From Halobacteriovorax sp. JY17 (lineage in GTDB: Bacteria > Bdellovibrionota > Bacteriovoracia > Bacteriovoracales > Bacteriovoracaceae): DNA of 64,000 nt. Position 1 is the stretch's first letter. Every line of letters starts with the position of its first letter. Under the pieces are notes generated by a model, which was not told the DNA's origin, did no database searches, and saw only the letters and a list, made by a program, of their open reading frames with translations. The translations under genes and the position numbers were made by a program. This document shows positions 1 through 64,000 of the stretch, piece by piece. The stretch spans positions 930,001-994,000 of the forward strand of contig NZ_NJER01000001.1 of NCBI RefSeq assembly GCF_002753895.1, given 5' to 3'.

Positions 1-1970
1 CTCAAACAATTACAACAACTCCATACGGACTCTTTAGAGAAACTGTTTCTCAGTGTGAGCAAAGATACACACAAGACGACACTTTCTCTGCCGGTCAGTC
101 TGGACAAGTATCACAGGCAAAACAAGTTTCAAGAGCAAAGAAGTATCTTAATGATCTTAAAGAACTTGAGTCTACTTTTGCAGCAACAATTGGAAATCAA
201 ATCTATGAATCAGTCATTAACTGTTCAGGTAGAACAGAGAAGACAAATACATGTTCTGCTGAAGGTATTTTTGACCAAGGTAGTGATGCTTTTTGTGTAA
301 AGCATGCGACGACTTGTTCTGGACGTGTTCAATCATGTTTCTCAGAAGCTAATACTCTTGTAGAAGCAAAGAAAGCTAAAATTAAATCTTACCAAGCAAC
401 TTATAATAAGAATGTAACGGCCCTTGTAGCTAGACAAGAAGCCTATCTTGCTCAAGTAAAAGCACAAGTTCTTGCTGATGCTGATTACTTAAAGAAGTAC
501 TTCCCTGGAGCAAACTTTAATTTCCCAGAAGGTCTATTTATTAAAATGCCAGAAAACTCTGAGAGTGAATTTGGTGTTGATCTTCTAGGTGGTGGATCAC
601 TAGATTTCCTAGCAAATCTTCCAGATCAAATTGCAAAACTTAAAGAAACGTTAAAAGAACAATCAGGAGAAATTACTGGTGTTGTAAATGATTATATTGC
701 TGCTCAAAAGGGAGCAATGGATACTCAAAAAGGAAAATGGGAAGCCCTTGCTTCAAATTGCTCTAATGCAGAAAATGGATATAGAGACTTTGTTAATGCA
801 CAAAATGCTCAACAGCAACAGACGCAACAAGAAAAAATGGGTGAAGTTGGTGAATTCTGTCAAAAGTACGAACAACTTGGAAACCTAAACCCAGCGGCCG
901 GTTGTGACGAATCAGACTACTCTGCAAAATCTCTCTACGAAACAGTAGGTGGAGTTGCAAACCATATCTCAAGTGAAGCTGAGTACGGAATCGCTGAATA
1001 TAGAAAGCTATGTGCGAGAGCAAATAATGAGAGAGAAAGAGGTACTGAGGACGATGATGATGAAGATAGGCCAAAGAGAATTTCTCAACTAGCGGAAGCT
1101 TGTAATGAGAATAATAATGACACTGAAGAAGTCATTGAAGACTTATCGAAGAAAGCAATCTCTTCTCTTCCTAGTGAATTTGCTAATCAAAAAAGTAAGA
1201 TTGAGAAATTTCTTCAATCAAATGATGATGATAGTTTAAGCAGTGCTGTTAAAAAGTCTAACTACTTTAAGAAAGTACTTGCTCCCCTAGCAAAGATCAC
1301 ATCGAAAGATGATTTTGAATCTCAAGAAGAGTTTAAAACTAGTATTCGTCAAGCTATACAGGGAAAGACAATCTCTGACGATAAAGTAGCGGAATATGCA
1401 AAAATAGCAAGAGACAATCAAACAAACTGTGACGGACTTGAGGGAGAAGAAGGAACTAAATGTAAGAATGTTTTTACTCTTACTGATGACAGGGCCCTCT
1501 TATCCTCCATTGCAGAAAAAGGTCTTATTGGAAATCTTGGACTTTCTGGAAAACTTAATAAAGATGATCTTAAAGTCACAGGTGGAGCAACAGGAAGTGT
1601 TAAGGAGAAACTAGAAGATATCCTAGATAAAGTAACAGACTCTAAAAAGAACTTTTGTAATGCTCATGAAAATGAAGCAATCCTAGCAGCAGTAAAAGAT
1701 TGTAAGAGCGATGACAAGTCGTCTTGTTTTAATAAGAAACTCGATTATCACCGTCAAGCAATGCAAGATTCGACAAAGAGTGCAGATAGAGCAATCGCAA
1801 GTATTACAGATAACTCTCTAGATGCAGAGTGGAAGAAAATTGGAGAAGTCACTGCGAATTCACAGTGCCAAGCGGCCGATGCAAGTCAAAGAAGTGCAGA
1901 AGGTCTATTTCAACAAATGCAAAATATCGGAGGAGCTGACTTTAGTGGTCAACTTGGCTTTGGAAAATAG
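1..1970 (+). CDS. 5'-truncated coiled-coil-rich protein, function unknown
   Basis: The reading frame is open from base 3 to the TAG at 1968-1970, about 655 codons. The gene therefore begins upstream of the window, and the ATG at 546 is internal. The product is polar and rich in Glu, Lys, Asn and Gln, with long predicted helical or coiled-coil stretches, an acidic Asp/Glu run near base 1050, and Cys residues scattered through it, including a cluster near bases 190-340. No known domain is recognised. Scattered cysteines and two downstream genes for envelope proteins suggest an exported protein, but the signal peptide, if any, lies outside the window. It is probably cotranscribed with the lipoprotein gene 18 bases downstream. 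Confidence 0.8.
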   Translation, partial: QTITTTPYGLFRETVSQCEQRYTQDDTFSAGQSGQVSQAKQVSRAKKYLNDLKELESTFAATIGNQIYESVINCSGRTEKTNTCSAEGIFDQGSDAFCVKHATTCSGRVQSCFSEANTLVEAKKAKIKSYQATYNKNVTALVARQEAYLAQVKAQVLADADYLKKYFPGANFNFPEGLFIKMPENSESEFGVDLLGGGSLDFLANLPDQIAKLKETLKEQSGEITGVVNDYIAAQKGAMDTQKGKWEALASNCSNAENGYRDFVNAQNAQQQQTQQEKMGEVGEFCQKYEQLGNLNPAAGCDESDYSAKSLYETVGGVANHISSEAEYGIAEYRKLCARANNERERGTEDDDDEDRPKRISQLAEACNENNNDTEEVIEDLSKKAISSLPSEFANQKSKIEKFLQSNDDDSLSSAVKKSNYFKKVLAPLAKITSKDDFESQEEFKTSIRQAIQGKTISDDKVAEYAKIARDNQTNCDGLEGEEGTKCKNVFTLTDDRALLSSIAEKGLIGNLGLSGKLNKDDLKVTGGATGSVKEKLEDILDKVTDSKKNFCNAHENEAILAAVKDCKSDDKSSCFNKKLDYHRQAMQDSTKSADRAIASITDNSLDAEWKKIGEVTANSQCQAADASQRSAEGLFQQMQNIGGADFSGQLGFGK

Positions 1971-1988
1971 TACGTTAACGGAAAATAC

Positions 1989-4394
1989 ATGGATGATTTA
2001 AAAAGAAACGGAACTTTCAATTTAAAAACAAGTAAGCGGACATTTAATTTGTCTGCTCTTGTCGTTTTTACACTACTTCTAACTTCTTGTGTTCCAAGCC
2101 AAAGTGGTGGAGGCAAGAGATCTGCTGGAGCAGCAGGTGTTGCTAATACTCCAGCTTCGGTGAATATAGGTTTTGGACGTGTTCTCCACGACAACCCTAT
2201 CATTCTTTCAGGAAACCCCGCTCTTGATCACACAGTAAACTTAAATAGTCTTCTTAAGACTCAACAAGATAAAGTAATCAACGCTCAGTACTTACAAAAG
2301 TCCTGTATTAATGATCCTCAATGCTTTGAAGTGAAAAAAGATAATATCTCACCACTCTACCAATCGACGAGTCAGAAATGGGCCTTTGATGCAAGCACAG
2401 TTGAGTTTGATCAAGTTCAAATGTTTACTCATATGGACTGGATGATTTCAAAGTACAATCTAGACTTAGGAACAACCTACTCTTCTTATTATGGACCTGG
2501 AGCTACTGGGCTTCCAACATCAATACCAATGAGTTTATTTAATAGTGGAGCGACTTGGGACTCCTCACCACTTAGAGGATATGCCCTCTGTGATGACCTT
2601 CCAAATAACGCCTTCTTTAGTCCATCAACTTACTCTATTTGCTTAGGGTTTGATGATCTCTATACGAATGTAAAATTTGTTCAAGACCCTACAACGCTCT
2701 ATCATGAACTAGGACATGCTCTTGTTCACAATGCGATGAACTTTAGAACAAGAGCAAGTGGAACTGTTGCTATCGAATCAAATCTTGGCTACTTTGCCTA
2801 TGACGAAGGTAAGGCAATCAACGAAGGTCTGGCCGACTTCTTTAGTTACTATATGACAGGACGTGCGCACATTGGAGAATGGGCCATGGGTAGGTTTTTA
2901 AAATTAAGTCGCCCAATGAGTGAAAGTGATGACCTCCACGCAACAGGAGTTAGTGAAACATCAGAAGGAAGACTTTCATATCCGACATACTTAAGTTACG
3001 ATCCAAATAACCCTGAAGAAAATGCTGAAGAAATACACTACGCAGGACAGATCATGTCACACTTTCTTGTGGCGTTTACAAAAGATCTTCAAAACGCATG
3101 CTCATTTGATAATAGTCATGCAAGAAGTTTTACTTTCAGACTCCTCATGGAAACAATGGCCTATCTTGGAGACTTTTCTTCATATGGAATAGAAGGCGCA
3201 GGAAGCTATGGTGTTAATCATACGCCTGAGAATGCGAAAGAATGGCTTCAAAAGAACAAGCCAGTTACTTTTAGAAGATTTGCTCAAACATTTGCTCGCT
3301 TCGTAAAAACTTCAGTGGCCACAGACTCTGCTCTATGTAATTTCAACTCTTACAATATTCAAAGATTAGAGCAATTACTAGATGACTACGGACTCCTTCT
3401 CTTTAAGAATTATGACATTAACGGAAGTAGATCACTTGCTGAATCCTTACAAAAAGTAGAAGAACTCAATAGACAAAAATCAGTTCTTATAAAAAAGAAT
3501 CAAGTGATTGTAGACAATAGAGCTGGAAAATCCACCGCCTTTATCTTTGATAGCTATACAGATATGAACGCTGCGGCCAAGAGTTTAACAAATGGCTTTA
3601 TTGACGGTTCGCTAAGTAATACTATTTTTGAAAATGGAAACTTAAAATATAATAATGGTAATGGACAAATTAGTCCGGGAGAACTCGTCGGAGTATTACT
3701 AAATCTCTACAATAATTCCAATAGTACAATGGCAGGACTTAGAATTCTCGCCAACGACTGGGATCACATGCAAGATGGTAAGCCTTGTAATAATTTAAGT
3801 GATAATTTTCCTAGCACAAGCCAAGGAGGAGTCACTCCTTCTACTCACCCTGGTTGCGCCCAAGAAGCACTAGATAATGGAGTCGGTGTTTTAGATAATC
3901 AAACAGTCGAACCTGTTTGCTTCTTTCAAGATACTCAAGATGATGCTGCCGTTTGGGTAAACCAAGAAACTTTTATGAATTCAAAAGCTATTGAGGCAAC
4001 TGAGTGCTTAGGTGGTTCAAGTGAAACAAAAGACTGCCTAATCAGAGCGCCAAAAGGTGCTGACGTTGCTTGGTACTCAAGACTTGATCCAAAGAAGACA
4101 TGGGCCGAGTCTCTAGTCGATAGCGATGGAGACAATGAATTTAAGGCCAGCAATATCTTCTTCCTAGAAGTTAGCCCTTCTGTTCCTCCAGGAACAACAG
4201 TGAATTGTAGACTAAGAGTCGCTTTCACAAATTGTGAAGACTGTCACAACAAAGGAACTGAGGATACAGGAAATACCTACTCTCCAAATGTAAACACTCC
4301 ATTTGAACAAGTTGGAGACGAGTATAAAGACTATAAATATTCTGGAGCTGATCCATTTAAAATTATTAACTTCCAATTTACGGTAATTGATTAA
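1989..4394 (+). CDS. Putative zinc metalloprotease lipoprotein (HExxH)
   Basis: 801 residues. The N-terminus has a basic stretch, a hydrophobic segment and a lipobox (LLTSC, Cys34), so it is a predicted outer-membrane or surface lipoprotein. A zinc-protease motif HELGH lies at residues 239-243, and an EGLADFF segment about 36 residues later (Glu279) is placed like the third zinc ligand of gluzincin-type peptidases. This supports peptidase activity, but no named family is recognised. A single CxxCH motif (Cys749-His753) lies near the C-terminus and could be a heme-attachment site or chance. The gene ends in TAATG, overlapping the next start by one base, so the two are translationally coupled. 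The substrate is unknown; surface or prey protein degradation is an inference. Confidence 0.75.
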   Translation: MDDLKRNGTFNLKTSKRTFNLSALVVFTLLLTSCVPSQSGGGKRSAGAAGVANTPASVNIGFGRVLHDNPIILSGNPALDHTVNLNSLLKTQQDKVINAQYLQKSCINDPQCFEVKKDNISPLYQSTSQKWAFDASTVEFDQVQMFTHMDWMISKYNLDLGTTYSSYYGPGATGLPTSIPMSLFNSGATWDSSPLRGYALCDDLPNNAFFSPSTYSICLGFDDLYTNVKFVQDPTTLYHELGHALVHNAMNFRTRASGTVAIESNLGYFAYDEGKAINEGLADFFSYYMTGRAHIGEWAMGRFLKLSRPMSESDDLHATGVSETSEGRLSYPTYLSYDPNNPEENAEEIHYAGQIMSHFLVAFTKDLQNACSFDNSHARSFTFRLLMETMAYLGDFSSYGIEGAGSYGVNHTPENAKEWLQKNKPVTFRRFAQTFARFVKTSVATDSALCNFNSYNIQRLEQLLDDYGLLLFKNYDINGSRSLAESLQKVEELNRQKSVLIKKNQVIVDNRAGKSTAFIFDSYTDMNAAAKSLTNGFIDGSLSNTIFENGNLKYNNGNGQISPGELVGVLLNLYNNSNSTMAGLRILANDWDHMQDGKPCNNLSDNFPSTSQGGVTPSTHPGCAQEALDNGVGVLDNQTVEPVCFFQDTQDDAAVWVNQETFMNSKAIEATECLGGSSETKDCLIRAPKGADVAWYSRLDPKKTWAESLVDSDGDNEFKASNIFFLEVSPSVPPGTTVNCRLRVAFTNCEDCHNKGTEDTGNTYSPNVNTPFEQVGDEYKDYKYSGADPFKIINFQFTVID

Positions 4395-4972
4395 TGAAAA
4401 TTTTTAAAATTATTCTCTTTATTACAATCTTCTCTGTCCCAGTGTATTTAACTGTTAAATTCATGACTCATAATGAAGATAAGAATTGGCAGACTTATTA
4501 TAAATCCCCTCAAGGAGTCAATGTTCATAGAACAACAAATAGAGAAAAGAAGAAAGCTCGTATCGTTGCAGAAGTTGAACCTAAGAATCAAAGAACACCT
4601 GCTTCAATACCAAGGCCTAAAGACTCTAAAACTAATAGAATTATTCTTGGAAAGATTACTAAGAATACAATCTACTTAAATAGACCAAATACAGATTGGA
4701 AGAGACTTTATGCAAATGATCTTCTAAGTAAGTTAGATCCTGATAGTAAAGTTCTCATAAAAAAGAATAGTGGAATGATAAGAGTCATTGCAGGTAAAGC
4801 TACCTATATAGAGCAAGTTCAAGTAAGTATTCAAAAGGATAAAGACTCTCCACCAAATAGTTTTGAAGCACAAGTTGATGCTCAGACAGGTAAGCAATTA
4901 TCCGTTTGGAATAGAACGAACTTTGAATATGGTGGGAATGGTTTTTCGATTAAAAAGAAACTAGACCCATAA
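4394..4972 (+). CDS. Membrane-anchored protein with PepSY/FTP-like C-terminus
   Basis: 192 residues. Residues 5-24 form one hydrophobic segment, either a signal anchor or an uncleaved signal peptide. A basic linker follows, then a C-terminal region ending in VDAQTGKQLSVWN. That ending resembles the last strand of PepSY/FTP propeptide domains, which commonly act as intramolecular chaperones or inhibitors of zinc proteases. The start overlaps the stop of the HExxH lipoprotein by one base, which makes a protease-and-inhibitor pair plausible. The PepSY match is by eye and moderate. The stop codon sits in the loop of a terminator hairpin used by the convergent gene. Confidence 0.6.
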   Translation: MKIFKIILFITIFSVPVYLTVKFMTHNEDKNWQTYYKSPQGVNVHRTTNREKKKARIVAEVEPKNQRTPASIPRPKDSKTNRIILGKITKNTIYLNRPNTDWKRLYANDLLSKLDPDSKVLIKKNSGMIRVIAGKATYIEQVQVSIQKDKDSPPNSFEAQVDAQTGKQLSVWNRTNFEYGGNGFSIKKKLDP

Positions 4973-4980
4973 GGGTCTAG
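4951..4980 (-). terminator. Rho-independent terminator of the beta-barrel gene
   Basis: A perfect 8-bp stem, CTAGACCC and GGGTCTAG, with a 4-base loop lies at 4961-4980. On the minus strand it is followed by TTTCTTTTTA. It lies 14 bases past the stop of the minus-strand gene and overlaps the 3' end of the plus-strand gene. Confidence 0.85.
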
Positions 4981-4993
4981 CTGTGAAATAAAA

Positions 4994-5602
4994 TTATAGA
5001 TCAAGAGGTAGAGACACACCAAGCACAACTTCATTTGAACTATAGTCGGCCGATGTTTCAGTTCCAGCACTAACATTCTTATATTTATCAAGTTCAATCA
5101 TTCTAAATTCAACATTTAAACTTACAAATGGAAGCCCTGTGAAACCAACACCTAGAGTTGTTGTATTACCACTTAGCTCATCATTAGCAGCACCAATCCA
5201 AGTACCATTCTTATCCAATTCCCACTTTGTATTAAAAGTATAACCAACGTAAGCTCTTAGTAAAATTGGCAGTTCATAACCAATGAAAGCGCCAATTTCA
5301 GTTCCTGAATAATCTTGATCAGTTCCACTATTGGCCCATACTCCACCACCGGAGTGCTTATCGTAACTAAGAGATCCAGAAGTCTTTCTATATTCTAGTC
5401 CACCCATGAACCCAAGCGCCGTATAACCAAGCCTTGCTCCAAATTGAGGGCCTGTGTACTTATTGTCAGCAGTCTGAGCACCAGATACATACTCACCAGA
5501 ACCGATACCAAAGCCAAGAAATGGTTCAACGAGAACGCCTGCAAATGATTGTGATGTAAAAAGTAGTAAGGAAAAAAGGGAAATAATTTTGATATTTTTC
5601 AT
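4994..5602 (-). CDS. Outer-membrane beta-barrel protein (OMP_b-brl type)
   Basis: 202 residues with a clear signal peptide (cut near SFAG). Alternating hydrophobic and polar strands follow, rich in Gly, Tyr and aromatic residues, and the last residues (LGVSLPLDL) look like a terminal beta strand. This is the pattern of small 8-stranded outer-membrane barrels. It has a strong ribosome site (GGAGGA) just before the ATG. The leader has an inverted repeat, GGTCCA-5-TGGACC, around 5626-5642. Its role is unknown; it is probably a porin-like or structural surface protein. It is transcribed alone and ends at a good terminator. Confidence 0.75.
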   Translation of the reverse strand: MKNIKIISLFSLLLFTSQSFAGVLVEPFLGFGIGSGEYVSGAQTADNKYTGPQFGARLGYTALGFMGGLEYRKTSGSLSYDKHSGGGVWANSGTDQDYSGTEIGAFIGYELPILLRAYVGYTFNTKWELDKNGTWIGAANDELSGNTTTLGVGFTGLPFVSLNVEFRMIELDKYKNVSAGTETSADYSSNEVVLGVSLPLDL

Positions 5603-5764
5603 ATATCCTCCATAAATTATTTACTGGTCCAAACCGTGGACCTTTTGTGTTTATTATGACAAATAACTTCAATCTAATTGAGTCATTTGTAAATTCTTCA
5701 ATTAGTGAACAATCTTTATCCATTATAGTATAAATCACAGAAATATCTATAGAAAGGAAATAAA

Positions 5765-6235
5765 ATGAAGTACTTAGTTAGCTTATCCCTATTATTAAGT
5801 CTTAATACAAATGCTCTGAAATTTGAAATAATTGATTCTTGTTCAAAGAAGCCTGTATTTGAAACAATAGTTACAGATAGTTACCCGACAGTAGGTAAAT
5901 TAAGTTTAGAAGTCCTTGCAAAAAATAATATACAAAATCTCTCAAGTGATTATGGAATCTCACAACTTATGAACTCTCCTATTGGATTAGACGCCATGGA
6001 GATCTTAAGCGACACACTTATGCGCTCACACGGTTGGTGCTACTCTGTCGATGGACAAGTTCCAGAGCTTCTTATGAATGAATTAGAACTTACAGGACAT
6101 GAAAAAGTCGTCACATGGTTTATGGGCTACTCAACATATATCGGTAACCCACAAACAGGAGAGGCCATCTGGGAAGGTCAATGCGTACCAAGTAACTCAC
6201 TTCCAGTTGCTCCTTTTCCTGAGCTTTGTGAGTAG
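5765..6235 (+). CDS. Exported DUF4430-like protein
   Basis: 156 residues with an N-terminal signal peptide (cleavage near NTNA). The middle contains GWCYSVDGQVPELLMNELEL followed by a hydrophobic strand. This matches the core of DUF4430 (transcobalamin C-terminal-like) domains, in which a W-x-Y-x-V-N/D-G motif precedes a tetrapyrrole- or ligand-binding strand. It has Cys residues that could form disulfides. It is a single-gene unit with an AAAGGAA ribosome site. It could bind a small ligand in the periplasm; nothing nearby indicates which. Confidence 0.6.
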   Translation: MKYLVSLSLLLSLNTNALKFEIIDSCSKKPVFETIVTDSYPTVGKLSLEVLAKNNIQNLSSDYGISQLMNSPIGLDAMEILSDTLMRSHGWCYSVDGQVPELLMNELELTGHEKVVTWFMGYSTYIGNPQTGEAIWEGQCVPSNSLPVAPFPELCE

Positions 6236-6244
6236 TGATAAGAA

Positions 6245-7618
6245 TTAGAGTAGAATATTTTCCACCTTCTTTCGACAATTCTTACCATTTAAGGAGAAGA
6301 GTTTCCCTAGGATACTCTTCCCATCATACTTCTTATCAACAAGAGAAATATTGAGCTTATTAGCATAGAACTGAACCCCTTCAATCTTACAATTTTCTAT
6401 TGAGCCCACGAGAAGTTTCCTTCTCTCTTCATTATTCAAAGAGCTATTAAAGTATTCCATGAGTGATCTAGCTCCATAGTAAGTAGCAAGCTTTGACACT
6501 TCGAAATAACCACACTCACTCTTATCTTTTAAGACCCTCTTGCAAATCTCAGAAGTCATCTCTTCCCTATTAGAAGCAGTGATTCCTTTTAAAATTTCTA
6601 ATTTATCACTTTCAACTGTCCAAGAGACCAACATTTTATCAGTAAACCAATTCATTTTGGCCTCTATATAATCACGACTCCTAATTTTCTCAATACTCTC
6701 TTTAGTATTCTCACTTTTATAAAGCTTATTAATAGAATTCTCATGTCCTACAAGTCTTTCATAGATGAGATAAGAATTATAATTATTAGAGCTATTTAAA
6801 TAAGAGAGATAAACTGTTACGACTGCAAGAGGTAGAAATATGAGGACACCTTTCAATAAGGGAAGAATATTCATTTCAAGTTGACCATGAACAATCTTCC
6901 CCGATTCGTGCTCATCAAAGGTCATCTCATTTAAAATATATTTTCTAAGAAAGAAAATATCTATGGAAAGAAATATTCCAATAAAGAAGGCTGGTGAGTC
7001 TATAAAACTTGTAATTTGAACCAAGGTTTCTTTATTTAAGAGAAATACTAAAGCAGAAGATAAAGTAATAATTATTGAAAAAATAAATATTAAAAATAAA
7101 ACCAACACTAATATCTTTTTAAGCAGTGACTTCAAAGGTGACTCAAATCTTCTTAGATCAATATCAATAACTTTATAGGCATACGGAATAGATAAGAGAA
7201 ATACTAACTGAAGAAATAGTAGCGGGATATACGCCATTAATTCAAGCGCAGAAGTTACCTCAAAAAGAAAAATATTTGCGACCGCCGACACAGCAGCAAT
7301 AATTAGGGAGTAATCAATAAGATTAAAAACAAAGCTAATGGAAAACTTCTCTAAACTAGTTAATGGAAAACTATCAACGACCAGGGGGGGGATTCCATTA
7401 ATTTTAAACAAGAAAATCCTTGAAGACTTCGCAATTACAGCTAGATCAAGAATAAGAAATAATATAACCCAAATTCCAAAGAACGTTGAACCAAAGAAGA
7501 ACATAAAAGGAGTAAATAAAATCAATGAACCAAGAAATAATATAAATCTATCTAGATAGACCCTCTTATTATCTCTAAGTCTTTCAAGAATAATATTTCT
7601 TACTAGATTACGGTTCAT
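6245..7618 (-). CDS. ABC transporter membrane protein with C-terminal soluble domain
   Basis: 457 residues. The first half has about six to seven hydrophobic segments, including residues 24-66, 85-125, 130-150 and 165-195, with two more near 210 and 255. About 170 mostly soluble, charged residues follow. The start overlaps the end of the upstream ATPase gene by 11 bases, so the pair is translated together and the protein is very likely the permease half of an ABC-2-like exporter. No substrate can be assigned. The long C-terminal extension is not typical of short ABC-2 permeases and may be a periplasmic or cytoplasmic accessory domain. Confidence 0.65.
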   Translation of the reverse strand: MNRNLVRNIILERLRDNKRVYLDRFILFLGSLILFTPFMFFFGSTFFGIWVILFLILDLAVIAKSSRIFLFKINGIPPLVVDSFPLTSLEKFSISFVFNLIDYSLIIAAVSAVANIFLFEVTSALELMAYIPLLFLQLVFLLSIPYAYKVIDIDLRRFESPLKSLLKKILVLVLFLIFIFSIIITLSSALVFLLNKETLVQITSFIDSPAFFIGIFLSIDIFFLRKYILNEMTFDEHESGKIVHGQLEMNILPLLKGVLIFLPLAVVTVYLSYLNSSNNYNSYLIYERLVGHENSINKLYKSENTKESIEKIRSRDYIEAKMNWFTDKMLVSWTVESDKLEILKGITASNREEMTSEICKRVLKDKSECGYFEVSKLATYYGARSLMEYFNSSLNNEERRKLLVGSIENCKIEGVQFYANKLNISLVDKKYDGKSILGKLFSLNGKNCRKKVENILL

Positions 7619-8252
7619 AAGTTTTAATCTCTTTATTCTTTACGCAGTAAACATTGTCAGCGTTGATTTCAGATTCGTCAGGAATATTCGTGGCCATTAA
7701 AATACCTCTCCCCTCTCTTGCCTCCTCAATTAAGACATTTGTAAAATCTTTTCGGCATAAGGGATCTAATACAGCAGTAACCTCATCTATCAATAAGAGT
7801 TCAGCATTTGAACTTACCCCTGCAACAAGTTGGATTCGGCAAGCTTGACCAAGAGAGAGTTCACTTACACAAGTGCTTCTACTAAGCTCAAAGAGATCAA
7901 GAAGTTTTTCTTCTTTCTCTAAACTATAGCCTGGGTAGAGAAGTTTATAGAGATTTAAAATGAAGTGAATCGATGCGTTCTTATCATAGTTTATAAGATG
8001 GGACATGAAGTATAAGTTCTTTCTAACCTCTATTTTATTGTTTTTTGGATTAAGGCCTAAGACTTTAATTTCTCCCTGTGTAGGTGTTCGATGACCTAAG
8101 AGCAAGTGAATAAGAGTACTCTTTCCACAACCATTCTTTCCAAGAAGAACATTGAACTCTCCTTTTGAAATATTAAAGTTTGTGGACTCAAAAATCTCTC
8201 CACCCATGGGGTATTTATAACTAAGGTCTTTAATAGAGACGAGACTCGACAT
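7608..8252 (-). CDS. ABC transporter ATP-binding protein
   Basis: 214 residues, a single nucleotide-binding domain. The Walker A motif is GKNGCGKST (about residues 38-46), the signature is LSLGQ, and Walker B is LLIDEV followed by a D-loop-like segment. Length and motif order fit a CcmA/export-type ATPase. The ribosome site GGAG precedes the ATG. It overlaps the downstream permease gene by 11 bases, so together they form a two-gene transporter operon. The H-loop region is weakly conserved: the usual His after Walker B appears replaced in the segment MATNIPDE. The substrate is unknown. Confidence 0.88.
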   Translation of the reverse strand: MSSLVSIKDLSYKYPMGGEIFESTNFNISKGEFNVLLGKNGCGKSTLIHLLLGHRTPTQGEIKVLGLNPKNNKIEVRKNLYFMSHLINYDKNASIHFILNLYKLLYPGYSLEKEEKLLDLFELSRSTCVSELSLGQACRIQLVAGVSSNAELLLIDEVTAVLDPLCRKDFTNVLIEEAREGRGILMATNIPDESEINADNVYCVKNKEIKTYEP

Positions 8253-8361
8253 AGGGAAAACTCCAAAGGTTCTCCCTATCCTAATACAAAGAAATTTATA
8301 TTTAAATTTTAGGTACTTATGACAGTCCCCAGTGCCAAGTTATTGAGTTTTTGATAGATAT

Positions 8362-9309
8362 CTAGTTAACTTCATCATCACTAATTTTCTTGAATAAACT
8401 AAAATTAATGTACTGACTAGATCCCTCTTTCTTTAATATTGAAAACTCTCCTCTATCTTCAAACTCAATATCTAACTTTAAGATCTTTTTACTATTCTCT
8501 AGCAGAAGATCTAATCTATTCTTAGTAATTAAATATGAACCCTTAACAATACTACCGTCATTTAATTCAACTTCAATATCTTTTGAGCTTTTAAAGTTTA
8601 ATGAAGAAATACTAACACTCTCAGTTGAAAAATGCCCTCTCCACTTACCAATGATTATACTTGGAATGAGTTCTGAATAATCTTTCACTCCTTCAATAAA
8701 GTAAGAGCAATTCTTATATTGAGTGGTTTTTTTATCAACTCCATTCTCATCTTTTTCAGTAAATGAATTCTTCTTTGCAATACTCCACTTAGTCTGAAAA
8801 GGATCCTTAAAGTAGACCGTTTCTTCTTTAGAAATGTTATCTTCTTTACCATTGTAAATACTAGAAACGAGCGAAATAACTCCCTCTTCATATTTATACT
8901 CATCTTCCAAAGTATACTTTTCCTTAATTTCTTCTCCACTCTCAGGCTGAAGAGACAATTCACCTATAACCTTATGTAATAAGTTTCCATTTGAAAGTGG
9001 TACATACTCAACTTCAATTTTATCTTCAAATAGTGATCTCCGAGGATAGAAGGTTGCTGAACTACTACGGATAGATCTTAAACCTTCTTCACTCCAATTG
9101 ATGCTCGATTTACCAGAAGAACTTCCATGAATCTCGGTCCATTCTCCAGATTCGTTACGGTAAACGGTCTTATGTAAGCACTCATAATTAACAACTTGAT
9201 TTTTTCCACGTTCATACTTATTAAACCAATCTACCATATTAGTAACACTTGCCCCCATGGAAGAATGACTAATTGAAAGTATCGTTAAAGCTAAAATAGA
9301 AGACTTCAT
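8362..9309 (-). CDS. Exported protein of unknown function
   Basis: 315 residues. A signal peptide is evident (cut near SMGA). The mature part is mainly short beta strands with charged turns, including a Lys/Glu-rich middle, and two Cys residues (CLHKT and KNCSYF). The C-terminal third (IIIGKWRGHF onward) looks like a small beta-barrel or lipocalin-like fold of the kind seen at the end of many secreted bacterial proteins. This is only a visual impression. It has its own GGAG ribosome site. No family is recognised. Confidence 0.6.
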   Translation of the reverse strand: MKSSILALTILSISHSSMGASVTNMVDWFNKYERGKNQVVNYECLHKTVYRNESGEWTEIHGSSSGKSSINWSEEGLRSIRSSSATFYPRRSLFEDKIEVEYVPLSNGNLLHKVIGELSLQPESGEEIKEKYTLEDEYKYEEGVISLVSSIYNGKEDNISKEETVYFKDPFQTKWSIAKKNSFTEKDENGVDKKTTQYKNCSYFIEGVKDYSELIPSIIIGKWRGHFSTESVSISSLNFKSSKDIEVELNDGSIVKGSYLITKNRLDLLLENSKKILKLDIEFEDRGEFSILKKEGSSQYINFSLFKKISDDEVN

Positions 9310-9370
9310 ATTTTCTCCATATAGGTAATATTTGAGACTGTAACAGTTGTAAATAATACAACCGAGTATT

Positions 9371-10441
9371 TTATTTCAAGTAAGATTCTGTGAATTTTCC
9401 CGGAGAGAAAATACACTTCGACTTCACATTGCGATTCGCTTTAATACTTCTTGAGCAAGAGCTCTGAAGACGATTTTTAAATTCATCATTCATCTCAATC
9501 TCCACTCCAGTGGCACTCAATATCCCAAGAGATAGAGCAACGATTGGAGTCGAAAGAGAACTTCCTGTAACACTCTTAAAACCATTTGTTTTCTTGAGTT
9601 CAGTACATTCGCCTTTAAATCCCTTTATAAATTCCTCACAACGCCCTTCCCATACAAAGATATCTGTCCCGTAATAAGCGATCTCAACATTCTTACCATA
9701 TCCACTTTGGATTACTCCATGAGCATCAACATTTGCTACCGATAGAACATTTTCTAAATTTCCAGGGATTGAAGGCTCTTTCACATGATCTCTAGAGTTG
9801 TCGTTAGAAATAGAACCTACAATAATGGCACCTTTCTTTCTCGCTCTTTCAACGGCTGCTTGAACATAATTCAAAGACTTTTCATAATCATTATCGATGA
9901 ATCTAAAAGAATACTTATTATAGAGAGATACTCCCTGACTAATTGAAATAATCTTCGCTCCACGGGCCAGAGAATAGTCAATTGAATCGGCCAATTTCTT
10001 AAACCTAAAGTCGTCGAATTTTCCATCAAATGAATAAATATTGACTGGAATAATTTCGACCTTATCAATTAAGTTATATTCAGAAATGATTGCATCCATT
10101 ATAGAGACGATACCATTTTCATGACCACCAACAACCGGAGTTCTAAGTTTTCCATTTCTAGAGTTCAAGTCGTAACCATAGAAATCATCGATGTAACCAT
10201 TCCCATCATCATCGATTCCATTATTTTCGACCTCATCTAAATTAGCCCTTATACTTTCAAATTCTTCGGGATGAACGTAATCTCCAATAACTGCGATTTT
10301 AATTTTCTTTTTAATATTTAGAGATCTCACATATTTAAAATCATTTATTAGGAGAGAATTACTACTAATAATCTTCTCTACATCATTTGTTGATGCCATA
10401 GTGGAAGTAACTAGAAATATTGAAAAAATGGCCTTAATCAT
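9371..10441 (-). CDS. Secreted subtilisin-like serine protease (S8 family)
   Basis: 356 residues if translation starts at 10441. There an ATG is preceded by AGGA at good spacing and a signal peptide (MIKAIFSIFLVTSTMAS) follows. A longer frame opens at 10567 but overlaps the divergent gene and gives no better N-terminus. Catalytic segments are the Asp region AVIGDYVHP (Asp54), His in GGHENG (His107), an oxyanion Asn-like segment GSISND, and Ser in GSSLSTP (Ser295). A NGIDDDGNGYIDD calcium-type loop follows the Asp region, as in many exported bacterial subtilases. The usual Asp-Thr-Gly is replaced by Gly-Asp-Tyr, so the catalytic Asp is shifted by one residue or altered. Likely a periplasmic or secreted protease. 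Confidence 0.8.
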   Translation of the reverse strand: MIKAIFSIFLVTSTMASTNDVEKIISSNSLLINDFKYVRSLNIKKKIKIAVIGDYVHPEEFESIRANLDEVENNGIDDDGNGYIDDFYGYDLNSRNGKLRTPVVGGHENGIVSIMDAIISEYNLIDKVEIIPVNIYSFDGKFDDFRFKKLADSIDYSLARGAKIISISQGVSLYNKYSFRFIDNDYEKSLNYVQAAVERARKKGAIIVGSISNDNSRDHVKEPSIPGNLENVLSVANVDAHGVIQSGYGKNVEIAYYGTDIFVWEGRCEEFIKGFKGECTELKKTNGFKSVTGSSLSTPIVALSLGILSATGVEIEMNDEFKNRLQSSCSRSIKANRNVKSKCIFSPGKFTESYLK

Positions 10442-10591
10442 TAGTAGTCCTAAGTCTGAATCTTTTAAGTTCAGAGGGATTTTACCAGTAATTCCAGGGA
10501 AATGCTCTTTCTTGAAATCTTTACACAATGCGTCATCTTTCGTATTATTCCAGCTATACTCCTCCATAAATTAAGTAAGAGGAGAGCACAA

Positions 10592-11359
10592 ATGAAGAAT
10601 TCATTATCCCTAATGTTAATCTTAATGAGCGTAAATATTAGCGCCGGTGTTCAAAGAAGTATTGTTCTAGACAGAGAAATATCAAATACAAATTGCCAAA
10701 GAAATAACTCCTGTAGCTTAAAGAAGTTCAGTGTTCAAATTTCAGACTATGTAGTTACTCGAAACAAAGAACAAAACTTTGGAACCAATGCCTATATCTC
10801 TTATGAAACGGAAAGTGTTAAACATCTCGAAGACTACGCCGTTGTTCAATTTATCAAAGGATGTGTGTACAATGAAAGTATTGATAAGAATGGAAAGAGA
10901 GTAAAACGAAGAGGAATATCTAGAAAATTCTTTGATTCATACGCACCATTCATTCACTCAGATTGGGAAATCGACTCCATCGATAAGGACCCTATTTATA
11001 ATAGCTCAATTGTAAACGATAGTCGTCACGAATACTATCGCTGGAATGAGAACCCTAATTCATTTAGTGAAAATAATGAGCACTACTTGTTAAGAGAATA
11101 CCCTACTTACCCAAAGCTCTACGTTTCAGATCTTCCATCAACTTCATTCCATGTTGGTAATGAAGCAAAGAATACAAACCTTGCTTTTAAAACATGTATT
11201 TATAAAACAACAGAAATCCCAAGAGAGCTAGGACCAACGGATATAAATTTTGCAGAACCACTTCACTGTATTGAGTGGAAAACTTCTTATGTATATAATT
11301 TTGAGACGAAGAGATTTGATCGAGATAAATCTATTGAAGAGTCTTGTGGTGATCTATAG
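10592..11359 (+). CDS. Exported protein of unknown function
   Basis: 255 residues from the ATG at 10592. That start is chosen because a strong GAGGAG ribosome site lies just upstream and a clean signal peptide follows (cleavage near ISAG). An in-frame ATG 90 bases earlier adds a non-signal extension. The mature protein has several Cys residues (for example CQRNNSC, KGC, KTC, HC, ESC), consistent with disulfides in the periplasm or outside the cell. No domain is recognised. It is divergent from the subtilisin gene, with about 150 bases between starts, so the two may share a control region. It ends at a good terminator. Confidence 0.65.
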   Translation: MKNSLSLMLILMSVNISAGVQRSIVLDREISNTNCQRNNSCSLKKFSVQISDYVVTRNKEQNFGTNAYISYETESVKHLEDYAVVQFIKGCVYNESIDKNGKRVKRRGISRKFFDSYAPFIHSDWEIDSIDKDPIYNSSIVNDSRHEYYRWNENPNSFSENNEHYLLREYPTYPKLYVSDLPSTSFHVGNEAKNTNLAFKTCIYKTTEIPRELGPTDINFAEPLHCIEWKTSYVYNFETKRFDRDKSIEESCGDL

Positions 11360-11377
11360 CAAATAAGTCTCTCTCAA

Positions 11378-11421
11378 TATAACCCGGTTCAAAGAAACCT
11401 TAGAGCCGGGTATATTTTTTC
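11378..11421 (+). terminator. Rho-independent terminator
   Basis: A stem of about 12 bp (TATAACCCGGTTC pairing with GAGCCGGGTATA, with a wobble pair) is followed by six T residues, 19 bases past the stop of the upstream plus-strand gene. The convergent CoA-transferase gene ends at 11423, so the signal sits between the two convergent units. Confidence 0.85.
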
Positions 11422-11422
11422 T

Positions 11423-12082
11423 TTACTGAAAAGTCATCTCAGGAATATCACCATTAACAACAAGTTCAGCTTCAGTCTTTTCAATAATTTCTTCTACAGA
11501 TACTCCAGGAGCTCTTTCAAGAAGGTGAAACTTTCCATCAATGAGTTCAAGAACTGCAAGATCAGAGACAACTTTCTTCACGCACTGAACACCAGTGAGA
11601 GGAAGAGAGCATTCTTTAAGAATTTTTGAAACACCATGCTTATTTGCATGAGTCATTGCTACGATTATATTTTCAGCGCCAGCAACAAGATCCATTGCTC
11701 CGCCCATTCCTTTAACTAATTTTCCAGGAATCATCCAAGAAGCAATATTTCCACTTTGATCAACTTCAAAAGCTCCTAGAACCGTCAGGTCAACATGTCC
11801 TCCACGAATCATTGCAAAGCTATCGGCCGAGTCAAAGAATGATGCTCCCTTTGCACAAGTAACAGTTTGCTTACCTGCATTGATTAAATCTGCATCTACA
11901 TTTTCTTCAGTAGGAAATTCTCCCATACCAAGAAGTCCATTCTCTGATTGAAGCATAATCTCAATGTCAGATGGAACATAGTTAGCAACAAGAGTTGGAA
12001 TTCCAATTCCTAAGTTTACATAGAATCCGTCTTTTAATTCTCTCGCAATTCTTTGCGCGATTTGCTCTTTACTTAATGCCAT
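11423..12082 (-). CDS. scoB: 3-oxoacid CoA-transferase subunit B
   Basis: 219 residues, typical of the B subunit of succinyl-CoA:3-oxoacid (or acetate-type) CoA-transferases. The segment SENGLLGMG near residues 46-54 holds the conserved catalytic Glu that forms the acyl-CoA intermediate. The heterodimer moves CoA from succinyl-CoA to acetoacetate. It lies 17 bases after scoA, with its own AGGTG ribosome site, as the last gene of a fumarase-ScoAB operon. Acetoacetate is an end product of the leucine pathway encoded nearby and of tyrosine breakdown, which gives the enzyme a clear job. AtoA-type alternatives with other acyl groups are possible. Confidence 0.9.
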   Translation of the reverse strand: MALSKEQIAQRIARELKDGFYVNLGIGIPTLVANYVPSDIEIMLQSENGLLGMGEFPTEENVDADLINAGKQTVTCAKGASFFDSADSFAMIRGGHVDLTVLGAFEVDQSGNIASWMIPGKLVKGMGGAMDLVAGAENIIVAMTHANKHGVSKILKECSLPLTGVQCVKKVVSDLAVLELIDGKFHLLERAPGVSVEEIIEKTEAELVVNGDIPEMTFQ

Positions 12083-12099
12083 ATCATCACCTACTTAAA

Positions 12100-12801
12100 T
12101 TATTGTTTTACTGTTCTTTGCTCAATTCTCTTTTCAAATTTCCCTTTGATCACGCGGTTAACGTAGATACCTGGAACTTGAATTTCATTTGGATCAAGCT
12201 CACCTGCTTCAACAATCTCTTCAACTTCAACGACGGTAATTTTTCCTGCCGTAGCAATCATTGAATTAAAGTTTCTAGCAGTCTTTCTAAAAATTAAATT
12301 CCCTTGAGTATCTGCCTTCCAAGCTTTTACCAGTGCAAAGTCTGCTTTTGGGTAGGCCTCTTCCAGAACATACATTCTACCGTTAAATTCCTTTGTCTCT
12401 TTGCCTTCTGCCACTTGAGTACCGTAGCCAGTGGCAGTATAGAAACCAGGAATCCCAGCTCCAGTTGCTCTAATTTTTTCAGCAAGAGTTCCCTGAGGAG
12501 TCAGAATAACTTCCATTTGCCCACTTAAGAATAATTCTTCAAAGAGCTTGTTTTCACCAACGTATGATCCAATCATCGTTTTAATTTGTCTCTTCTCTAA
12601 AAGTTTTCCAAGACCAAAACCATCAACACCTGCATTATTGGAAATACAAGTAAGTCCAGTAACTCCTGAGTCAGCGACTTTATCTATAAGACCTTCAGGA
12701 ATTCCACAAAGACCAAAACCACCAACCATCAGAAGTTGATCGTTAGCAAGCCCTTCTAGGGCTTCTTCATAAGTATTAACAACTTTATTTAAACCTTTCA
12801 T
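12100..12801 (-). CDS. scoA: 3-oxoacid CoA-transferase subunit A
   Basis: 233 residues with the family hallmark glycine-rich segment [13 protein letters not shown] near residues 27-39 and SNNAG near 54. It pairs with the following B subunit to transfer CoA between succinyl-CoA and acetoacetate in the cytoplasm. The gene follows the fumarase beta subunit by 13 bases and is preceded by GAGG at proper spacing, so all four genes form one operon. The clustering with fumarase suggests channelling of acetoacetate and fumarate into the citric acid cycle. Length is normal for the family. Confidence 0.92.
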
Positions 12802-12814
12802 ACTAACCTCTTCT

Positions 12815-13384
12815 TTAAAGAAATTCTTTTAACTTCTCTGAGCTACTCTTCTCTACTTCTGCGTGCAGTGATCCTCCATGAGAGTCCATTGTCACAACAA
12901 CTGGAAAGTCTTTAACTGTTAATTCCCAAATCGCCTCTGGTGAACCAAGATCTTGCCAGAATACATCATCAACTGATTCAATCTTCTCTGCTAAAACTTG
13001 AGCTGCTCCGCCTATCGCGTGAAAGTAAACACAGCCATAGTCCATACACCCTTGAAGAGTTTTCGGACCCATGCCACCTTTGCCGATGACACCAAGAATT
13101 CCATGATCTCTCATGACTTCCCACTGGTACGGCTCTTCTCTAATTGAAGTCGTAGGCCCAGCTGCTTTAACCTCATACTTTCCAGACTTCTTATCTTGAA
13201 TAACAACGGGACCGCAGTGATAAATAATTTGATTATTAAAATCCACAGGAGGTTTTACACCTTCGTGTAATCTCTTATGAACGGCGTCTCTTCCAGTATA
13301 CATTTTTCCAGAAATGAGAACCATATCGCCGACACGAAGCTCTCTAATTTGTTCTTTATTAAATGGATAATCTATTCTTTTCAT
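12815..13384 (-). CDS. Fumarate hydratase class I, beta subunit/domain
   Basis: 189 residues matching the C-terminal (beta) domain of class I Fe-S fumarases and L(+)-tartrate dehydratases. It contains [17 protein letters not shown], a GPTTS segment and KGGMG, which form the substrate-binding part. In E. coli FumA the alpha and beta parts are one polypeptide; here they are separate genes 9 bases apart, as in many bacteria and archaea. It catalyses fumarate plus water to malate together with the alpha subunit. A tartrate dehydratase beta subunit looks similar, but the neighbouring genes favour fumarase. Confidence 0.88.
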
Positions 13385-13393
13385 TATTACCTC

Positions 13394-14500
13394 TTAGTAA
13401 AGCCAGCTTTTAATTTTATTAGACTTATCAAGCGCTACACCTTGTCTACGGTAGGCCCAACACATATACGACACAGAAACAAAGAAACTTGCAGGAAGTC
13501 TATTGAGCGCTCCAACTTTGCAGCCAAGAAGAGTTGTCTTTCCACCAAAACCCATTGGACCAATACCAAGCTTATTAGCCGTTTCAACAATATCTTTTTC
13601 AAGTGCTGCTAATTCAGGAACTGAATTTGTGTCATCTAATTTTCTTAGAAGTTGTTCTTTTGAGAAGACATATCCCGCTCCTCTATCACCACCAATTGTG
13701 ACTCCAAGGACTCCTGGTCCACAACCTTTTCCCTGTGCCTTAACAATAGCATCGAGGATAACTTTTCTCACCCCATCAAGGTCACGTCCCGCTTCAAGAG
13801 CAGTATTTGGTAGAGAGTATTGAGCACCAACATTCTCACAACCTCCACCTTTAAGCATGAGCTTAACTTCAACAGTATTCTTTGAATGCTCATGGAAGTG
13901 CATATCAGGATGACCTGGACCAATATTCATGGTCTCGTTCTTCCCTGTAAGTGAATCAACAGAGTTTTGTCTTAGGTAACCAACTTCGGTTGCTTTAACA
14001 ACGGCCTTATGAACAACTTTAGTAAACTTCGTTTGATTGAATCCAGCAGGGTGAGAAATATAGAAGAGAATTGTTCCTGTATCCTGACAAAGTGGCTGCG
14101 ACTTTCTTTTAGCAAGTTCAATATTTGCTTTAATAATACCCATGGCATATTCAGCAGTAGTATTCTTCTCTTCTCTAGCGAGAGCTTCAAGAACAACTTT
14201 TTGAATATCGTCTGGAATTTCTGCAGATGTAATTCTGATTAACTCTAGCATTGAATCGAAGAGAACCTTATCAGGATTAATGGCCTTCTTAACTATTTTC
14301 TTAGCTGTTGTTTTCTTTTTAACGGCGGAAGTTGATTTCTTCTTCGTTACTTTCTTTGCGACTTTTTTCTTAGTTACTTTCTTTGCTACTTTTTTAGCGA
14401 CTTTCTTAGTCGTTTTCTTAGCTGTCTTTTTCCCAACTTTCTTAGTAGATTTCTTAGCCGTTTTCTTAGTAGATTTCTTGGCCACTTTCTTCTTTGCCAT
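13394..14500 (-). CDS. Fumarate hydratase class I, alpha subunit with histone H1-like N-terminal tail
   Basis: 368 residues. Residues 1 to about 72 are almost only Lys, Ala, Val and Thr in repeats such as AKKSTKK and KKVAKKV. This resembles the C-terminal tail of eukaryotic histone H1 or bacterial H1-like proteins. The catalytic alpha domain follows (about 75-368): CQDTG, GGGCEN, GCGPGVLG and GGKTTLLG carry the candidate Fe-S-cluster and substrate residues. Usual alpha subunits are about 280 residues and lack such a tail. The frame is continuous with a single strong ribosome site (GAGGAG) before the tail, so the tail looks truly translated. First gene of the operon. Confidence 0.88.
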   Translation of the reverse strand: MAKKKVAKKSTKKTAKKSTKKVGKKTAKKTTKKVAKKVAKKVTKKKVAKKVTKKKSTSAVKKKTTAKKIVKKAINPDKVLFDSMLELIRITSAEIPDDIQKVVLEALAREEKNTTAEYAMGIIKANIELAKRKSQPLCQDTGTILFYISHPAGFNQTKFTKVVHKAVVKATEVGYLRQNSVDSLTGKNETMNIGPGHPDMHFHEHSKNTVEVKLMLKGGGCENVGAQYSLPNTALEAGRDLDGVRKVILDAIVKAQGKGCGPGVLGVTIGGDRGAGYVFSKEQLLRKLDDTNSVPELAALEKDIVETANKLGIGPMGFGGKTTLLGCKVGALNRLPASFFVSVSYMCWAYRRQGVALDKSNKIKSWLY

Positions 14501-14652
14501 AGGTCAGACTCCTCTTCTCTATAATTTATTGAGTTTATGTAATTTTAAGCAATTTCAGTTTGCGAAAAGTATAACAATGGCCTTAGTTATTGCCTAGTTA
14601 TATTCTTACTTTGTCATTGGCGAAGGTTCCCATTTCGGCTATTGTGTAGCTT

Positions 14653-16704
14653 ATGATTTCACTAAGTGGTTTAAATGCTGCACAGAGACAAGCAGCCGAT
14701 ACAATTGAGGGACCAGTACTAATTCTGGCCGGCGCTGGTAGTGGAAAAACACGAACAATTACCTATAGAATTGCCCATATGGTGGATAACCTTGCCATCA
14801 ATCAAAAATCAATCTTAGCAGTAAGTTTCACCAATAAGGCCGCCAAAGAAATGCGTGAACGTATTATCGGACTTCTTGGAAAGAGAAAGGCCCGTGGCCT
14901 TACAATGGCAACCTTCCACTCCCTTGGAGTGAAGATTCTAAAAAAAGAAATTGCTAAACTCGGTTATCACAAAAACTTCTCTATTTATGATTCAGCTGAC
15001 CAATCTTCAATTATGAGAGAGGCCTTAAAGAGCTTTAAGGCAGGAAAGCAATTTGATCAGAAAATAATTATGTCTAAAATTGGAAAACTTAAAAATCAAG
15101 GTATTGGTCCCGACGACTACGCTAATAGCGAATACTTTGATGACGAAGACCCATATGACCACGCAACTCTCTATGTCTATGAATTCTACCAAGACAAATT
15201 GAAGTTTTATAATGCCATTGATTTTGACGATATCCTCTTTCTCACTGTAAAGCTTTTTACAGACTTTCCAGAAGTAGCAAAAGAGTACTCCGAACAATTT
15301 AAGTATATCATGGTCGATGAATACCAAGATACAAACTCTCTTCAATTTGATTTAATTTCAGGCTTAACCTCAACTCACAATAACCTCTGTGTGGTGGGAG
15401 ATGATGATCAAGCAATTTACTCTTTTAGAGGTGCTGATATCACAAATATTCTAAGTTTTGAGAGAATGTTTCCTGGTGCAAAAGTTGTTAAGTTAGAAGA
15501 AAATTACCGCTCAGTTAGCCCTATCTTAGAGCTTGCCAATAAAGTTATTAAAGAAAATACCAATAGAAGAGATAAGACTCTCTGGTCTCAGAGGCAGAGT
15601 CCTGATAAACCTCTCTTGTGGTCTATGGCCAATACAGAACATGAAGCCGAAGTGATTGCTGATGAAATTTCAAAGCATCAATCAAGAGGTGGTCACTTAG
15701 GAGATATTGCAGTTCTCTATAGATCCAATACTCAGGCCCAGCCATTTGAAGAAATCTTTCGCATGAATCAAATTCCCTACACCATTATTGGTGGACAGAA
15801 ATTCTATGAAAAGAAGGAAGTTAAAGATCTCATGGCCTACCTCACGGTTATTTTAAATCCTAAAGATCAACTCCAGCTAAGAAGAATTTTAAATGTTCCA
15901 AATAGAGGTATTGGCTCAAGAACTTTAGAGAAGTACTTAGAAAAGTCAGAGGCCGAAGGTCTCTCTCTCTACGATACTCTCTACAAGTATCCTGACGTGG
16001 ACCCTAATCGAGCAACTAGAATTAGTGAATTTACCGCAACTATCACAAAGTTCAAGGAAGTATTCGAGCAACATCCTCTTCCACAGGCAATTAGTAAACT
16101 CGTTGAAGATATAAACTTCTATCAATTCATTGAGAAGTCTTATGACAGCGCCAAGCAAGTAGAGAGAAGAAGAAATGACGTCAATTTCTTCATTGAATCG
16201 GCGGAGCGTTTTGTTAAGTATAATGGTAACCATGCCACGCTTAAGAACTTTGTTGAAAAGCTTCTCTTACAAGATAATCAAGATACAGAAGAAGATGAAG
16301 ATGACGATATCAGAAAGAATGAAGTCACTATGATGACCTTTCACTCTTCTAAAGGGCTTGAATTCGACACCGTCTACATGGTGGGAGTTGAAGAAGAAAG
16401 TCTTCCTCACAAGAATACAATTAAAAATGGCGAAGATATCTCAGAAGAAAGACGTCTCTGCTATGTGGGAATTACAAGAGCACAGCAAAAGCTTATTATG
16501 ACCTACTGCAAAGAAAGAAAGATTTACGGAAAGGAAACTCCCCGCTTCGTTAGTCGCTTTATAAATGATCTAGATAAAGATGGATTCTGCGTCCATCAAG
16601 ACAGAACGACTTTTGGACATATGACCGAAGAAGAAGCCGATGATTATAAGAAAGGTTTCTTTGCCAATCTAATTGATGGTCTTGATGACGATTCGATTTA
16701 TTAA
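14653..16704 (+). CDS. Rep/UvrD/PcrA-type ATP-dependent DNA helicase
   Basis: 683 residues of a superfamily 1A helicase. Motif I is GAGSGKT (residues 28-34), Ia is SFTNKAA, II is VDEYQDTN, III is VVGDDDQAIYSFRGA, IV is LEENYRS, V is MTFHSSKGLEFD and VI is VGITRAQQ. The order and the N-terminal LNAAQRQAAD match Rep and PcrA; Rep and UvrD both remain possible. It unwinds DNA 3' to 5' during replication restart or repair. The gene is monocistronic and divergent from the fumarase operon. An acidic stretch (EDEDDD) lies near residue 550. Confidence 0.93.
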   Translation: MISLSGLNAAQRQAADTIEGPVLILAGAGSGKTRTITYRIAHMVDNLAINQKSILAVSFTNKAAKEMRERIIGLLGKRKARGLTMATFHSLGVKILKKEIAKLGYHKNFSIYDSADQSSIMREALKSFKAGKQFDQKIIMSKIGKLKNQGIGPDDYANSEYFDDEDPYDHATLYVYEFYQDKLKFYNAIDFDDILFLTVKLFTDFPEVAKEYSEQFKYIMVDEYQDTNSLQFDLISGLTSTHNNLCVVGDDDQAIYSFRGADITNILSFERMFPGAKVVKLEENYRSVSPILELANKVIKENTNRRDKTLWSQRQSPDKPLLWSMANTEHEAEVIADEISKHQSRGGHLGDIAVLYRSNTQAQPFEEIFRMNQIPYTIIGGQKFYEKKEVKDLMAYLTVILNPKDQLQLRRILNVPNRGIGSRTLEKYLEKSEAEGLSLYDTLYKYPDVDPNRATRISEFTATITKFKEVFEQHPLPQAISKLVEDINFYQFIEKSYDSAKQVERRRNDVNFFIESAERFVKYNGNHATLKNFVEKLLLQDNQDTEEDEDDDIRKNEVTMMTFHSSKGLEFDTVYMVGVEEESLPHKNTIKNGEDISEERRLCYVGITRAQQKLIMTYCKERKIYGKETPRFVSRFINDLDKDGFCVHQDRTTFGHMTEEEADDYKKGFFANLIDGLDDDSIY

Positions 16705-16726
16705 AAATGGCCATCCATGGCCATTT
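16705..16726 (+). terminator. Possible terminator hairpin after the helicase gene
   Basis: A perfect 10-bp inverted repeat, AAATGGCCAT and ATGGCCATTT with a two-base centre, begins immediately after the stop codon. There is no long T run, so termination is likely but unproven. Confidence 0.5.
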
Positions 16727-16766
16727 CGCCGAAGCTAGAAGCATCCCATCCTTGGGGCCCTATTTT

Positions 16767-17078
16767 TTATTCTAACGTATAATTTATAATCAATGTCCTA
16801 ACACTAACCAGAGGAAGAATACTTATAAGAGAATCAAACGGTCCCTGCTTAAATGTATAATTCATATTCTTAACCTTCTTACAGTCGATCTTCTTTTTTT
16901 CTAAAATCTTCTCTAGATACTTCTCACTCTCAGAACCAAAACTAATGATTGTATCTTTGAGGATAAGACTTTCGCTCTCATGTTCCTTAACAAGACCCTT
17001 GGAGTAGCATCCCTTGGGATTTAAGGTTAGAGAATGGGAGCAACTTGTAAGTAAGAATAAAATAAGAAGATACTTCAC
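16767..17078 (-). CDS. Small predicted lipoprotein
   Basis: 103 residues with a clear lipoprotein signal (MKYLLILFLLTSC, Cys13). The remainder has two further Cys residues and Lys/Glu-rich segments. It shares a four-base ATGA overlap with the upstream lipoprotein gene and so is coupled to it. No family is recognised. The TLRTL-like C-terminal hydrophobic strand (SILPLVSVRTLIINYTL) might insert in or pack against the membrane. Possibly a partner of the Bor-like lipoprotein upstream. Confidence 0.7.
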   Translation of the reverse strand: MKYLLILFLLTSCSHSLTLNPKGCYSKGLVKEHESESLILKDTIISFGSESEKYLEKILEKKKIDCKKVKNMNYTFKQGPFDSLISILPLVSVRTLIINYTLE

Positions 17079-17425
17079 TCTCTCACTCCATAACCTTTAA
17101 TTTCAAAACGAACAGGTTTATAAAGACCAAGCGTTGCATATGTCCAAAAGACATCCATAAATTCCTGATACTCACGAACTTCAACTCTGGCCGCAGAGAA
17201 AACTCCATCATCGGCGAGTTCGTTATCAACATTTACAGTATGAATTGCAGGAAGCATTCCCCAAAGATAGAAGTTTCTCTTTCCTAGATTTGAAGCCTTG
17301 CGATTATGCCCTTTTTGAGGAGCAATATAAGCATTAATATTTCCAGCTGAAGTATAATGGATTTGAGAACATGAAACGAATTGAAAGCACAGAGAGAAAA
17401 TAAATAGAGTTGTACTTCTTTTCAT
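17075..17425 (-). CDS. Bor-like lipoprotein
   Basis: 116 residues with a lipobox-like segment (FQFVSC, Cys19). The mature part has FYLWGMLPAIHTVNVDNELADDG and a later WTYATLGLYKPVRFEIKGYG. This resembles the pattern of the phage lambda Bor/Iss family (short outer-membrane lipoproteins with FFLFGL, VNV and GLYTP motifs). Bor and Iss in enterobacteria give serum resistance; in this organism the role is unknown. The gene has a GGAATCT leader before the ATG and is coupled to a second small lipoprotein. The match is visual and moderate. Confidence 0.65.
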   Translation of the reverse strand: MKRSTTLFIFSLCFQFVSCSQIHYTSAGNINAYIAPQKGHNRKASNLGKRNFYLWGMLPAIHTVNVDNELADDGVFSAARVEVREYQEFMDVFWTYATLGLYKPVRFEIKGYGVRE

Positions 17426-17489
17426 AGATTCCAGTTTTTTGTGGTTACAATCTATTGTTGAATTTTAAAACTTCTCTGTCAACTCTAGC

Positions 17490-18299
17490 TTATCTTCCTA
17501 AGAATTTAGGATCTCTCTTCTCTTTAAAGGCCTTAACCCCTTCGAAGTGATCTTCAGTTCTTTGAGAGATTCCCTGCATAGTACTTAGAAGTTCTAACTG
17601 CTCATTGAGACCTGAAGTTCGTCCAGACTTAAGGGCAAGTTTTGTAAGTGAAATAGCAACAGGACCATTACTTGAGATTTTAGAGGCCAAGCTCTTTGTA
17701 AACTCTAGTAGTTTAGAGCTTTCAACTTGATAATTACTAAGTCCCATTTCCTTAATCTGTTCACCGCTATAAATATCACCAGTTAGAAACATTTCCATAG
17801 CACGAGTATAACCAATAACTCTTTGAAGAAAGAATGTTCCACCATCACCTGGGACAAGAGAGAGCTTAGAGAAAGTTTCTCCAAATTTTGAATACTCACT
17901 TGAAACTCGCAAGTCACACATCATCGCAAGATCACAACCTGCTCCAATGGCCGCCCCATTAACCATCGCAATGATAGGAGTGCTTAGAGATTCGATGGCG
18001 CGAGGAATTCTTTGTATACCTCTAGTATATCTCTTTCTAAGCTCGTTAGACTCTCCAGCGAACATTCCGCTCTTTGATTCCATCGCCTTTATATCTCCTC
18101 CTGCACAGAAGAATTTCCCTGCTCCAGTTAAGATAATACAACGAATAGAATCATCATCATCAGCAAGAGATAGCACCTCCTCTAAAGAATCAATCATCTC
18201 ATCTGTAATAGCGTTGGCCATAGAGATATTATCTAGAGTTAAAATCAGTGTGTGATTTTCTTTTTCAACAATGAGATCTTTAAATTCTTTAGAGTACAT
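17490..18299 (-). CDS. Enoyl-CoA hydratase/isomerase family protein (end of liu operon)
   Basis: 269 residues of the crotonase fold. The oxyanion-hole segments are FFCAGGDIKAMES (about residue 66) and MVNGAAIGAGCDLAMMCDLR. It is the last gene of the leucine catabolic operon, two bases after the HMG-CoA lyase gene, with an AGGAAAG ribosome site. The operon already contains a methylglutaconyl-CoA hydratase-like gene, so this second crotonase may act on a related branched or straight-chain enoyl-CoA. The catalytic Glu pair is not certain by eye, so hydratase or isomerase activity is left open. Confidence 0.85.
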   Translation of the reverse strand: MYSKEFKDLIVEKENHTLILTLDNISMANAITDEMIDSLEEVLSLADDDDSIRCIILTGAGKFFCAGGDIKAMESKSGMFAGESNELRKRYTRGIQRIPRAIESLSTPIIAMVNGAAIGAGCDLAMMCDLRVSSEYSKFGETFSKLSLVPGDGGTFFLQRVIGYTRAMEMFLTGDIYSGEQIKEMGLSNYQVESSKLLEFTKSLASKISSNGPVAISLTKLALKSGRTSGLNEQLELLSTMQGISQRTEDHFEGVKAFKEKRDPKFLGR

Positions 18300-18300
18300 A

Positions 18301-19221
18301 TTACTTTCCTGATGCGAGATAAGCGGTGAGATATTTAGATGCCGTCGTCTTATTAAGTTCCTGAAGTATATATCTTGACGCTTCAGCGAGCTTCTTCATA
18401 TCGACACCTGTTGATACTCCCATACTCTCAAGCATATAAACCACATCTTCAGTTGCAACATTTCCAGTTGCTCCTTTTGCATAAGGACAGCCACCAAGAC
18501 CAGCGGCAGAACTATCAAAGTTGATCGCTCCCATTTCAAGAGAGGCCAAAATATTCGCCAGAGCAAGACCACGAGTATCATGAAAGTGCATTGAAATTTC
18601 ACTTGGTGAATAATCTTTAAAGACACGCTCTAGAATATTTTTTACTTGTAGAGGATTGGCCACTCCAATTGTGTCCCCAAGAGAGATTTCATAACACCCC
18701 ATCTCTTTAAGAGCTTTCAATGTGTCCATCAAAACTTCAACAGAGGTTTCTCCTTCATAAGGACAACCAAAGACAGTTGAAATATAGCCACGGACCTTAA
18801 TTCCATTCTCTTTTGCAAGCTTAACAACTGGAATGAAACGTTCAAGGGATTCTTTCGTCGTTGCATTTATATTCTTCTGATTAAATGAATCAGACGTTGC
18901 AGTAAAAATGGCAATTTCAGCTACACCATTTTTAATAGCAATCTCCATTCCCTTCTCATTAGGAACGAGACATGGGGAATTAATTTTCCCAAAGTAAGGT
19001 TTCCCCTTAATAGTATTAAATAACTCTGAGGCATCACCCATTTGAGGAATTTTGTCTGCTCTAACAAAGCTGGTAATTTCAATTGTTGAAAGTCCAGCAT
19101 CTACCAGCATATCAATAAATTTCTCTTTTTGAGCACACTCTAAAATAACTTTTTCATTTTGTAGTCCATCTCTAGGTCCTACTTCAATAATACGTGCGCT
19201 CTTTGGTAATTTATTAAACAT
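18301..19221 (-). CDS. liuE: Hydroxymethylglutaryl-CoA lyase
   Basis: 306 residues. The N-terminus RIIEVGPRDGLQNE is the family signature for metal and substrate binding. The segment GLGGCPYAKGATGNVATED near residue 245 holds the reactive Cys and the flexible loop. The enzyme cleaves HMG-CoA into acetoacetate and acetyl-CoA, the last step of leucine breakdown. It overlaps or abuts the biotin-carrier gene (one base apart), so it is cotranscribed. Length is normal for the family (about 300). Confidence 0.95.
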   Translation of the reverse strand: MFNKLPKSARIIEVGPRDGLQNEKVILECAQKEKFIDMLVDAGLSTIEITSFVRADKIPQMGDASELFNTIKGKPYFGKINSPCLVPNEKGMEIAIKNGVAEIAIFTATSDSFNQKNINATTKESLERFIPVVKLAKENGIKVRGYISTVFGCPYEGETSVEVLMDTLKALKEMGCYEISLGDTIGVANPLQVKNILERVFKDYSPSEISMHFHDTRGLALANILASLEMGAINFDSSAAGLGGCPYAKGATGNVATEDVVYMLESMGVSTGVDMKKLAEASRYILQELNKTTASKYLTAYLASGK

Positions 19222-19701
19222 TTATTTTTCCTCTTGATCTAGATCAACGAGATCAACGCCTCCGGCACATTGCTGTCCTTCAGAGAAGTGAATGGCCGAA
19301 ATCTTTCCATCAGAATTGGCCTTAATTGTATGCTCCATTTTCATGGCCTCCATAACAATTAAAGAATCCCCTTCTTTAACACTATCACCAACCTTAACTA
19401 AGACTTGGAGAATTTTCCCTGGCATTGGAGACTGCATATGTCCAGCGCCCCCAGAACTAGTCTTCGATCTACTTCTAAGTGGCGACTCAATTATTAACTC
19501 TTTACCAGCAACAACGAAGTTATTCTCAAAGTGAGAAACAAGAGTATTCAAATCTCCAGAAATATAGCTCTTAACATCATCTACTCTTCTATTAGAAAAT
19601 GAGTAGTGCTCTCCATTGAAAGTAAATTCAACTCTCCCATCTCTATTTAGAGAGAGATCAATTTCAACTTCCTTAGAATTTACGATTAATTTCTTTTTCA
19701 T
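19222..19701 (-). CDS. Biotin carboxyl carrier subunit of methylcrotonyl-CoA carboxylase (split alpha subunit)
   Basis: 159 residues. The C-terminal 75 residues are a biotinyl domain with the biotin-accepting Lys in VMEAMKMEH (Lys near 117) and a PMPGKILQVLVKVGDSV segment. The N-terminal half resembles the linker (BT) part of the alpha subunits of methylcrotonyl-CoA carboxylase. The normal MccA is a single protein of about 660 residues with biotin carboxylase, linker and carrier. Here the carrier is a separate gene whose ATG overlaps the preceding stop by 4 bases (ATGA). The 499-residue carboxylase plus this protein equals one MccA in length. Confidence 0.88.
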   Translation of the reverse strand: MKKKLIVNSKEVEIDLSLNRDGRVEFTFNGEHYSFSNRRVDDVKSYISGDLNTLVSHFENNFVVAGKELIIESPLRSRSKTSSGGAGHMQSPMPGKILQVLVKVGDSVKEGDSLIVMEAMKMEHTIKANSDGKISAIHFSEGQQCAGGVDLVDLDQEEK

Positions 19702-21197
19702 ATATTTCTAAATCCTTGTAATCTGCTCCACGATGAATCTCCAGTTAAACTAACTCTATTCTCAGTCTGAGAGTCGGCCAAGAAAGCAGCAATTGCAGCC
19801 GCGACTTCTCTATCTTCTAAATCAACTGGTCTTAATAATTCACTATAAGTTTCAATAAAATGAGTAAATGTATCACCTTCTCTAAAAGGCTTTGTATCAA
19901 CGATTCTCTTTAAGTAGTCTCTATTTGTTTTCACTCCAAGAAATATGACCTCATCTAAAGAATGTAGAGTTTTACTAATGGCACTATCTCTATCCACTCC
20001 CCAACAAATCAATTTGGCGAGCATTGGATCAAAATCAATAGTGACTTCGTTACCGTCAATATAACCACTATCAAGACGAACACCATTTAACGTTGGAGCG
20101 CCAACATGACCAATCTTACCAATGGCCGGCATGAAGTTATTGTCAGGGTCTTCTGAATAAATTCTCACTTCAATAGCATGACCACTCTGAGTGATTTCTT
20201 CTTGTTTCATTGGAAGTGGCAGACCTGCGGCCACAAGAATTTGAAGCCTAACCAGATCACTATTAGTCACCATCTCAGTAATTGGATGCTCTACTTGTAG
20301 ACGTGTATTCATCTCTAAAAAGAAAAACTTTCCGTCAGCGTCCATAATGAACTCTACAGTTCCTGCACCTTTGTAATTAATTCCGGAAGAAATCGCCACT
20401 GCTGTTTCACAGATTGATCTTCTTAGATTTTCATCAAGGGCAGGACTTGGCGTTTCCTCAACAACTTTTTGATGACGTCTTTGAATAGAGCACTCTCTTT
20501 CAAAGAAATGTAAGTGATTTCCATGAGTATCACTCATGACTTGAACTTCTATATGTCTTGGATTTTGAATAAATTTTTCAATGAGAACAATATCATCACC
20601 AAATGAATTCAAGGCCTCTCTCTTAGCAGAAGCTAGAGCATCACTAAATTCTTCTTCTTTCCAGACAACTCTCATCCCCTTTCCACCACCACCAGCAGAA
20701 GCTTTCACAAGAACTGGAAAACCAATCTCAACTGCTGCTGCTTTTAGAGTAGCTTCCGTCTGATCGTCACCATGGTATCCTGGAATCAGAGGGATTTTAA
20801 TTTTTCCCATTTCTACTTTAGATGTTTTCTTATCACCCATAATCTCCATGCTCTCAGGAGTAGGCCCAATGAAAATAAGTCCAGCATCAGTGACCTTCTT
20901 AGCAAACACAGAGTTCTCCGAGAGAAAACCATAACCAGGGTGAATGGCCTTAGCTCCACTAACCTTTGCAATCTCAATGATCTTCTCATGATTAAGGTAA
21001 GTCTCACTAAGTGGCCCCATTCCAAGAGAGAAGCTCTCATCACTTAAGAATGTGTGTGGATAAGATTTTTCAGACTCTGTATAAATAGAGACAGACTTAA
21101 TTCCCATCTCTTTACAGCTCTTCATTACTCTAAGAGCAATCTCTCCACGATTAGCGATTAAAATTTTATCAATTTTCTTTAAGATCTCATTACTCAT
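19698..21197 (-). CDS. Biotin carboxylase subunit of methylcrotonyl-CoA carboxylase (split alpha subunit)
   Basis: 499 residues, starting at the ATG at 21197. That ATG overlaps the upstream stop (TAATG) and has AGAAGGA before it; an in-frame extension of 6 codons is less likely. The biotin carboxylase fold shows KILIANRGEIALRV, the Gly-rich ATP loop KASAGGGGKGMR, the segment ECSIQRRHQKVVEETP and FLEMNTRLQVEHP. It carboxylates biotin using bicarbonate and ATP. The protein ends with SSWSRLQGFRNI, a segment that in full MccA proteins leads into the carrier part, so the gene looks like the front two-thirds of MccA. Acetyl-CoA carboxylase AccC is an alternative, but the operon context favours MccA. 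Confidence 0.9.
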   Translation of the reverse strand: MSNEILKKIDKILIANRGEIALRVMKSCKEMGIKSVSIYTESEKSYPHTFLSDESFSLGMGPLSETYLNHEKIIEIAKVSGAKAIHPGYGFLSENSVFAKKVTDAGLIFIGPTPESMEIMGDKKTSKVEMGKIKIPLIPGYHGDDQTEATLKAAAVEIGFPVLVKASAGGGGKGMRVVWKEEEFSDALASAKREALNSFGDDIVLIEKFIQNPRHIEVQVMSDTHGNHLHFFERECSIQRRHQKVVEETPSPALDENLRRSICETAVAISSGINYKGAGTVEFIMDADGKFFFLEMNTRLQVEHPITEMVTNSDLVRLQILVAAGLPLPMKQEEITQSGHAIEVRIYSEDPDNNFMPAIGKIGHVGAPTLNGVRLDSGYIDGNEVTIDFDPMLAKLICWGVDRDSAISKTLHSLDEVIFLGVKTNRDYLKRIVDTKPFREGDTFTHFIETYSELLRPVDLEDREVAAAIAAFLADSQTENRVSLTGDSSWSRLQGFRNI

Positions 21198-22000
21198 TAG
21201 GAATCCTTCTTCCAATTAGGACGTCTCTTTTCAAGAAGAGCATTCATCCCTTCTTGGCCTTCGGCGCTAACTCGCCTCTTGGCAATCGTTTCGCAAGTAT
21301 ACTTTGATAATTGCTCATAACTTGTATTTGAAAGGGCCACAACATTACTAATTAAACTCTTAGCTGCGACTTGAGCACCTGGAGCGGCCTTTAGAAATTT
21401 CTTAACCAACTCTTCTGTGTCATTGTGAAAATGTCTCTCAAGACTTACTTGATGAACAAGCCCAAGTGACATAGCTTTGGCAGCATCAAATCTCTCACCA
21501 GTTAGAAAAGTTGCTCTCGCATTTGATTCTCCGATTTTTGCTATAACAAAAGGAGAGATTACTGCCGGAACAAGTCCAAGTAGAACTTCCGTAAAACCAA
21601 AGAGTGCTTTTTCACTAGCGATAACGTAGTCACACACAGCAACTAGGCCCGCACCACCACCAAGAGAAGCTCCATTGATTTTCCCAATGACTGGCTTTGA
21701 AAAACTATTAATTGTTTGAAAGAGATCAGAGAGCGCCTGACTGTCTTTAATATTTTCCTCTTCAGAGTAGTCGATCATAGACTTCATCCAATTAAGATCT
21801 GCTCCTGCACAGAAAGACTTACCCGCTCCAGTAAGAACAACTAACTGAACTTCTGAGTCTTCGTTCATCGCTTGAAACCGACTTGTCAGCCCTAGGATAA
21901 GCTCATCATTAAACGCATTGTGGATCTCTGCTCTATTTAAAGTAATCGTGGCCACACCACGATCATCACATTCATATAGATATAATTCACTCATACTCAT
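21197..22000 (-). CDS. liuC: Methylglutaconyl-CoA hydratase-like enoyl-CoA hydratase
   Basis: 267 residues, crotonase fold: SFCAGADLNWMKSMI (residues 62-76) and INGASLGGGAGLVAVCDYV. In the standard liu order (MccB, then hydratase, then MccA, then HMG-CoA lyase) this position is the 3-methylglutaconyl-CoA hydratase, which makes HMG-CoA. It is three bases after MccB and shares a TAATG overlap with the biotin carboxylase gene. The assignment to methylglutaconyl-CoA rests on gene order and the DLNWMK segment, which is frequent in this subgroup. Confidence 0.85.
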   Translation of the reverse strand: MSMSELYLYECDDRGVATITLNRAEIHNAFNDELILGLTSRFQAMNEDSEVQLVVLTGAGKSFCAGADLNWMKSMIDYSEEENIKDSQALSDLFQTINSFSKPVIGKINGASLGGGAGLVAVCDYVIASEKALFGFTEVLLGLVPAVISPFVIAKIGESNARATFLTGERFDAAKAMSLGLVHQVSLERHFHNDTEELVKKFLKAAPGAQVAAKSLISNVVALSNTSYEQLSKYTCETIAKRRVSAEGQEGMNALLEKRRPNWKKDS

Positions 22001-22003
22001 TTC

Positions 22004-23626
22004 CTACATTCTAAAGACGCCAAACTTAGTGTCGGCGATTGGAGCGTTTAAAGAAGAGCTGATGGCAAGACCAAGAATATCTCTAGTGTGGGCCGGATCA
22101 ATTATTCCATCATCCCAAAGTCTCGCTGTTGAGTAATAAGCACTTCCCTCTTTTTCATATTTGTCTAAAATTGGTTTTTCAAATTCTGCAATTTCTGCTG
22201 CGGACATTTCACTCTTACCGCGGGCCCTAAGACCGTCTTGTCTCACCGTTGAAAGAACTCCTGCCGCTTGCTCACCGCCCATGACGGAAATTCTAGCGTT
22301 AGGCCACATCCATAGAAATCTTGGTTGATACGCTCTTCCACACATTCCATAATTTCCCGCTCCAAAAGATCCACCAATAATGACAGTGAACTTAGGAACC
22401 TCCACAGTAGAAACCGCCGTAACCATCTTAGCACCGTGCTTAGCAATTCCTTCACTCTCATATTGCTTACCGACCATGAAGCCCGTAATATTTTGTAGAA
22501 AAACCAGAGGAATTTTTCTCTGCCCACAAAGTTCAATAAAGTGAGCCCCTTTTTGAGCACTTTCGCTGAAGAGAATTCCATTATTGGCGACAATTCCTAC
22601 TTGATGCCCATGAATGCGAGCAAAGCCAGTGACTAGAGTTGTTCCATACTTCTCTTTGAATTCATGAAACTCTGAGCCGTCAACAATTCTCGCGATAATT
22701 TCTCTAATATCAAAAGGCTTCTTTGTATCGTGAGGAAGAATTCCGTAGATCTCTTCCATGCTCTTTACAGGAGCGCTATATTCTTTTGTTTCTTTTTGAC
22801 CTGCCAGAGCACCTAGAGAAGTGTAGTTTAAATTCTCTACAATATTTCTCGTAATAATCAGCGCCTCTTCTTCATCTTCTGCGTAGTGGTCGGCCACTCC
22901 AGATTCATGAGTGTGAACGTAAGCGCCCCCTAAGTCTTCCGCCGTAACTTCTTCGCCAGTTGCGGCTTTTACAAGCGGTGGCCCACCAAGAAAGATAGTT
23001 CCATTTCCTTTTACAATCACCGACTCGTCGGCCATTGCAGGAACGTAGGCTCCACCGGCAGTACAAGATCCAAGAACCACTGCAATTTGTGGAATCCCCT
23101 TAGAAGACATTTGTGCTTGATTATAGAAAATTCTTCCAAAGTGATCTCTATCGGGAAAGACTTCATCTTGCATTGGAAGAAATGCTCCTCCCGAATCAAC
23201 AAGATAAATACAAGGCAATCTATTTTCTAGCGCAATCTCTTGTGCTCTTAAATGCTTCTTAACGGTCATTGGAAAGTATGTTCCACCCTTTACTGTAGCG
23301 TCGTTGGCCACAAACATACACTCAACGCCGTGAACTCGACCAATTCCACAAACAACACCAGCACTTGGAACATCAGTCTCATACATACCGTTGGCCGCAA
23401 GACTTGAAAGTTCAATAAAGGGAGAACCCTCATCTAGAATTCTATCAATTCTCTCCCTTGGGAGAAGTTTTCCTCTTTCATGATGACGAGTGACGTACTT
23501 CTCGCCTCCACCTTTTTTCACTTGATCGATATGTTCTAAGAACTCGTTTCTAAGTTTTAAATGAAATTCTTGGTTTTCTTTGAAGTCGGCACTGTTTGTG
23601 TCAATTTGGGAGTTTAATACATCCAT
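22004..23626 (-). CDS. liuB: Methylcrotonyl-CoA carboxylase beta (carboxyltransferase) subunit
   Basis: 540 residues from the ATG at 23626, which has AGGA at good spacing; the frame stays open to 23695 without a better start. It has the carboxyltransferase N and C domains: [14 protein letters not shown], a GGTYFP segment, [15 protein letters not shown] and [20 protein letters not shown]. Length matches MccB (about 535). It transfers carboxyl from biotin to 3-methylcrotonyl-CoA. First gene of the operon; no isovaleryl-CoA dehydrogenase is present here. Two inverted repeats lie upstream at 23642-23662 and 23697-23713. Confidence 0.95.
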
Positions 23627-23641
23627 ATTTAATCCTAATTT

Positions 23642-23690
23642 ATGATAAGAAAGTCTTATCATTTTAATAAGATATGAACGATTGTGACAA
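23642..23690 (-). promoter_or_regulatory. Candidate promoter and operator of the liu operon
   Basis: A perfect palindrome, ATGATAAGA-3-TCTTATCAT, lies at 23642-23662, 15 bases upstream of the liuB ATG. On the minus strand it follows a TTGTCA (-35 like, 23685-23690) and a TATTAA or TTAAAA (-10 like, 15-17 bases on). A dyad just downstream of a -10 box is a usual place for a TetR- or GntR-type repressor. The regulator is not known and no regulator gene lies in the operon. Confidence 0.5.
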
Positions 23691-23696
23691 GGCAAG

Positions 23697-23713
23697 CAGG
23701 GTCAATGACCCTG
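23697..23713. repeat. Inverted repeat CAGGGTCA-A-TGACCCTG between genes
   Basis: A perfect 8-bp inverted repeat with a one-base centre lies 28 bases past the stop of the preceding minus-strand gene. It is directly upstream of the likely -35 box of the liu operon. It could be the terminator hairpin of the upstream gene (no T run follows) or a second operator. Confidence 0.5.
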
Positions 23714-23740
23714 GGCGCATTTGGAAAAAATTAAGGATTT

Positions 23741-24778
23741 CTAGAGTTTTAAGAGATTTTGGCAATAATTGGCCGAAATAGAGATAAATTCCCTATCAAA
23801 CTTGCTCTTTCTAGCTACGGAATACTGAGTCAAACCAAAGAGATATTTTGAGTACACATCCACCCAAACACTCTCCGTTTTAATATTGTAAGGATTGAAT
23901 TTCTTCTTCAACTTCTGAGAAACCATATAATATCTTGAAAGCGCCTCGATAAGAGGAACTTCAAACCAAAGATCCTTCGCAATTCCTTTCTCTCTAATTC
24001 CAGGACAAGTATCTAAGAAAACTTTGGATAAATTCTCTTTTATAGTTTTACTCTGACTTATGATTAAAGAGTGCACCACAACTTGAGTGAGAAATTCCTC
24101 ATCTAACATTTCTGCATGCTTTATTGGGTTCACTCGGAGAATCACTCTTCCACCTTGAAATGCAATAGAAGGCCTCTCAGTTTGTGGCCACCATACAAGC
24201 TTTATTCTTCCCCCTATGATTTTACTAGTTGGAAGATCAAAGAATTTATCTAGCTTTTTAATATTTGAAGTCATTTTTGATTTCTTAAGAATCCTCTCAA
24301 GCCTCTTCGCCTCAGAGGAGAGAATCGTACTCTCTTTTACAATCACCGAAATATTCTTCTTAAAATGTTTATAAACACTCACCAATTCTTTTAAATCATC
24401 AATCTCTATGTACTTCTTCTTTTTTAAAAGAAGAAGTCCTTGATCAAGTGACTTAACTCTTGCAAAAGTTCTCGATAAAATATCAGCAGAGATTGTTGAT
24501 TCAGAAAAGATTGAATTTTGCGCTTTAGGATATTCTTTATAATATTTAAGTCTTATAGCTTTATACTTCTCAAGCATATCTTTATCGGCGCTTGTTAGCT
24601 GGAAGGTCTTCTCGTAGTAATCACGGTATTCTTTAGGTGTTCCTTCCTTCCAATTTGAAATGCCATCGACAATCTGAAAGACGTCAAAGGCCTCAGAGTA
24701 ATCAATGAAGCTTCCTTTAGAAAAAGTATTTAAGCAAAGCCCCAAGCAGAGAATAATTTTTAAAAGTACTTTAACCAT
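23741..24778 (-). CDS. Exported protein of unknown function, helical
   Basis: 345 residues with a signal peptide (MVKVLLKIILCLGLCLNTFS). It is rich in Lys, Leu and Ile with amphipathic helices, a dilysine run (KKKKY) and two Cys near its end. No domain is recognised. It starts 8 bases after the stop of the large upstream gene and therefore belongs to the same transcript, which suggests it works with that protein. The segment ending VARKSKFDREFISISANYCQNLLKL is the C-terminus. No catalytic motif is visible. Confidence 0.65.
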   Translation of the reverse strand: MVKVLLKIILCLGLCLNTFSKGSFIDYSEAFDVFQIVDGISNWKEGTPKEYRDYYEKTFQLTSADKDMLEKYKAIRLKYYKEYPKAQNSIFSESTISADILSRTFARVKSLDQGLLLLKKKKYIEIDDLKELVSVYKHFKKNISVIVKESTILSSEAKRLERILKKSKMTSNIKKLDKFFDLPTSKIIGGRIKLVWWPQTERPSIAFQGGRVILRVNPIKHAEMLDEEFLTQVVVHSLIISQSKTIKENLSKVFLDTCPGIREKGIAKDLWFEVPLIEALSRYYMVSQKLKKKFNPYNIKTESVWVDVYSKYLFGLTQYSVARKSKFDREFISISANYCQNLLKL

Positions 24779-24786
24779 ACATGCCT

Positions 24787-27579
24787 TTATAGTGCTGCTT
24801 TAAGCTCATTGATAATCGCCATCTCATCAGTCATTACCTTCTTAAAGAAATCATTCTTCGCAAAGTGTTTATCTCCATGGAAGATAAATGAGAGTCTCTT
24901 AATTTCACTTTTTATTTCTTTAGCAGTGAAATTTGTATAATCCTTTCCTGTAATTTGTTTTAAAACATTCTTTACACCTGCAATAGATTTATAGGTGTAA
25001 CCTTTCACGGCTTCAGAAGGGAGCTTCTTAACTAGAGTATAGTTCTTCAAAACAAATCCTGAAACATCGTCTTTAGTATTAAATGTATTAGTACTTTGCC
25101 CGGTTTCTTTTTTAGGAGCTTCTTTTTTTGGAGCTTCCTTTTTTTCATTACGAGAAGCGGCTTTTCTTCTATTTTGCGCACGATTATTACTTCTGGAAAA
25201 ACTCTGTTCTGGCCCACTCTTAGGCTTAGCTTCGGCCTTGGCCTTAGTAGATTTACTTCTTTGGGCACGTCTATTAAAGCTCCCATTATTAGATCTCTTA
25301 ACAGGTGTTGAAGAAGTGCTTCTAACTTTAGCCACAGCGGTACTAGTTGGAGGAGTTTCTTTTGTAATTTTAAGTGTCGTCTCTGCTGACTCAAGAAGCT
25401 CTGTAGAACTTTTAGTCGCATTGGCCGCCTTAGTAGTATTCGATGTATTTGTATAAAGAGCGACACCGGTCTTTGCACTCTTAGCAGATTTTGCCACAAA
25501 GGCCAAAGGTTGAATAAGTGCAACTCCTCCGGCGATTAAGGCTTCATTCTTGGCCGAGTCAGCGTTATCACTATTGTCAGTATGCTGCTGTAGTGAAATT
25601 GATTCTGTTGCAAAACTCCCACTAGAAGCGTCGCTGACTTTATCAGCATCGACATAATTACTCACGGCCATTGCACCTTCTGCAGCAACTAATGTCCCAG
25701 AAGCAGCTGCAAGACCAACACCTAAAGGAGAACCAACACCTGTTGCAATTAGCGCCGCAGAGACAACTAGTCCCGCGCCACCCGCCGTCACTTCACCTAT
25801 TCTCCAAAATTCATCGCTCGAATAAACATCTAACGATTCCTTGCAGAGATAAGTTGCATAAATACTTTGTAATTCAGGGTTAGACCTCTCGTTCTTTAGA
25901 AAATTTCCAAGAAGATATGGTCTATACTTAATTAGATCGTGAATACCATCTTCAATATCACTATCATTCTTATTTCTAACCATAGAATGATAGTCACTCA
26001 ACTCGTCGAGCATAAGTTCTTTGTAATCATCCATTGCTTCATCAATATCTTTTCTTCCAACAGGAGTGAAAGCAATATTATCAATTTTACCTTCAGCACA
26101 CTTTTCGGCCAGCCCATTGCTAAAAGGAAAAATATCGCTCTTAAAATGATCTGTGGCCATAATCCTAGAGAGATTCATTTGATCTGAATCTAAGAATTCC
26201 TGATACATATTAGTCATTTCAACTTGTTTATCTTGATAGTAAGCTTCTTCAGAATCAGAGTTTACAAATGTTCCCGCATCAATTTTAATGCTTGGATCAT
26301 TCGACTTAACTCTCTTTGTATAGTCCGTATTTATTCTTTGGCAGAGGCCATTTATTTTATCAGAGAAGCTATTCAAGTTTTCTACAATTTTTCCCTTATC
26401 AATTTTTGAATTATCTAAATTCCCTTTGTCTTTTGCTTTTTTAAAGTCCTCTATGGCCTTGTCAATATTCTGCTTATAAGGAGCGGCCTTAAGTCTTGGA
26501 TACCGAGATAAGACAGTATTTATATTTATCTCTTCTCCAAATTGATTCATAGTAAAGAGCAAGTTCTTCAATGTTAATTCCACTCCAGCATTTACAGAGT
26601 CATTCAATATTTGTTTTGGAAATATTTCCTTTGAAACATTATCAAATTCAGACAAGAGTTGATCTAGCTGTATTGAACTTATACTTGTATCGATTTCTTC
26701 TGAAGAACATTTTCCGTAATCAACCATCTGATCTATAGAGTTTCGTCTACTAGCAAAGAATTTTGAAAAAGCTCCATCTTTAGATGCTGTGTACTCTCTT
26801 TGACATCTATCTAAAATCCCTAGTGCCTTATTTGCACTTTTGACTGCGACCTTCTGTGCTTCAACAACTTCTTTCTCTTCTACAACAACATCTTTTCCAA
26901 TCGCATTCAATCTCTCTCTTAGAGCGTCGCAAGTGTAATTATGATCATAGTCCTCACCTTCACGGTAAGTATCAGAACAGAACTTTTCAACACTCTTGAT
27001 ATACTCATCAAGAAGAGCAGGATTATCTTTTAGAAATTGCTCTCCATCTCTGAGTTCTTTAGTTCCTTTTGTTCTATCAACACACTTCTGTGTAAGCTTC
27101 TTATAAGTTCCACCAGTTTCAATACACTTTCCCTTACCTGATTCATTTGCACCAAAGAGAAGTGGATTACATCTAAATCTATCTCCACCACATGAATCGT
27201 AACTAAAGTTTATAACTCGGTTACAACTCTTAGGAGTAGAATTCTTATTTAATTTACATTTTACATTTGATGCCCAAGTTGAATCACCATGATACTTAGG
27301 AGACTTGCAAATATCTCCTTCCATTCGACTAGGCCATCCTCCGAAGAAACACTTCTCTCCAGCCGCGTAAGCATTAGAAATAAATAATTTCTGAATCATA
27401 ACGAAGCTAGATTCTTCATACTTATTATTCTTTTCAATATCTTTTGAAAAATCGATAAAGGCATTCTTCACCATTCTGATATGATGAATATTAACTTTCT
27501 GCTGACTAAAACGCGGGAGCGTAAATCCATACGAATAAGAAGAAAGTGCAAAGAGAATAAGATAAGAAAGTATTTTCAT
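24787..27579 (-). CDS. Large exported protein with Cys-rich N-terminus and C-terminal J-domain-like segment
   Basis: 930 residues. A signal peptide (cut near SYGF) is followed by a Cys-rich domain (about residues 75-170) containing CFFGGWPSR, CKLNKN and GGDRFRCNPLLFGANESGKGKC. A long helical region comes next. A hydrophobic segment (about 610-650) may cross a membrane. A basic low-complexity stretch (about 750-840) contains KKEAPKKEAPKKE repeats. The last 80 residues resemble a J domain: IKRLSFIFHGDKH with HGD (901-903) in place of HPD, then a helix FFKKVMTDEMAIINELKAAL. The order of domains is unusual. It is cotranscribed with the next exported gene. Function unknown. Confidence 0.75.
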   Translation of the reverse strand: MKILSYLILFALSSYSYGFTLPRFSQQKVNIHHIRMVKNAFIDFSKDIEKNNKYEESSFVMIQKLFISNAYAAGEKCFFGGWPSRMEGDICKSPKYHGDSTWASNVKCKLNKNSTPKSCNRVINFSYDSCGGDRFRCNPLLFGANESGKGKCIETGGTYKKLTQKCVDRTKGTKELRDGEQFLKDNPALLDEYIKSVEKFCSDTYREGEDYDHNYTCDALRERLNAIGKDVVVEEKEVVEAQKVAVKSANKALGILDRCQREYTASKDGAFSKFFASRRNSIDQMVDYGKCSSEEIDTSISSIQLDQLLSEFDNVSKEIFPKQILNDSVNAGVELTLKNLLFTMNQFGEEININTVLSRYPRLKAAPYKQNIDKAIEDFKKAKDKGNLDNSKIDKGKIVENLNSFSDKINGLCQRINTDYTKRVKSNDPSIKIDAGTFVNSDSEEAYYQDKQVEMTNMYQEFLDSDQMNLSRIMATDHFKSDIFPFSNGLAEKCAEGKIDNIAFTPVGRKDIDEAMDDYKELMLDELSDYHSMVRNKNDSDIEDGIHDLIKYRPYLLGNFLKNERSNPELQSIYATYLCKESLDVYSSDEFWRIGEVTAGGAGLVVSAALIATGVGSPLGVGLAAASGTLVAAEGAMAVSNYVDADKVSDASSGSFATESISLQQHTDNSDNADSAKNEALIAGGVALIQPLAFVAKSAKSAKTGVALYTNTSNTTKAANATKSSTELLESAETTLKITKETPPTSTAVAKVRSTSSTPVKRSNNGSFNRRAQRSKSTKAKAEAKPKSGPEQSFSRSNNRAQNRRKAASRNEKKEAPKKEAPKKETGQSTNTFNTKDDVSGFVLKNYTLVKKLPSEAVKGYTYKSIAGVKNVLKQITGKDYTNFTAKEIKSEIKRLSFIFHGDKHFAKNDFFKKVMTDEMAIINELKAAL

Positions 27580-27633
27580 ACTATTTCTATCGGTTATTTT
27601 TCCAATAAACTTTATCTTTACAACTAACTGATT

Positions 27634-28962
27634 TTACGTTCTTTCTGCAAGTATCTTTGTTATATGTGCCCTAATAGTCTTAAGAGCGTAGAGCTTCAAT
27701 CTCTCATCGAGTCCTTCGTAAACAATTCCTAGAATCTCATCTTCGCTGCAACCGCTCTCCAGTAATTCAGAGATTTTCTTCTCTCTCATCATTCTGTGCT
27801 TAAGAGTTGTCTCCAGTTTATTAACTCCACCAATAGCAATTCCGTGGGAAGGAATAACAAATGTTGGCGAGAGATCAATCACTCTCTTTAGAGAATTATA
27901 ATACTTGGCCATATCCCCTTCGGGGGCACCAATAACTACAGTACCTACTGTCTGAATGAGATCACCAACAAGGAACCAATTAAGATTCTTAGGGGCCAGT
28001 GCAAGTTGCCCTTCATCGTGACCAGGAACTTCAAAGATTTGGACTTCACTCCCAAGAGACTTCGTTAGAATATCACCTTCTTTATAATATTTAAGAGAGA
28101 GATCTTGAAAGTAGTCTTTCCCATGCTTTGAAAGAATTCGAGAATGAGTATCACGACTTAGACCAATTTCGACATTGTAGAGTTTAGCAAGCTCAACTGC
28201 ATATTCATGATGATCAGGGTGATGATGAGTAAGGAAAACCTCATTAACTTTATACTTCTTTAAATGAGTTACTAATTTTGAAAGTTCAGCTTCATCTCTT
28301 GGAGATGGATCAATTAGAACAGAATACTCCTCACCTATAAGAAAGCAATTTGTTCTATTGGCCGGAGGAAATGTATGAGAGAGCGGAAGAAATTGTTTCA
28401 CTCCGTAGATACTCTCGATCATTGGAACTTCCGTCTCAGGGTTATGTTCTAGGGAGAGATCAAGAACTTCCTTAAAGTGTATATCAAGAGCTAAGTTTTC
28501 TAAGAGTTTTACCGTAGGAGGAACAGCGAGAATTTCTCCTCTCTTATAAGTTTCTAAAATGCTAGTCGCACTTTCCCAGCCAAAACTCATGGCCTCCCCA
28601 CTATCAACTTCAAACTTAACGGGAGACTTTAATTCAATTCTAAGAAAATGAGTTTTAAATCTATAGGGATTAAATTCAGGGGTGATTGCAACCCCCACAT
28701 CTTCAATGGAGATAATACTTTCTAAATTAGAGCAGAGATCAAAATTCAACTCTTCTTTCATCTCTCTTGAAAGCGCACTATATAAGTGACTAGGAAGATC
28801 ACCAAATACAGAAGGGACTGTGATATTACTCTCTCTATCTTCTTTATCAACTTTTCCACCGGGAAAAGCCGTATAACCAGGGAAGGCCTTTAGATAATTC
28901 TGTCTTCTAATGGAGAAAATATCTTCACCACTTGTAAAAATAGCACTAATCGATTCTCGCAT
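27634..28962 (-). CDS. Nudix hydrolase fused to metallo-beta-lactamase-fold hydrolase
   Basis: 442 residues from the ATG at 28962; a GTG three bases earlier overlaps the upstream stop. Residues 1 to about 150 form a Nudix domain: FPGGKVD, then after an insertion of about 16 residues REMKEEL, the two halves of the Nudix box. The insertion is like that in RP2/NUDT19-type members. Residues about 190-370 are a metallo-beta-lactamase fold with THHHPDHH (metal site), GHDEGQL and VGDL, followed by a small helical tail as in LACTB2-like enzymes. It probably hydrolyses a CoA ester, thioester or other metabolite in the cytoplasm. It is coupled to the oxidoreductase gene upstream. Confidence 0.85.
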   Translation of the reverse strand: MRESISAIFTSGEDIFSIRRQNYLKAFPGYTAFPGGKVDKEDRESNITVPSVFGDLPSHLYSALSREMKEELNFDLCSNLESIISIEDVGVAITPEFNPYRFKTHFLRIELKSPVKFEVDSGEAMSFGWESATSILETYKRGEILAVPPTVKLLENLALDIHFKEVLDLSLEHNPETEVPMIESIYGVKQFLPLSHTFPPANRTNCFLIGEEYSVLIDPSPRDEAELSKLVTHLKKYKVNEVFLTHHHPDHHEYAVELAKLYNVEIGLSRDTHSRILSKHGKDYFQDLSLKYYKEGDILTKSLGSEVQIFEVPGHDEGQLALAPKNLNWFLVGDLIQTVGTVVIGAPEGDMAKYYNSLKRVIDLSPTFVIPSHGIAIGGVNKLETTLKHRMMREKKISELLESGCSEDEILGIVYEGLDERLKLYALKTIRAHITKILAERT

Positions 28963-28964
28963 CA

Positions 28965-31900
28965 CTAGTAACTCGCTCCCAATTTCTCATTGGCCTTCTT
29001 ATAACGAACTTCTCTATAGCCTTTAATATTTTCTAACTTCTTCATCTTTGAATAACTTGGAATATCTGCCGCAGTTTCTTTGATTAATTTCTCTCTCACT
29101 TCTGCATTGATCGCCCTTTCAGTTCTATGCCACGCAGGCATGAGCATTCTTAAAATTCTTAAATGCCTCATAGATTTTAACATCCAAGGTTTTGGGCTAA
29201 TATCAAATTCAATCTTCTTACCAAAGAGATCAAAGCCTGGTCGATTGATAAAGACTTTCTTAAACTTCTTCCCAATATTTCCGTAGGCCAATTGGTCGGT
29301 CTCTCTCTGCATTGGGCTCACCATGAGATGCGCCACATACACCTCATCTTTAACCCAATAAGTTCGAGCAAGAGTCCTAAGGGCCATAGCTTGTTCACTC
29401 TCTTCAACACTTTCTCTTATGAGAAGAGCATTTTGAATAAAGTTTTGAACCTCCATTCCTCTATTGTAGATATACATATCATGGAGATAGGTTGCTATGT
29501 GATTGCTATTAATATTTGGAAACATTTTTGAAAGCTTTGAGTAATTCTGATTAAAGAGTTCAACAAAGGTCTCTTTATTCTGCCATGGTAAGAATGAAGC
29601 TCTAAGACTTTCTTCTAGAAGTGCAAAGTGATTAAACTTTGACTTCTTCTTTTGAAAATACTGATCGCGAACAGATTGGTCTCCATTTAAGAATACTTTT
29701 CTTCCAAGATTAAAGGCCAGCCAATTTGTTTCAGCTTCGCCTTTTTTAATGGCGCTCGAAAAAGCTTCCTTCATATTTTCAAGAGTAAATGGCAGTCTCC
29801 CACTTTGGAAGGCAACTCCTAGAATCATCGCCGACGCGTAAACACTCTTTCCTAAGATATCATTGCAGAGATCTTTCATCGCAGAGAGTGAAACTCTCTC
29901 CCCTAAATTATTCTTTAAACTCTCTCGAAGCTCGGCCTCTGTGAGAGTCTCGGCAACCTCTCCGTTATCTAAGAGAATTGAAAGTGGGATTTGAAATTTC
30001 TTATCTATAATAGCAAGTCCATCGTCTCCTAGAAAGTGAAGCTGTCCACTTGCATCTAAGAGGTCTGGAGAAACAAGGAGATCAGCACTAGCGAGAGGTG
30101 TTACCGCTCCTCTAGATAAACCCTTCTTATAAATAGAGAGATGTCCTGTTACATTTCCATTTCTCTGGGCAAGTCCTTTTTGGTCCATGAATTTAAAATC
30201 TAAATCATCTCTTCCATTCATTGATTTTGCCGCGTGAGAAAGCACTCTAGAAATTGTCGTCACTCCAGAGCCACCTACACCTGTCACAACCATACGCCAG
30301 TCTTTACCACTTGCTATATCTTCAAAAGATTTAATAGTATTTGGAAGCTCAATTGAAGAGTCATCAAAGGAAATTTCCTTATTATTCTTATACTTTGTTG
30401 GGTGATAATCTAAGACTTCCACCAATTCAAAACTTGGACAGGCTTTTATTTTTGTACAATAGCTATCGGCCACACAAATCTGAGGGTCAATTGAAACTTT
30501 AGAACCGTAGGCATCGTGAATTTGAGTAAGCCCTGGACAACCAGTATTCTCAACACACGCTCTGCAATCTTCACACACGGAAGTATTGATTTGATAGAAA
30601 GACTTCATCTCAATCGTCTTACCAGTTCCTGTGAGTTTTCTCTCTTTCGCTTTCATACGACCGTGATAAGTAAGGCCGCATTCTTTATTAGAAACAATAA
30701 CCTTCACCCCTTTTTTATGGATATAATCCGTCAAGAGATTCTTATAGAAGTAGCGATCACTTGGATTCACATCTATGGCCTCAGTCACACCGAGACCTTT
30801 CACAACAGAGAGCATGCTCTGTCTCGTTCTCTTAATTCCCTCAACAGAAATTCCTGAAGCCGGAGACATTTGGTGCCCAGTCATCGCGGTATTATCATTA
30901 TCTAATAGAATATAAGTTATATCGTGACCGATTTGTAATGAGTTCGAAATATCAGTTAATCCCGAATGAAAGAATGTTGAATCTCCCATTAAAACAACTG
31001 AAGGGTTATCAGCAAATATATCGACTCCCGCCCCAAGGGCTCCACCTTGTCCCATGGCAGAGAGATTATGCATCTCCTTAAACGGAGGAAGAAATGAGAG
31101 AGAGTAACAACCAACATCTCCGTGAGAGAGAAGGTTTAACCCTTCCTGATCTTTTAAAACTTCTCTTAAATCTTTTAAGAGAGAAAGCGTTTCCCTATGG
31201 GGACAGCCTGGACAAAATGTTGGAAGTCTTCTTGGCAGATCGAGCCCAAGTGAAATGCTTGAGTGCTTTAAATCCTTACACATATTGATATCAAGAAGGT
31301 CTAGTAAGACCTTTGTCTTATCTCTTACAATTTCAAAGCTAAGGCCGCCGTGAGCAGGAAATCCCTCTCCTTCATTGAATTTCTTTCCATGAATTTTTAT
31401 ATTCACACCGTGCTCTACACAGAATGATTTAAGTTCATTTTCTAGAAAACCTCTTTTCTCTTCAACAACAATAAGAGTATCTAGTCCTTGCAAGTAAGGT
31501 AGAAGCTGCTTCGTAATTAAAGGGTATGAGCAGGCCACTTTATAAAGACTAAAGTGATCTATCAGAGCGCCCTCTTCTAAGACTTGTTTCAATGTTTCAA
31601 AGACGACACCAGTTGAAATAAATCCAACCTTTGAATCTGTCTTTCCAAAAATTTCATCAAGTGAAAGTTCTGCTAAAACTTTTTCTACTTTAGGAAAACG
31701 CTCATTTATCATCGAGACATCGGCCTTTAGTGAATTTGGCGGAACCATGACGTTCTTAGAAAGGTCAAATGTTGAAGGGTCAAGAGTGACGATCTCTCCG
31801 TCAATTTCTTTGGCCTCACCAACTTCAACACGCCCCCCGCCTTCGGCCATATAAGTAGTAAGAAGTAATCCTTGATAAACTGAAGTTCTCTTAGAGATTT

Positions 31901-32393
31901 CAAGAGCTATCTTCATCCAATCTTTTAATTCTTGTGGCGTCGATGGCTCCAGAAAAGGAATATGTAAATGCTTGTACAAGTATCTTGAGTCCGCCGGAGT
32001 TGAAGTTGACATGGACCAAGGATCATCACCAACAACAATAACCACACCTGGGTAAATTTCTTCACCAGTAATAGGATCAATTTTCACAGCACCAGGGTTT
32101 GCAAAGTTTCCAACTGAAAGTGCATCTGATGCCACGTGAAGTCCCATGGACTTCATGGCCACTAAACAATCTTTTCCTGCCTGTTTAGAACCAGAGGCCA
32201 TGGCCGCCGCATTGGCCTCGGAGTTTGCAATAGAAACTCTGATTCCTCGTCTATGAAATTCATCTTTTCTTTTATAGAGAATATTAAAATAGTCGGCCAA
32301 GGGAGAGCCTGGATAGCCCGTATAGAGATTGAATCCAGCTTCAAGTCCGCCTTGAACAATGAGTTCATTGCCGTTTAATATTTCAATAGACAT
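28965..32393 (-). CDS. Indolepyruvate ferredoxin oxidoreductase, fused alpha-beta-gamma
   Basis: 1142 residues of the fused 2-oxoacid:ferredoxin oxidoreductase type. The alpha part begins with LIVQGGLEAGFNLYTGYPGSP. The thiamine diphosphate site runs from GDSTFFHSG to DNDNTAMTG (about 470-506). A ferredoxin-like part at about 607-655 contains CEDCRAC and ICVADSYC. The gamma domain (from about 702) begins VVTGVGGSGV. The enzyme oxidatively decarboxylates aryl pyruvates from Trp, Phe or Tyr to aryl-acetyl-CoA with ferredoxin. It is divergent from the HPPD/paa operon, which matches a shared aromatic amino acid task. Two-subunit forms are usual in archaea; this single fused form occurs in many Gram-negatives. 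Confidence 0.93.
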   Translation of the reverse strand: MSIEILNGNELIVQGGLEAGFNLYTGYPGSPLADYFNILYKRKDEFHRRGIRVSIANSEANAAAMASGSKQAGKDCLVAMKSMGLHVASDALSVGNFANPGAVKIDPITGEEIYPGVVIVVGDDPWSMSTSTPADSRYLYKHLHIPFLEPSTPQELKDWMKIALEISKRTSVYQGLLLTTYMAEGGGRVEVGEAKEIDGEIVTLDPSTFDLSKNVMVPPNSLKADVSMINERFPKVEKVLAELSLDEIFGKTDSKVGFISTGVVFETLKQVLEEGALIDHFSLYKVACSYPLITKQLLPYLQGLDTLIVVEEKRGFLENELKSFCVEHGVNIKIHGKKFNEGEGFPAHGGLSFEIVRDKTKVLLDLLDINMCKDLKHSSISLGLDLPRRLPTFCPGCPHRETLSLLKDLREVLKDQEGLNLLSHGDVGCYSLSFLPPFKEMHNLSAMGQGGALGAGVDIFADNPSVVLMGDSTFFHSGLTDISNSLQIGHDITYILLDNDNTAMTGHQMSPASGISVEGIKRTRQSMLSVVKGLGVTEAIDVNPSDRYFYKNLLTDYIHKKGVKVIVSNKECGLTYHGRMKAKERKLTGTGKTIEMKSFYQINTSVCEDCRACVENTGCPGLTQIHDAYGSKVSIDPQICVADSYCTKIKACPSFELVEVLDYHPTKYKNNKEISFDDSSIELPNTIKSFEDIASGKDWRMVVTGVGGSGVTTISRVLSHAAKSMNGRDDLDFKFMDQKGLAQRNGNVTGHLSIYKKGLSRGAVTPLASADLLVSPDLLDASGQLHFLGDDGLAIIDKKFQIPLSILLDNGEVAETLTEAELRESLKNNLGERVSLSAMKDLCNDILGKSVYASAMILGVAFQSGRLPFTLENMKEAFSSAIKKGEAETNWLAFNLGRKVFLNGDQSVRDQYFQKKKSKFNHFALLEESLRASFLPWQNKETFVELFNQNYSKLSKMFPNINSNHIATYLHDMYIYNRGMEVQNFIQNALLIRESVEESEQAMALRTLARTYWVKDEVYVAHLMVSPMQRETDQLAYGNIGKKFKKVFINRPGFDLFGKKIEFDISPKPWMLKSMRHLRILRMLMPAWHRTERAINAEVREKLIKETAADIPSYSKMKKLENIKGYREVRYKKANEKLGASY

Positions 32394-32520
32394 ATATCTT
32401 TCCTAAATCAGTGTTTTTTTGAGCATAGTATAAGAAAAAAGGAGGTAATCTGTCACTTCTTGTAAATATCTGGTCGTGTCATAGCGCACACGCAAATAGT
32501 TTTCACAATAAAAGAGAAAA

Positions 32521-32544
32521 GTGCGTCATTTCACCTCAACGCAC
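32521..32544. promoter_or_regulatory. Inverted repeat GTGCGT-12-ACGCAC in the ior/hpd divergent region
   Basis: In the 218 bases between the two divergent starts a 6-bp inverted repeat with a 12-base centre lies about 70 bases upstream of hpd. A second short dyad (CGTGT and ACACG) lies near 32474-32491. Such repeats can be operator sites or hairpins; the rest of the region is AT-rich without obvious boxes. Confidence 0.35.
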
Positions 32545-32611
32545 CTTGAAACTCCATTAAATCTATACCAAAATAACCCATAAAAAATTAACTCTTAAAA
32601 AGGGGCGCATA

Positions 32612-33700
32612 GTGTCTAATACTCATTCTAAAATAGGTGAAAAGAACCCATTAGGAATCTTAGCAATAGATCACCTAGAATTTACTTGTGGAACTTTAGA
32701 AACTCCAACTAAAGACCTCTTCTATAAATTTGGTTTTTCTAAAACTTATGAGAATACTGAGCTTCATTCAGAGTTATTTTCTCAAGGTCAAGTGCGCTTC
32801 CTACTCGTCTCAGACAATAATCCAACATCACATACAACAACTTACTTTAAAGAACATGGAGAGGGAGTTTCAACAATTTCTTTTCTAGTTGAAGATTGTA
32901 AGCATGCCATTAAAACTGCAGTTGAAAGAGGTGCTGAAATGATCTCTGACACTAAAGTTGTTGAGTGTGAAGAGGGAACATTTCTAACTGCTTCAATAAA
33001 AGGTTTTGGTGATGTGATTAATGAATTCGTTGAAAGACCAAATTCACACTTTCGCCCAGGCTATAAGAAATTAGAAAGTGACGCTAAGGCGCAACCTCTT
33101 ACTAATAGAGTCGCAAGAATTGACCACCTAACTAATAACGTTCCTAAAGGCGAGATGGAAAAGTGGGTAAAATTCTACCAAGATATCTATGGAATGGTTC
33201 AAACAAGATACTTCGACATAAAAGGGGCTAAGACAGGTCTGAATTCAAAGGTTGTTCAGCTTGAAAATAGCTCCGTCATTATACCAATTAATGAACCAGA
33301 AGTTGAAGGTGGTAAGTCACAAATTCAAGAATTCCTAGACATTCACAAAGGTCCAGGGGTTCAGCACATTGCTCTTACTTGTGGAAAAATTCTTGGAACT
33401 GTTCCAGAACTCATTAAGAGAGATATTACATTCCTAGATATTCCTAGTTCTTACTATGAAATGATTCCATCACGTGGAATTAACGTAGAAGAAGATTTAA
33501 AAGACCTAGAGTCTGCCAAACTTCTTGTTGATGGAGATGCTGATGGATACCTTATTCAAAACTTCACACAAACATATGTAGGGCCACTCTTCTTTGAGTT
33601 TATTCAGAGAAAGAATAATGACGGTTTTGGAGAAGGAAACTTCCAAGCTCTATTTGATGCAATCGAAAGAGATCAAGTAGCAAGAGGATATCTGGAATAA
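32612..33700 (+). CDS. hpd: 4-hydroxyphenylpyruvate dioxygenase
   Basis: 362 residues starting at GTG (32612) with AAAAGGGG upstream. It is a two-domain VOC-fold protein. Fe(II)-binding candidates are His in IDHLTNN (second domain), His in GVQHIALTC and Glu in FFEFIQRK near the C-terminus. The enzyme converts 4-hydroxyphenylpyruvate to homogentisate using O2. It heads the operon followed two bases later by paaF. Hydroxymandelate synthase is a related alternative but rarer. No homogentisate dioxygenase gene is seen in the window. Confidence 0.93.
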   Translation: MSNTHSKIGEKNPLGILAIDHLEFTCGTLETPTKDLFYKFGFSKTYENTELHSELFSQGQVRFLLVSDNNPTSHTTTYFKEHGEGVSTISFLVEDCKHAIKTAVERGAEMISDTKVVECEEGTFLTASIKGFGDVINEFVERPNSHFRPGYKKLESDAKAQPLTNRVARIDHLTNNVPKGEMEKWVKFYQDIYGMVQTRYFDIKGAKTGLNSKVVQLENSSVIIPINEPEVEGGKSQIQEFLDIHKGPGVQHIALTCGKILGTVPELIKRDITFLDIPSSYYEMIPSRGINVEEDLKDLESAKLLVDGDADGYLIQNFTQTYVGPLFFEFIQRKNNDGFGEGNFQALFDAIERDQVARGYLE

Positions 33701-33701
33701 T

Positions 33702-34481
33702 ATGAGCGAATTAATAACAACACACCCATTTAACAATGACCTTCGAGTTGCTCTTTTAAAACTTAATAGACCAAAAGTTTTAAATGCGCTAACGACGGAT
33801 CTTCTTCAAGAGATTGTAAGTGAACTTCAAAGACTTGAGGAGCTTCCAGAAGTGAGATGTATTATCATTACTGGTGATGACAGAGCTTTTGCTGCCGGTG
33901 CAGATATTATGAAGATGGCAGAGTCTACAGCGATGGATCAACTCAATGATAAGAGACTTCGTCTTTGGAAAGAATTTGCCATGATTACCAAACCTATCAT
34001 TGCAGCCGTCAATGGATTCGCTCTTGGTGGTGGGCACGAGCTTTCTATGGCCTGTGACTTTGTCATTGCAGGAGATACTGCTAAATTTGGACAACCAGAA
34101 ATAAATATTGGAACAACACCTGGAGCCGGTGGTACGCAAAGGCTAACCAGAGCAATCGGAAAGAGTAAAGCAATGATGCTCGCCCTTACTGGTGAAATGC
34201 TTACAGCTCGTGAAGCTCTTGCTTGTAATTTAATAGCAAAGGTCGTTCCAGAGGTAGCTCTCTTACAAGAAACTTTTGAAGTGGCCAAGAAGATTGCAGA
34301 CAAATCCCCTATTGCAGCAAAATTGATAAAAGACTCTATTAATAAATCTCAAGAAATGTCGCTTCGAGATGGGATTGAATACGAGAGACGTAACTTCTAT
34401 TTAACATTTGCTTCCGCTGATCAAAAAGAAGGGATGAATGCTTTCTTAGAAAAGAGATCTCCCGAATACAAAGGAAATTAA
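33702..34481 (+). CDS. paaF: Enoyl-CoA hydratase PaaF-like (2,3-dehydroadipyl-CoA hydratase)
   Basis: 259 residues, crotonase fold. LNRPKVLNAL, FAAGADIMKMAE (about 67) and AAVNGFALGGGHELSMACD are family motifs, and GTTPGAGGTQRL follows. The overall pattern, including the N-terminus MSELI and the C-terminus EKRSPEYKG, resembles E. coli PaaF, although general enoyl-CoA hydratases look alike. It is separated from hpd by one base and followed directly by paaG, so it is one transcript. In the Paa pathway it hydrates 2,3-dehydroadipyl-CoA. Confidence 0.88.
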   Translation: MSELITTHPFNNDLRVALLKLNRPKVLNALTTDLLQEIVSELQRLEELPEVRCIIITGDDRAFAAGADIMKMAESTAMDQLNDKRLRLWKEFAMITKPIIAAVNGFALGGGHELSMACDFVIAGDTAKFGQPEINIGTTPGAGGTQRLTRAIGKSKAMMLALTGEMLTAREALACNLIAKVVPEVALLQETFEVAKKIADKSPIAAKLIKDSINKSQEMSLRDGIEYERRNFYLTFASADQKEGMNAFLEKRSPEYKGN

Positions 34482-35270
34482 ATGAGTGACTACTCTTTTA
34501 TAAATTATGAAGTCGAAGACCAAACCGCGTTTATTACTATAAACCGTGAAGAAGTTTACAATGCGCTAAACGCTGATGCTAAATATGAGATAGTCAAAGC
34601 AGTCAGAGCGGCAAATAAAGACACAGAAGTTAGATCTATTATTCTAACAGCTAAGGGAAAGGCCTTTTGCACCGGACAAGATCTTAATGATAGAAGTGTC
34701 CAAGCAGGGGAAAAACCAGTCGATCTTGGAAATACTTTAGAAACTGAATGGAATCCTTTAGTACAAAGCATAAGAGATTCTAAGAAAATTATTATCGGCG
34801 CCATTAATGGTGTCAGTGCAGGAGCTGGACTTTCAGTCGCCCTAGCATGTGACTATATTATAGCGGCCCCTGGAGTAAAATTTATTTCAGGATTTTCAAA
34901 ACTAGGTCTGGCACCTGATGCGGGAAGTTCTTTCACTTTCACAAGAGCGTTAGGTTCAAAGAGAACTCTAGACTTTTTTCTCTTTAATGAGCCACTCACT
35001 TCTGAGGAATTAGCAAGCTCAGGACTGATTAATTCTGTTTCGTCTGAACTAATAGAATCAGCTAAAGAAGTGAGCAAGAAAATAAATGCCATGGCCCCGC
35101 ATTGTGTAGAATTGATTAAGAAGAATATTCAATTTGCGGCAGAGAGTACATTTAAAGAAAGTATTAATAACGAAATATATGCTCAGAGGTTTCTTGGGAA
35201 TTCAGAAGACTATAAAGAAGGTCTTTCTGCATTCTTTGAAAAACGAGCACCAAACTTTAAAGGAAACTAG
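34482..35270 (+). CDS. paaG: PaaG-like enoyl-CoA isomerase (ring 1,2-epoxyphenylacetyl-CoA isomerase)
   Basis: 262 residues. The crotonase motifs include FCTGQDLNDRSV, in which GQDLNDR is characteristic of PaaG. A segment DLGNTLETEWNPLV and the segment INGVSAGAGLSVALACD also match the E. coli PaaG pattern. PaaG converts ring-1,2-epoxyphenylacetyl-CoA to oxepin-CoA and also isomerises a later enoyl-CoA. It starts at the base after the paaF stop, with AAGGAAAT. A 9-base gap separates it from paaA. Confidence 0.9.
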   Translation: MSDYSFINYEVEDQTAFITINREEVYNALNADAKYEIVKAVRAANKDTEVRSIILTAKGKAFCTGQDLNDRSVQAGEKPVDLGNTLETEWNPLVQSIRDSKKIIIGAINGVSAGAGLSVALACDYIIAAPGVKFISGFSKLGLAPDAGSSFTFTRALGSKRTLDFFLFNEPLTSEELASSGLINSVSSELIESAKEVSKKINAMAPHCVELIKKNIQFAAESTFKESINNEIYAQRFLGNSEDYKEGLSAFFEKRAPNFKGN

Positions 35271-35279
35271 GAAGAGATT

Positions 35280-36098
35280 ATGACAACAGCAAGAGAATAC
35301 ACTCCTGAGCAAAAAGCTCTTTTTGAAGAAATTAAAAATGGTAGAACTTTTGAAAAAGGTGAAGAACTTCCAGAGTTCTATAGAAAGCACCTTACAAATC
35401 TTCTATGGATGCAAGGTGATTCAGAATATTCTGGGGCCATGGGATATATGCCTTGGATTGAGAAAGCTCCTACTCTAAGAGAGAAAGTTATTGTTGCTCA
35501 AATCGTTAAAGATGAAATGAGACATGCTTCAGTTATTTATAAAATCCTAGATGATCTAGGTCACGATACAATGTCTCACGTTGAAAAGACTCAACTTGAG
35601 TATAAATTAGAAGAAGATGAAATCAATATTGGTTTCAAGAGAATCAAAGATGATTATAGAGTGAACATCTTCTACTATAACATTAATCATTGGACAGACT
35701 TTATTCTATTTAACTTTCTAATGGATAGAGCTGCTGGACATCAACTAGAAGATACCCTCCAATCAAGTTACCTTCCTTGGAAGAAAGGGATTGAAGGAAT
35801 TTATAAAGAAGAAGTCATGCACTTAACTCACGGGGATAAGTGGGTAAAGATTCTTGCTCAGGAAACTGAAGACAAGAAGTTTCTTCAAGAGAGACTAAAC
35901 CTTTGGTGGCCAAGAGTGATGAACGTCTTTGGTTCAGCAAGAGGTGCAGCGAATGATCTCTATGTAAACCTTGGTCTTAAAGCTAGAACTAATGGTGAAG
36001 TAAGAGATGCTTTCGTAAAAGAAATTCAAGTACTATGTGATGAAGTTGGTCTTGTTATACCTGAGTATAGAGAAGAAGATCAGCCTGCAAGAGACTAA
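35280..36098 (+). CDS. paaA: PaaA-like diiron oxygenase (phenylacetyl-CoA epoxidase catalytic subunit family)
   Basis: 272 residues of the PaaA/PaaC diiron family. Helices carry KDEMRHA (E-x2-H near residues 79-82) and KEEVMH (E-x3-H, near residue 181), which are the iron-ligand pairs. APTLREK, WWPRVMNVFG and the C-terminal EVGLVIPE align with E. coli PaaA. PaaA normally works with PaaC and PaaB and the reductase PaaE. None of these, nor PaaD, is present here, so either they are elsewhere or this is a divergent stand-alone member. Length is shorter than PaaA (309). It lies between paaG and paaH. Confidence 0.82.
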   Translation: MTTAREYTPEQKALFEEIKNGRTFEKGEELPEFYRKHLTNLLWMQGDSEYSGAMGYMPWIEKAPTLREKVIVAQIVKDEMRHASVIYKILDDLGHDTMSHVEKTQLEYKLEEDEINIGFKRIKDDYRVNIFYYNINHWTDFILFNFLMDRAAGHQLEDTLQSSYLPWKKGIEGIYKEEVMHLTHGDKWVKILAQETEDKKFLQERLNLWWPRVMNVFGSARGAANDLYVNLGLKARTNGEVRDAFVKEIQVLCDEVGLVIPEYREEDQPARD

Positions 36099-36106
36099 GG
36101 AATTAT

Positions 36107-36970
36107 ATGACTCTTAGTTCAGTACTAGTTGTTGGCGCAGGAACCATGGGGCAAGGAATTGCTCAGTGGTTTGCTCAACAATCAGTCAGTGTACAACTAC
36201 TAGATGGAAATCCAGATGTTGCAAAATCTGCAATATCTAATATTCATCAGTCGTGGGAAAAGCTTCAGGCGAAAAATAAGTTTTCAAAAGAAGAAGTTCA
36301 AACCTTTAAAGCTTCTATTGAAGCTGTCGACTGGGACAATATAAGAGCTGATACAACTCTAGTAGTGGAAGCGATCATTGAAAATCTTGACATAAAGACT
36401 GATGTTTTTAATAAATTAGATGGAATATGTGGAAAAGAAACAATCTTTGCTTCCAACACAAGTTCAATTCCAATCTCAAGCTTAGCAAAAACTCTTCCAG
36501 AGTTTAGAAGAGAGAAGTTTCTTGGACTTCACTTCTTCAATCCTGCACCTATTATGAAATTAGTCGAAATCATAAAAGGTCATTGGACAAGAGAAGAAAT
36601 CATTACTGATTTTGATAAATGGTTCACAGAGCGAAAGAAAGAAGTCGCAATCTGCAATGATTCGCCCGGTTTTATCGTCAACCGAGTGGCCAGAAATTTC
36701 TACGGAGAATCTCTTCGAATTGTTTCCAGTTACAACGTTGATAAAATGAAAGAAGTTGATAATGTTCTAAAGAAATGCGGCGGTTTTAAAATGGGGCCAT
36801 TTGAATTAATGGATCTCATTGGAATTGATATTAACTACTCCGTCACAGAATCTGTTTGGAATAGTTTCTACAATGAACCAAGATTTGCTCCACACCAATT
36901 ACAGAAAAAAATGGTGGACTGTGGACGACTTGGAAGAAAGACAAAGGGAGGCTTCTATGACTACGAGTAA
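36107..36970 (+). CDS. paaH: 3-hydroxyacyl-CoA dehydrogenase PaaH-like (N-terminal and first C-terminal domains)
   Basis: 287 residues. An NAD-binding Rossmann segment VVGAGTMGQGIAQWF is at residues 8-22. The catalytic HFFNPAP (His near 144) and SPGFIVNRVARNFY (about 185) follow, then one helical dehydrogenase C-terminal domain ending KTKGGFYDYE. This is the size of a FadB2/Hbd-type enzyme. E. coli PaaH (about 475) has an additional C-terminal domain, which here is a separate overlapping gene. It oxidises 3-hydroxyadipyl-CoA to the 3-oxo form with NAD. It starts with AAGGAATTAT. Confidence 0.9.
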   Translation: MTLSSVLVVGAGTMGQGIAQWFAQQSVSVQLLDGNPDVAKSAISNIHQSWEKLQAKNKFSKEEVQTFKASIEAVDWDNIRADTTLVVEAIIENLDIKTDVFNKLDGICGKETIFASNTSSIPISSLAKTLPEFRREKFLGLHFFNPAPIMKLVEIIKGHWTREEIITDFDKWFTERKKEVAICNDSPGFIVNRVARNFYGESLRIVSSYNVDKMKEVDNVLKKCGGFKMGPFELMDLIGIDINYSVTESVWNSFYNEPRFAPHQLQKKMVDCGRLGRKTKGGFYDYE

Positions 36971-37637
36971 GAAGTTCCTCGTTCTTGCGACTAAGAATCA
37001 TCCATTCTACTCAAAGTTAAAAGAACTAGATGTTATTTTCTATGATTTAGAGTCCCACGCTCCCTTTGAAGAGAAGTGGTCTCATTATATGGAATGCGAC
37101 CTCGTTCTAGACTTTACTGTTATTGAACCAGAAAAGAAATTACAGCTCTTAAAACACCTAAATATTCAATTTGATTTTCCTATTGTTAGTGACCTCTCAA
37201 CTTACTGGGGAGAGCTTTTCATTGAAAAAGTTTCGGGACTTAGAGGAGCACTCTCTTTTAACTTCCCTTCTCCAACAAATTGCTACGAATACTACGCTAT
37301 TGATGAGAGAACTAACGAAGGTCTTCTAGAGTTCTTTAAGATGATAGAAGTTGAAGGTCTAAGAGTTGATACACCAGGAATTGGATTTACCTATCCTAGA
37401 GTGGTTTCAATGATAATTAATGAAGCCTACTTTTCTTTAGAAGATAATCTCGCTCGTCCAAAAGACATTGATACGGCCATGAAATTTGGTGTGAACTACC
37501 CTCTCGGGCCATTTGAATGGGCAGCAAAAATTGGCCACAAGAATATTCTTCGCCTCTTAGAAGAACTCTATAAAGAGACAGCCGATCCTCGCTACAGACC
37601 TAGTCAAAAACTTCGTCTAGAAGCGAATTTACTTTAA
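36957..37637 (+). CDS. Separate 3HCDH C-terminal domain protein, second half of a split PaaH
   Basis: 226 residues starting at the ATG at 36957, which has an AGGGAGG site and overlaps the previous gene by 14 bases. A longer frame exists but overlaps the dehydrogenase and has no ribosome site. The last 100 residues contain PRVVSMIINEAYFSLEDN, AMKFGVNYPLGPFEW and a final YRPSQKLRLEANL. These match the second 3-hydroxyacyl-CoA dehydrogenase C-terminal domain of PaaH/PaaC. The N-terminal 100 residues (MTTSKKFLVLATKN onward) are Rossmann-like without the Gly-rich dinucleotide loop. It probably forms the second half of a split PaaH with the preceding gene. Confidence 0.82.
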   Translation: MTTSKKFLVLATKNHPFYSKLKELDVIFYDLESHAPFEEKWSHYMECDLVLDFTVIEPEKKLQLLKHLNIQFDFPIVSDLSTYWGELFIEKVSGLRGALSFNFPSPTNCYEYYAIDERTNEGLLEFFKMIEVEGLRVDTPGIGFTYPRVVSMIINEAYFSLEDNLARPKDIDTAMKFGVNYPLGPFEWAAKIGHKNILRLLEELYKETADPRYRPSQKLRLEANLL

Positions 37638-37645
37638 GGATACTT

Positions 37646-38842
37646 ATGAAAAAATCTTATATCGTTTATGCAAAGAGAACTCCTATTGGAAAACTTGGCG
37701 GAGCACTCTCTCAAGTAAGAGTTGACGACATGCTAGCTCACCTCTTTAAAGATATTAAGTCTTGGGCAAACTTTGATTTAACTGAAATTGATGATGTGAT
37801 CGCAGGTTGTGCCAACCAAGCAGGGGAAGACAATAGAAACCTTGCGAGAATGGCCTCGACACTCGCAGAATTTCCATTTGAAGTTCCGGCCACAACAATT
37901 AACCGCCTCTGCGGTTCTTCTCTAGATGCCGTCATGGACGCAGTAGGGAGAATAAGCGCAGGCTTTGGAGATTGCTTTGTAGTTGGTGGTGCCGAGAGTA
38001 TGACAAGGGCGCCTTTAGTCATTTCAAAAGGCTCTACTCCTTTTGGTAGAGACTCTAAAATGTATGACACAACTTTTGGTTGGAGATTTCCAAATCCAAA
38101 AATGAAAGAGCTCTTCCCTCTTCTTGGCATGGGAGAGACCGCAGAAGAAGTGGCCGAGCAATATAAAATATCCAGAGAAGATCAAGATAAGTTTGCTCTA
38201 AATTCTCACCTAAAGGCCCATAGTGCTTGGGAAGAAGGAAGATTTACACAAGAAGTTCTTCCAATAGAAGTAAAGCTTAGAAAGAGCTCACATATAGTTT
38301 CTAGAGACGAAGGTCCGAGACCTGATACAAACCTAGAAGTTCTTGGAAAACTTAAAACAGTCTTTAGAGATGGTGGAACTGTAACAGCAGGTAACGCGAG
38401 CCAGATGAATGATGGCGCGAGTGCTGTAGTTGTTGTTTCAGAAGATTTTCTAAAAAAGCACAATCTTACTCCTCTAGTTGAAATAACTGGAGCTGCCGTA
38501 AGAGGAGTTCATCCAAGTGTAATGGGACTTGGCCCAATTGAAGCAACAAAGAAGCTTTGCAAAGACTTTAATAAGAAAGTTTCAGACTTCGACGTCTTTG
38601 AACTCAACGAGGCCTTCGCTGCTCAATCTCTCGCTTGTATGAGAGAGCTTGGAATTGATGAGAGTAAGGTAAATCTTAATGGTGGTGCTATTTCACTAGG
38701 GCACCCTCTCGGTTGTTCAGGGGCTCGAATTCTCACAACACTTATTCATATTATGAAAGATAGAGATGACCTTAAAGAGGGACTCGCGACAATGTGTATT
38801 GGCGTTGGACAAGGGATCGCTCTTTCTGTAAAGAAAGTTTAA
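37646..38842 (+). CDS. paaJ: Thiolase PaaJ-like (3-oxoadipyl-CoA thiolase family)
   Basis: 398 residues. The nucleophile Cys is in NRLCGSSLDAV (near residue 91), the His in GGAISLGHPLGCSGAR, and the second Cys in CIGVGQG. These are the acetyl-CoA acyltransferase motifs. It cleaves 3-oxoadipyl-CoA to succinyl-CoA and acetyl-CoA in the Paa pathway; a general acetoacetyl-CoA thiolase is an alternative. The gene follows the split PaaH after 8 bases with AAGGATACTT. It is the last aromatic gene of the operon, and the NADH dehydrogenase gene follows. Confidence 0.92.
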   Translation: MKKSYIVYAKRTPIGKLGGALSQVRVDDMLAHLFKDIKSWANFDLTEIDDVIAGCANQAGEDNRNLARMASTLAEFPFEVPATTINRLCGSSLDAVMDAVGRISAGFGDCFVVGGAESMTRAPLVISKGSTPFGRDSKMYDTTFGWRFPNPKMKELFPLLGMGETAEEVAEQYKISREDQDKFALNSHLKAHSAWEEGRFTQEVLPIEVKLRKSSHIVSRDEGPRPDTNLEVLGKLKTVFRDGGTVTAGNASQMNDGASAVVVVSEDFLKKHNLTPLVEITGAAVRGVHPSVMGLGPIEATKKLCKDFNKKVSDFDVFELNEAFAAQSLACMRELGIDESKVNLNGGAISLGHPLGCSGARILTTLIHIMKDRDDLKEGLATMCIGVGQGIALSVKKV

Positions 38843-38861
38843 ATTGATCTAGGATCAGTAA

Positions 38862-40118
38862 GTGAAGAAGACATTTGAAACAATAATTGTTGGTGGTGGT
38901 TTTGGTGGATTAAATGCTGCTATAAAACTAGGAAAGAAGAATAAAGAAGTTCTTCTAATAGATAGAACGAATCACCATCTCTTTCAGCCCTTACTCTATC
39001 AAGTAGCAACAGCAGGCTTATCCCCTGCTGATATTGCGACACCTATAAGAGAAATTCTAAAGAAATATTCGTCTATTACAATCATAATGGACGAAGTCAT
39101 TGAAATATCTAAGGAGAACTCTACTGTAACTATAAGTTCAGGTAATCAAGTCTCCTTTAAAAACTTAATTCTAGCTACTGGAGCAAGGCATTCTTACTTT
39201 GGAAATGATCAATGGGAGAAACTCGCCCCTGGCCTAAAAAGTTTAGACGACGCTCTTAGTATTCGAGAAAATGTTCTAAGAAGTTTTGAAAAAAGTGAGC
39301 TTGAAACTGATCTTAAGAAAATTTCAGCTCTCACTACTTTTGTTGTTATTGGAGCAGGACCGACCGGTGTTGAGATGGCGGGGGCCATTGCAGAGATTGC
39401 GACTAAAACACTTGCAAAGAACTTCAGCAATATTGATCCAAAGTCTTCTAAAATTTATCTCATTGAAGGTGGCCAAAGAGTTTTAAGTACTTTTCATCCT
39501 TCATTATCAGAGAAATCAAAAGACGACCTAGAGTCCCTTGGAGTCACAGTCAAACTAAACTCCTTTGTTAAAGAAATTACTGAAGAAGGTGTAACTGTCG
39601 GCGAAGAGTTTATTCCTACGAAGAATATTGTTTGGGCAGCAGGAAATAAGGCCAACCCAATTCTTTTAAAACTAGATACAAGTCTTGATCGAATGGGAAG
39701 AGCTATGGTTGAAAGCGATTGTAGTATTGAAGGATTTCCCAATATTTTCGTCATTGGCGATGCTTCGGCCTTTAAGCGAGGAGAAGGGTTTCTTCCAGGA
39801 CTTGCTCCAGTTGCCGCTCAACAAGGGAAGTATGTCGCTCAACTCATCAACAAGAAACTTCCTAAAGGAAAGAGAGAGTCCTTTAAATATATTGATAAAG
39901 GTTCAATGGCGACAATTGGTAAGAGTAAAGCAATTCTAGAACTTGGAAAAATTCGCATTTCAGGTTTTATCGCTTGGTGCGCTTGGTGCTTAGTCCACCT
40001 ACTCTTTCTCGTTCTATTTAGAAATAGAGTCTTTATCTTCTTTGACTGGGTCTATAGTTATATTACGGAACAACGAGGAGCGAGGCTCATCAAAGGAAAC
40101 GAGAGAGAAGAAGCATAG
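38862..40118 (+). CDS. ndh: Type II NADH dehydrogenase
   Basis: 418 residues, beginning at GTG (38862) with AGGA 8 bases upstream. FAD-binding GGGFGGLNAA (residues 10-19), the HHLFQPLLYQVATAGLSP segment, the NADH-binding VIGAGPTGVEMAG and the second FAD motif FVIGDAS are all present. The C-terminal hydrophobic amphipathic region (ISGFIAWCAWCLVHLLFLVLF) is typical of NDH-2 membrane attachment. It oxidises NADH and reduces quinone at the inner membrane without pumping protons. It follows the paa genes by 19 bases and may drain NADH made by paaH. Confidence 0.92.
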   Translation: MKKTFETIIVGGGFGGLNAAIKLGKKNKEVLLIDRTNHHLFQPLLYQVATAGLSPADIATPIREILKKYSSITIIMDEVIEISKENSTVTISSGNQVSFKNLILATGARHSYFGNDQWEKLAPGLKSLDDALSIRENVLRSFEKSELETDLKKISALTTFVVIGAGPTGVEMAGAIAEIATKTLAKNFSNIDPKSSKIYLIEGGQRVLSTFHPSLSEKSKDDLESLGVTVKLNSFVKEITEEGVTVGEEFIPTKNIVWAAGNKANPILLKLDTSLDRMGRAMVESDCSIEGFPNIFVIGDASAFKRGEGFLPGLAPVAAQQGKYVAQLINKKLPKGKRESFKYIDKGSMATIGKSKAILELGKIRISGFIAWCAWCLVHLLFLVLFRNRVFIFFDWVYSYITEQRGARLIKGNEREEA

Positions 40119-40138
40119 AGCTTCTTCTCATTTTCTTT
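40105..40138 (+). terminator. Rho-independent terminator of the hpd-paa-ndh operon
   Basis: A perfect 10-bp stem, GAGAAGAAGC and GCTTCTTCTC with a 5-base loop that contains the ndh stop, is followed by ATTTTCTTT. Confidence 0.85.
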
Positions 40139-40583
40139 AGAATTTATGCATAATTTCAAACCAAGGATCATCGTAAACGCTACCAGCGTCTACACCGAGA
40201 ATTTTCTTTCCTTCTTTGTACTGCTTCATTGATAAATCATATCGCTTTAAAACTAATTTCTTAATCTTATTTGCTACGATATCAAATTTTCTCTGACTAA
40301 AGTTCTTTGCAACAAGAGTTTTTAGAAGAACAACCCTATACTCTCTAATTTTCTCTTCAATAGAATCTGCTTCTGCTCTATGGCTTCTATACAAGTCTAC
40401 AAATTGTTGTTTCTGTTTTTCTGAAATCTTAGACTTCGCAAGAACTTCTCTGGCCTTCTTAACAACATCTTTTTCATTTTTAACTTTTCCAACTTTTACT
40501 CGATCAGACTCTATGGCCTGCTTAGTTGCCGTTGCACAAGAAGCAGCTAAAGAGAGAAGGCAAAGTAATAAAATTTTCTTCAT
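40137..40583 (-). CDS. Predicted lipoprotein, helical
   Basis: 148 residues from the ATG at 40583, with AAGGTG at good spacing; a GTG 9 bases earlier lies too close to that site. MKKILLLCLLSLAASC is a lipoprotein signal with lipobox LAASC (Cys16). The mature part is highly charged and helical. The pattern with evenly spaced Lys, Glu and Arg suggests a periplasmic Spy-like or coiled-coil fold, but no family is assigned. It is 10 bases from bamB, so the two are probably cotranscribed and may both contribute to outer-membrane work. Confidence 0.7.
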   Translation of the reverse strand: MKKILLLCLLSLAASCATATKQAIESDRVKVGKVKNEKDVVKKAREVLAKSKISEKQKQQFVDLYRSHRAEADSIEEKIREYRVVLLKTLVAKNFSQRKFDIVANKIKKLVLKRYDLSMKQYKEGKKILGVDAGSVYDDPWFEIMHKF

Positions 40584-40593
40584 AAAAAACACC

Positions 40594-41703
40594 TTACTTA
40601 AATACGTACAATCTATTTCTTGAGCTTAATGCTGCAAGATAGCTATCTGAATTATCTAATTCACCATGAACACCACTATAGGCATGCCCAAGTTGAAAGT
40701 GATCTCTCACTTTAAAAGTAACATCATCTAAGAGAAGGATTTCTCCTCCCACAGAACTTACAGCTAATCCACCTTTCCAAGGAGTAATACTACTCACAGG
40801 AACTTTTGAAATGCTAATCAGCTCTTTTTCTACTAAGTCTTTATCAAGAACAGCAATATCTCCAAAGATTGTAGGAACGAGAAGTTGTCCCTTATAAAGA
40901 ATAGGAGCTCTTGAAACTTTATATGGCAGCCTTCTTTGAATTTCTCCAGAGTTTGGATCTAGCATAGCAAGATCACCATTAATTGAGCCTGCTAGAATAC
41001 TTGACTTAAAAAGAGTCGGTGTCGAATCTACATCAACAAACTTATTCCCAGTTGATAATCTTCTCTCCCAAAGAATAACTCCCTCTTCTAAGCTAAAGGC
41101 TCCGATTTGACCGTCAGAAAAACCAACGTAAATCTTATCTTTATAAACAAGTGGTTTAGAAGCCCTTTGAATTGTTGTCAAGTATGGAACTGATCTCTTA
41201 TATGACCAAAGGATTTTCCCCGTATTTACATCAAGACAGAAAATTTTATGATTTCTTGTATGAAAAATAATTCTATCTTTATAAACAACTCCTTGAGTTT
41301 CAATGGCCGCATCAAGATCTACCATATACTCAGCTTTTCCTGTCAGAGAATGTCTAGCAAAAACTCTCCCCTTCGCATTTCCATAAATAACCCAATCTTT
41401 ATAGACCACAGGCTTAGAGTGATAAGCTCCATCATCATACTTAGACCAAACTTCTTTACCATTATCTAATTGATAGGCCTTCATATAACCTTGGTTATGA
41501 CCAACGTAGAGAATCCCATCATGAATAAGTGGTGAATTCAAAGCGATAGGAAGATTGCCCGTTTGATGAACTGGATCCTGATTCTTATTCCACATCACTC
41601 TAAAAGCAGTTTCTTCTTCCTTCACTCCCTCAATTTCTAAATTCTTTATAGAAGAGCAAGAAACGAAAAAGAGAGCGATAGAGATTAAAAGTATTTTATG
41701 CAC
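40594..41703 (-). CDS. bamB: BamB-like outer-membrane assembly lipoprotein
   Basis: 369 residues starting at GTG (41703), which overlaps the preceding stop as TAGTG, with GGAG upstream. A lipobox (FFVSC, Cys16) is followed by repeated beta-propeller units with W or Y-K-x-x-I patterns such as DNGKEVWSKY, NTGKILWSY, EEGVILWERR and NSGEIQRR. These are PQQ/Trp-type propeller repeats. In E. coli the order yfgM-bamB-der is conserved; here yfgM precedes bamB directly. BamB assists the BAM complex in the insertion of beta-barrels. Other PQQ-like propeller lipoproteins are possible. Confidence 0.85.
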   Translation of the reverse strand: MHKILLISIALFFVSCSSIKNLEIEGVKEEETAFRVMWNKNQDPVHQTGNLPIALNSPLIHDGILYVGHNQGYMKAYQLDNGKEVWSKYDDGAYHSKPVVYKDWVIYGNAKGRVFARHSLTGKAEYMVDLDAAIETQGVVYKDRIIFHTRNHKIFCLDVNTGKILWSYKRSVPYLTTIQRASKPLVYKDKIYVGFSDGQIGAFSLEEGVILWERRLSTGNKFVDVDSTPTLFKSSILAGSINGDLAMLDPNSGEIQRRLPYKVSRAPILYKGQLLVPTIFGDIAVLDKDLVEKELISISKVPVSSITPWKGGLAVSSVGGEILLLDDVTFKVRDHFQLGHAYSGVHGELDNSDSYLAALSSRNRLYVFK

Positions 41704-42371
41704 TAAGACTCCATTCCAGCTAAGTATAACTTAGCAAGTTTTACAAATTCAGCTTGTCCAAGATTATCAATGACATATTGAAAATTAGTCTTCGCCTTAG
41801 CTTTCTCACCTTTCTTAAGATAGAGACGTCCAAGGTCTAAGTAAGTCTTAGACTCCATAACTTTAACATTTGCTTTAACAATTTTTTCCAGATCAGCAAT
41901 CGCCTTATCAACATTGCCAAGGTCTTCATGATTTACCGCCATTCTTGAATGAATGAAGTAAATAATATACGGGTTAGATTGGTCTTTTACAGTCTCTAAA
42001 ACTTTTAAAGAACCTTCCAAGTCTCCCTGCTTTGTTAATTCATCACTACTATTGATTGCAAGAGGAGTTAAACCTACAAAGCTACCAACTTTGGAAGCCA
42101 TTTCAAGATAACCTTTTGTATAATCAGCTGGCGCTATCTTCTTAGTCACAAGAGAATCAAAGCTCTTCGCTTTAAATTCATAAACGACAGCCCCTAATTT
42201 ATCATTTTGACTACTCTTATAAGCAACGTATCCGCCCCAAGCGAAAACTCCTAAAATGATTAAGACAACAAGGCCAATGACAGAAGATTTATTTTTCGCA
42301 ATGAAAGCTCCAAGCTCTGTTTCATATAATGCTTCATCTACAGGGTTATGTGGTGTTGTTGCTGTGGCCAT
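41703..42371 (-). CDS. yfgM: YfgM-like tetratricopeptide membrane protein
   Basis: 222 residues. An N-terminal cytosolic segment is followed by one membrane helix (residues about 30-50) and periplasmic TPR-like repeats, for example LEKIVKANVKVMESKTYLDLGRLYLKKGEKAKAK. This matches the YfgM/TPR_21 family, which works as a periplasmic chaperone partner of PpiD. Its stop overlaps the GTG start of bamB, which is the normal neighbour of yfgM. A GC-rich palindrome lies about 30 bases upstream of its start. Confidence 0.85.
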   Translation of the reverse strand: MATATTPHNPVDEALYETELGAFIAKNKSSVIGLVVLIILGVFAWGGYVAYKSSQNDKLGAVVYEFKAKSFDSLVTKKIAPADYTKGYLEMASKVGSFVGLTPLAINSSDELTKQGDLEGSLKVLETVKDQSNPYIIYFIHSRMAVNHEDLGNVDKAIADLEKIVKANVKVMESKTYLDLGRLYLKKGEKAKAKTNFQYVIDNLGQAEFVKLAKLYLAGMES

Positions 42372-42401
42372 AGTTACTTCCTTATCCTAATGGTCTGGGC
42401 A

Positions 42402-42414
42402 GGTGCGCCGCACC
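42402..42414. repeat. GC-rich palindrome GGTGCG-C-CGCACC upstream of yfgM
   Basis: A perfect 6-bp dyad with a single centre base in an otherwise AT-rich divergent region, 31 bases upstream of the yfgM ATG. Its position fits an operator or a leader hairpin. No factor can be named. Confidence 0.4.
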
Positions 42415-42540
42415 GCCAAAATTTATTACGTTTTTTAATACTTTGAAATTTTAGAATTCTTGCCCTAAGTTGTCAAAAATAGAAAGAATGGTTTATGATA
42501 AAATATAAGAAAATTTCAACGTTTTGTGCAAGGAAGCATA

Positions 42541-43038
42541 ATGAGAAGAGCAATTGTATATAAAGTTATTCTAATTTCGACTCTATTACTGGGAAGTACG
42601 GCATCTATGGCGCTAGATCGCATCGGAAGACTAGGAATTGGAATGTCTAATCAATTTAAAACTGACCTACCTGCAATTTCTTTTAAAATACAGAAATCAA
42701 AGTCAACTGCTATCGGGGCCCTCGTCGCCGTTGATACCGATGAAAATTCAGGTGGCTGGGGAGCTGGTTTTAAACTTTACAGAAATATTTTTGAAGAGCC
42801 TCAACTTAACTTCTATGGCGCTATTCTAGCAGGCCTTATAAATGAGAAGCAAGGAGTTGGCGTTTCAAAGTCTGGATTTCAATTTGATTTAACAATGGGA
42901 AGTGAATTCAGTTTTACAGGCCTTGCAAGTATTGGCTTTAGTTTTGAATTTGGACTTTCCTTTAACAAGGTGAATGAGTTTAGAGTACAAACAGTTGGCG
43001 ACTCTTTTGTCGTAGCTGCTGCACACTTCTACTTATAA
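42541..43038 (+). CDS. Small predicted outer-membrane beta-barrel protein
   Basis: 165 residues from the ATG at 42541, with AAGGAAG before it; the frame stays open to 42526 without a ribosome site. A signal peptide (cut near SMAL) is followed by alternating short beta strands rich in Gly, Phe and Tyr, ending with a strand VVAAAHFYL. The pattern fits an outer-membrane barrel of about 8 strands. It is 7 bases from a second barrel gene, so both are probably cotranscribed. Function unknown. Confidence 0.65.
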   Translation: MRRAIVYKVILISTLLLGSTASMALDRIGRLGIGMSNQFKTDLPAISFKIQKSKSTAIGALVAVDTDENSGGWGAGFKLYRNIFEEPQLNFYGAILAGLINEKQGVGVSKSGFQFDLTMGSEFSFTGLASIGFSFEFGLSFNKVNEFRVQTVGDSFVVAAAHFYL

Positions 43039-43045
43039 GGAAGAG

Positions 43046-43813
43046 ATGTTTTTAAATAATTTAATAAAGATTTTAATTTGCTTCACACTATCTTTTGCCG
43101 CTTTTGCCCAAGCAGGTGTTAACGATGGCTTTAGTATTGAAGAGGAAGACCTAAGTATTGGTGGAGATATCTTCTCTGACTTTAATGAAGATATTGAAAG
43201 TAATCAAGTCATGGAAGATGAGAGATTTTATCGTTATGGAAGGTTCTTTACTTTTTCTTTTAGCCTTGGAATCACTTCTTTCACAGGAAATAGAGGAGTG
43301 GTTTACGAGAACGAACATCCTAGTTATGGAATTCAATTAAGTGTCTTTAGAGATTTTCAAACAGCTATCTCCATTGGAATTGGCTTCTCAAGACATAATA
43401 TGTACTTTGATCAAACAAATCTTGAAGGATTTAACGGAGAAGCTCCAAGCTTTGTGCAAGTGAGTCAGCTTCGCGTCTACACTGGTTATAAGTACTATAT
43501 AGACACAGCAAACCTTGGAACGGCCATTACTTACTCAAATCCTTATATGACAGCAAGGCTTGAATACTGGTACACCACAAATAAGTTTATCGATAACGAG
43601 AATATCCCAAATAGAAATGGTGGAGGACTTGGCGTTGGCCTTGGTGGTGGGCTAGAGTTTCCTATAAAACTTAAAGAGTCTTACCTAGGTCTTGAAGTTC
43701 TCTATCACAATGTAAATTTCTTTGATAAGAATACTGGCGCTTATAGACCAGTCATTGAAGACTTAAGTGGTGATGCATTCACCACTATGTTGTCCTATAT
43801 TTGGAATTGGTAG
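43046..43813 (+). CDS. Predicted outer-membrane beta-barrel protein
   Basis: 255 residues with a signal peptide (cleavage near FAQAG). An acidic linker (about residues 24-55, DGFSIEEEDLSIGGD) precedes a Gly- and aromatic-rich strand pattern, with the last strand TMLSYIWNW ending in an aromatic residue as expected for BAM substrates. It follows the smaller barrel gene by 7 bases with GGAAGAG. It could be a porin-like or surface protein; no specific family is recognised. Confidence 0.7.
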   Translation: MFLNNLIKILICFTLSFAAFAQAGVNDGFSIEEEDLSIGGDIFSDFNEDIESNQVMEDERFYRYGRFFTFSFSLGITSFTGNRGVVYENEHPSYGIQLSVFRDFQTAISIGIGFSRHNMYFDQTNLEGFNGEAPSFVQVSQLRVYTGYKYYIDTANLGTAITYSNPYMTARLEYWYTTNKFIDNENIPNRNGGGLGVGLGGGLEFPIKLKESYLGLEVLYHNVNFFDKNTGAYRPVIEDLSGDAFTTMLSYIWNW

Positions 43814-43847
43814 AGGCTATCTACAAAGCCTCTTCATTCTTTTTTCA
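43812..43847 (+). terminator. Rho-independent terminator of the two-barrel operon
   Basis: The stem AGAGGC and GCCTCT with a 10-base loop begins at the last base of the CDS and is followed by a T-rich stretch ending TTCATTCTTTTTTC. Confidence 0.65.
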
Positions 43848-44671
43848 ATTGAATTTAAAATAATGGCCGTCTCTTTAGAAACTTCAACCTTAGGTCTTTG
43901 GTAGTTTGCAATAAAAGGCTTGCAGCTAGACCACTCCGGAATAACTTGCTCGTAAAGTTCATCGTTTGAAGATAAGATATATTTACTGACTTCTTTTGAA
44001 ATAGAAATTAATTGCTTCTCAGTAATTAATCCCTTAGAAAAAAATTCTAAGCCTAGGTCACTAGCAGTAAAATATGCGATCTGCCCCTCTTCAAGTTCAA
44101 CCCCTTTCTTCTCATCATCTTTATAAAAACCATAAGGATTATAAACTTGATGAATATAAGTTGTAATTTTCTTATTAGGAAAGAAGTCTGAAACCGCTTT
44201 ATAAGCACGAGCATCGTGCTGTCCATTATCTCCAATTAAGATAATTTCATCATATTCACCACCTTGGATGATTTCTTTAACCGTACGAGTTTTATACTCC
44301 AGAGTATCCTCACCAGAATCTTTCCCCACGACAGTTACTTGAGGAAAATTTGATCTAGAGATAAACTCACGACCAAACAACTGCAGTCGTCCACTTGCCG
44401 CTGTCACGTAGATAAGAGATCTCTTTGCCGAATGATTATGCCCTCTAAATTTTCTACAATAGTCGGCGGCTTCTTGAGTCGGCTCTTCATTGCAAAGAAA
44501 ATCATTAAAAAGCTCAGGAAGACCGATGAAAGGATTAGTTGCGCTAATTCCACCAGTAAAATATCCAAGAACATTAGTTCGCTTCAAAGTATCATCGATA
44601 TCTGAAATAACGAGAGTCTTCGCCTGAATACTAAAATTTGCTATTAATAAAATCGTCAATAATAATTTCAT
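43817..44671 (-). CDS. Exported APP1-like (DUF2183) phosphatidate phosphatase family protein
   Basis: 284 residues with a signal peptide (cut near IQAK). A HAD-like catalytic start DIDDTLKRTNV lies at about residue 24, TAASGRLQL at about 92, and LIGDNGQHDARAY at about 145. This is the DxDDT ... S/T-x-x ... GDNxxHD pattern of DUF2183/APP1 phosphatidate phosphatases. The signal peptide would make it periplasmic, where it could act on lipid phosphates of the envelope or of prey. It lies 17 bases downstream of der, probably in the same transcript. Confidence 0.85.
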   Translation of the reverse strand: MKLLLTILLIANFSIQAKTLVISDIDDTLKRTNVLGYFTGGISATNPFIGLPELFNDFLCNEEPTQEAADYCRKFRGHNHSAKRSLIYVTAASGRLQLFGREFISRSNFPQVTVVGKDSGEDTLEYKTRTVKEIIQGGEYDEIILIGDNGQHDARAYKAVSDFFPNKKITTYIHQVYNPYGFYKDDEKKGVELEEGQIAYFTASDLGLEFFSKGLITEKQLISISKEVSKYILSSNDELYEQVIPEWSSCKPFIANYQRPKVEVSKETAIILNSIEKRMKRLCR

Positions 44672-44688
44672 AGTCTTCCTATCCTTAT

Positions 44689-46515
44689 TTATCTATCGTC
44701 TAATGCCATTGCCATTTTAGACTTCTTCATTCTATCTGCTAAGTCATTCCCCGTTCTAAAAATTAAATGAACAGGAGTGTTGTACAACTTAAACCCAGAC
44801 CTAATCGCATTGACAAGGTATCTTCTATAATGCTCAGGAATACCTTGAGACTTATTCGTAAACATAAGAAATGTTGGAGGCCCAGATTTAATCATCGAAG
44901 TATACTTCACCTTAAATCTCTTCGCCCCATGACTCTTGGCAATAACAGGATTTCTCTCAACGAGATCAAAAACGTATCTATTTAGCTCACCAGTAGGAAT
45001 ACTCTTACTTCTAACTAAGATGGTCTTCTTAATAGACTCTCTTAATTGCTTAATTCCTTTATTTTGCTTCGCTGAGATTGTAATGAGATCACAAAAATCT
45101 AACCAAGGAACATCACGTCTTAAATTTTCTAGCCAATCTCTCTTCGCTTTCTCATCTGGAAGCTCAGCTTTCATGAGATCCATTTTATTAAGAGCAACGA
45201 CAACAGACTTCCCTTTTTCAAGAGAGATATCAATGAGACGTCTATCTTGGTGACCGATTCCGTTTGTTGCATCAACCATCACAACGACAACATCAGACTC
45301 TGTGATACTTCTTAGAGAGCGATAAACTGATTGAGATTCGATAAATCCACTAACGGTCTTCTGTCTTCTTATCCCTGCCGTATCAACGATATGAATTGAA
45401 CGCCAAAAACTTCCTTCGTCTTCTTCAATATTGCTTTCAACTTCTTCTGCTTCAAGAGAATCTTCTTCTTCTTCAGCAAAGACTTGTTCAAAGTTCTTCT
45501 CAAAAGATTCGCTCTTTTGGTTTTCAAGCTCTTCAGTCACAAGACTTGTAAGTTCATAGTCCACCTCAAAGTGTTCCATTCCAACATTCTTGTCATCATC
45601 TTCTTCAATTGCATAAGCATCAACCATTTGTTGATAAACATCTGCATTATTTCTTCTAAACTCTTCGTACTGACGAAAGAGCATTCCATCATTTGATGAT
45701 AGGCCCTGATCTTCTTCAAGAATCTTAGCATCATGCCCAAAGTAGAGATCAAAGAACCCTTCAATTGGATCGACTGTTGTTCCTGCAATATCACTAACGA
45801 GAGCTCTCTCTGAACCAACAAGTAAATTTAAAAGAGTTGATTTTCCTGCATTAGGTGCACCAATAAGAGCAATCTTTGCTACAACTTCTTCTCTTGGAGT
45901 TACACCTTTAGAGATTTCAGGAGCATTCTTCAGCTTCTCTTTAGAAAATTCATGTGACATTGTCTGAATTTTTTCTTTTAAAAGTGTTACCCCACGTCCG
46001 TGAGTAGCACTTGTTGTAAAGAGTTCATCACCATTAATTCCTAGTGAATAGAAATCAACTTCCTCACCCATTTGCTTATCAGTATCGTACTTATTAGCAA
46101 CTACAAGGAAAGGTTTCTTTGTCGTTCTAATATAATCTGCAATAGTTCTATCAAAAGGAAGTGCTCCCTCTCTAACGTCTACTACAAATAAAACAAGGTC
46201 TGATTCCTGAATCGCCATACGAGCGTGATCAGTCATAATATTGAAGAACTTATTTGCATTCTGCTCTTCAGTATTCTTTCCTCTCTCATCGATTCTCTCA
46301 GGATAGAAACCTCCTGTATCAACTAAGATAACGTCGGCCGGCGCAATAGCATGAAGATCATCAATTGTTGTGATCCCATAATGTCTATCTCTAGTTACAC
46401 CTGGCTGATCATGAGTGATCGCTTTATGTTGTTTTTGCATTATTCGGTTAAAGAGCGAACTCTTTCCCACATTTGGTCTACCGATTAATGACACTACCAT
46501 TGATCTGTTTTTCAT
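44689..46515 (-). CDS. der: GTPase Der (EngA) with large acidic insertion
   Basis: 608 residues. The first GTPase domain has GRPNVGKSS (residues 12-20), DTGGF and NKYD. The second has GAPNAGKST (about 219-227), DTAGI (378-382) and NKMD; a KH-like domain ends the protein. Usual Der is about 440-490 residues. An extra segment of about 110 residues lies between the second-domain switch I (GTTVDP) and DTAG, at about 261-371. It is very acidic and full of Glu and Asp. Der acts in 50S ribosome assembly. It follows era by 9 bases in the rnc-era-der operon. Confidence 0.93.
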
Positions 46516-46524
46516 AATAATTTC

Positions 46525-47505
46525 CTATCTACTACGCCATACTCTGTTAGAATCCTTCGCTCTTGGAAGACCAATTTCTTCTAAGATAAGGTTATTCTTC
46601 ATCCACTTAGGAGAAACTTTAACGTGAAGATTCAAGTGAACTTGTCCACCGACCATCGCTTCAATTTTCTTTCTTGAGCGTGTACCAATTTCTTTTATCA
46701 TTCCGCCTTTTGTCCCAACAACGATTGCTCTTTGCGATGGGCGGTTAACAAGAATCGAAGCAGAGATATGTGACTTTACCTTTGGATTCTCTTCACCGTG
46801 CTTAGGCTTCATGTCTTTATATTCATCAATAACTACAGCAAGCTCATATGGAAGTTCAGCATTGAGTAATTCAAACGCTTGTTCTCTAATATATTCAGTC
46901 GCAAAGAATCTTTGATTCTTATTAGATACTGAACCATCGTCATAGTAATGAGGACCTGGTTGAGCTTCATCTACTAAGAGACCTGTAAGCTTGTGCATAT
47001 TTGTTCCATCTTTAGTTGAAACAACAATTCCTCTTTCAATCTCTGGCATGATCTCTTGCATCTTATCCATAACAAGTGAGAGAGGAAGCTCTTGGTAATT
47101 CTCAACACGGTCGCACTTATTAAAAATGATCCATGTCTTTTCAAATTTCTCACTTTCCATATTGTCTTTAAAGTCTTGAAGCTGTCCAAGAACTGGTCTT
47201 GTTAAATCAATTAAAAGTAAGTTTAAATCAGCACCATCAACACCTTCTCTCGCTTGCTCATTTAATCTCTTATTTAATTCTTGATTAGTCTTATGCAGAC
47301 CCGGAGTATCAACTAAAACAATTTCAGTACGATCAACTGTGAATACACAGTGAATCTTATTTCTCGTTGTTTGAGCCTTGCTCGTTACAACAGAAAGATC
47401 CATTCCTAGTAAGTAATTTACTATCGAACTCTTTCCAACATTTGGTGCCCCAAGAACGGCAACCATAATAGTCTTATTGTCTGGGTGTTGATGCTCAATT
47501 AACAT
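46525..47505 (-). CDS. era: GTPase Era
   Basis: 326 residues. G1 GAPNVGKSS (residues 19-27), G3 DTPGLHK, and G4 NKCD precede a C-terminal KH domain (about 240-326). The protein binds the 3' end of 16S rRNA and helps 30S assembly. The gene overlaps rnc by 11 bases and precedes der by 9, so rnc-era-der is one unit. The ribosome site AAAGGAG is present. The N-terminus has 16 residues before the first beta strand; otherwise the length is close to normal (about 300). Confidence 0.95.
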   Translation of the reverse strand: MLIEHQHPDNKTIMVAVLGAPNVGKSSIVNYLLGMDLSVVTSKAQTTRNKIHCVFTVDRTEIVLVDTPGLHKTNQELNKRLNEQAREGVDGADLNLLLIDLTRPVLGQLQDFKDNMESEKFEKTWIIFNKCDRVENYQELPLSLVMDKMQEIMPEIERGIVVSTKDGTNMHKLTGLLVDEAQPGPHYYDDGSVSNKNQRFFATEYIREQAFELLNAELPYELAVVIDEYKDMKPKHGEENPKVKSHISASILVNRPSQRAIVVGTKGGMIKEIGTRSRKKIEAMVGGQVHLNLHVKVSPKWMKNNLILEEIGLPRAKDSNRVWRSR

Positions 47506-48334
47506 GTGTGCTCCTTTTCGCGTTTTTATTTATTTCTTCTATTAATTTCTTTGCTAAACTTTGTTCACCTTTTTTCTTCGAAGAGAACTCTCCGGAGGCA
47601 GAGAATCTATCCTCCACTGTCGCGACGACTTCGAAGTGTCCATTTGAAAGTTGTGTCGACTTATATACAGGGAGACATTTATAGAGAGACATCGTTAATT
47701 CTTGAAGTCTCGTCTTTCCATCAAAGTCGAATAAATTCTCTTGATCGAAGAATTTTGTATTATTATTTTTTTCAAATTTTGAAATGATTTCGCTAAAACT
47801 CTTCTTGGCCTGTTCAAAAGAAGAGTCTTTATAAATTGCTCCGATAATACTTTCAAAAACATCACAGAGAATTGAGCTTCTCGTATGGCCCTGATTTTGG
47901 AGTTCACCTTTTCCAAGAAGGATCATTTTCTCTAGTGAAATACTACTCGCAAGATTCCCTAGACTCTGTTCATTAACAAGGGACGCTCTAAGCTTAGAAA
48001 GTTGTCCTTCAGCAAGAGTTGGAAATTTTTCTTGTAAAGAATCAGTGACAATTAGTCCAAGGACACTGTCTCCAAGAAACTCTAAGCGCTCATAAGACTT
48101 CGTAGAGTCGCCTAATTTTTCATGACCAAATGAAGAATGAGCAAGGGCCTCTATAAGTAATGATTGATTTTTAAATTTATGGGAGATATTTTCTTGAAGA
48201 GTAAGAAGTAATTGGTGACTCTCTAATACAGCACTTAAGTCTGAAAACTTATCAAAATTCTCGCTGGAATTATCGTGCATAAAAACAGCAGACAAAGTCT
48301 CGTTCGTATTAAAGGTCATCGGTTTCTCACTCAT
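47495..48334 (-). CDS. rnc: Ribonuclease III
   Basis: 279 residues if the ATG at 48334 is used. A TTG 45 bases upstream gives an extended N-terminus, and no strong ribosome site decides between them. The RNase III signature ERLEFLGDSVL, with the catalytic acids, and the second acidic site DVFESIIGAIY are in the first half. A double-stranded RNA-binding domain (about 205-270) ends the protein. The N-terminal extension before the catalytic domain (about 50 residues) is longer than usual. It processes rRNA and cleaves duplex RNA. Confidence 0.93.
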   Translation of the reverse strand: MSEKPMTFNTNETLSAVFMHDNSSENFDKFSDLSAVLESHQLLLTLQENISHKFKNQSLLIEALAHSSFGHEKLGDSTKSYERLEFLGDSVLGLIVTDSLQEKFPTLAEGQLSKLRASLVNEQSLGNLASSISLEKMILLGKGELQNQGHTRSSILCDVFESIIGAIYKDSSFEQAKKSFSEIISKFEKNNNTKFFDQENLFDFDGKTRLQELTMSLYKCLPVYKSTQLSNGHFEVVATVEDRFSASGEFSSKKKGEQSLAKKLIEEINKNAKRSTHVN

Positions 48335-48460
48335 ATTCAAATTTGGCTTATAAATAGCAAATAAGCTGATTGATTTCAATAGTTTTGAAAATATTAACTT
48401 AATTTCACCCTTTATTAATTCTGAGTGAACTTTTTATAGATGATGACAGAATCCTGCCAC

Positions 48461-48505
48461 CAACAAAAAAACTCGACTTAAGCAATTTTGAATACTTAAG
48501 TCGAG
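48461..48505 (-). terminator. Rho-independent terminator of the Cys-repeat gene
   Basis: A perfect 11-bp stem, CTCGACTTAAG and CTTAAGTCGAG with a 12-base loop, lies at 48472-48505. On the minus strand it is followed by seven T residues (TTTTTTTGTTG). It ends the gene at 48560. Confidence 0.88.
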
Positions 48506-48559
48506 CCATATAGTGATTAAATCTTATTTGACGGTGTGGGTGTCAGGACAAGATTCTTA

Positions 48560-49291
48560 TTACTGTATTCCAGAGTCTGCAACACATTGAGCCTGGTAGT
48601 AAGAATTACTAGAAGTAGCTCTACAAGCTGCAATCACGTCAGCAGGAACTTTTCCCTTACCGGCAGAAACAACACATTGACCCGCATAAGAAGTGTTCGA
48701 AATTTTCGCACACTCTTCAACTTGACGAGCATTAGCATTAAATTCACCTGCATCTTCTACACATTCAGAAGCGTAGTATGCGTTATTGATTTTTGCACAA
48801 TTCTCAATAACTTTTGCTCTAACTTGATATTTACGAGCATTTGCCGCGCAATATGAAGAGTAAGAAGAATTCTTAATTAGTCCACAAGCTCTGATGGAAT
48901 CAGCAAGATCAAATCTTGGAGTTCTTGGATTAAGTTGGTCTTGAAGCTCTTGGATCTCACGCTTTAAATCTTGAATCTTAGCGTTCTTATTATCAACTGT
49001 ATTTTCAAGTCTAGTAATTGCTTGATTCGCTTGATTTAGGTCTTGTTGCAATCTTCTCACTTCACCGTTATTTCCCTGATTTCTCAAGTCAACTTGGCAT
49101 TGTGATAAACGAGACTCAGTAGTTGAGAGGATACTCTTCAATGTAACGTTTTCGTCTTTTAAAGTTCTAACATTTTCACGACAATTCTTAAGTCTATCGT
49201 TAGCGTTGATATTCACATCAATATCAAATCTTCCGGCCTGGGCACCAATTGAAATAGTAGCAATTACCATTCCTAGAATTAACTTCTTCAT
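48560..49291 (-). CDS. Exported coiled-coil protein with four Cys-pair repeats
   Basis: 243 residues: a signal peptide (cut near AQAG), a long coiled coil (about residues 33-125, Lys/Glu/Gln/Leu heptads), and four tandem repeats of about 26 residues from 130 to the end. Each repeat has a Cys near its middle and a second Cys about 12-13 later, with a shared Asn/Ser-x-x-Tyr between. Repeat cores are CGLIKNSSYSSYC, CAKINNAYYASEC, CAKISNTSYAGQC and CRATSSNSYYQAQC. The cysteines probably form disulfides within each repeat. No known repeat family is recognised. It is a single gene, with AGAGGAG upstream and its own terminator. Confidence 0.78.
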   Translation of the reverse strand: MKKLILGMVIATISIGAQAGRFDIDVNINANDRLKNCRENVRTLKDENVTLKSILSTTESRLSQCQVDLRNQGNNGEVRRLQQDLNQANQAITRLENTVDNKNAKIQDLKREIQELQDQLNPRTPRFDLADSIRACGLIKNSSYSSYCAANARKYQVRAKVIENCAKINNAYYASECVEDAGEFNANARQVEECAKISNTSYAGQCVVSAGKGKVPADVIAACRATSSNSYYQAQCVADSGIQ

Positions 49292-49436
49292 TTAAACTCC
49301 TCTCTTAGTTCTGTGAACAGCAAAATAACACGATGCAGAAAATTGTAAATATATTTTGTAATTTATACATCCCTGTCATTGGACAAGATAGATTTACCAG
49401 CGCTACAATAAAGGTCTTTTAGAAATAGGAATGAAT

Positions 49437-50417
49437 ATGCAAAAGAATAGATCATATAATGAATTAGATTTAAATGAGCTCCAAAGAGATTTCTTTTTAA
49501 AGCTAAAGTCCATGGGAAGAAGTCAAAATACTCTCAAAAATTATAAGACTGATCTCGATTGCTTCAATCACTACCTATTAAAGAATGATAAAGACACTGA
49601 TATTACAAATTTCAATATGGCCCAAGTACAACTCTATGGAACCTATCTTGAAGAAAAGTATAATTCTGATAACTCAAGAAGAAGACGCGTTCAGGCCCTA
49701 AGAATTTTCTTTGACTACTTAGTCGAGCAAAACTTATTTGAATCAAACCCTGTGAGAAAGCTTCCAACATCTCCTAAGTTTCTAGATATACCAAGACCTA
49801 CTCCATTCATTGATGTAAAAACTCTATGGGTCTCTCTTCTAGAGGAATCGACTTCTAAGAACGAAATGCTCGCTCTGATTGCAAGAAGAAATCAAATCGT
49901 GATGCTTCTTATTTACGGAGCGGGATTAAAAGTTTCAGACTTAAGTAAACTCAAAACAAGTAATATCTTTCTAGATGGGGACTCTCCAAGAGTGCTTATT
50001 AATCATCCAAAGAGAGACCCTTATACAATTCCTCTTCCACCTATTTTTAAGACCGTTTTAGAAGAGTACTTATTAAAACTAAGCGACATGAAAATAAAGT
50101 CTGCCACAAACTTTGATGAGCTTCTCTTTAACGCTAACCCTTATCGTATTCTCTCTGGTTCACTAAGCCCTAGAGGACTAGAGGTTATCTTTGAAGATTA
50201 TAGAAAGAAGCTTCAAATTACTCTGACTCCTAAGGCTCTAAGACAGGCCTGTATTTTTAAATGGCTTACTCAAGATCACAATGAAACGCTGATTAAAGAA
50301 TGGATGGGAGTTGCTCCGACTTATAGTTTAAAACTCTATAAAGAGCATATGCTAAATCATATCTATAATGAAAACTTCTTAGGTGAGCTCTATAAGAATT
50401 ATCTCTCAAAAGACTAA
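49437..50417 (+). CDS. Tyrosine recombinase-like protein with altered catalytic residues
   Basis: 326 residues from the ATG at 49437, preceded by AGGA at good spacing; the ATG six bases earlier lies on top of that site. The N-terminal SAM-like domain (QNTLKNYKTDLDCFNHYL) and the C-terminal catalytic fold resemble XerC/XerD. The usual first Arg (GLRVSE) is Lys in GLKVSD. The HxLR box is KALRQ with Lys in place of His. The LGH box is MGV without His. The last Tyr is kept (KLYKEH). Only the second Arg, the Lys and the Tyr remain, so it may be inactive or structural. No integrase attachment site or mobile-element context is seen. Confidence 0.82.
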   Translation: MQKNRSYNELDLNELQRDFFLKLKSMGRSQNTLKNYKTDLDCFNHYLLKNDKDTDITNFNMAQVQLYGTYLEEKYNSDNSRRRRVQALRIFFDYLVEQNLFESNPVRKLPTSPKFLDIPRPTPFIDVKTLWVSLLEESTSKNEMLALIARRNQIVMLLIYGAGLKVSDLSKLKTSNIFLDGDSPRVLINHPKRDPYTIPLPPIFKTVLEEYLLKLSDMKIKSATNFDELLFNANPYRILSGSLSPRGLEVIFEDYRKKLQITLTPKALRQACIFKWLTQDHNETLIKEWMGVAPTYSLKLYKEHMLNHIYNENFLGELYKNYLSKD

Positions 50418-51256
50418 AGCTTAGGTTTCGCTTTAATTGGTCTATTGCCTACAGGAACGCCTAAGTCTTGATCTAAGTGCCAACGATCCACTTGTAGTTC
50501 ATCTTTTTCGATTCGGTAAAAATCTAGGTCTTCATCGACACCATCAAGTCTTTGAATAAGCTCTTTTTGTAAGACAATCTGATCTTTCTTATTAAGTTGT
50601 AACTCTTCTAGAGCGCGCTGTTTCTTCTTTCTTATTCGCATGATTTCTTTATCATATTCTGCGGCAACCTTTACTTTCTGCTGATTGTAAGACCAAACAA
50701 AGTGGTTCACACTATTGAGTTGCTTAAAGAAACTCTTCTTTCTCTTCAAAAGTATTCCTCTATAAATAGAAGCTTCGCGCACTCTTTCGGCCAAGCGAAA
50801 AGATTTAACGACTAGCACTGTTCCTCTTCTAAAGTACTCACTCTTTCCCCAACAAGGAATTAAATCCTTCACAAAGATAACAAAGTACTTATCTTCCACA
50901 GATCGAACATGGCCTTCACACTTTTCTCTGTCTTTCATACTTGCGATATTAAAAAGAACTTCGTCCCCAGCTCTAAAGAATTTAATATTTCTATTTTCAG
51001 AAGAAATTTTTATAATATTAGAAGTCTTATCTCTATCTGTGACTCTCGCAGAGAACGAAGAGTAATCGAAGTCTTTCTCGTAAAAAGAATCTTCATCCTC
51101 TAACTCTTCAAGCTTAGTAATATCTTGTTGTAATTCCTGTGCTAATTCTTTAGAGAATTTTGAATAATCCACGTAATTCTCCCCACTCACCGCGTAGATT
51201 TGCCATGAAAGGAGAAGTGAAGAAATGAGGAGAAACCACAAAGTAAAAGATTTCAT
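50414..51256 (-). CDS. Exported protein with coiled-coil C-terminus, function unknown
   Basis: 280 residues from the ATG at 51256, which gives a clean signal peptide (cut near IYAV); a start 18 bases upstream only adds a polar tail. The middle holds beta strands with KEKCEGHVR and VKDLIPCWGKSE, possibly an SH3-like or PilZ-like fold. The C-terminal half is a charged coiled coil with runs of Lys and Glu/Gln. The gene overlaps the convergent recombinase-like gene by four bases. No family is recognised. Confidence 0.65.
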   Translation of the reverse strand: MKSFTLWFLLISSLLLSWQIYAVSGENYVDYSKFSKELAQELQQDITKLEELEDEDSFYEKDFDYSSFSARVTDRDKTSNIIKISSENRNIKFFRAGDEVLFNIASMKDREKCEGHVRSVEDKYFVIFVKDLIPCWGKSEYFRRGTVLVVKSFRLAERVREASIYRGILLKRKKSFFKQLNSVNHFVWSYNQQKVKVAAEYDKEIMRIRKKKQRALEELQLNKKDQIVLQKELIQRLDGVDEDLDFYRIEKDELQVDRWHLDQDLGVPVGNRPIKAKPKL

Positions 51257-51382
51257 ATAAGTATTATGACCCATAATAGCAAAAAAATCTTCCTAGGAAG
51301 AGATAACCGATTATCTATTTACTATGAACGGCGACAAAGTTAAACTTGAGCCATAAATTACTGACCAGTTAAGGAGAATATA

Positions 51383-52027
51383 ATGGAAATATTTCTAGAT
51401 ACAGGACTTGTTGAAGAAATTCGTGAAGCCGCAAAATGGGGCGTTATCGATGGAGTTACAACTAACCCAAGTCTTATTGCTAAAACAGGTAGAACTCAAG
51501 AAGACGTTATTAAAGAAATTTGTGAGATCATCGACGGACCAATCTCAGCAGAAGTTATTGCGACTGATGTTGATGGAATGATCAAAGAAGGAAAAGAGCT
51601 TGCAAAAATTCACGATAATGTTGTGATCAAGCTTCCTCTAACAGAGGCCGGAATTACTGCTTGTAAGTGGTTTTCTGACAATGGAATTAAGACAAACGTG
51701 ACTCTTTGTTTCTCAGTAAACCAAGCTTTCCTAGCGGCTAAGAACGGTGCCACTTATATCTCTCCATTCATTGGAAGACTAGATGATATTGGACATGATG
51801 GAATGCAATTAATTGACGAAATCAGAACAGTATATGACAACTATGGTTTCACTACAAAAATCCTTGCGGCTTCAATCAGACACTGCTCTCACGTTAGAGA
51901 TGCCATGATGTGTGGATCTGATGTGGGGACAATGCCAATTAATGTCGTCAAAGCGATGTTTAAGCACCCACTTACAGACAAAGGCCTAGCTCAATTTCTA
52001 GAAGATCACGCAAAAGCAAACTCTTAA
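51383..52027 (+). CDS. tal: Transaldolase (small FSA/TalC type)
   Basis: 214 residues of the short transaldolase subfamily: [31 protein letters not shown] at the N-terminus, VIKLPLT with the Schiff-base Lys (near residue 86), and [12 protein letters not shown] near the C-terminus. It moves a dihydroxyacetone unit between sugar phosphates in the pentose phosphate pathway. Similar proteins act as fructose-6-phosphate aldolase, which cannot be excluded, although the TalC-like form is usual. Ribosome site AAGGAG. It is a single-gene transcript ending in a hairpin. Confidence 0.93.
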
Positions 52028-52039
52028 TATCTTAGATAT

Positions 52040-52078
52040 CTGACAAGAAAGCTCTCCTAAAAAGGGCTTTTTTGTCAG
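52040..52078 (+). terminator. Rho-independent terminator of the transaldolase gene
   Basis: A long stem with outer CTGACAA and TTGTCAG and an inner GAAAGCTC pairing with GGGCTTTT (one wobble), including a T run, begins 13 bases after the stop. Confidence 0.75.
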
Positions 52079-52172
52079 GGATTTTCCTAAATTACCTTAT
52101 TCTATAACCGACAAGTTAATGATGGCGCCAGAGCTCATTTGGCCTCTAACTTTAGCTGCAGGATATGGACTC

Positions 52173-53021
52173 ATGAAGAAGCTGCTACTTCTCCTTTCAC
52201 TTTTAATCACTCTCACGAGCTGCAATGGTGGTGGAGGTGGAGAAACTGTATCCCTCGGAGCAAGGGCCCCTGGAAGCGTGGACAATAGTCTCCCTATCCG
52301 CTGGGCAGATTCGGCGCTTCCTCTCAATGTTCATATCTCTAATGACTTTGTCTTTGATCCGGCCCATGAGGTTGCGGGAAGAAATCTCGTAGAGCAAATG
52401 CAGAAAGTCTGGGACGATGGTGTCACAGGAAAAGTTCTCTTCAACTACCCAATCGCGGGTATTCCTTCAAAGAATGGTGATGCTCTTTCAACTTATAAAG
52501 ATGGAGTGCTTGGAATTTACATCACAGCAGATTGGTTTGCCAATATTTCTTCTAGTGCACTGGCCATCACTCAATTCTACGCTTACAAGAAAACAGGTTC
52601 TTCTGGTGAGTACTATGAATTATCTCACGCGGATATTATTGTTAATGATGAAGACTATGAATTTAGTTATGATGCAGCTGTAGTTAACAAATACGATATG
52701 CCTACGGTTATCCTTCATGAACTCGGTCACCTTCTTGGACTCAATCACCAAAGTGATAGCTCAGTAGCGGCCGTCATGCAGCCCTATTTAAGTATCTGGG
52801 AATCGAATAGAGCTCTCTTTAGCAATGATGCCCAGAGAATCAGTGACAATTATACCGACTCGGCACTTAGTACAAGAGGAGGTCTTCTCGCAGCTGCTAG
52901 TTATCAACCGAGTGGAATTCCTGACGGACAAGAACTCCACGGAGTCATTGAATTAATGGCAAGTGGTGAATGTAGACACTTTTACAATGGCAAACTTATT
53001 CGAAGTCATTTTTCTTTTTAA
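52173..53021 (+). CDS. Matrixin-type zinc metalloprotease lipoprotein
   Basis: 282 residues from the ATG at 52173, which starts a lipoprotein signal (LLITLTSC, Cys17). The segment VILHELGHLLGLNHQSD is the full HExxHxxGxxH zinc site of metzincins, and a Met near AAVMQPY gives the Met-turn. A polyglycine run follows the lipidated Cys. The protein should sit in the outer membrane and cut proteins near the surface. It overlaps the convergent anti-sigma gene by 26 bases. The catalytic domain is about 160 residues, the normal size of matrixins. Confidence 0.9.
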   Translation: MKKLLLLLSLLITLTSCNGGGGGETVSLGARAPGSVDNSLPIRWADSALPLNVHISNDFVFDPAHEVAGRNLVEQMQKVWDDGVTGKVLFNYPIAGIPSKNGDALSTYKDGVLGIYITADWFANISSSALAITQFYAYKKTGSSGEYYELSHADIIVNDEDYEFSYDAAVVNKYDMPTVILHELGHLLGLNHQSDSSVAAVMQPYLSIWESNRALFSNDAQRISDNYTDSALSTRGGLLAAASYQPSGIPDGQELHGVIELMASGECRHFYNGKLIRSHFSF

Positions 53022-53256
53022 GATTTTCTAAAACTCTTTCTTCAAGTTCAGAAATTTTCTCTGAGGAAATAGATCGTCTCTTCTTTATGACATCTGTAAA
53101 AGACTTTCCAACTTGTTCAATACTAGCAGTATAGTTTCTGCACTTTACACATATAAAGAGATGCAATTTAAAGTTAACTCTTTCTGCAAAGCTTAAATCA
53201 TCTTTGTGACAAGCAACCTTTGAAATATCTTTACAAGAAAATAATTTAAATTTCAC
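52996..53256 (-). CDS. Putative zinc-finger anti-sigma factor
   Basis: 86 residues starting at GTG (53256), with AAAGGG at the right spacing and a GTGA overlap with the sigma gene stop. The segment from CKDISKVACHKD through ERVNFKLHLFICVKC to RNYTASIE has the H-x3-C-x2-C pattern (His near residue 37) of ZAS/zf-HC2 anti-sigma domains, which hold an ECF sigma factor in the cytoplasm. There is no membrane segment, so it is a soluble type. The partner is the sigma factor directly upstream. Confidence 0.78.
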   Translation of the reverse strand: MKFKLFSCKDISKVACHKDDLSFAERVNFKLHLFICVKCRNYTASIEQVGKSFTDVIKKRRSISSEKISELEERVLENLKKKNDFE

Positions 53257-53834
53257 TTCCCACCCTTTCTCTCTACACACTCTTTAAGTCTCGTTTTTGA
53301 CCGATAAAGAAGCTGTCTTAGATTAGTGTTTGTTATGTTCAGAATGTGACAAATATCTTCGTTTTCTTCTTCATCAACAACTTTTAACTGAAAAACGGCC
53401 TTTTGTAGCTCTGGCAACTTATCCATACACTCTTCAATAATAGTAAGCCCTTGGCTATTCTCCAAGACTTTCTCAGGACTCGTAGGCCACCCCTCACTCC
53501 AATGTCCACTCTCCTCAAAACGAGACTCCATAATCTCTTCAATAGGGTCGGTCTTAGCGTATTTAAGGTTCGCTCTTCTAAGCTCACTGACTTTATTGTA
53601 GAGAATTCCAAAGAGAAAAGTTCTGATATGACTTCTGCCTTCAAACTTTGAAACGACTTCAAAGAAAGTCATCCATGTGGAGTGGGCCACATCATTAGAT
53701 TGCTCCTCAGATAGGCCCATTCCTAGAGCGGCCTTAAAAAGATGAGACGTATAAGCGCGCACAAGACTCTCTCGTGCTTTTGAGTCACCTCTTCTTATAC
53801 TCTCTATGAATTTAGGGTCTGAAAAGTTGTGCAA
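53253..53834 (-). CDS. ECF-type RNA polymerase sigma factor
   Basis: 193 residues starting at TTG (53834), with GGAAG six bases upstream; no ATG lies in front. Region 2 (VVSKFEGRSHIRTFLFGILYNKVSELRR) and region 4 (LPELQKAVFQLKVVDEEENEDICHILNITNTNLRQLLYRSKTRLKEC) are those of the ECF class. The loop between them is long and acidic. It would direct RNA polymerase to a stress or envelope regulon. It is divergent from the DUF547/radical SAM pair, with about 90 bases between, and coupled to its anti-sigma factor. Confidence 0.9.
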   Translation of the reverse strand: MHNFSDPKFIESIRRGDSKARESLVRAYTSHLFKAALGMGLSEEQSNDVAHSTWMTFFEVVSKFEGRSHIRTFLFGILYNKVSELRRANLKYAKTDPIEEIMESRFEESGHWSEGWPTSPEKVLENSQGLTIIEECMDKLPELQKAVFQLKVVDEEENEDICHILNITNTNLRQLLYRSKTRLKECVERKGGK

Positions 53835-53924
53835 AACTATCTTCCGTTGTACTTTTTAATAATTCTAAATGAATATCATGTATAATTCTAGGTAAACTAT
53901 TATTCTCTTCTTATGAGGAATGAC

Positions 53925-54653
53925 ATGAAATTTTTAAAAATCATTTTCCTACTATTACTTACTCAGAAGTCATTTTCTTTTGACCACACTCATTCAACGT
54001 GGCAGAAGGTTTTGACGGAGAATGTTCATTTGAAGAACAAACAAAGCTTAGTCGATTACAAGAAGATAAAATCAACTCCACTAGATTTAAATAAATATCT
54101 TATGGAGCTTACTTCTCTCTCTAGAGAAGAATATGATAAGTTTACTCGTGAGCAGAAATTATCTTTAATGATTAATGCCTATAATGCTTTTACAATAAAG
54201 CTTGTAGTCGATCACTACCCAGTTAAAAGTATTAAAGATATTAGTACACTCTTTTCCAGTGCTTTCAAAAAAGACTTCTTTACCTTTTTAGGACATCAGA
54301 GAAATCTCGACTGGATTGAACACGAGGTCATTAGAAAGAAGTTTAAAGAGCCTAGGATTCACTTTGCTCTAGTTTGTGCGAGTATAAGTTGTCCTAATCT
54401 CCAAGCAAAGGCCTTCACAGAAAAGAACCTAGAGTCTCTACTACAAAGTAGTGCCACTTACTTTATTAATAATACAAATAAGAATGATTACAAGGATGGG
54501 ACTCTCTACTTATCTAAGATTTTCAAATGGTACCGCTTAGACTTTAAAGGTCTCATTCCTTTTATAAAGAAATATTCAAAGAAAAAAGAGATGACTAAAG
54601 ATACTCCGATAAGCTGGTTAAATTACAATTGGGATTTAAACGAATGGAAATAA
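53925..54653 (+). CDS. Exported DUF547 protein
   Basis: 242 residues from the ATG at 53925 with GAGGAA upstream. A signal peptide (cut near SFSF) precedes the DUF547 domain: LSREEYDKFTREQKLSLMINAYNAFTIKLV, IRKKFKEPRIHFALVCASISCPNL and a C-terminal segment. These motifs mark the DUF547 family, whose Cys/His residues suggest an enzyme, but the activity is not established. The gene overlaps the radical SAM gene by 10 bases and is divergent from an ECF sigma factor. Confidence 0.85.
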   Translation: MKFLKIIFLLLLTQKSFSFDHTHSTWQKVLTENVHLKNKQSLVDYKKIKSTPLDLNKYLMELTSLSREEYDKFTREQKLSLMINAYNAFTIKLVVDHYPVKSIKDISTLFSSAFKKDFFTFLGHQRNLDWIEHEVIRKKFKEPRIHFALVCASISCPNLQAKAFTEKNLESLLQSSATYFINNTNKNDYKDGTLYLSKIFKWYRLDFKGLIPFIKKYSKKKEMTKDTPISWLNYNWDLNEWK

Positions 54654-55579
54654 AGCAATATAAGAAGTGGGAAAATCTCTACACGACAGCAAAGAACGAA
54701 GAGCGTGGAAAGGTTTCTTTTAAGAAATTAGAAGTACTCTGGTTTAATACTGGAACCCTTTGCAATTTATCTTGTGAGAATTGCTATATTGAATCTAACC
54801 CTAAGAATGATCGTCTTGTTTACTTAACATTAGATGACGTCAAAAAATACATAGACGAAGTCAAAGAAAACCAATGGGAGCTAGAGAGTATAGGAATCAC
54901 TGGAGGTGAGCCTTTTTTAAATCCTCATATTATTGATATCCTAAGAGAGTGCCTCTCTTTAAATATCCCAGTCCTTGTTCTAACAAATGCCCATAAAGTT
55001 TTAAAGAGATGGGAGAAGAAATTAATAGAGCTTAAAGACGAGTATGGAGATCTCTTACGGCTTCGGGTCTCACTCGATCACTACACTAAAGAAGTTCACG
55101 AGGGCGAGCGTGGTGATGGAACTTTTAATCCCACCTTAAAGAGCATGCAGTGGTTATATCAAAATGGTTTCCATATCAGCATTGCAGGAAGATCACTCTT
55201 TAAAGAAAGCGAAGAAGTCGCGAAAAAAGGTTATCAAGACTTAGTCGATTCAAATCAGATCAAACTAAAGCTAGATAAAGATACCTTAGTCATCTTTCCA
55301 GAGATGAATGCCACTGAAGATGTTCCAGAAATTACCGTTGATTGCTGGAATATACTCAATGTCTCCCCTAGTGATCAGATGTGTGCCACTCAGAGAATGA
55401 TTGTTAGAAGAAAGAATGAAGAGACTCCTAAAGTTCTCTCTTGTACTTTAATTGCTTACAATAAAGAGTTTGAACTAGGTACAACTCTCAGAGAATCCTT
55501 TAAAGATATTCACCTCAACCATCCATTTTGTTCAAAATTCTGCGTCTTAGGTGGAGCAAGTTGCTCAAGTACTAAATAA
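54644..55579 (+). CDS. Radical SAM protein
   Basis: 311 residues from the ATG at 54644, inside the end of the DUF547 gene with GGGA upstream. The cluster site CNLSCENC (C-x3-C-x2-C) is near residue 35, followed by the SAM-binding GITGGEP. The C-terminus has further Cys (CSKFC and CSS) and CATQRM/CTL, suggesting a second Fe-S centre as in SPASM or twitch-type proteins. The reaction is unknown. Translational coupling with the DUF547 gene suggests a shared pathway, possibly modification of a small molecule or peptide. Confidence 0.88.
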   Translation: MEIKQYKKWENLYTTAKNEERGKVSFKKLEVLWFNTGTLCNLSCENCYIESNPKNDRLVYLTLDDVKKYIDEVKENQWELESIGITGGEPFLNPHIIDILRECLSLNIPVLVLTNAHKVLKRWEKKLIELKDEYGDLLRLRVSLDHYTKEVHEGERGDGTFNPTLKSMQWLYQNGFHISIAGRSLFKESEEVAKKGYQDLVDSNQIKLKLDKDTLVIFPEMNATEDVPEITVDCWNILNVSPSDQMCATQRMIVRRKNEETPKVLSCTLIAYNKEFELGTTLRESFKDIHLNHPFCSKFCVLGGASCSSTK

Positions 55580-55663
55580 TAACAGTGAAAAGAGAGAATT
55601 TGTAAGTATACGCTCCGCAATTCATCTTTTAAGATTTTATTATAAATATTTCAAGGAGGAAGT

Positions 55664-56422
55664 ATGTTAGTAAAATCTGCAGCGGTTGTTGCTCTATTAA
55701 GTCTAATTTCAATTTCATCAAATGCATCAGAGAAATCAATCTGCGGAGTTGATGATAGAGTACCATCTACAGATACTAAAGTTGCAAGAGCTCTTGATTC
55801 AAGAACTGGATCAGGTGGTTGTACAGTAACAATGATCGGTCGTACTTGCGCCATTTCAGCAGGTCACTGTAAATCAGTTCTAAAAATTGCAGAATTCAAT
55901 ACTCCAATGTCAGATAGAAGAGGAAGAATCCAACACCCAGGTGTTGAAGACGTTTACGAAATTGATCAAGAGTCAATTGTTTATAAGAACGGTGGAGTTG
56001 GAAACGATTACGCTGTAATGAAAGTTCTTCCAAATAATGTTACAGGTGCATACGCAGGTGACGTTCAAGGTAATTATAATGTAACTTTTGATAGACCAGC
56101 TAAAGGCGAGCTTATCAGAATTACTGGTTACGGTCTTGATAACAATGATAACGATAGAAACCTAGCTCAACAAACTCACACGGGTGAGATCATGAGTACA
56201 ACTTCAAGGTCAGGAAATTCTACAATGACTCACGTTGCGGATACAATGGGTGGAAACTCTGGTTCTTCTATTCTTAAAGAATCTACAAGTGAAATCGTAG
56301 CTATTCATACTCACGGTGGATGTTCTTCAAGAGGTGGATCTAACTCTTCGACTCTAATTGCTGATCACCAAATTTTAAAAGATGCTATTACAGCTTGTCT
56401 TGCGACAGAACCACAAGACTAG
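55664..56422 (+). CDS. Secreted trypsin/V8-like serine protease
   Basis: 252 residues with a signal peptide (cut near SSNAS). The catalytic triad is visible: His68 in SAGHC, Asp115 in NDYAV, Ser199 in GGNSGS. Flanking Cys residues can form disulfides. The GxGGCTV and GYGLDN segments fit V8/glutamyl endopeptidase-like S1 proteases, and no propeptide is evident beyond the signal. A GGAGGAAG ribosome site is optimal. It is likely secreted and may help digest prey or surface proteins; that use is an inference. A GC-rich hairpin lies downstream. Confidence 0.9.
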   Translation: MLVKSAAVVALLSLISISSNASEKSICGVDDRVPSTDTKVARALDSRTGSGGCTVTMIGRTCAISAGHCKSVLKIAEFNTPMSDRRGRIQHPGVEDVYEIDQESIVYKNGGVGNDYAVMKVLPNNVTGAYAGDVQGNYNVTFDRPAKGELIRITGYGLDNNDNDRNLAQQTHTGEIMSTTSRSGNSTMTHVADTMGGNSGSSILKESTSEIVAIHTHGGCSSRGGSNSSTLIADHQILKDAITACLATEPQD

Positions 56423-56431
56423 AAATACTCT

Positions 56432-56453
56432 GGCCGTACTCTAGAGTGCGGCC
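56432..56453. terminator. Hairpin between convergent protease and CheD-like genes
   Basis: GGCCGTACTCT pairs with AGAGTGCGGCC with one wobble pair. No T run follows on either side, so it may be a bidirectional barrier or a weak terminator. Confidence 0.5.
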
Positions 56454-56454
56454 T

Positions 56455-57063
56455 CTACATATCAAATCTAAAACCTTCAAAACCAAATTCACTCTCATCT
56501 TCAGCTGGAATATAATCCCCACCACCAATTGATTTTTCATGGCGGTAAAGTCTTTTGGAAAATTTCAATCTGTCAGACTTAAACTTACGTGTACTGTATG
56601 AAGTATTAGAGAATCTCTCAGTATAATCCGAAATAATTCCTGTTTTTAAATTAACATTTATATTCATAGATGCTTTAGAAGTAGTATTTCGAAGAATGCG
56701 ATCTGGAGTTAATCCATATTCCAGCAATTTTTCCTTAATCTCTTCCTCTAACCTATACGGACTTTGTCCTCCAAAAAGACTCACTTCCAATTCACTCAGA
56801 TCACTAAAATTAGATAGAACTTCAGAGACCCCTCTATCTATGTCGGTAGCCGCATCAAAGTGAGCAAGAGCTCCATTACCGCCACGATCTCTCACCACAA
56901 GGGCCACACATGTGTAGACCCCAACCGTTTGGATACTTTCATTAACTTCTGAATTTGTGTAGATATACTCTCTTTGCGCGACTTCAGGCGTCTTTAATTC
57001 ATCAATACCTGCGAAGGAGTTCATTGAAACTATGAATAAGAGAAGAAATAACTTTAATAACAT
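56455..57063 (-). CDS. Exported CheD-like (putative deamidase fold) protein
   Basis: 202 residues with a signal peptide (cut near SFAG). The middle matches the CheD glutamine-deamidase layout. GVYTCVALVV has Thr51 and Cys52. ALAHFDAATD has His68, 16 residues after the Cys (17 in T. maritima CheD). ELEVSLFGGQS parallels the CheD KIFGGA segment, and VNLKTGII matches the CheD C-terminal strand. CheD is normally cytoplasmic and deamidates chemoreceptors. The signal peptide here suggests a periplasmic or secreted role, perhaps an effector like the CNF/BLF1 deamidases. Activity is an inference; the gene has no strong ribosome site. Confidence 0.68.
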   Translation of the reverse strand: MLLKLFLLLFIVSMNSFAGIDELKTPEVAQREYIYTNSEVNESIQTVGVYTCVALVVRDRGGNGALAHFDAATDIDRGVSEVLSNFSDLSELEVSLFGGQSPYRLEEEIKEKLLEYGLTPDRILRNTTSKASMNINVNLKTGIISDYTERFSNTSYSTRKFKSDRLKFSKRLYRHEKSIGGGDYIPAEDESEFGFEGFRFDM

Positions 57064-57137
57064 TCTGAGATTATAGGCAAAGATTATCTTCGAGGTAGAT
57101 TTATTGAATTAAATACAGGGGGTGTCATTACTTTAAA

Positions 57138-57146
57138 CACAAATAA
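57138..57146. repeat. Left 9-bp target site repeat of the ISL3 element
   Basis: CACAAATAA directly precedes the left inverted repeat and is identical to the right copy at 58553-58561. It is the duplication made by insertion. Confidence 0.85.
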
Positions 57147-57170
57147 GTCTCTTTAACATAAAAGTTGAAG
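57147..57170. repeat. Left inverted repeat of the ISL3 element
   Basis: A 24-bp repeat ending immediately before the transposase stop codon. It differs from the right repeat at five positions. Confidence 0.88.
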
Positions 57171-58442
57171 TCATTGAAAGTCTATTGGTACATATTTAGA
57201 GTTAAGAAAACCACATACTTGAAGTATTTTAAGCTTAAAATAGGCCATATTTCTGTATCCATAGGCCCTTTTCTTTACCGTCTTTATTACATTATTAATT
57301 CCTTCTGAGAGTGATGAACTTACTCTATATTTGAAGTAATTTTTAAATGTATTCCAGTTTGAATCAAAGGTCTTCCACCACTTTTCTAAATTGTAAAAGA
57401 CCTTAGACTGCTTTATCCATTCCCCCATTTCATCAAACTTATCTCTAGCTTCTATTTCATTTTTTGATTGATAAATTTGAAACATTCCTTCCTTAATTAA
57501 TTCAAGCAAGACAAAGTAATGATTATCTTTAAGAACATCATTAATATGCCGGTTCTCAAACTTATCTCTCCGCTCTGCTTTTTTTAAGAAGAGCTGTTTG
57601 AATTTCCCCCGAGTCATTCTCTTCATCTCTCCTTTACACATATGTCCACTAAGCCAGGCTCTATCATCATTCACATACTTTTCAAAAGTCTGCATAATGT
57701 GAAATCTATCCCAGACAAAAGTTGCGTGCGGACAATTCTCCTCAACACTTTTCTTATAACCATCAAATTGATCTCCTGCTACAACCTCTATTTCTTTACA
57801 GCGTTCTTCTCCAATAATGTGAAAGAACTCGTCCAGCGCTTCTTTAGAGCGTGACTCTGACACCCACACAACTCTTCCTGTTTTTAGATCTGAAATAATT
57901 GTAAAAAATCTCTTATCTCTCGATTCTTTTTTGTAATACTTTTGTCTTCGAGCATAGACTTCATCTACTGAAATTCTTGAGACTTTAGGGATTTTATAAT
58001 TTTGAAAAAGTCTCCTCATTCGAGCAAAGTCAAAGCGCCACATTGTCATAGGACTATTGCCTGTAAATTCAGCGGCACGACTGACAGGAGAGATTTCACA
58101 AAGCCTACCAAGCCACCAAGCATACTCCTCTGTGACATGAGGACTTTCTTTAGAAATAAAATCAAGAGTCTCTGATCGAACTTTTTTACAATTTCCACAG
58201 AAATGTTTTTGTCTTTTTAAAATTAAATAGGTTTTAAATTTATGAATATCTAGGGAGCGAACCTTGATTCTGTGCTCACCAACTTTAGCATTATCTAGGT
58301 TATGGCCACACTTGTTGCAAGTTCGAGGACTTTCTTCTTTGTTTTTAAGATAGATCTCTATGTAACCTTTTGAAATCCATTCTTTTATGTCAATAACTTC
58401 AAATCCGGGGGTGATTTTTGATATAAATCTAGGTAATCTCAT
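57171..58442 (-). CDS. tnp: ISL3-family transposase
   Basis: 423 residues. The N-terminal zinc ribbon has CNKCGHNL and CGNCKK (about residues 41-85). The catalytic DDE core has Asp in SVDEVYARRQ, Asp in VAGDQFDGYK (near 225) and Glu in SEGINNVIKTVKKRAYGYR near the C-terminus. This matches the ISL3 pattern. The gene fills almost the whole element and has no frameshift. It could still be silent. Its stop lies against the left inverted repeat. Confidence 0.95.
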   Translation of the reverse strand: MRLPRFISKITPGFEVIDIKEWISKGYIEIYLKNKEESPRTCNKCGHNLDNAKVGEHRIKVRSLDIHKFKTYLILKRQKHFCGNCKKVRSETLDFISKESPHVTEEYAWWLGRLCEISPVSRAAEFTGNSPMTMWRFDFARMRRLFQNYKIPKVSRISVDEVYARRQKYYKKESRDKRFFTIISDLKTGRVVWVSESRSKEALDEFFHIIGEERCKEIEVVAGDQFDGYKKSVEENCPHATFVWDRFHIMQTFEKYVNDDRAWLSGHMCKGEMKRMTRGKFKQLFLKKAERRDKFENRHINDVLKDNHYFVLLELIKEGMFQIYQSKNEIEARDKFDEMGEWIKQSKVFYNLEKWWKTFDSNWNTFKNYFKYRVSSSLSEGINNVIKTVKKRAYGYRNMAYFKLKILQVCGFLNSKYVPIDFQ

Positions 58443-58528
58443 AACTGGCCTTCCTTAGCTTGAAATAATTTTTTGTGGTAAAACTATTATTACTCAGTTA
58501 AGGCTAGAGGCCAATTTTCTTCTCATTT

Positions 58529-58552
58529 CATCAACTTATTTGTTAAAGATCC
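58529..58552. repeat. Right inverted repeat of the ISL3 element
   Basis: A 24-bp repeat which, read on the minus strand, begins GGATCTTTAACA and matches the left repeat at 19 of 24 positions. Confidence 0.88.
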
Positions 58553-58561
58553 CACAAATAA
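58553..58561. repeat. Right 9-bp target site repeat of the ISL3 element
   Basis: CACAAATAA, identical to the left copy, lies in the T tract of the rplT terminator. Confidence 0.85.
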
Positions 58562-58584
58562 AAAGGCCACTCAAAGAGTGGCCT
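58554..58584 (-). terminator. Rho-independent terminator of rplT
   Basis: A 9-bp stem, AGGCCACTC and GAGTGGCCT with a 3-base loop, is followed on the minus strand by TTTTTATTTGTG. The ISL3 element inserted at the end of that T tract. Confidence 0.9.
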
Positions 58585-58619
58585 AATATGCTTTCAATTA
58601 TTGTTCTATAATTTATTTA

Positions 58620-58967
58620 TTACTTCTTAGATTGCTCGTAGATTGCTTTGAATGATTCAAAGTCAGTCGCTGCAATTTCAGAAAGCATTTTTCTATTTAA
58701 TTCAGAACCATTCTTCTTAAGGTTACCCATGAATTTAGAGTATGAACCATCAAGTTGTTTTGCTGCTGCAGAAATTCTTGTAATCCATAATCTTCTCATA
58801 TCTCTCTTTAGAAGTTTTCTTCCGATATAAGAGTAATGTAATGCTCTTTTAACAGTGTCAGCTGTTAATTTGTACTTAGTTCTTCTTGAAAAGTGAAAAC
58901 CTTTTGCAAGCTTAGCGATTTTGTTTCTTCTTCTTCTGGCCTTAAAGCCTCTTCTTACTCTAGACAT
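58620..58967 (-). CDS. rplT: 50S ribosomal protein L20
   Basis: 115 residues, normal length. The N-terminus RRRRNKIAKLAKGF and the segment KRDMRRLWITRISAA are characteristic. L20 is an early assembly protein of the large subunit, and in other bacteria represses its own operon by binding the leader RNA. It follows rpmI with a 90-base spacer that could hold such a control structure: a CTTGGG and CCCAAG pair is visible. Ribosome site AAGGAGA. It is the last gene of infC-rpmI-rplT. Confidence 0.97.
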   Translation of the reverse strand: MSRVRRGFKARRRRNKIAKLAKGFHFSRRTKYKLTADTVKRALHYSYIGRKLLKRDMRRLWITRISAAAKQLDGSYSKFMGNLKKNGSELNRKMLSEIAATDFESFKAIYEQSKK

Positions 58968-59057
58968 AAAATCTCCTTAACGAATACTTGGGGGCTATTT
59001 ACTTTGCTCTTCTTACTCTACAGTTAGAATCCCAAGCCTCAGTTTATTATTCTTTAA

Positions 59058-59255
59058 TTATGCGTATGGAAGCATAGTTTTAACACGACCTAGATCTGCT
59101 TGATCTACATAGTCAGTCTTACCAGCTCTTTTCTTACAGTCGTGAGACTTTTTCTCAAGAATGTGTCTTAAGTTTGCTCTTTTTCTTTTAAATTTACCAT
59201 TACCAACAGCTGTAAATCTCTTAGCCGCTGCTCTTCTGGTCTTCATCTTAGGCAT
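59058..59255 (-). CDS. rpmI: 50S ribosomal protein L35
   Basis: 65 residues: MPKMKTRRAAAKRF at the start and KRKRANLRHILEKKSHDCKKR in the middle, the normal L35 pattern and length. It lies between infC and rplT in the usual order. A terminator hairpin lies between it and infC, so part of the operon may be expressed from an internal promoter in this 185-base spacer. A small stem ACGGT-CGAA-ACCGT is present at 59281-59294. Ribosome site GAGGAG. Confidence 0.95.
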   Translation of the reverse strand: MPKMKTRRAAAKRFTAVGNGKFKRKRANLRHILEKKSHDCKKRAGKTDYVDQADLGRVKTMLPYA

Positions 59256-59368
59256 CGCTAAATCTCCTCTGATTTCACCTACGGTCGAAACCGTGTCAAA
59301 ACTAAATAATTGAAGCAGCCATTTATAACAATTTCAAATCAATAAGTAAAAGAAAATATGAGCAAAAA

Positions 59369-59407
59369 AGAAGAAAAAATAAGGACTTAACGCAATGTTA
59401 AGTCCTT
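59369..59407 (-). terminator. Terminator after infC
   Basis: A perfect 11-bp stem, AAGGACTTAAC and GTTAAGTCCTT, lies at 59381-59407. On the minus strand it is followed by ATTTTTTCTTCTTTTTT. Its place inside the operon suggests attenuation or complete separation of infC from rpmI-rplT. Confidence 0.85.
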
Positions 59408-59440
59408 ATATATTATTTAATTTAATCTAAGTAACTGAAA

Positions 59441-60052
59441 TTATGAATCGGCGTGAGCTGCATCAGCCTCTGTTGAATCTTCTTTTGCTGAAGACCCTTT
59501 AGAAACGGCCTTCTTAGTTGGGGCAACGATAGTTATAATTCTATTTCCCATCATCTTAGGGTCTGCCTCAATTTGAGAACCCATCTCTTCAACAGTAGCG
59601 AGAATGTCTTTAAATTTAAGCATTCCCTGATCTCTATAGGCCATTTCACGCCCACGAAATTGCATAACCATTTTTATCTTATCACCTTGCTCTAGAAATT
59701 TCTCAGCTCTCTTAAGCTTTGTTTCTAAATCATGGGCCTCAATATTTGGTCTAAACTGTATCTCTTTAAGAGAGACCTGCGCTTGCTTCTTCTTAGCTTC
59801 GTTGGCCTTCTTTTGTTGATCATATTTGAATTTACCGAAATCAATAACTTTTACTACTGGAGGTTTTGCCGTAGGAGAAACTTCAACAAGATCTAAACCT
59901 AGATCACTTGCTATATCTCTAGCTTTATCTAAAGTAACGACACCATAAGCAGTACCGTCATCACCAATGAGTCTACACTCACTGATTCTAATTTGATCGT
60001 TAATACGAGGACCTAAGTTCTTCCCTCTAGCGCCGCGATGCTTGTCTTTAAT
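59441..60052 (-). CDS. infC: Translation initiation factor IF-3, starting at AUU
   Basis: 203 residues. Coding begins at ATT (60052), preceded by GGAGGTGATTT, which is complementary to the end of 16S rRNA over 9 bases. No ATG is available before 59671, where only the C-terminal part would be made. The N-terminal domain begins IKDKHRGARGKNLGPRINDQI (first residue by initiation). The linker and C-terminal domain follow: KANEAKKKQAQ, IQFRPNIEAHDLETKL, KMVMQFRGREMAY. A Ser/Ala/Glu-rich tail is present. AUU starts allow IF-3 to repress its own translation, a known feature of infC. Confidence 0.93.
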   Translation of the reverse strand: MKDKHRGARGKNLGPRINDQIRISECRLIGDDGTAYGVVTLDKARDIASDLGLDLVEVSPTAKPPVVKVIDFGKFKYDQQKKANEAKKKQAQVSLKEIQFRPNIEAHDLETKLKRAEKFLEQGDKIKMVMQFRGREMAYRDQGMLKFKDILATVEEMGSQIEADPKMMGNRIITIVAPTKKAVSKGSSAKEDSTEADAAHADS

Positions 60053-60162
60053 AAATCACCTCCAAGTGAATTTTCTATTATCGCATAAGCATATGAAATA
60101 TCATGCTAACGCAAATAATTAAAGCTATTTTGCTTTAATTTTGGCCTATTTTAAAAAAATAA

Positions 60163-60609
60163 TCAACTTTTCCAAAATTCTAAATGAATTAATTGCTCTA
60201 AACTTCCAGAAACCCTAACTCTCCACATTGGTAGATAGTTCTCAGCCTTGCGCAGTGCTTTTTCCGCAGCAAATATTGAGTCCATTTTCATGTCCCCACT
60301 ATACTCGTGACTCACAATCTTCGATGAGTTTAAATCCATTGAAGATAACTCAAAATCGGCCAAGAACTCAGCGTCGCAAAAACCGATCACTTCCTTTGCA
60401 ACCAAACAAGTTGAGTCTCTTCCTTCTAAATTTTCAGAATAATCTAAGAAGTAGATAAAGCTTGAACTGGAGCCCTTAGAAAGTTTTGGATTCTTATCGA
60501 TAAAATTATCGATGAACTTCCAAGCACCAACAGAGTCTAATTCAACGATAGAGGACTTTCTAAATATTGTGCGACTATTGCCTAGAGAAACTTCTATTGA
60601 ATTGCCCAT
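60163..60609 (-). CDS. Hypothetical protein following plsB-like gene
   Basis: 148 residues without signal peptide or membrane segment. It has an acidic, Ser-rich middle and a C-terminal segment ALRKAENYLPMWRVRVSGSLEQLIHLEFWK. Beta strands such as SIVELDSVGAWKFIDNFI suggest a small globular domain; no family is recognised. It is coupled to the acyltransferase: the start at 60609 is 3 bases from its stop. It may assist or regulate that enzyme. Confidence 0.6.
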   Translation of the reverse strand: MGNSIEVSLGNSRTIFRKSSIVELDSVGAWKFIDNFIDKNPKLSKGSSSSFIYFLDYSENLEGRDSTCLVAKEVIGFCDAEFLADFELSSMDLNSSKIVSHEYSGDMKMDSIFAAEKALRKAENYLPMWRVRVSGSLEQLIHLEFWKS

Positions 60610-60612
60610 CAG

Positions 60613-62406
60613 TTAAGCTTGAGAACGTAAATTGAACTTTCTAAGTTCAAGTAAGAGGTTTTCAAAGTTTGCAATATTTTCATCTAAGAGTTTTAGGTTT
60701 TTAACCTTAACTTCTCCTGCCGAATTTTCAATCATCTCTTCGTGTTGGAAGTATTTCATACTAGACTTAATTAAAGGCTCTGAGTTTGATTCAGGAAATT
60801 TTACAATCACTCCAAGGGCCTTCTCTTCTTTATGAATTTCTTTATACTTCTTTAAATAATCTGCAACTTTAAATCCTGCTTCTCCATGAGATTCACCAAG
60901 AGATTTAAAAGTACACGCACTCGTATAATAAGCTTCGATAATGTAATTAAACGACCTAGAAAATACTCCTAGGCTTGAAGCTATTGTGTATAGCTCTTTG
61001 TGAGACAACTCTAAACACTCTTCAAGAGTGCTAATATCTCGTCCAATAATATAAGAGAGAAGAATAAATGACTTCTCCATAAAGTCTTTAATCGTTGGAA
61101 GATAGAATTCATGTTTTAGCAGTCTTCTATGGCCAAGGAATAATTTCTTAAGATCATGGACTGTTTCAATCTTTCCACTAAAGAGATTTATCCACGCATA
61201 GTTAATTACCCATGGAACTAGGAAGTGGTGAAGAATTGTATTTTTAAAATACAGTAACTCTTGTCTGTGCTCATCTTTGATTGCGTAGAAAGTATGACTA
61301 CGAGAACTCTTTCCGATCACATCGATTTTCTTATTCCCAATCATAATATCTAGAGCACGCCCTAGGCTGTCTTCGAGCTTCGCTTCTTGCATTGAATCGG
61401 TATAAGGAATTCGGTAGGTGTCGCAGAAACTAATAATCTGCTTCCCTTTAGCAAGAATATCGTGCCAATCCAAAGCACCAGCTGGTTCGTCTAGGAGAAT
61501 CATTCCAAGGACCGCTGAAGGAGTCACGTTCATATTCGCGCCGACAGTTCTAAAACACTCAAAGGCTAAATTCTGTACGTCTTCTTTTAGAGTGTCATCG
61601 CAGTGCTTAGCCGCGATAACAGGCTCCCCTAGCTTTATGTGAACTGAACCAAATTGATAGCTAAAGAGCTTAAATAAGCTTAGGAGTTGTCCTGTACTCT
61701 CTTTTGTCTTCTTTCCACCGCCAAGTTCTTTAGCGAGAGATTTTTGTTCAGGAACATATTCGTGAACAATACTCACGGGAACAAAGGCCAAGTCTTTCTT
61801 TCTATCTTCAGGCAGATGACTATGGGCCTCCAGTAACATTTGATAGAGACCATATTTTGGAGAAAGTAATTTCCCTGTTCGAGAGCGCCCTCCTTCAAAG
61901 AAGAATTCAATCGGTTTTTGATTCATCAGCAAGTAGTAGAGATAGGCCTCTAGAGTCAGCTTATAAAGAATATCGCTGGCAAAAGATCTTCTAATGAAGA
62001 AACAACCAGACTTTCTAAAGAGCTTACCAATAGGAAAGATATTTAAATTATTCCCACCGGCAACATAGAGAGGAAATCCATACTTCTTAAAGACCATATA
62101 ATTGATGGCCACATAGTCTGCGTGAGATTGATGATTAGGAACCATCACCACAGATTTTTCTTTTACTAATTTATTAAAGTCTACACCGTTCTCGCTAAAG
62201 TTCACTCCGTCATAGAGTTTTGGAAGCGTAGAATCTAAGAGCTTTTGAAAAGACTTGATATAGGTTTTAGAAAACTCTGCACGAATTTCTTTTAAATTCT
62301 TTAGGGCCTTTTCTCTTTCTTCTTTCGGGTTATCTCTTCCCTCAATTCTTGCTTTAAGCTTTGGGTAAGAGAGAACTATCTTTTCTTGTCCGTTAAATAG
62401 ACTCAT
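60613..62406 (-). CDS. plsB: Glycerol-3-phosphate acyltransferase PlsB-like
   Basis: 597 residues. The acyltransferase blocks are block I NHQSHADY (H-x4-D) near residue 93, block II FIRRSF, block III FFEGGRSRTGK, and block IV VPVSIVHEY, in the order and spacing of PlsB/DHAPAT. The enzyme adds a fatty acyl group to the first position of glycerol-3-phosphate at the inner membrane. E. coli PlsB is longer (807), so this lacks part of the N-terminal region. It has AAAGGAT upstream and lies 12 bases from the preceding gene. Confidence 0.9.
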   Translation of the reverse strand: MSLFNGQEKIVLSYPKLKARIEGRDNPKEEREKALKNLKEIRAEFSKTYIKSFQKLLDSTLPKLYDGVNFSENGVDFNKLVKEKSVVMVPNHQSHADYVAINYMVFKKYGFPLYVAGGNNLNIFPIGKLFRKSGCFFIRRSFASDILYKLTLEAYLYYLLMNQKPIEFFFEGGRSRTGKLLSPKYGLYQMLLEAHSHLPEDRKKDLAFVPVSIVHEYVPEQKSLAKELGGGKKTKESTGQLLSLFKLFSYQFGSVHIKLGEPVIAAKHCDDTLKEDVQNLAFECFRTVGANMNVTPSAVLGMILLDEPAGALDWHDILAKGKQIISFCDTYRIPYTDSMQEAKLEDSLGRALDIMIGNKKIDVIGKSSRSHTFYAIKDEHRQELLYFKNTILHHFLVPWVINYAWINLFSGKIETVHDLKKLFLGHRRLLKHEFYLPTIKDFMEKSFILLSYIIGRDISTLEECLELSHKELYTIASSLGVFSRSFNYIIEAYYTSACTFKSLGESHGEAGFKVADYLKKYKEIHKEEKALGVIVKFPESNSEPLIKSSMKYFQHEEMIENSAGEVKVKNLKLLDENIANFENLLLELRKFNLRSQA

Positions 62407-62418
62407 TAAAATCCTTTA

Positions 62419-63480
62419 TTATCTCTTTCCGTGTGGACGAGATTCAATCATCCCTGACGTACTCATTTCCATGAATAGCCCCACTTCTTTCATTGCTGCA
62501 ATATTATCTACACCAAGATAAGTCATTCCAGACCTTAGACCACCAGTGAGCTCAGATACAACGTCTGCAACTGATCCCTTACATGGAACCATTGTGTCTA
62601 CACCTTCAGCGGCCATTCCCTTCGGAAGCTCGCCTCTCCAAGAGACTTGCGCGGCCTTTGAGGCCATTCCTCTATACTCTTTCATTCCACCTTTAAGCTC
62701 ACCCGGAGTTTCAAGAGTTCCAGAAAGTAGAGACCCTGCCATAATTGTGTGGGCCCCAGCGCATAGAGCTTTTACGATATCGCCAGAAGTTTTAATCCCT
62801 CCATCGGCAATAACAGGAACCCCGTGCTTGATCGCTTCATCCACGCACATAGCAATAGCTGTTAGCTGAGGAACACCGTGTCCTGTAATAATTCTTGTCG
62901 TACACATCGAACCTGGACCAATTCCAACTTTAACAGCGTCAGCACCAAGGTCAATCATTCTCTTAACCCCTTCACCAGTGGCGACGTTACCTGCAATAAC
63001 ATCAATATGAGGCCAAGTCTTTTTTACATATTCAAGGGTCTCAAGCATCATAACAGAATCGCCGTGAGCGATATCAATAGTGAGGATTTCAACACCGATG
63101 TCAGCAAGAAGTTTTGCTCTAAGCTTTCCTTCTTCTTTTACACCAATTGAAGCGGCCACAGGACCTTTTAAATTATTTTCTTTAATATAGTTTTGGATTC
63201 TTCTCACATCTTCAACTTGTTCTTCAGGAGACATGAAGCGGTGAAGAATTCCAAGACCTCCAAGCTTAGCCATGGCACAGGCCATCTCTACACCAGTAAC
63301 AGTGTCCATATTGGCAGAAATAATTGGAGTTTCAATTTCATAATTCTTAGTCGCCTTAGAATTAAGTGAAGGTATTCTTCTAGATGCAATTTCTGAGTGT
63401 CTTGGAATCATTAAGACATCATCAAAAGTTAAACCTTTTCCACGTTGTAGAATTTGTTGCGCATTGAACACGAGTTCCAT
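62419..63480 (-). CDS. IMP dehydrogenase/GMP reductase family protein lacking CBS domains
   Basis: 353 residues. [16 protein letters not shown] opens the fold, the catalytic Cys is in [23 protein letters not shown] and a [13 protein letters not shown] phosphate-binding segment follow, and KGSVADVV is near the end. All are shared by IMP dehydrogenase and GMP reductase. The CBS pair (about 120 residues) of usual IMPDH is missing, and the flap Arg-Tyr segment is not obvious (WRGELPKGM). It is therefore either a CBS-less IMPDH or a GMP reductase. Ribosome site GGGAG. It lies 12 bases upstream of the acyltransferase gene. Confidence 0.88.
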
Positions 63481-63659
63481 GGTTTTCTCCCAAAAAGTTG
63501 ATTTTGAGCTTATAAAATACCTTGTTAATTTTGGTTACACAACTATGACGCAGGTCAAATGCAGATTTTTTGGTGGAGGTGGCGCTGGAAACATAACTAC
63601 GGCCCTCGAGAGATACCATCGACTAAAGCGAATTTCATCGCCCCTCCATTCTACTAAGA

Positions 63660-64000
63660 CTAAGTAAGCCCCTTTAAGTTCTTTTGTAAATGTTTAGCTC
63701 TCTTATAAAATTCATCCTTGATTAATTTTGCTGTCTCAATTCCCTCGTAGTTTTCTTCAAACTCATCAACAAGGGAGTCAATCTCTTTTGAGATTAATTC
63801 AATTACTGTCACACCTTCTCTATAAAGTAGTGACTCTTTTATTTTCAATTCATTGGCCAAAATCTCAAAATTACTCATCCTTAGCTTGTGCCAATCATTA
63901 TTACCACCAACTTTATAACTAAACTTTTTTGTAAATCCTTTATAAACCGAAGTACAAAGGAGATCATAAAAAGGCGATAGTCTTATTCCTTTATCAGTAT
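63660..64000 (-). CDS. C-terminal part of a HipA-like kinase, cut by the window edge
   Basis: The frame is open from the window edge to the stop at 63660 (112 residues visible). The ATG at 63878 is internal. The fragment begins TDKGIRLSPFYDLLCTSVY and continues FSYKVGGNNDWHKLRMSNFEILANELKI. That is the end of the HipA C-terminal kinase domain, with the RLxPxYDLL segment of the activation/metal region near the C-lobe. A HipA toxin phosphorylates a tRNA synthetase and causes growth arrest. The catalytic residues lie outside the window, so activity cannot be judged. Confidence 0.75.
   Translation of the reverse strand, partial: TDKGIRLSPFYDLLCTSVYKGFTKKFSYKVGGNNDWHKLRMSNFEILANELKIKESLLYREGVTVIELISKEIDSLVDEFEENYEGIETAKLIKDEFYKRAKHLQKNLKGLT

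What the first reader, a model, noticed from the sequence alone, without database searches (positions are those of the whole stretch)
14280..14500. Histone H1-like Lys/Ala tail on a class I fumarase
The first 72 residues of the alpha subunit are almost all Lys, Ala, Val and Thr in short repeats like an H1 tail. Such tails bind DNA, RNA or polyphosphate. A metabolic Fe-S enzyme with a nucleic-acid-binding tail is very unusual. Fumarase moonlights in DNA damage response in eukaryotes and Bacillus, which makes this worth a test. The frame is continuous with one start.
Basis: partly seen in the sequence, partly recalled or inferred. Interest (0 to 1): 0.55.

Follow-up and report, generated by a model that had tools for sequence, protein, structure and literature searches.

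The report
Histone-H1-like tail on predator fumarase
In a family of marine predatory bacteria the enzyme fumarase carries a long, strongly positive, flexible tail of the kind that usually holds proteins on DNA, which suggests that this everyday metabolic enzyme is kept on the chromosome or on RNA.

Summary
The only fumarase found in this Halobacteriovorax-type genome (class I, two-subunit) starts with 74 residues that are 49% Lys, net +36, with no Asp or Glu. A Shine-Dalgarno site precedes the start, and no usable start lies between tail and enzyme. It is not a one-strain oddity. Of 103 fumarase alpha genes found in 129 genomes of the family, 87 have a Lys-rich tail (about 17-160 residues), 15 have none and 1 is unreadable. 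None of 29 relatives read from other families of the phylum has one. Tail length changes fast, but codon use shows the charge is kept at protein level. The same kind of tail sits on a histone-fold protein, an H1-like protein, TopA and a SWIB protein in this genome. It is not unique to fumarase among enzymes: AMP nucleosidase has one family-wide, and a PrxQ peroxiredoxin has one in two other genera. Best reading: a conserved polycationic tether that keeps fumarase on nucleic acid, most likely the nucleoid. Polyphosphate is unlikely in this genus (no PPK1; no PPK2 in this genome). A DNA-damage role is possible but untested. All binding claims are inference.

The parts
14279..14500 (-). Lys/Ala/Val/Thr tail, residues 1-74 of fumarase alpha, net charge +36
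   Evidence: AlphaFold2 residues 1-70 pLDDT < 50
13394..14278 (-). class I fumarase alpha catalytic part (PF05681, residues 84-354); Cys138, 221, 260 and 347 invariant in 42 aligned relatives
   Evidence: fold matches 7xky and L. major FH
14509..14513 (-). Shine-Dalgarno AGGAG, 8 nt before the tail's ATG
   Evidence: sequence
12815..13384 (-). fumarase beta subunit (PF05683), 9 bp downstream, no tail
   Evidence: found next to alpha in 101 of 103 family loci
12100..12801 (-). 3-oxoacid CoA-transferase subunit A, same direction
11423..12082 (-). 3-oxoacid CoA-transferase subunit B, same direction
14653..16704 (+). PcrA/UvrD-like helicase, divergent neighbour, not coupled to the tail
   Evidence: neighbour count

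Best explanation
The tail is a real, selected, disordered polycation fused to the only fumarase found in the genome. It works as a sequence-nonspecific electrostatic tether. Each alpha subunit brings about 36 positive charges, and the enzyme should carry at least two alpha subunits (inferred from known class I fumarases), so it binds nucleic acid multivalently and stays on the nucleoid (or on RNA), next to H1-like, histone-fold and topoisomerase proteins with the same kind of tail. Catalysis is done by the untouched core, so fumarate and malate would be turned over beside the DNA. Shown: continuous reading frame with its own start signal, disorder prediction, lineage-wide retention with changing length, protein-level constraint on charge, shared use of this kind of tail with DNA/RNA proteins. 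Inferred: nucleic-acid binding, nucleoid localisation, any benefit.
For: Tail in 87 of 103 family loci, none in 15, 1 unreadable; tail-less in 29 of 29 readable relatives from other families of the phylum (31 hits, 2 fragments not fetched). The tree of 115 core sequences needs only 6 changes of the tail label inside the family (shuffled mean 24.5 for the tail label, 0 of 500 as low), with six tail-less rows grouped at the base: fits one early gain and a few losses. Codons of 83 tails: 2391 Lys against 16 Glu, one base step away; core 2232 Lys against 1339 Glu; third positions of Ala, Val and Thr are mixed. Composition is close to that of the pure H1-like protein L133 and the SWIB tail of the same genome, with less Ala and more Thr. 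Of 9 ORFs with two or more tail motifs in this genome, the others are TopA, IF-2, a SWIB protein, an H1-like protein, two helical proteins with C-terminal tails and two of unknown function. Pfam HC2 (H1-like nucleoprotein) weakly hits the TopA tail. No PPK1 or PPK2 match in this genome. Literature: lysine-rich low-complexity regions go with DNA binding (PMC6821194); AlgP-type tails bind DNA (PMC9239181).
Against: No binding or localisation data. AMP nucleosidase and, in two genera, a peroxiredoxin carry similar tails, so the tail may serve something shared by soluble enzymes. Some tails are only about 17-30 residues and 15 of 103 loci have none, so the function is dispensable. Anionic membrane or RNA would bind such a tail as well. 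No single gene neighbour ties it to DNA repair.
Confidence: 0.5

Rival explanations
1. RNA or ribosome tether and condensate: the tail binds RNA rather than DNA and gathers fumarase and other tailed enzymes in RNA-rich bodies or on ribosomes.
For: IF-2 and a DEAD-box helicase of this genome also carry Lys-rich stretches. Lysine-rich low-complexity regions are also linked to RNA binding (PMC6821194 passages).
Against: The longest tails of this kind found in the genome are on H1-like, SWIB and unknown proteins rather than on recognised RNA proteins.
Confidence: 0.2
2. Damage-response moonlighting: the tail makes permanent the DNA association that other bacterial fumarases show only after damage, feeding malate or fumarate signals to repair.
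For: B. subtilis Fum-bc co-localises with DNA after damage (PMC5711358). E. coli class I FumA/FumB take part in the damage response (cited in PMC12098349). A PcrA-like helicase gene is divergent next door in 45 of 79 tailed loci with enough flank.
Against: The helicase neighbour is absent in 34 of those 79 tailed loci and present in 4 of 15 tail-less loci. No AlkB or RecN test was made. AMP nucleosidase has a similar tail without a known repair role.
Confidence: 0.15
3. Polyphosphate or storage-granule binding, as for AlgP.
For: AlgP's H1-like tail is needed for polyphosphate granule spacing (PMC9239181). 40 of 87 tailed genomes have PPK1.
Against: No PPK1 match in G000-G004 and no PPK2 match in G000; 12 tailed genomes are listed as PPK1-negative. 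Tails are longer outside the PPK1-positive set (median 73 against 35).
Confidence: 0.05
4. Anionic membrane association: the tail holds fumarase at the inner membrane near succinate dehydrogenase.
For: Lysine-rich repeats can place proteins at a membrane periphery in another system (PMC5207086, abstract start in listing). The neighbouring TCA enzyme makes fumarate at the membrane (established biochemistry).
Against: No hydrophobic or amphipathic spacing is apparent in the tail; the same kind of tail sits on histone-fold and topoisomerase proteins.
Confidence: 0.1
5. No function: low-complexity DNA that expands by slippage and is tolerated.
For: Length varies about two-fold inside one genus (74 to 141 residues). 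Tandem repeats are visible in the DNA. Several losses.
Against: Acidic residues are nearly absent although one base step away, while silent positions are mixed. Retained in 87 of 103 loci. No tail in 29 of 29 readable relatives from other families. 56 other ORFs of the window lack such a stretch.
Confidence: 0.1

Closest known systems
AlgP and PhaF KPAA-repeat C-terminal tails of Pseudomonas (PMC9239181, passages read)
   Same: Long, disordered Lys/Ala-rich H1-like tail; repeat number varies between isolates; peptides bind DNA; thought to tether something else to the chromosome
   Different: C-terminal, Pro-rich, on granule-organising helical proteins, not on a metabolic enzyme
Lysine repeats of actinobacterial topoisomerase I (PMC7398561, abstract start in listing)
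   Same: Lys-rich repeats added to a conserved enzyme, lineage-bound, variable length
   Different: The enzyme's substrate is DNA itself; C-terminal
B. subtilis fumarase Fum-bc in the DNA damage response (PMC5711358, passages read)
   Same: A fumarase found with DNA; its product malate matters for repair
   Different: Class II enzyme; association follows damage; no polycationic tail is mentioned in the passages read
E. coli class I fumarases FumA/FumB in the damage response (Silas 2021, seen only as cited in PMC12098349)
   Same: Class I Fe-S fumarase linked to DNA damage signalling by metabolites
   Different: Single-chain enzymes; no such tail known to me (recalled)
Two-subunit fumarase of Methanocaldococcus jannaschii, PDB 7xky
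   Same: Core fold and subunit layout (E 1e-38; TM 0.89 on the target)
   Different: Its 298-residue chain matches from residue 13 on, so it has no long N-terminal tail

Membership tests
Class I two-subunit fumarase, alpha subunit | PF05681 Fumerase domain over the gathering score | tested here: met
   231.9 bits, cut-off 25
Class I two-subunit fumarase, alpha subunit | separate beta subunit (PF05683) next door | tested here: met
   12815-13384
Class I two-subunit fumarase, alpha subunit | conserved cysteines for the Fe-S cluster | tested here: met
   Cys138, 221, 260, 347 invariant in 42 rows; which three hold the cluster was not tested (138, 260, 347 by recalled spacing)
Class I two-subunit fumarase, alpha subunit | NCBIfam fumarate hydratase equivalog cut-off (NF004885) | tested here: not met
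   208 bits, cut-off 276; subfamily model TIGR00722 is met with 203.6 against 100.65. Substrate specificity is therefore inferred; no class II fumarase over cut-off in the genome
Class I two-subunit fumarase, alpha subunit | fumarase activity | not testable with these tools
   enzyme assay needed
H1-like Lys/Ala-rich tails (AlgP/HC2 type) | Lys at least 30%, rich in Ala, hardly any acidic residue, disordered | tested here: met
   49% K, 14% A, 0 D/E; pLDDT < 50
H1-like Lys/Ala-rich tails (AlgP/HC2 type) | match to a curated H1-like family | tested here: not met
   only PF05681 hit at E 0.01, so the likeness is of composition, not descent
H1-like Lys/Ala-rich tails (AlgP/HC2 type) | binds DNA | not testable with these tools
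   EMSA needed
Fumarase of the bacterial DNA damage response | found with DNA after damage; loss gives sensitivity | not testable with these tools
   microscopy and mutant survival needed

The most novel reading that the evidence does not exclude
In this family of predatory bacteria a polycationic tail acts as a portable chromosome-targeting tag that has been put on selected metabolic enzymes (fumarase, AMP nucleosidase, in some genera a peroxiredoxin) as well as on a histone-fold protein, so that part of central metabolism and peroxide defence is carried out on the nucleoid.
Probability: 0.3. Interest if true: 0.8.

Novelty: new variant of a known kind. Interest (0 to 1): 0.52.

Why it matters
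Fumarase has been linked to DNA repair in eukaryotes, Bacillus and E. coli, but there the DNA association is indirect or induced. Here a whole lineage has a built-in candidate tether on what is, in this genome, the only fumarase found, with natural tail-less relatives as controls. It makes a direct test possible of whether placing a TCA enzyme on the chromosome matters, and it points to a set of tailed enzymes rather than a single curiosity.

Tried and rejected
Wrong start (enzyme begins after the tail): rejected. There is no usable start in between, an SD sits before the tail, and in nearly all tailed relatives an SD-like site precedes the tail (SD score 0 in 3 of 83).

Fumarase as the only tailed enzyme: held at first, then dropped when AMP nucleosidase and PrxQ turned up.

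Link to the divergent helicase: counted and not coupled.

Tail copied from another tail of the same genome: the longest exact DNA match was no longer than in many synonymously recoded controls for 4 of 5 tails compared (10 to 35 of 60 controls as long). For L135 it was longer (22 nt, 0 of 60 controls as long), so local exchange with that gene cannot be excluded.

Polyphosphate: no PPK1 or PPK2 match in this genome.

The tail survey therefore rests on two motif searches and can miss tails without KKxxKK; the AMP nucleosidase tail was caught by one single hit.

Start choice is by rule and picks an upstream start in a few loci (for example L151, L171, L204, L216, L218, L243), so some lengths are too long; tail calls do not change.

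The tree is the quick method without mixture model; L251 (fragment, no tail) was left out of it.

Paper searches that found nothing on tailed fumarases or on these predators' lysine-rich tails: (open-licence full texts only).

Full report
WHAT IS THERE. The gene at 13394-14500 on the minus strand encodes 368 residues. Residues 1-74 are Lys/Thr/Ala/Val with no acidic residue, net +36. From residue 84 it is a class I fumarase alpha subunit (PF05681, 231.9 bits), followed 9 bp on by the beta subunit and then by the two subunits of a 3-oxoacid CoA-transferase. The genome has one PF05681 gene and no class II fumarase over the model's cut-off (best 42 bits against 664.75), so the tailed protein is the only fumarase found. 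Its specificity is inferred: the stricter fumarate hydratase model is missed (208 bits, cut-off 276) while the subfamily model is met. AlphaFold2 leaves residues 1-70 below pLDDT 50 and builds the core well. The core matches the two-subunit fumarase of M. jannaschii and the Leishmania enzyme. The closest named relatives are Halobacteriovorax and Bacteriovoracaceae records.

IT IS NOT CHANCE OR A WRONG START. The 40-residue Lys maximum is 0.55 against 0.28 for the next of 57 ORFs kept in the window. AGGAG lies 8 nt before the ATG. Other in-frame starts up to codon 120 are only GTG at codon 6 and ATG at codon 84, and codon 84 lies inside the core, where the consensus of relatives has Leu.

HOW FAR IT SPREADS. 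All 5 genomes of the genus have a tailed copy. In the family, 103 of 129 genomes gave a match at 1e-60. I read every one of these 103 N-termini. By rule (at least 12 residues, at least 25% Lys), 83 of the 99 with a readable start are tailed. Of the 16 others, L223 has a 54-residue extension just under 25% Lys and I count it as tailed. Of the four without a readable start, three (L157, L158, L180) are cut by the contig end but show the tail, and one (L220) is masked. Total: 87 tailed, 15 not, 1 unknown. Lengths by rule run from 17 to 161, median 49; Lys is 45.7% and Asp plus Glu 1.0%. In other families of the phylum there were 31 hits; two fragments (G251, G272) were not fetched; of the 29 read, none has a tail. 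Among 80 named loci (of 227 found), the 64 outside this lineage (L034-L097) include one with a Lys/Arg/Ala/Pro extension (L086, Eisenbacteria MAG), and two are cut at the contig start (L049, L068).

HOW IT EVOLVED. On a tree of 115 cores (102 of the 103 family rows, L251 left out, plus 13 outgroup rows) the tail label changes 6 times inside the family (all rows with outgroup: 7). For the tail label the shuffled mean is 24.5 and 0 of 500 shuffles are as low. Six tail-less rows group at the base (quick method, many weak forks). One early gain with a few losses fits; parsimony cannot tell gain from loss. Length turns over fast: 74 residues here and 141 in the relative with 97% core identity. The charge is nevertheless kept. 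In 83 tails there are 2391 Lys and 16 Glu codons, against 2232 and 1339 in the cores, and all four third bases are used for Ala, Val and Thr. That is constraint on the protein, not only a simple DNA repeat, although tandem repeats are visible.

WHAT ELSE HAS THIS TAIL. In this genome the motif KK[ATIV][AT]KK gives 100 matches against 5 for the reversed pattern. I fetched the places and found nine ORFs with two or more in-frame motifs: fumarase alpha, TopA, IF-2, a SWIB-domain protein, a pure H1-like protein of 136 aa, two helical proteins with C-terminal tails, and two proteins of unknown function. A second motif search added no further ORF of this kind. Single-motif ORFs with Lys-rich ends include a 79-residue protein with a weak histone-fold match (E 0.00072, just under its cut-off), a topoisomerase IV subunit A, a DEAD-box helicase, and AMP nucleosidase. 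So most tailed proteins of recognised kind handle nucleic acid, but fumarase is not alone among metabolic enzymes. AMP nucleosidase has a Lys-rich N-terminal extension in 28 of the 30 family loci read (72 of 125 genomes matched). A PrxQ/BCP-type peroxiredoxin has a Lys-rich tail, mostly 40-100 residues, in 24 of the 25 loci read from two other genera and in none of the 5 read from further genera (30 loci of 103 matching genomes).

WHAT IT MOST LIKELY DOES. A disordered polycation of this make-up should bind nucleic acid by charge. Lysine-rich low-complexity regions of bacteria go with DNA binding (PMC6821194, passages), and the similar AlgP tail binds DNA and is thought to tie polyphosphate granules to the chromosome (PMC9239181, passages). 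I therefore take the tail as a tether of fumarase to the nucleoid (0.5), with RNA as the main rival. Polyphosphate is unlikely in this genus: PPK1 is not found in G000-G004 and PPK2 not in G000; of 87 tailed genomes 40 have PPK1, 12 are listed without it and 35 were not shown or not searched. Damage signalling is attractive because B. subtilis fumarase moves to DNA after damage (class II enzyme; PMC5711358, passages) and E. coli class I fumarases act in the damage response (Silas 2021, seen only as cited in PMC12098349). Nothing here tests it, and the divergent PcrA-like helicase is present in 45 and absent in 34 tailed loci with enough flank (8 more had too little), and present in 4 of 15 tail-less loci.

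NOVELTY. Lys-rich tails on DNA proteins are well known. A lineage-wide one on a TCA enzyme, with similar tails on two more enzymes, I did not find in print (searches; open-licence texts only). I rate it a new variant of a known kind.

Noticed in passing
L136:1999-2238 (G000:C1) and L269:2043-2297 (G001): 79- and 84-residue proteins ending in a histone-fold-like part (CBFD_NFYB_HMF for L136, E 0.00072, just under cut-off; L269 by likeness) that start with a Lys/Ala tail, a eukaryote-like layout. Most bacterial singlet histones are said to lack long N-terminal tails (PMC10627809 passage).
   Followed up: partly
L253:116-1162 (G000:C3); family loci L275-L304: AMP nucleosidase with a Lys/Ser/Thr-rich N-terminal extension, Lys-rich in 28 of 30 family loci read.
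   Followed up: partly
L305-L329 (genera g36 and g43): PrxQ/BCP-type peroxiredoxin with Lys/Ala tails, mostly 40-100 residues, in 24 of 25 loci; tail-less in 5 loci read from other genera.
   Followed up: partly
L135:2199-2849 (G000:C3), L274:1462-2367 (G001), L258 (G104): Protein of unknown function with a long Lys/Ala tail followed by a strongly acidic C-terminal part, seen in two genera.
   Followed up: no
L132:2345-3433 (G000:C1), L010/L017 in relatives: Protein of about 330-370 residues with a long Lys/Ala tail and Cys/His residues in its C-terminal part; no Pfam or NCBIfam match for L132.
   Followed up: no
L086: Independent Lys/Arg/Ala/Pro-rich N-terminal extension on a fumarase alpha of an Eisenbacteria MAG.
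   Followed up: no
L263:1979-2863 (G104): Ku protein with a Lys-rich C-terminal end.
   Followed up: no
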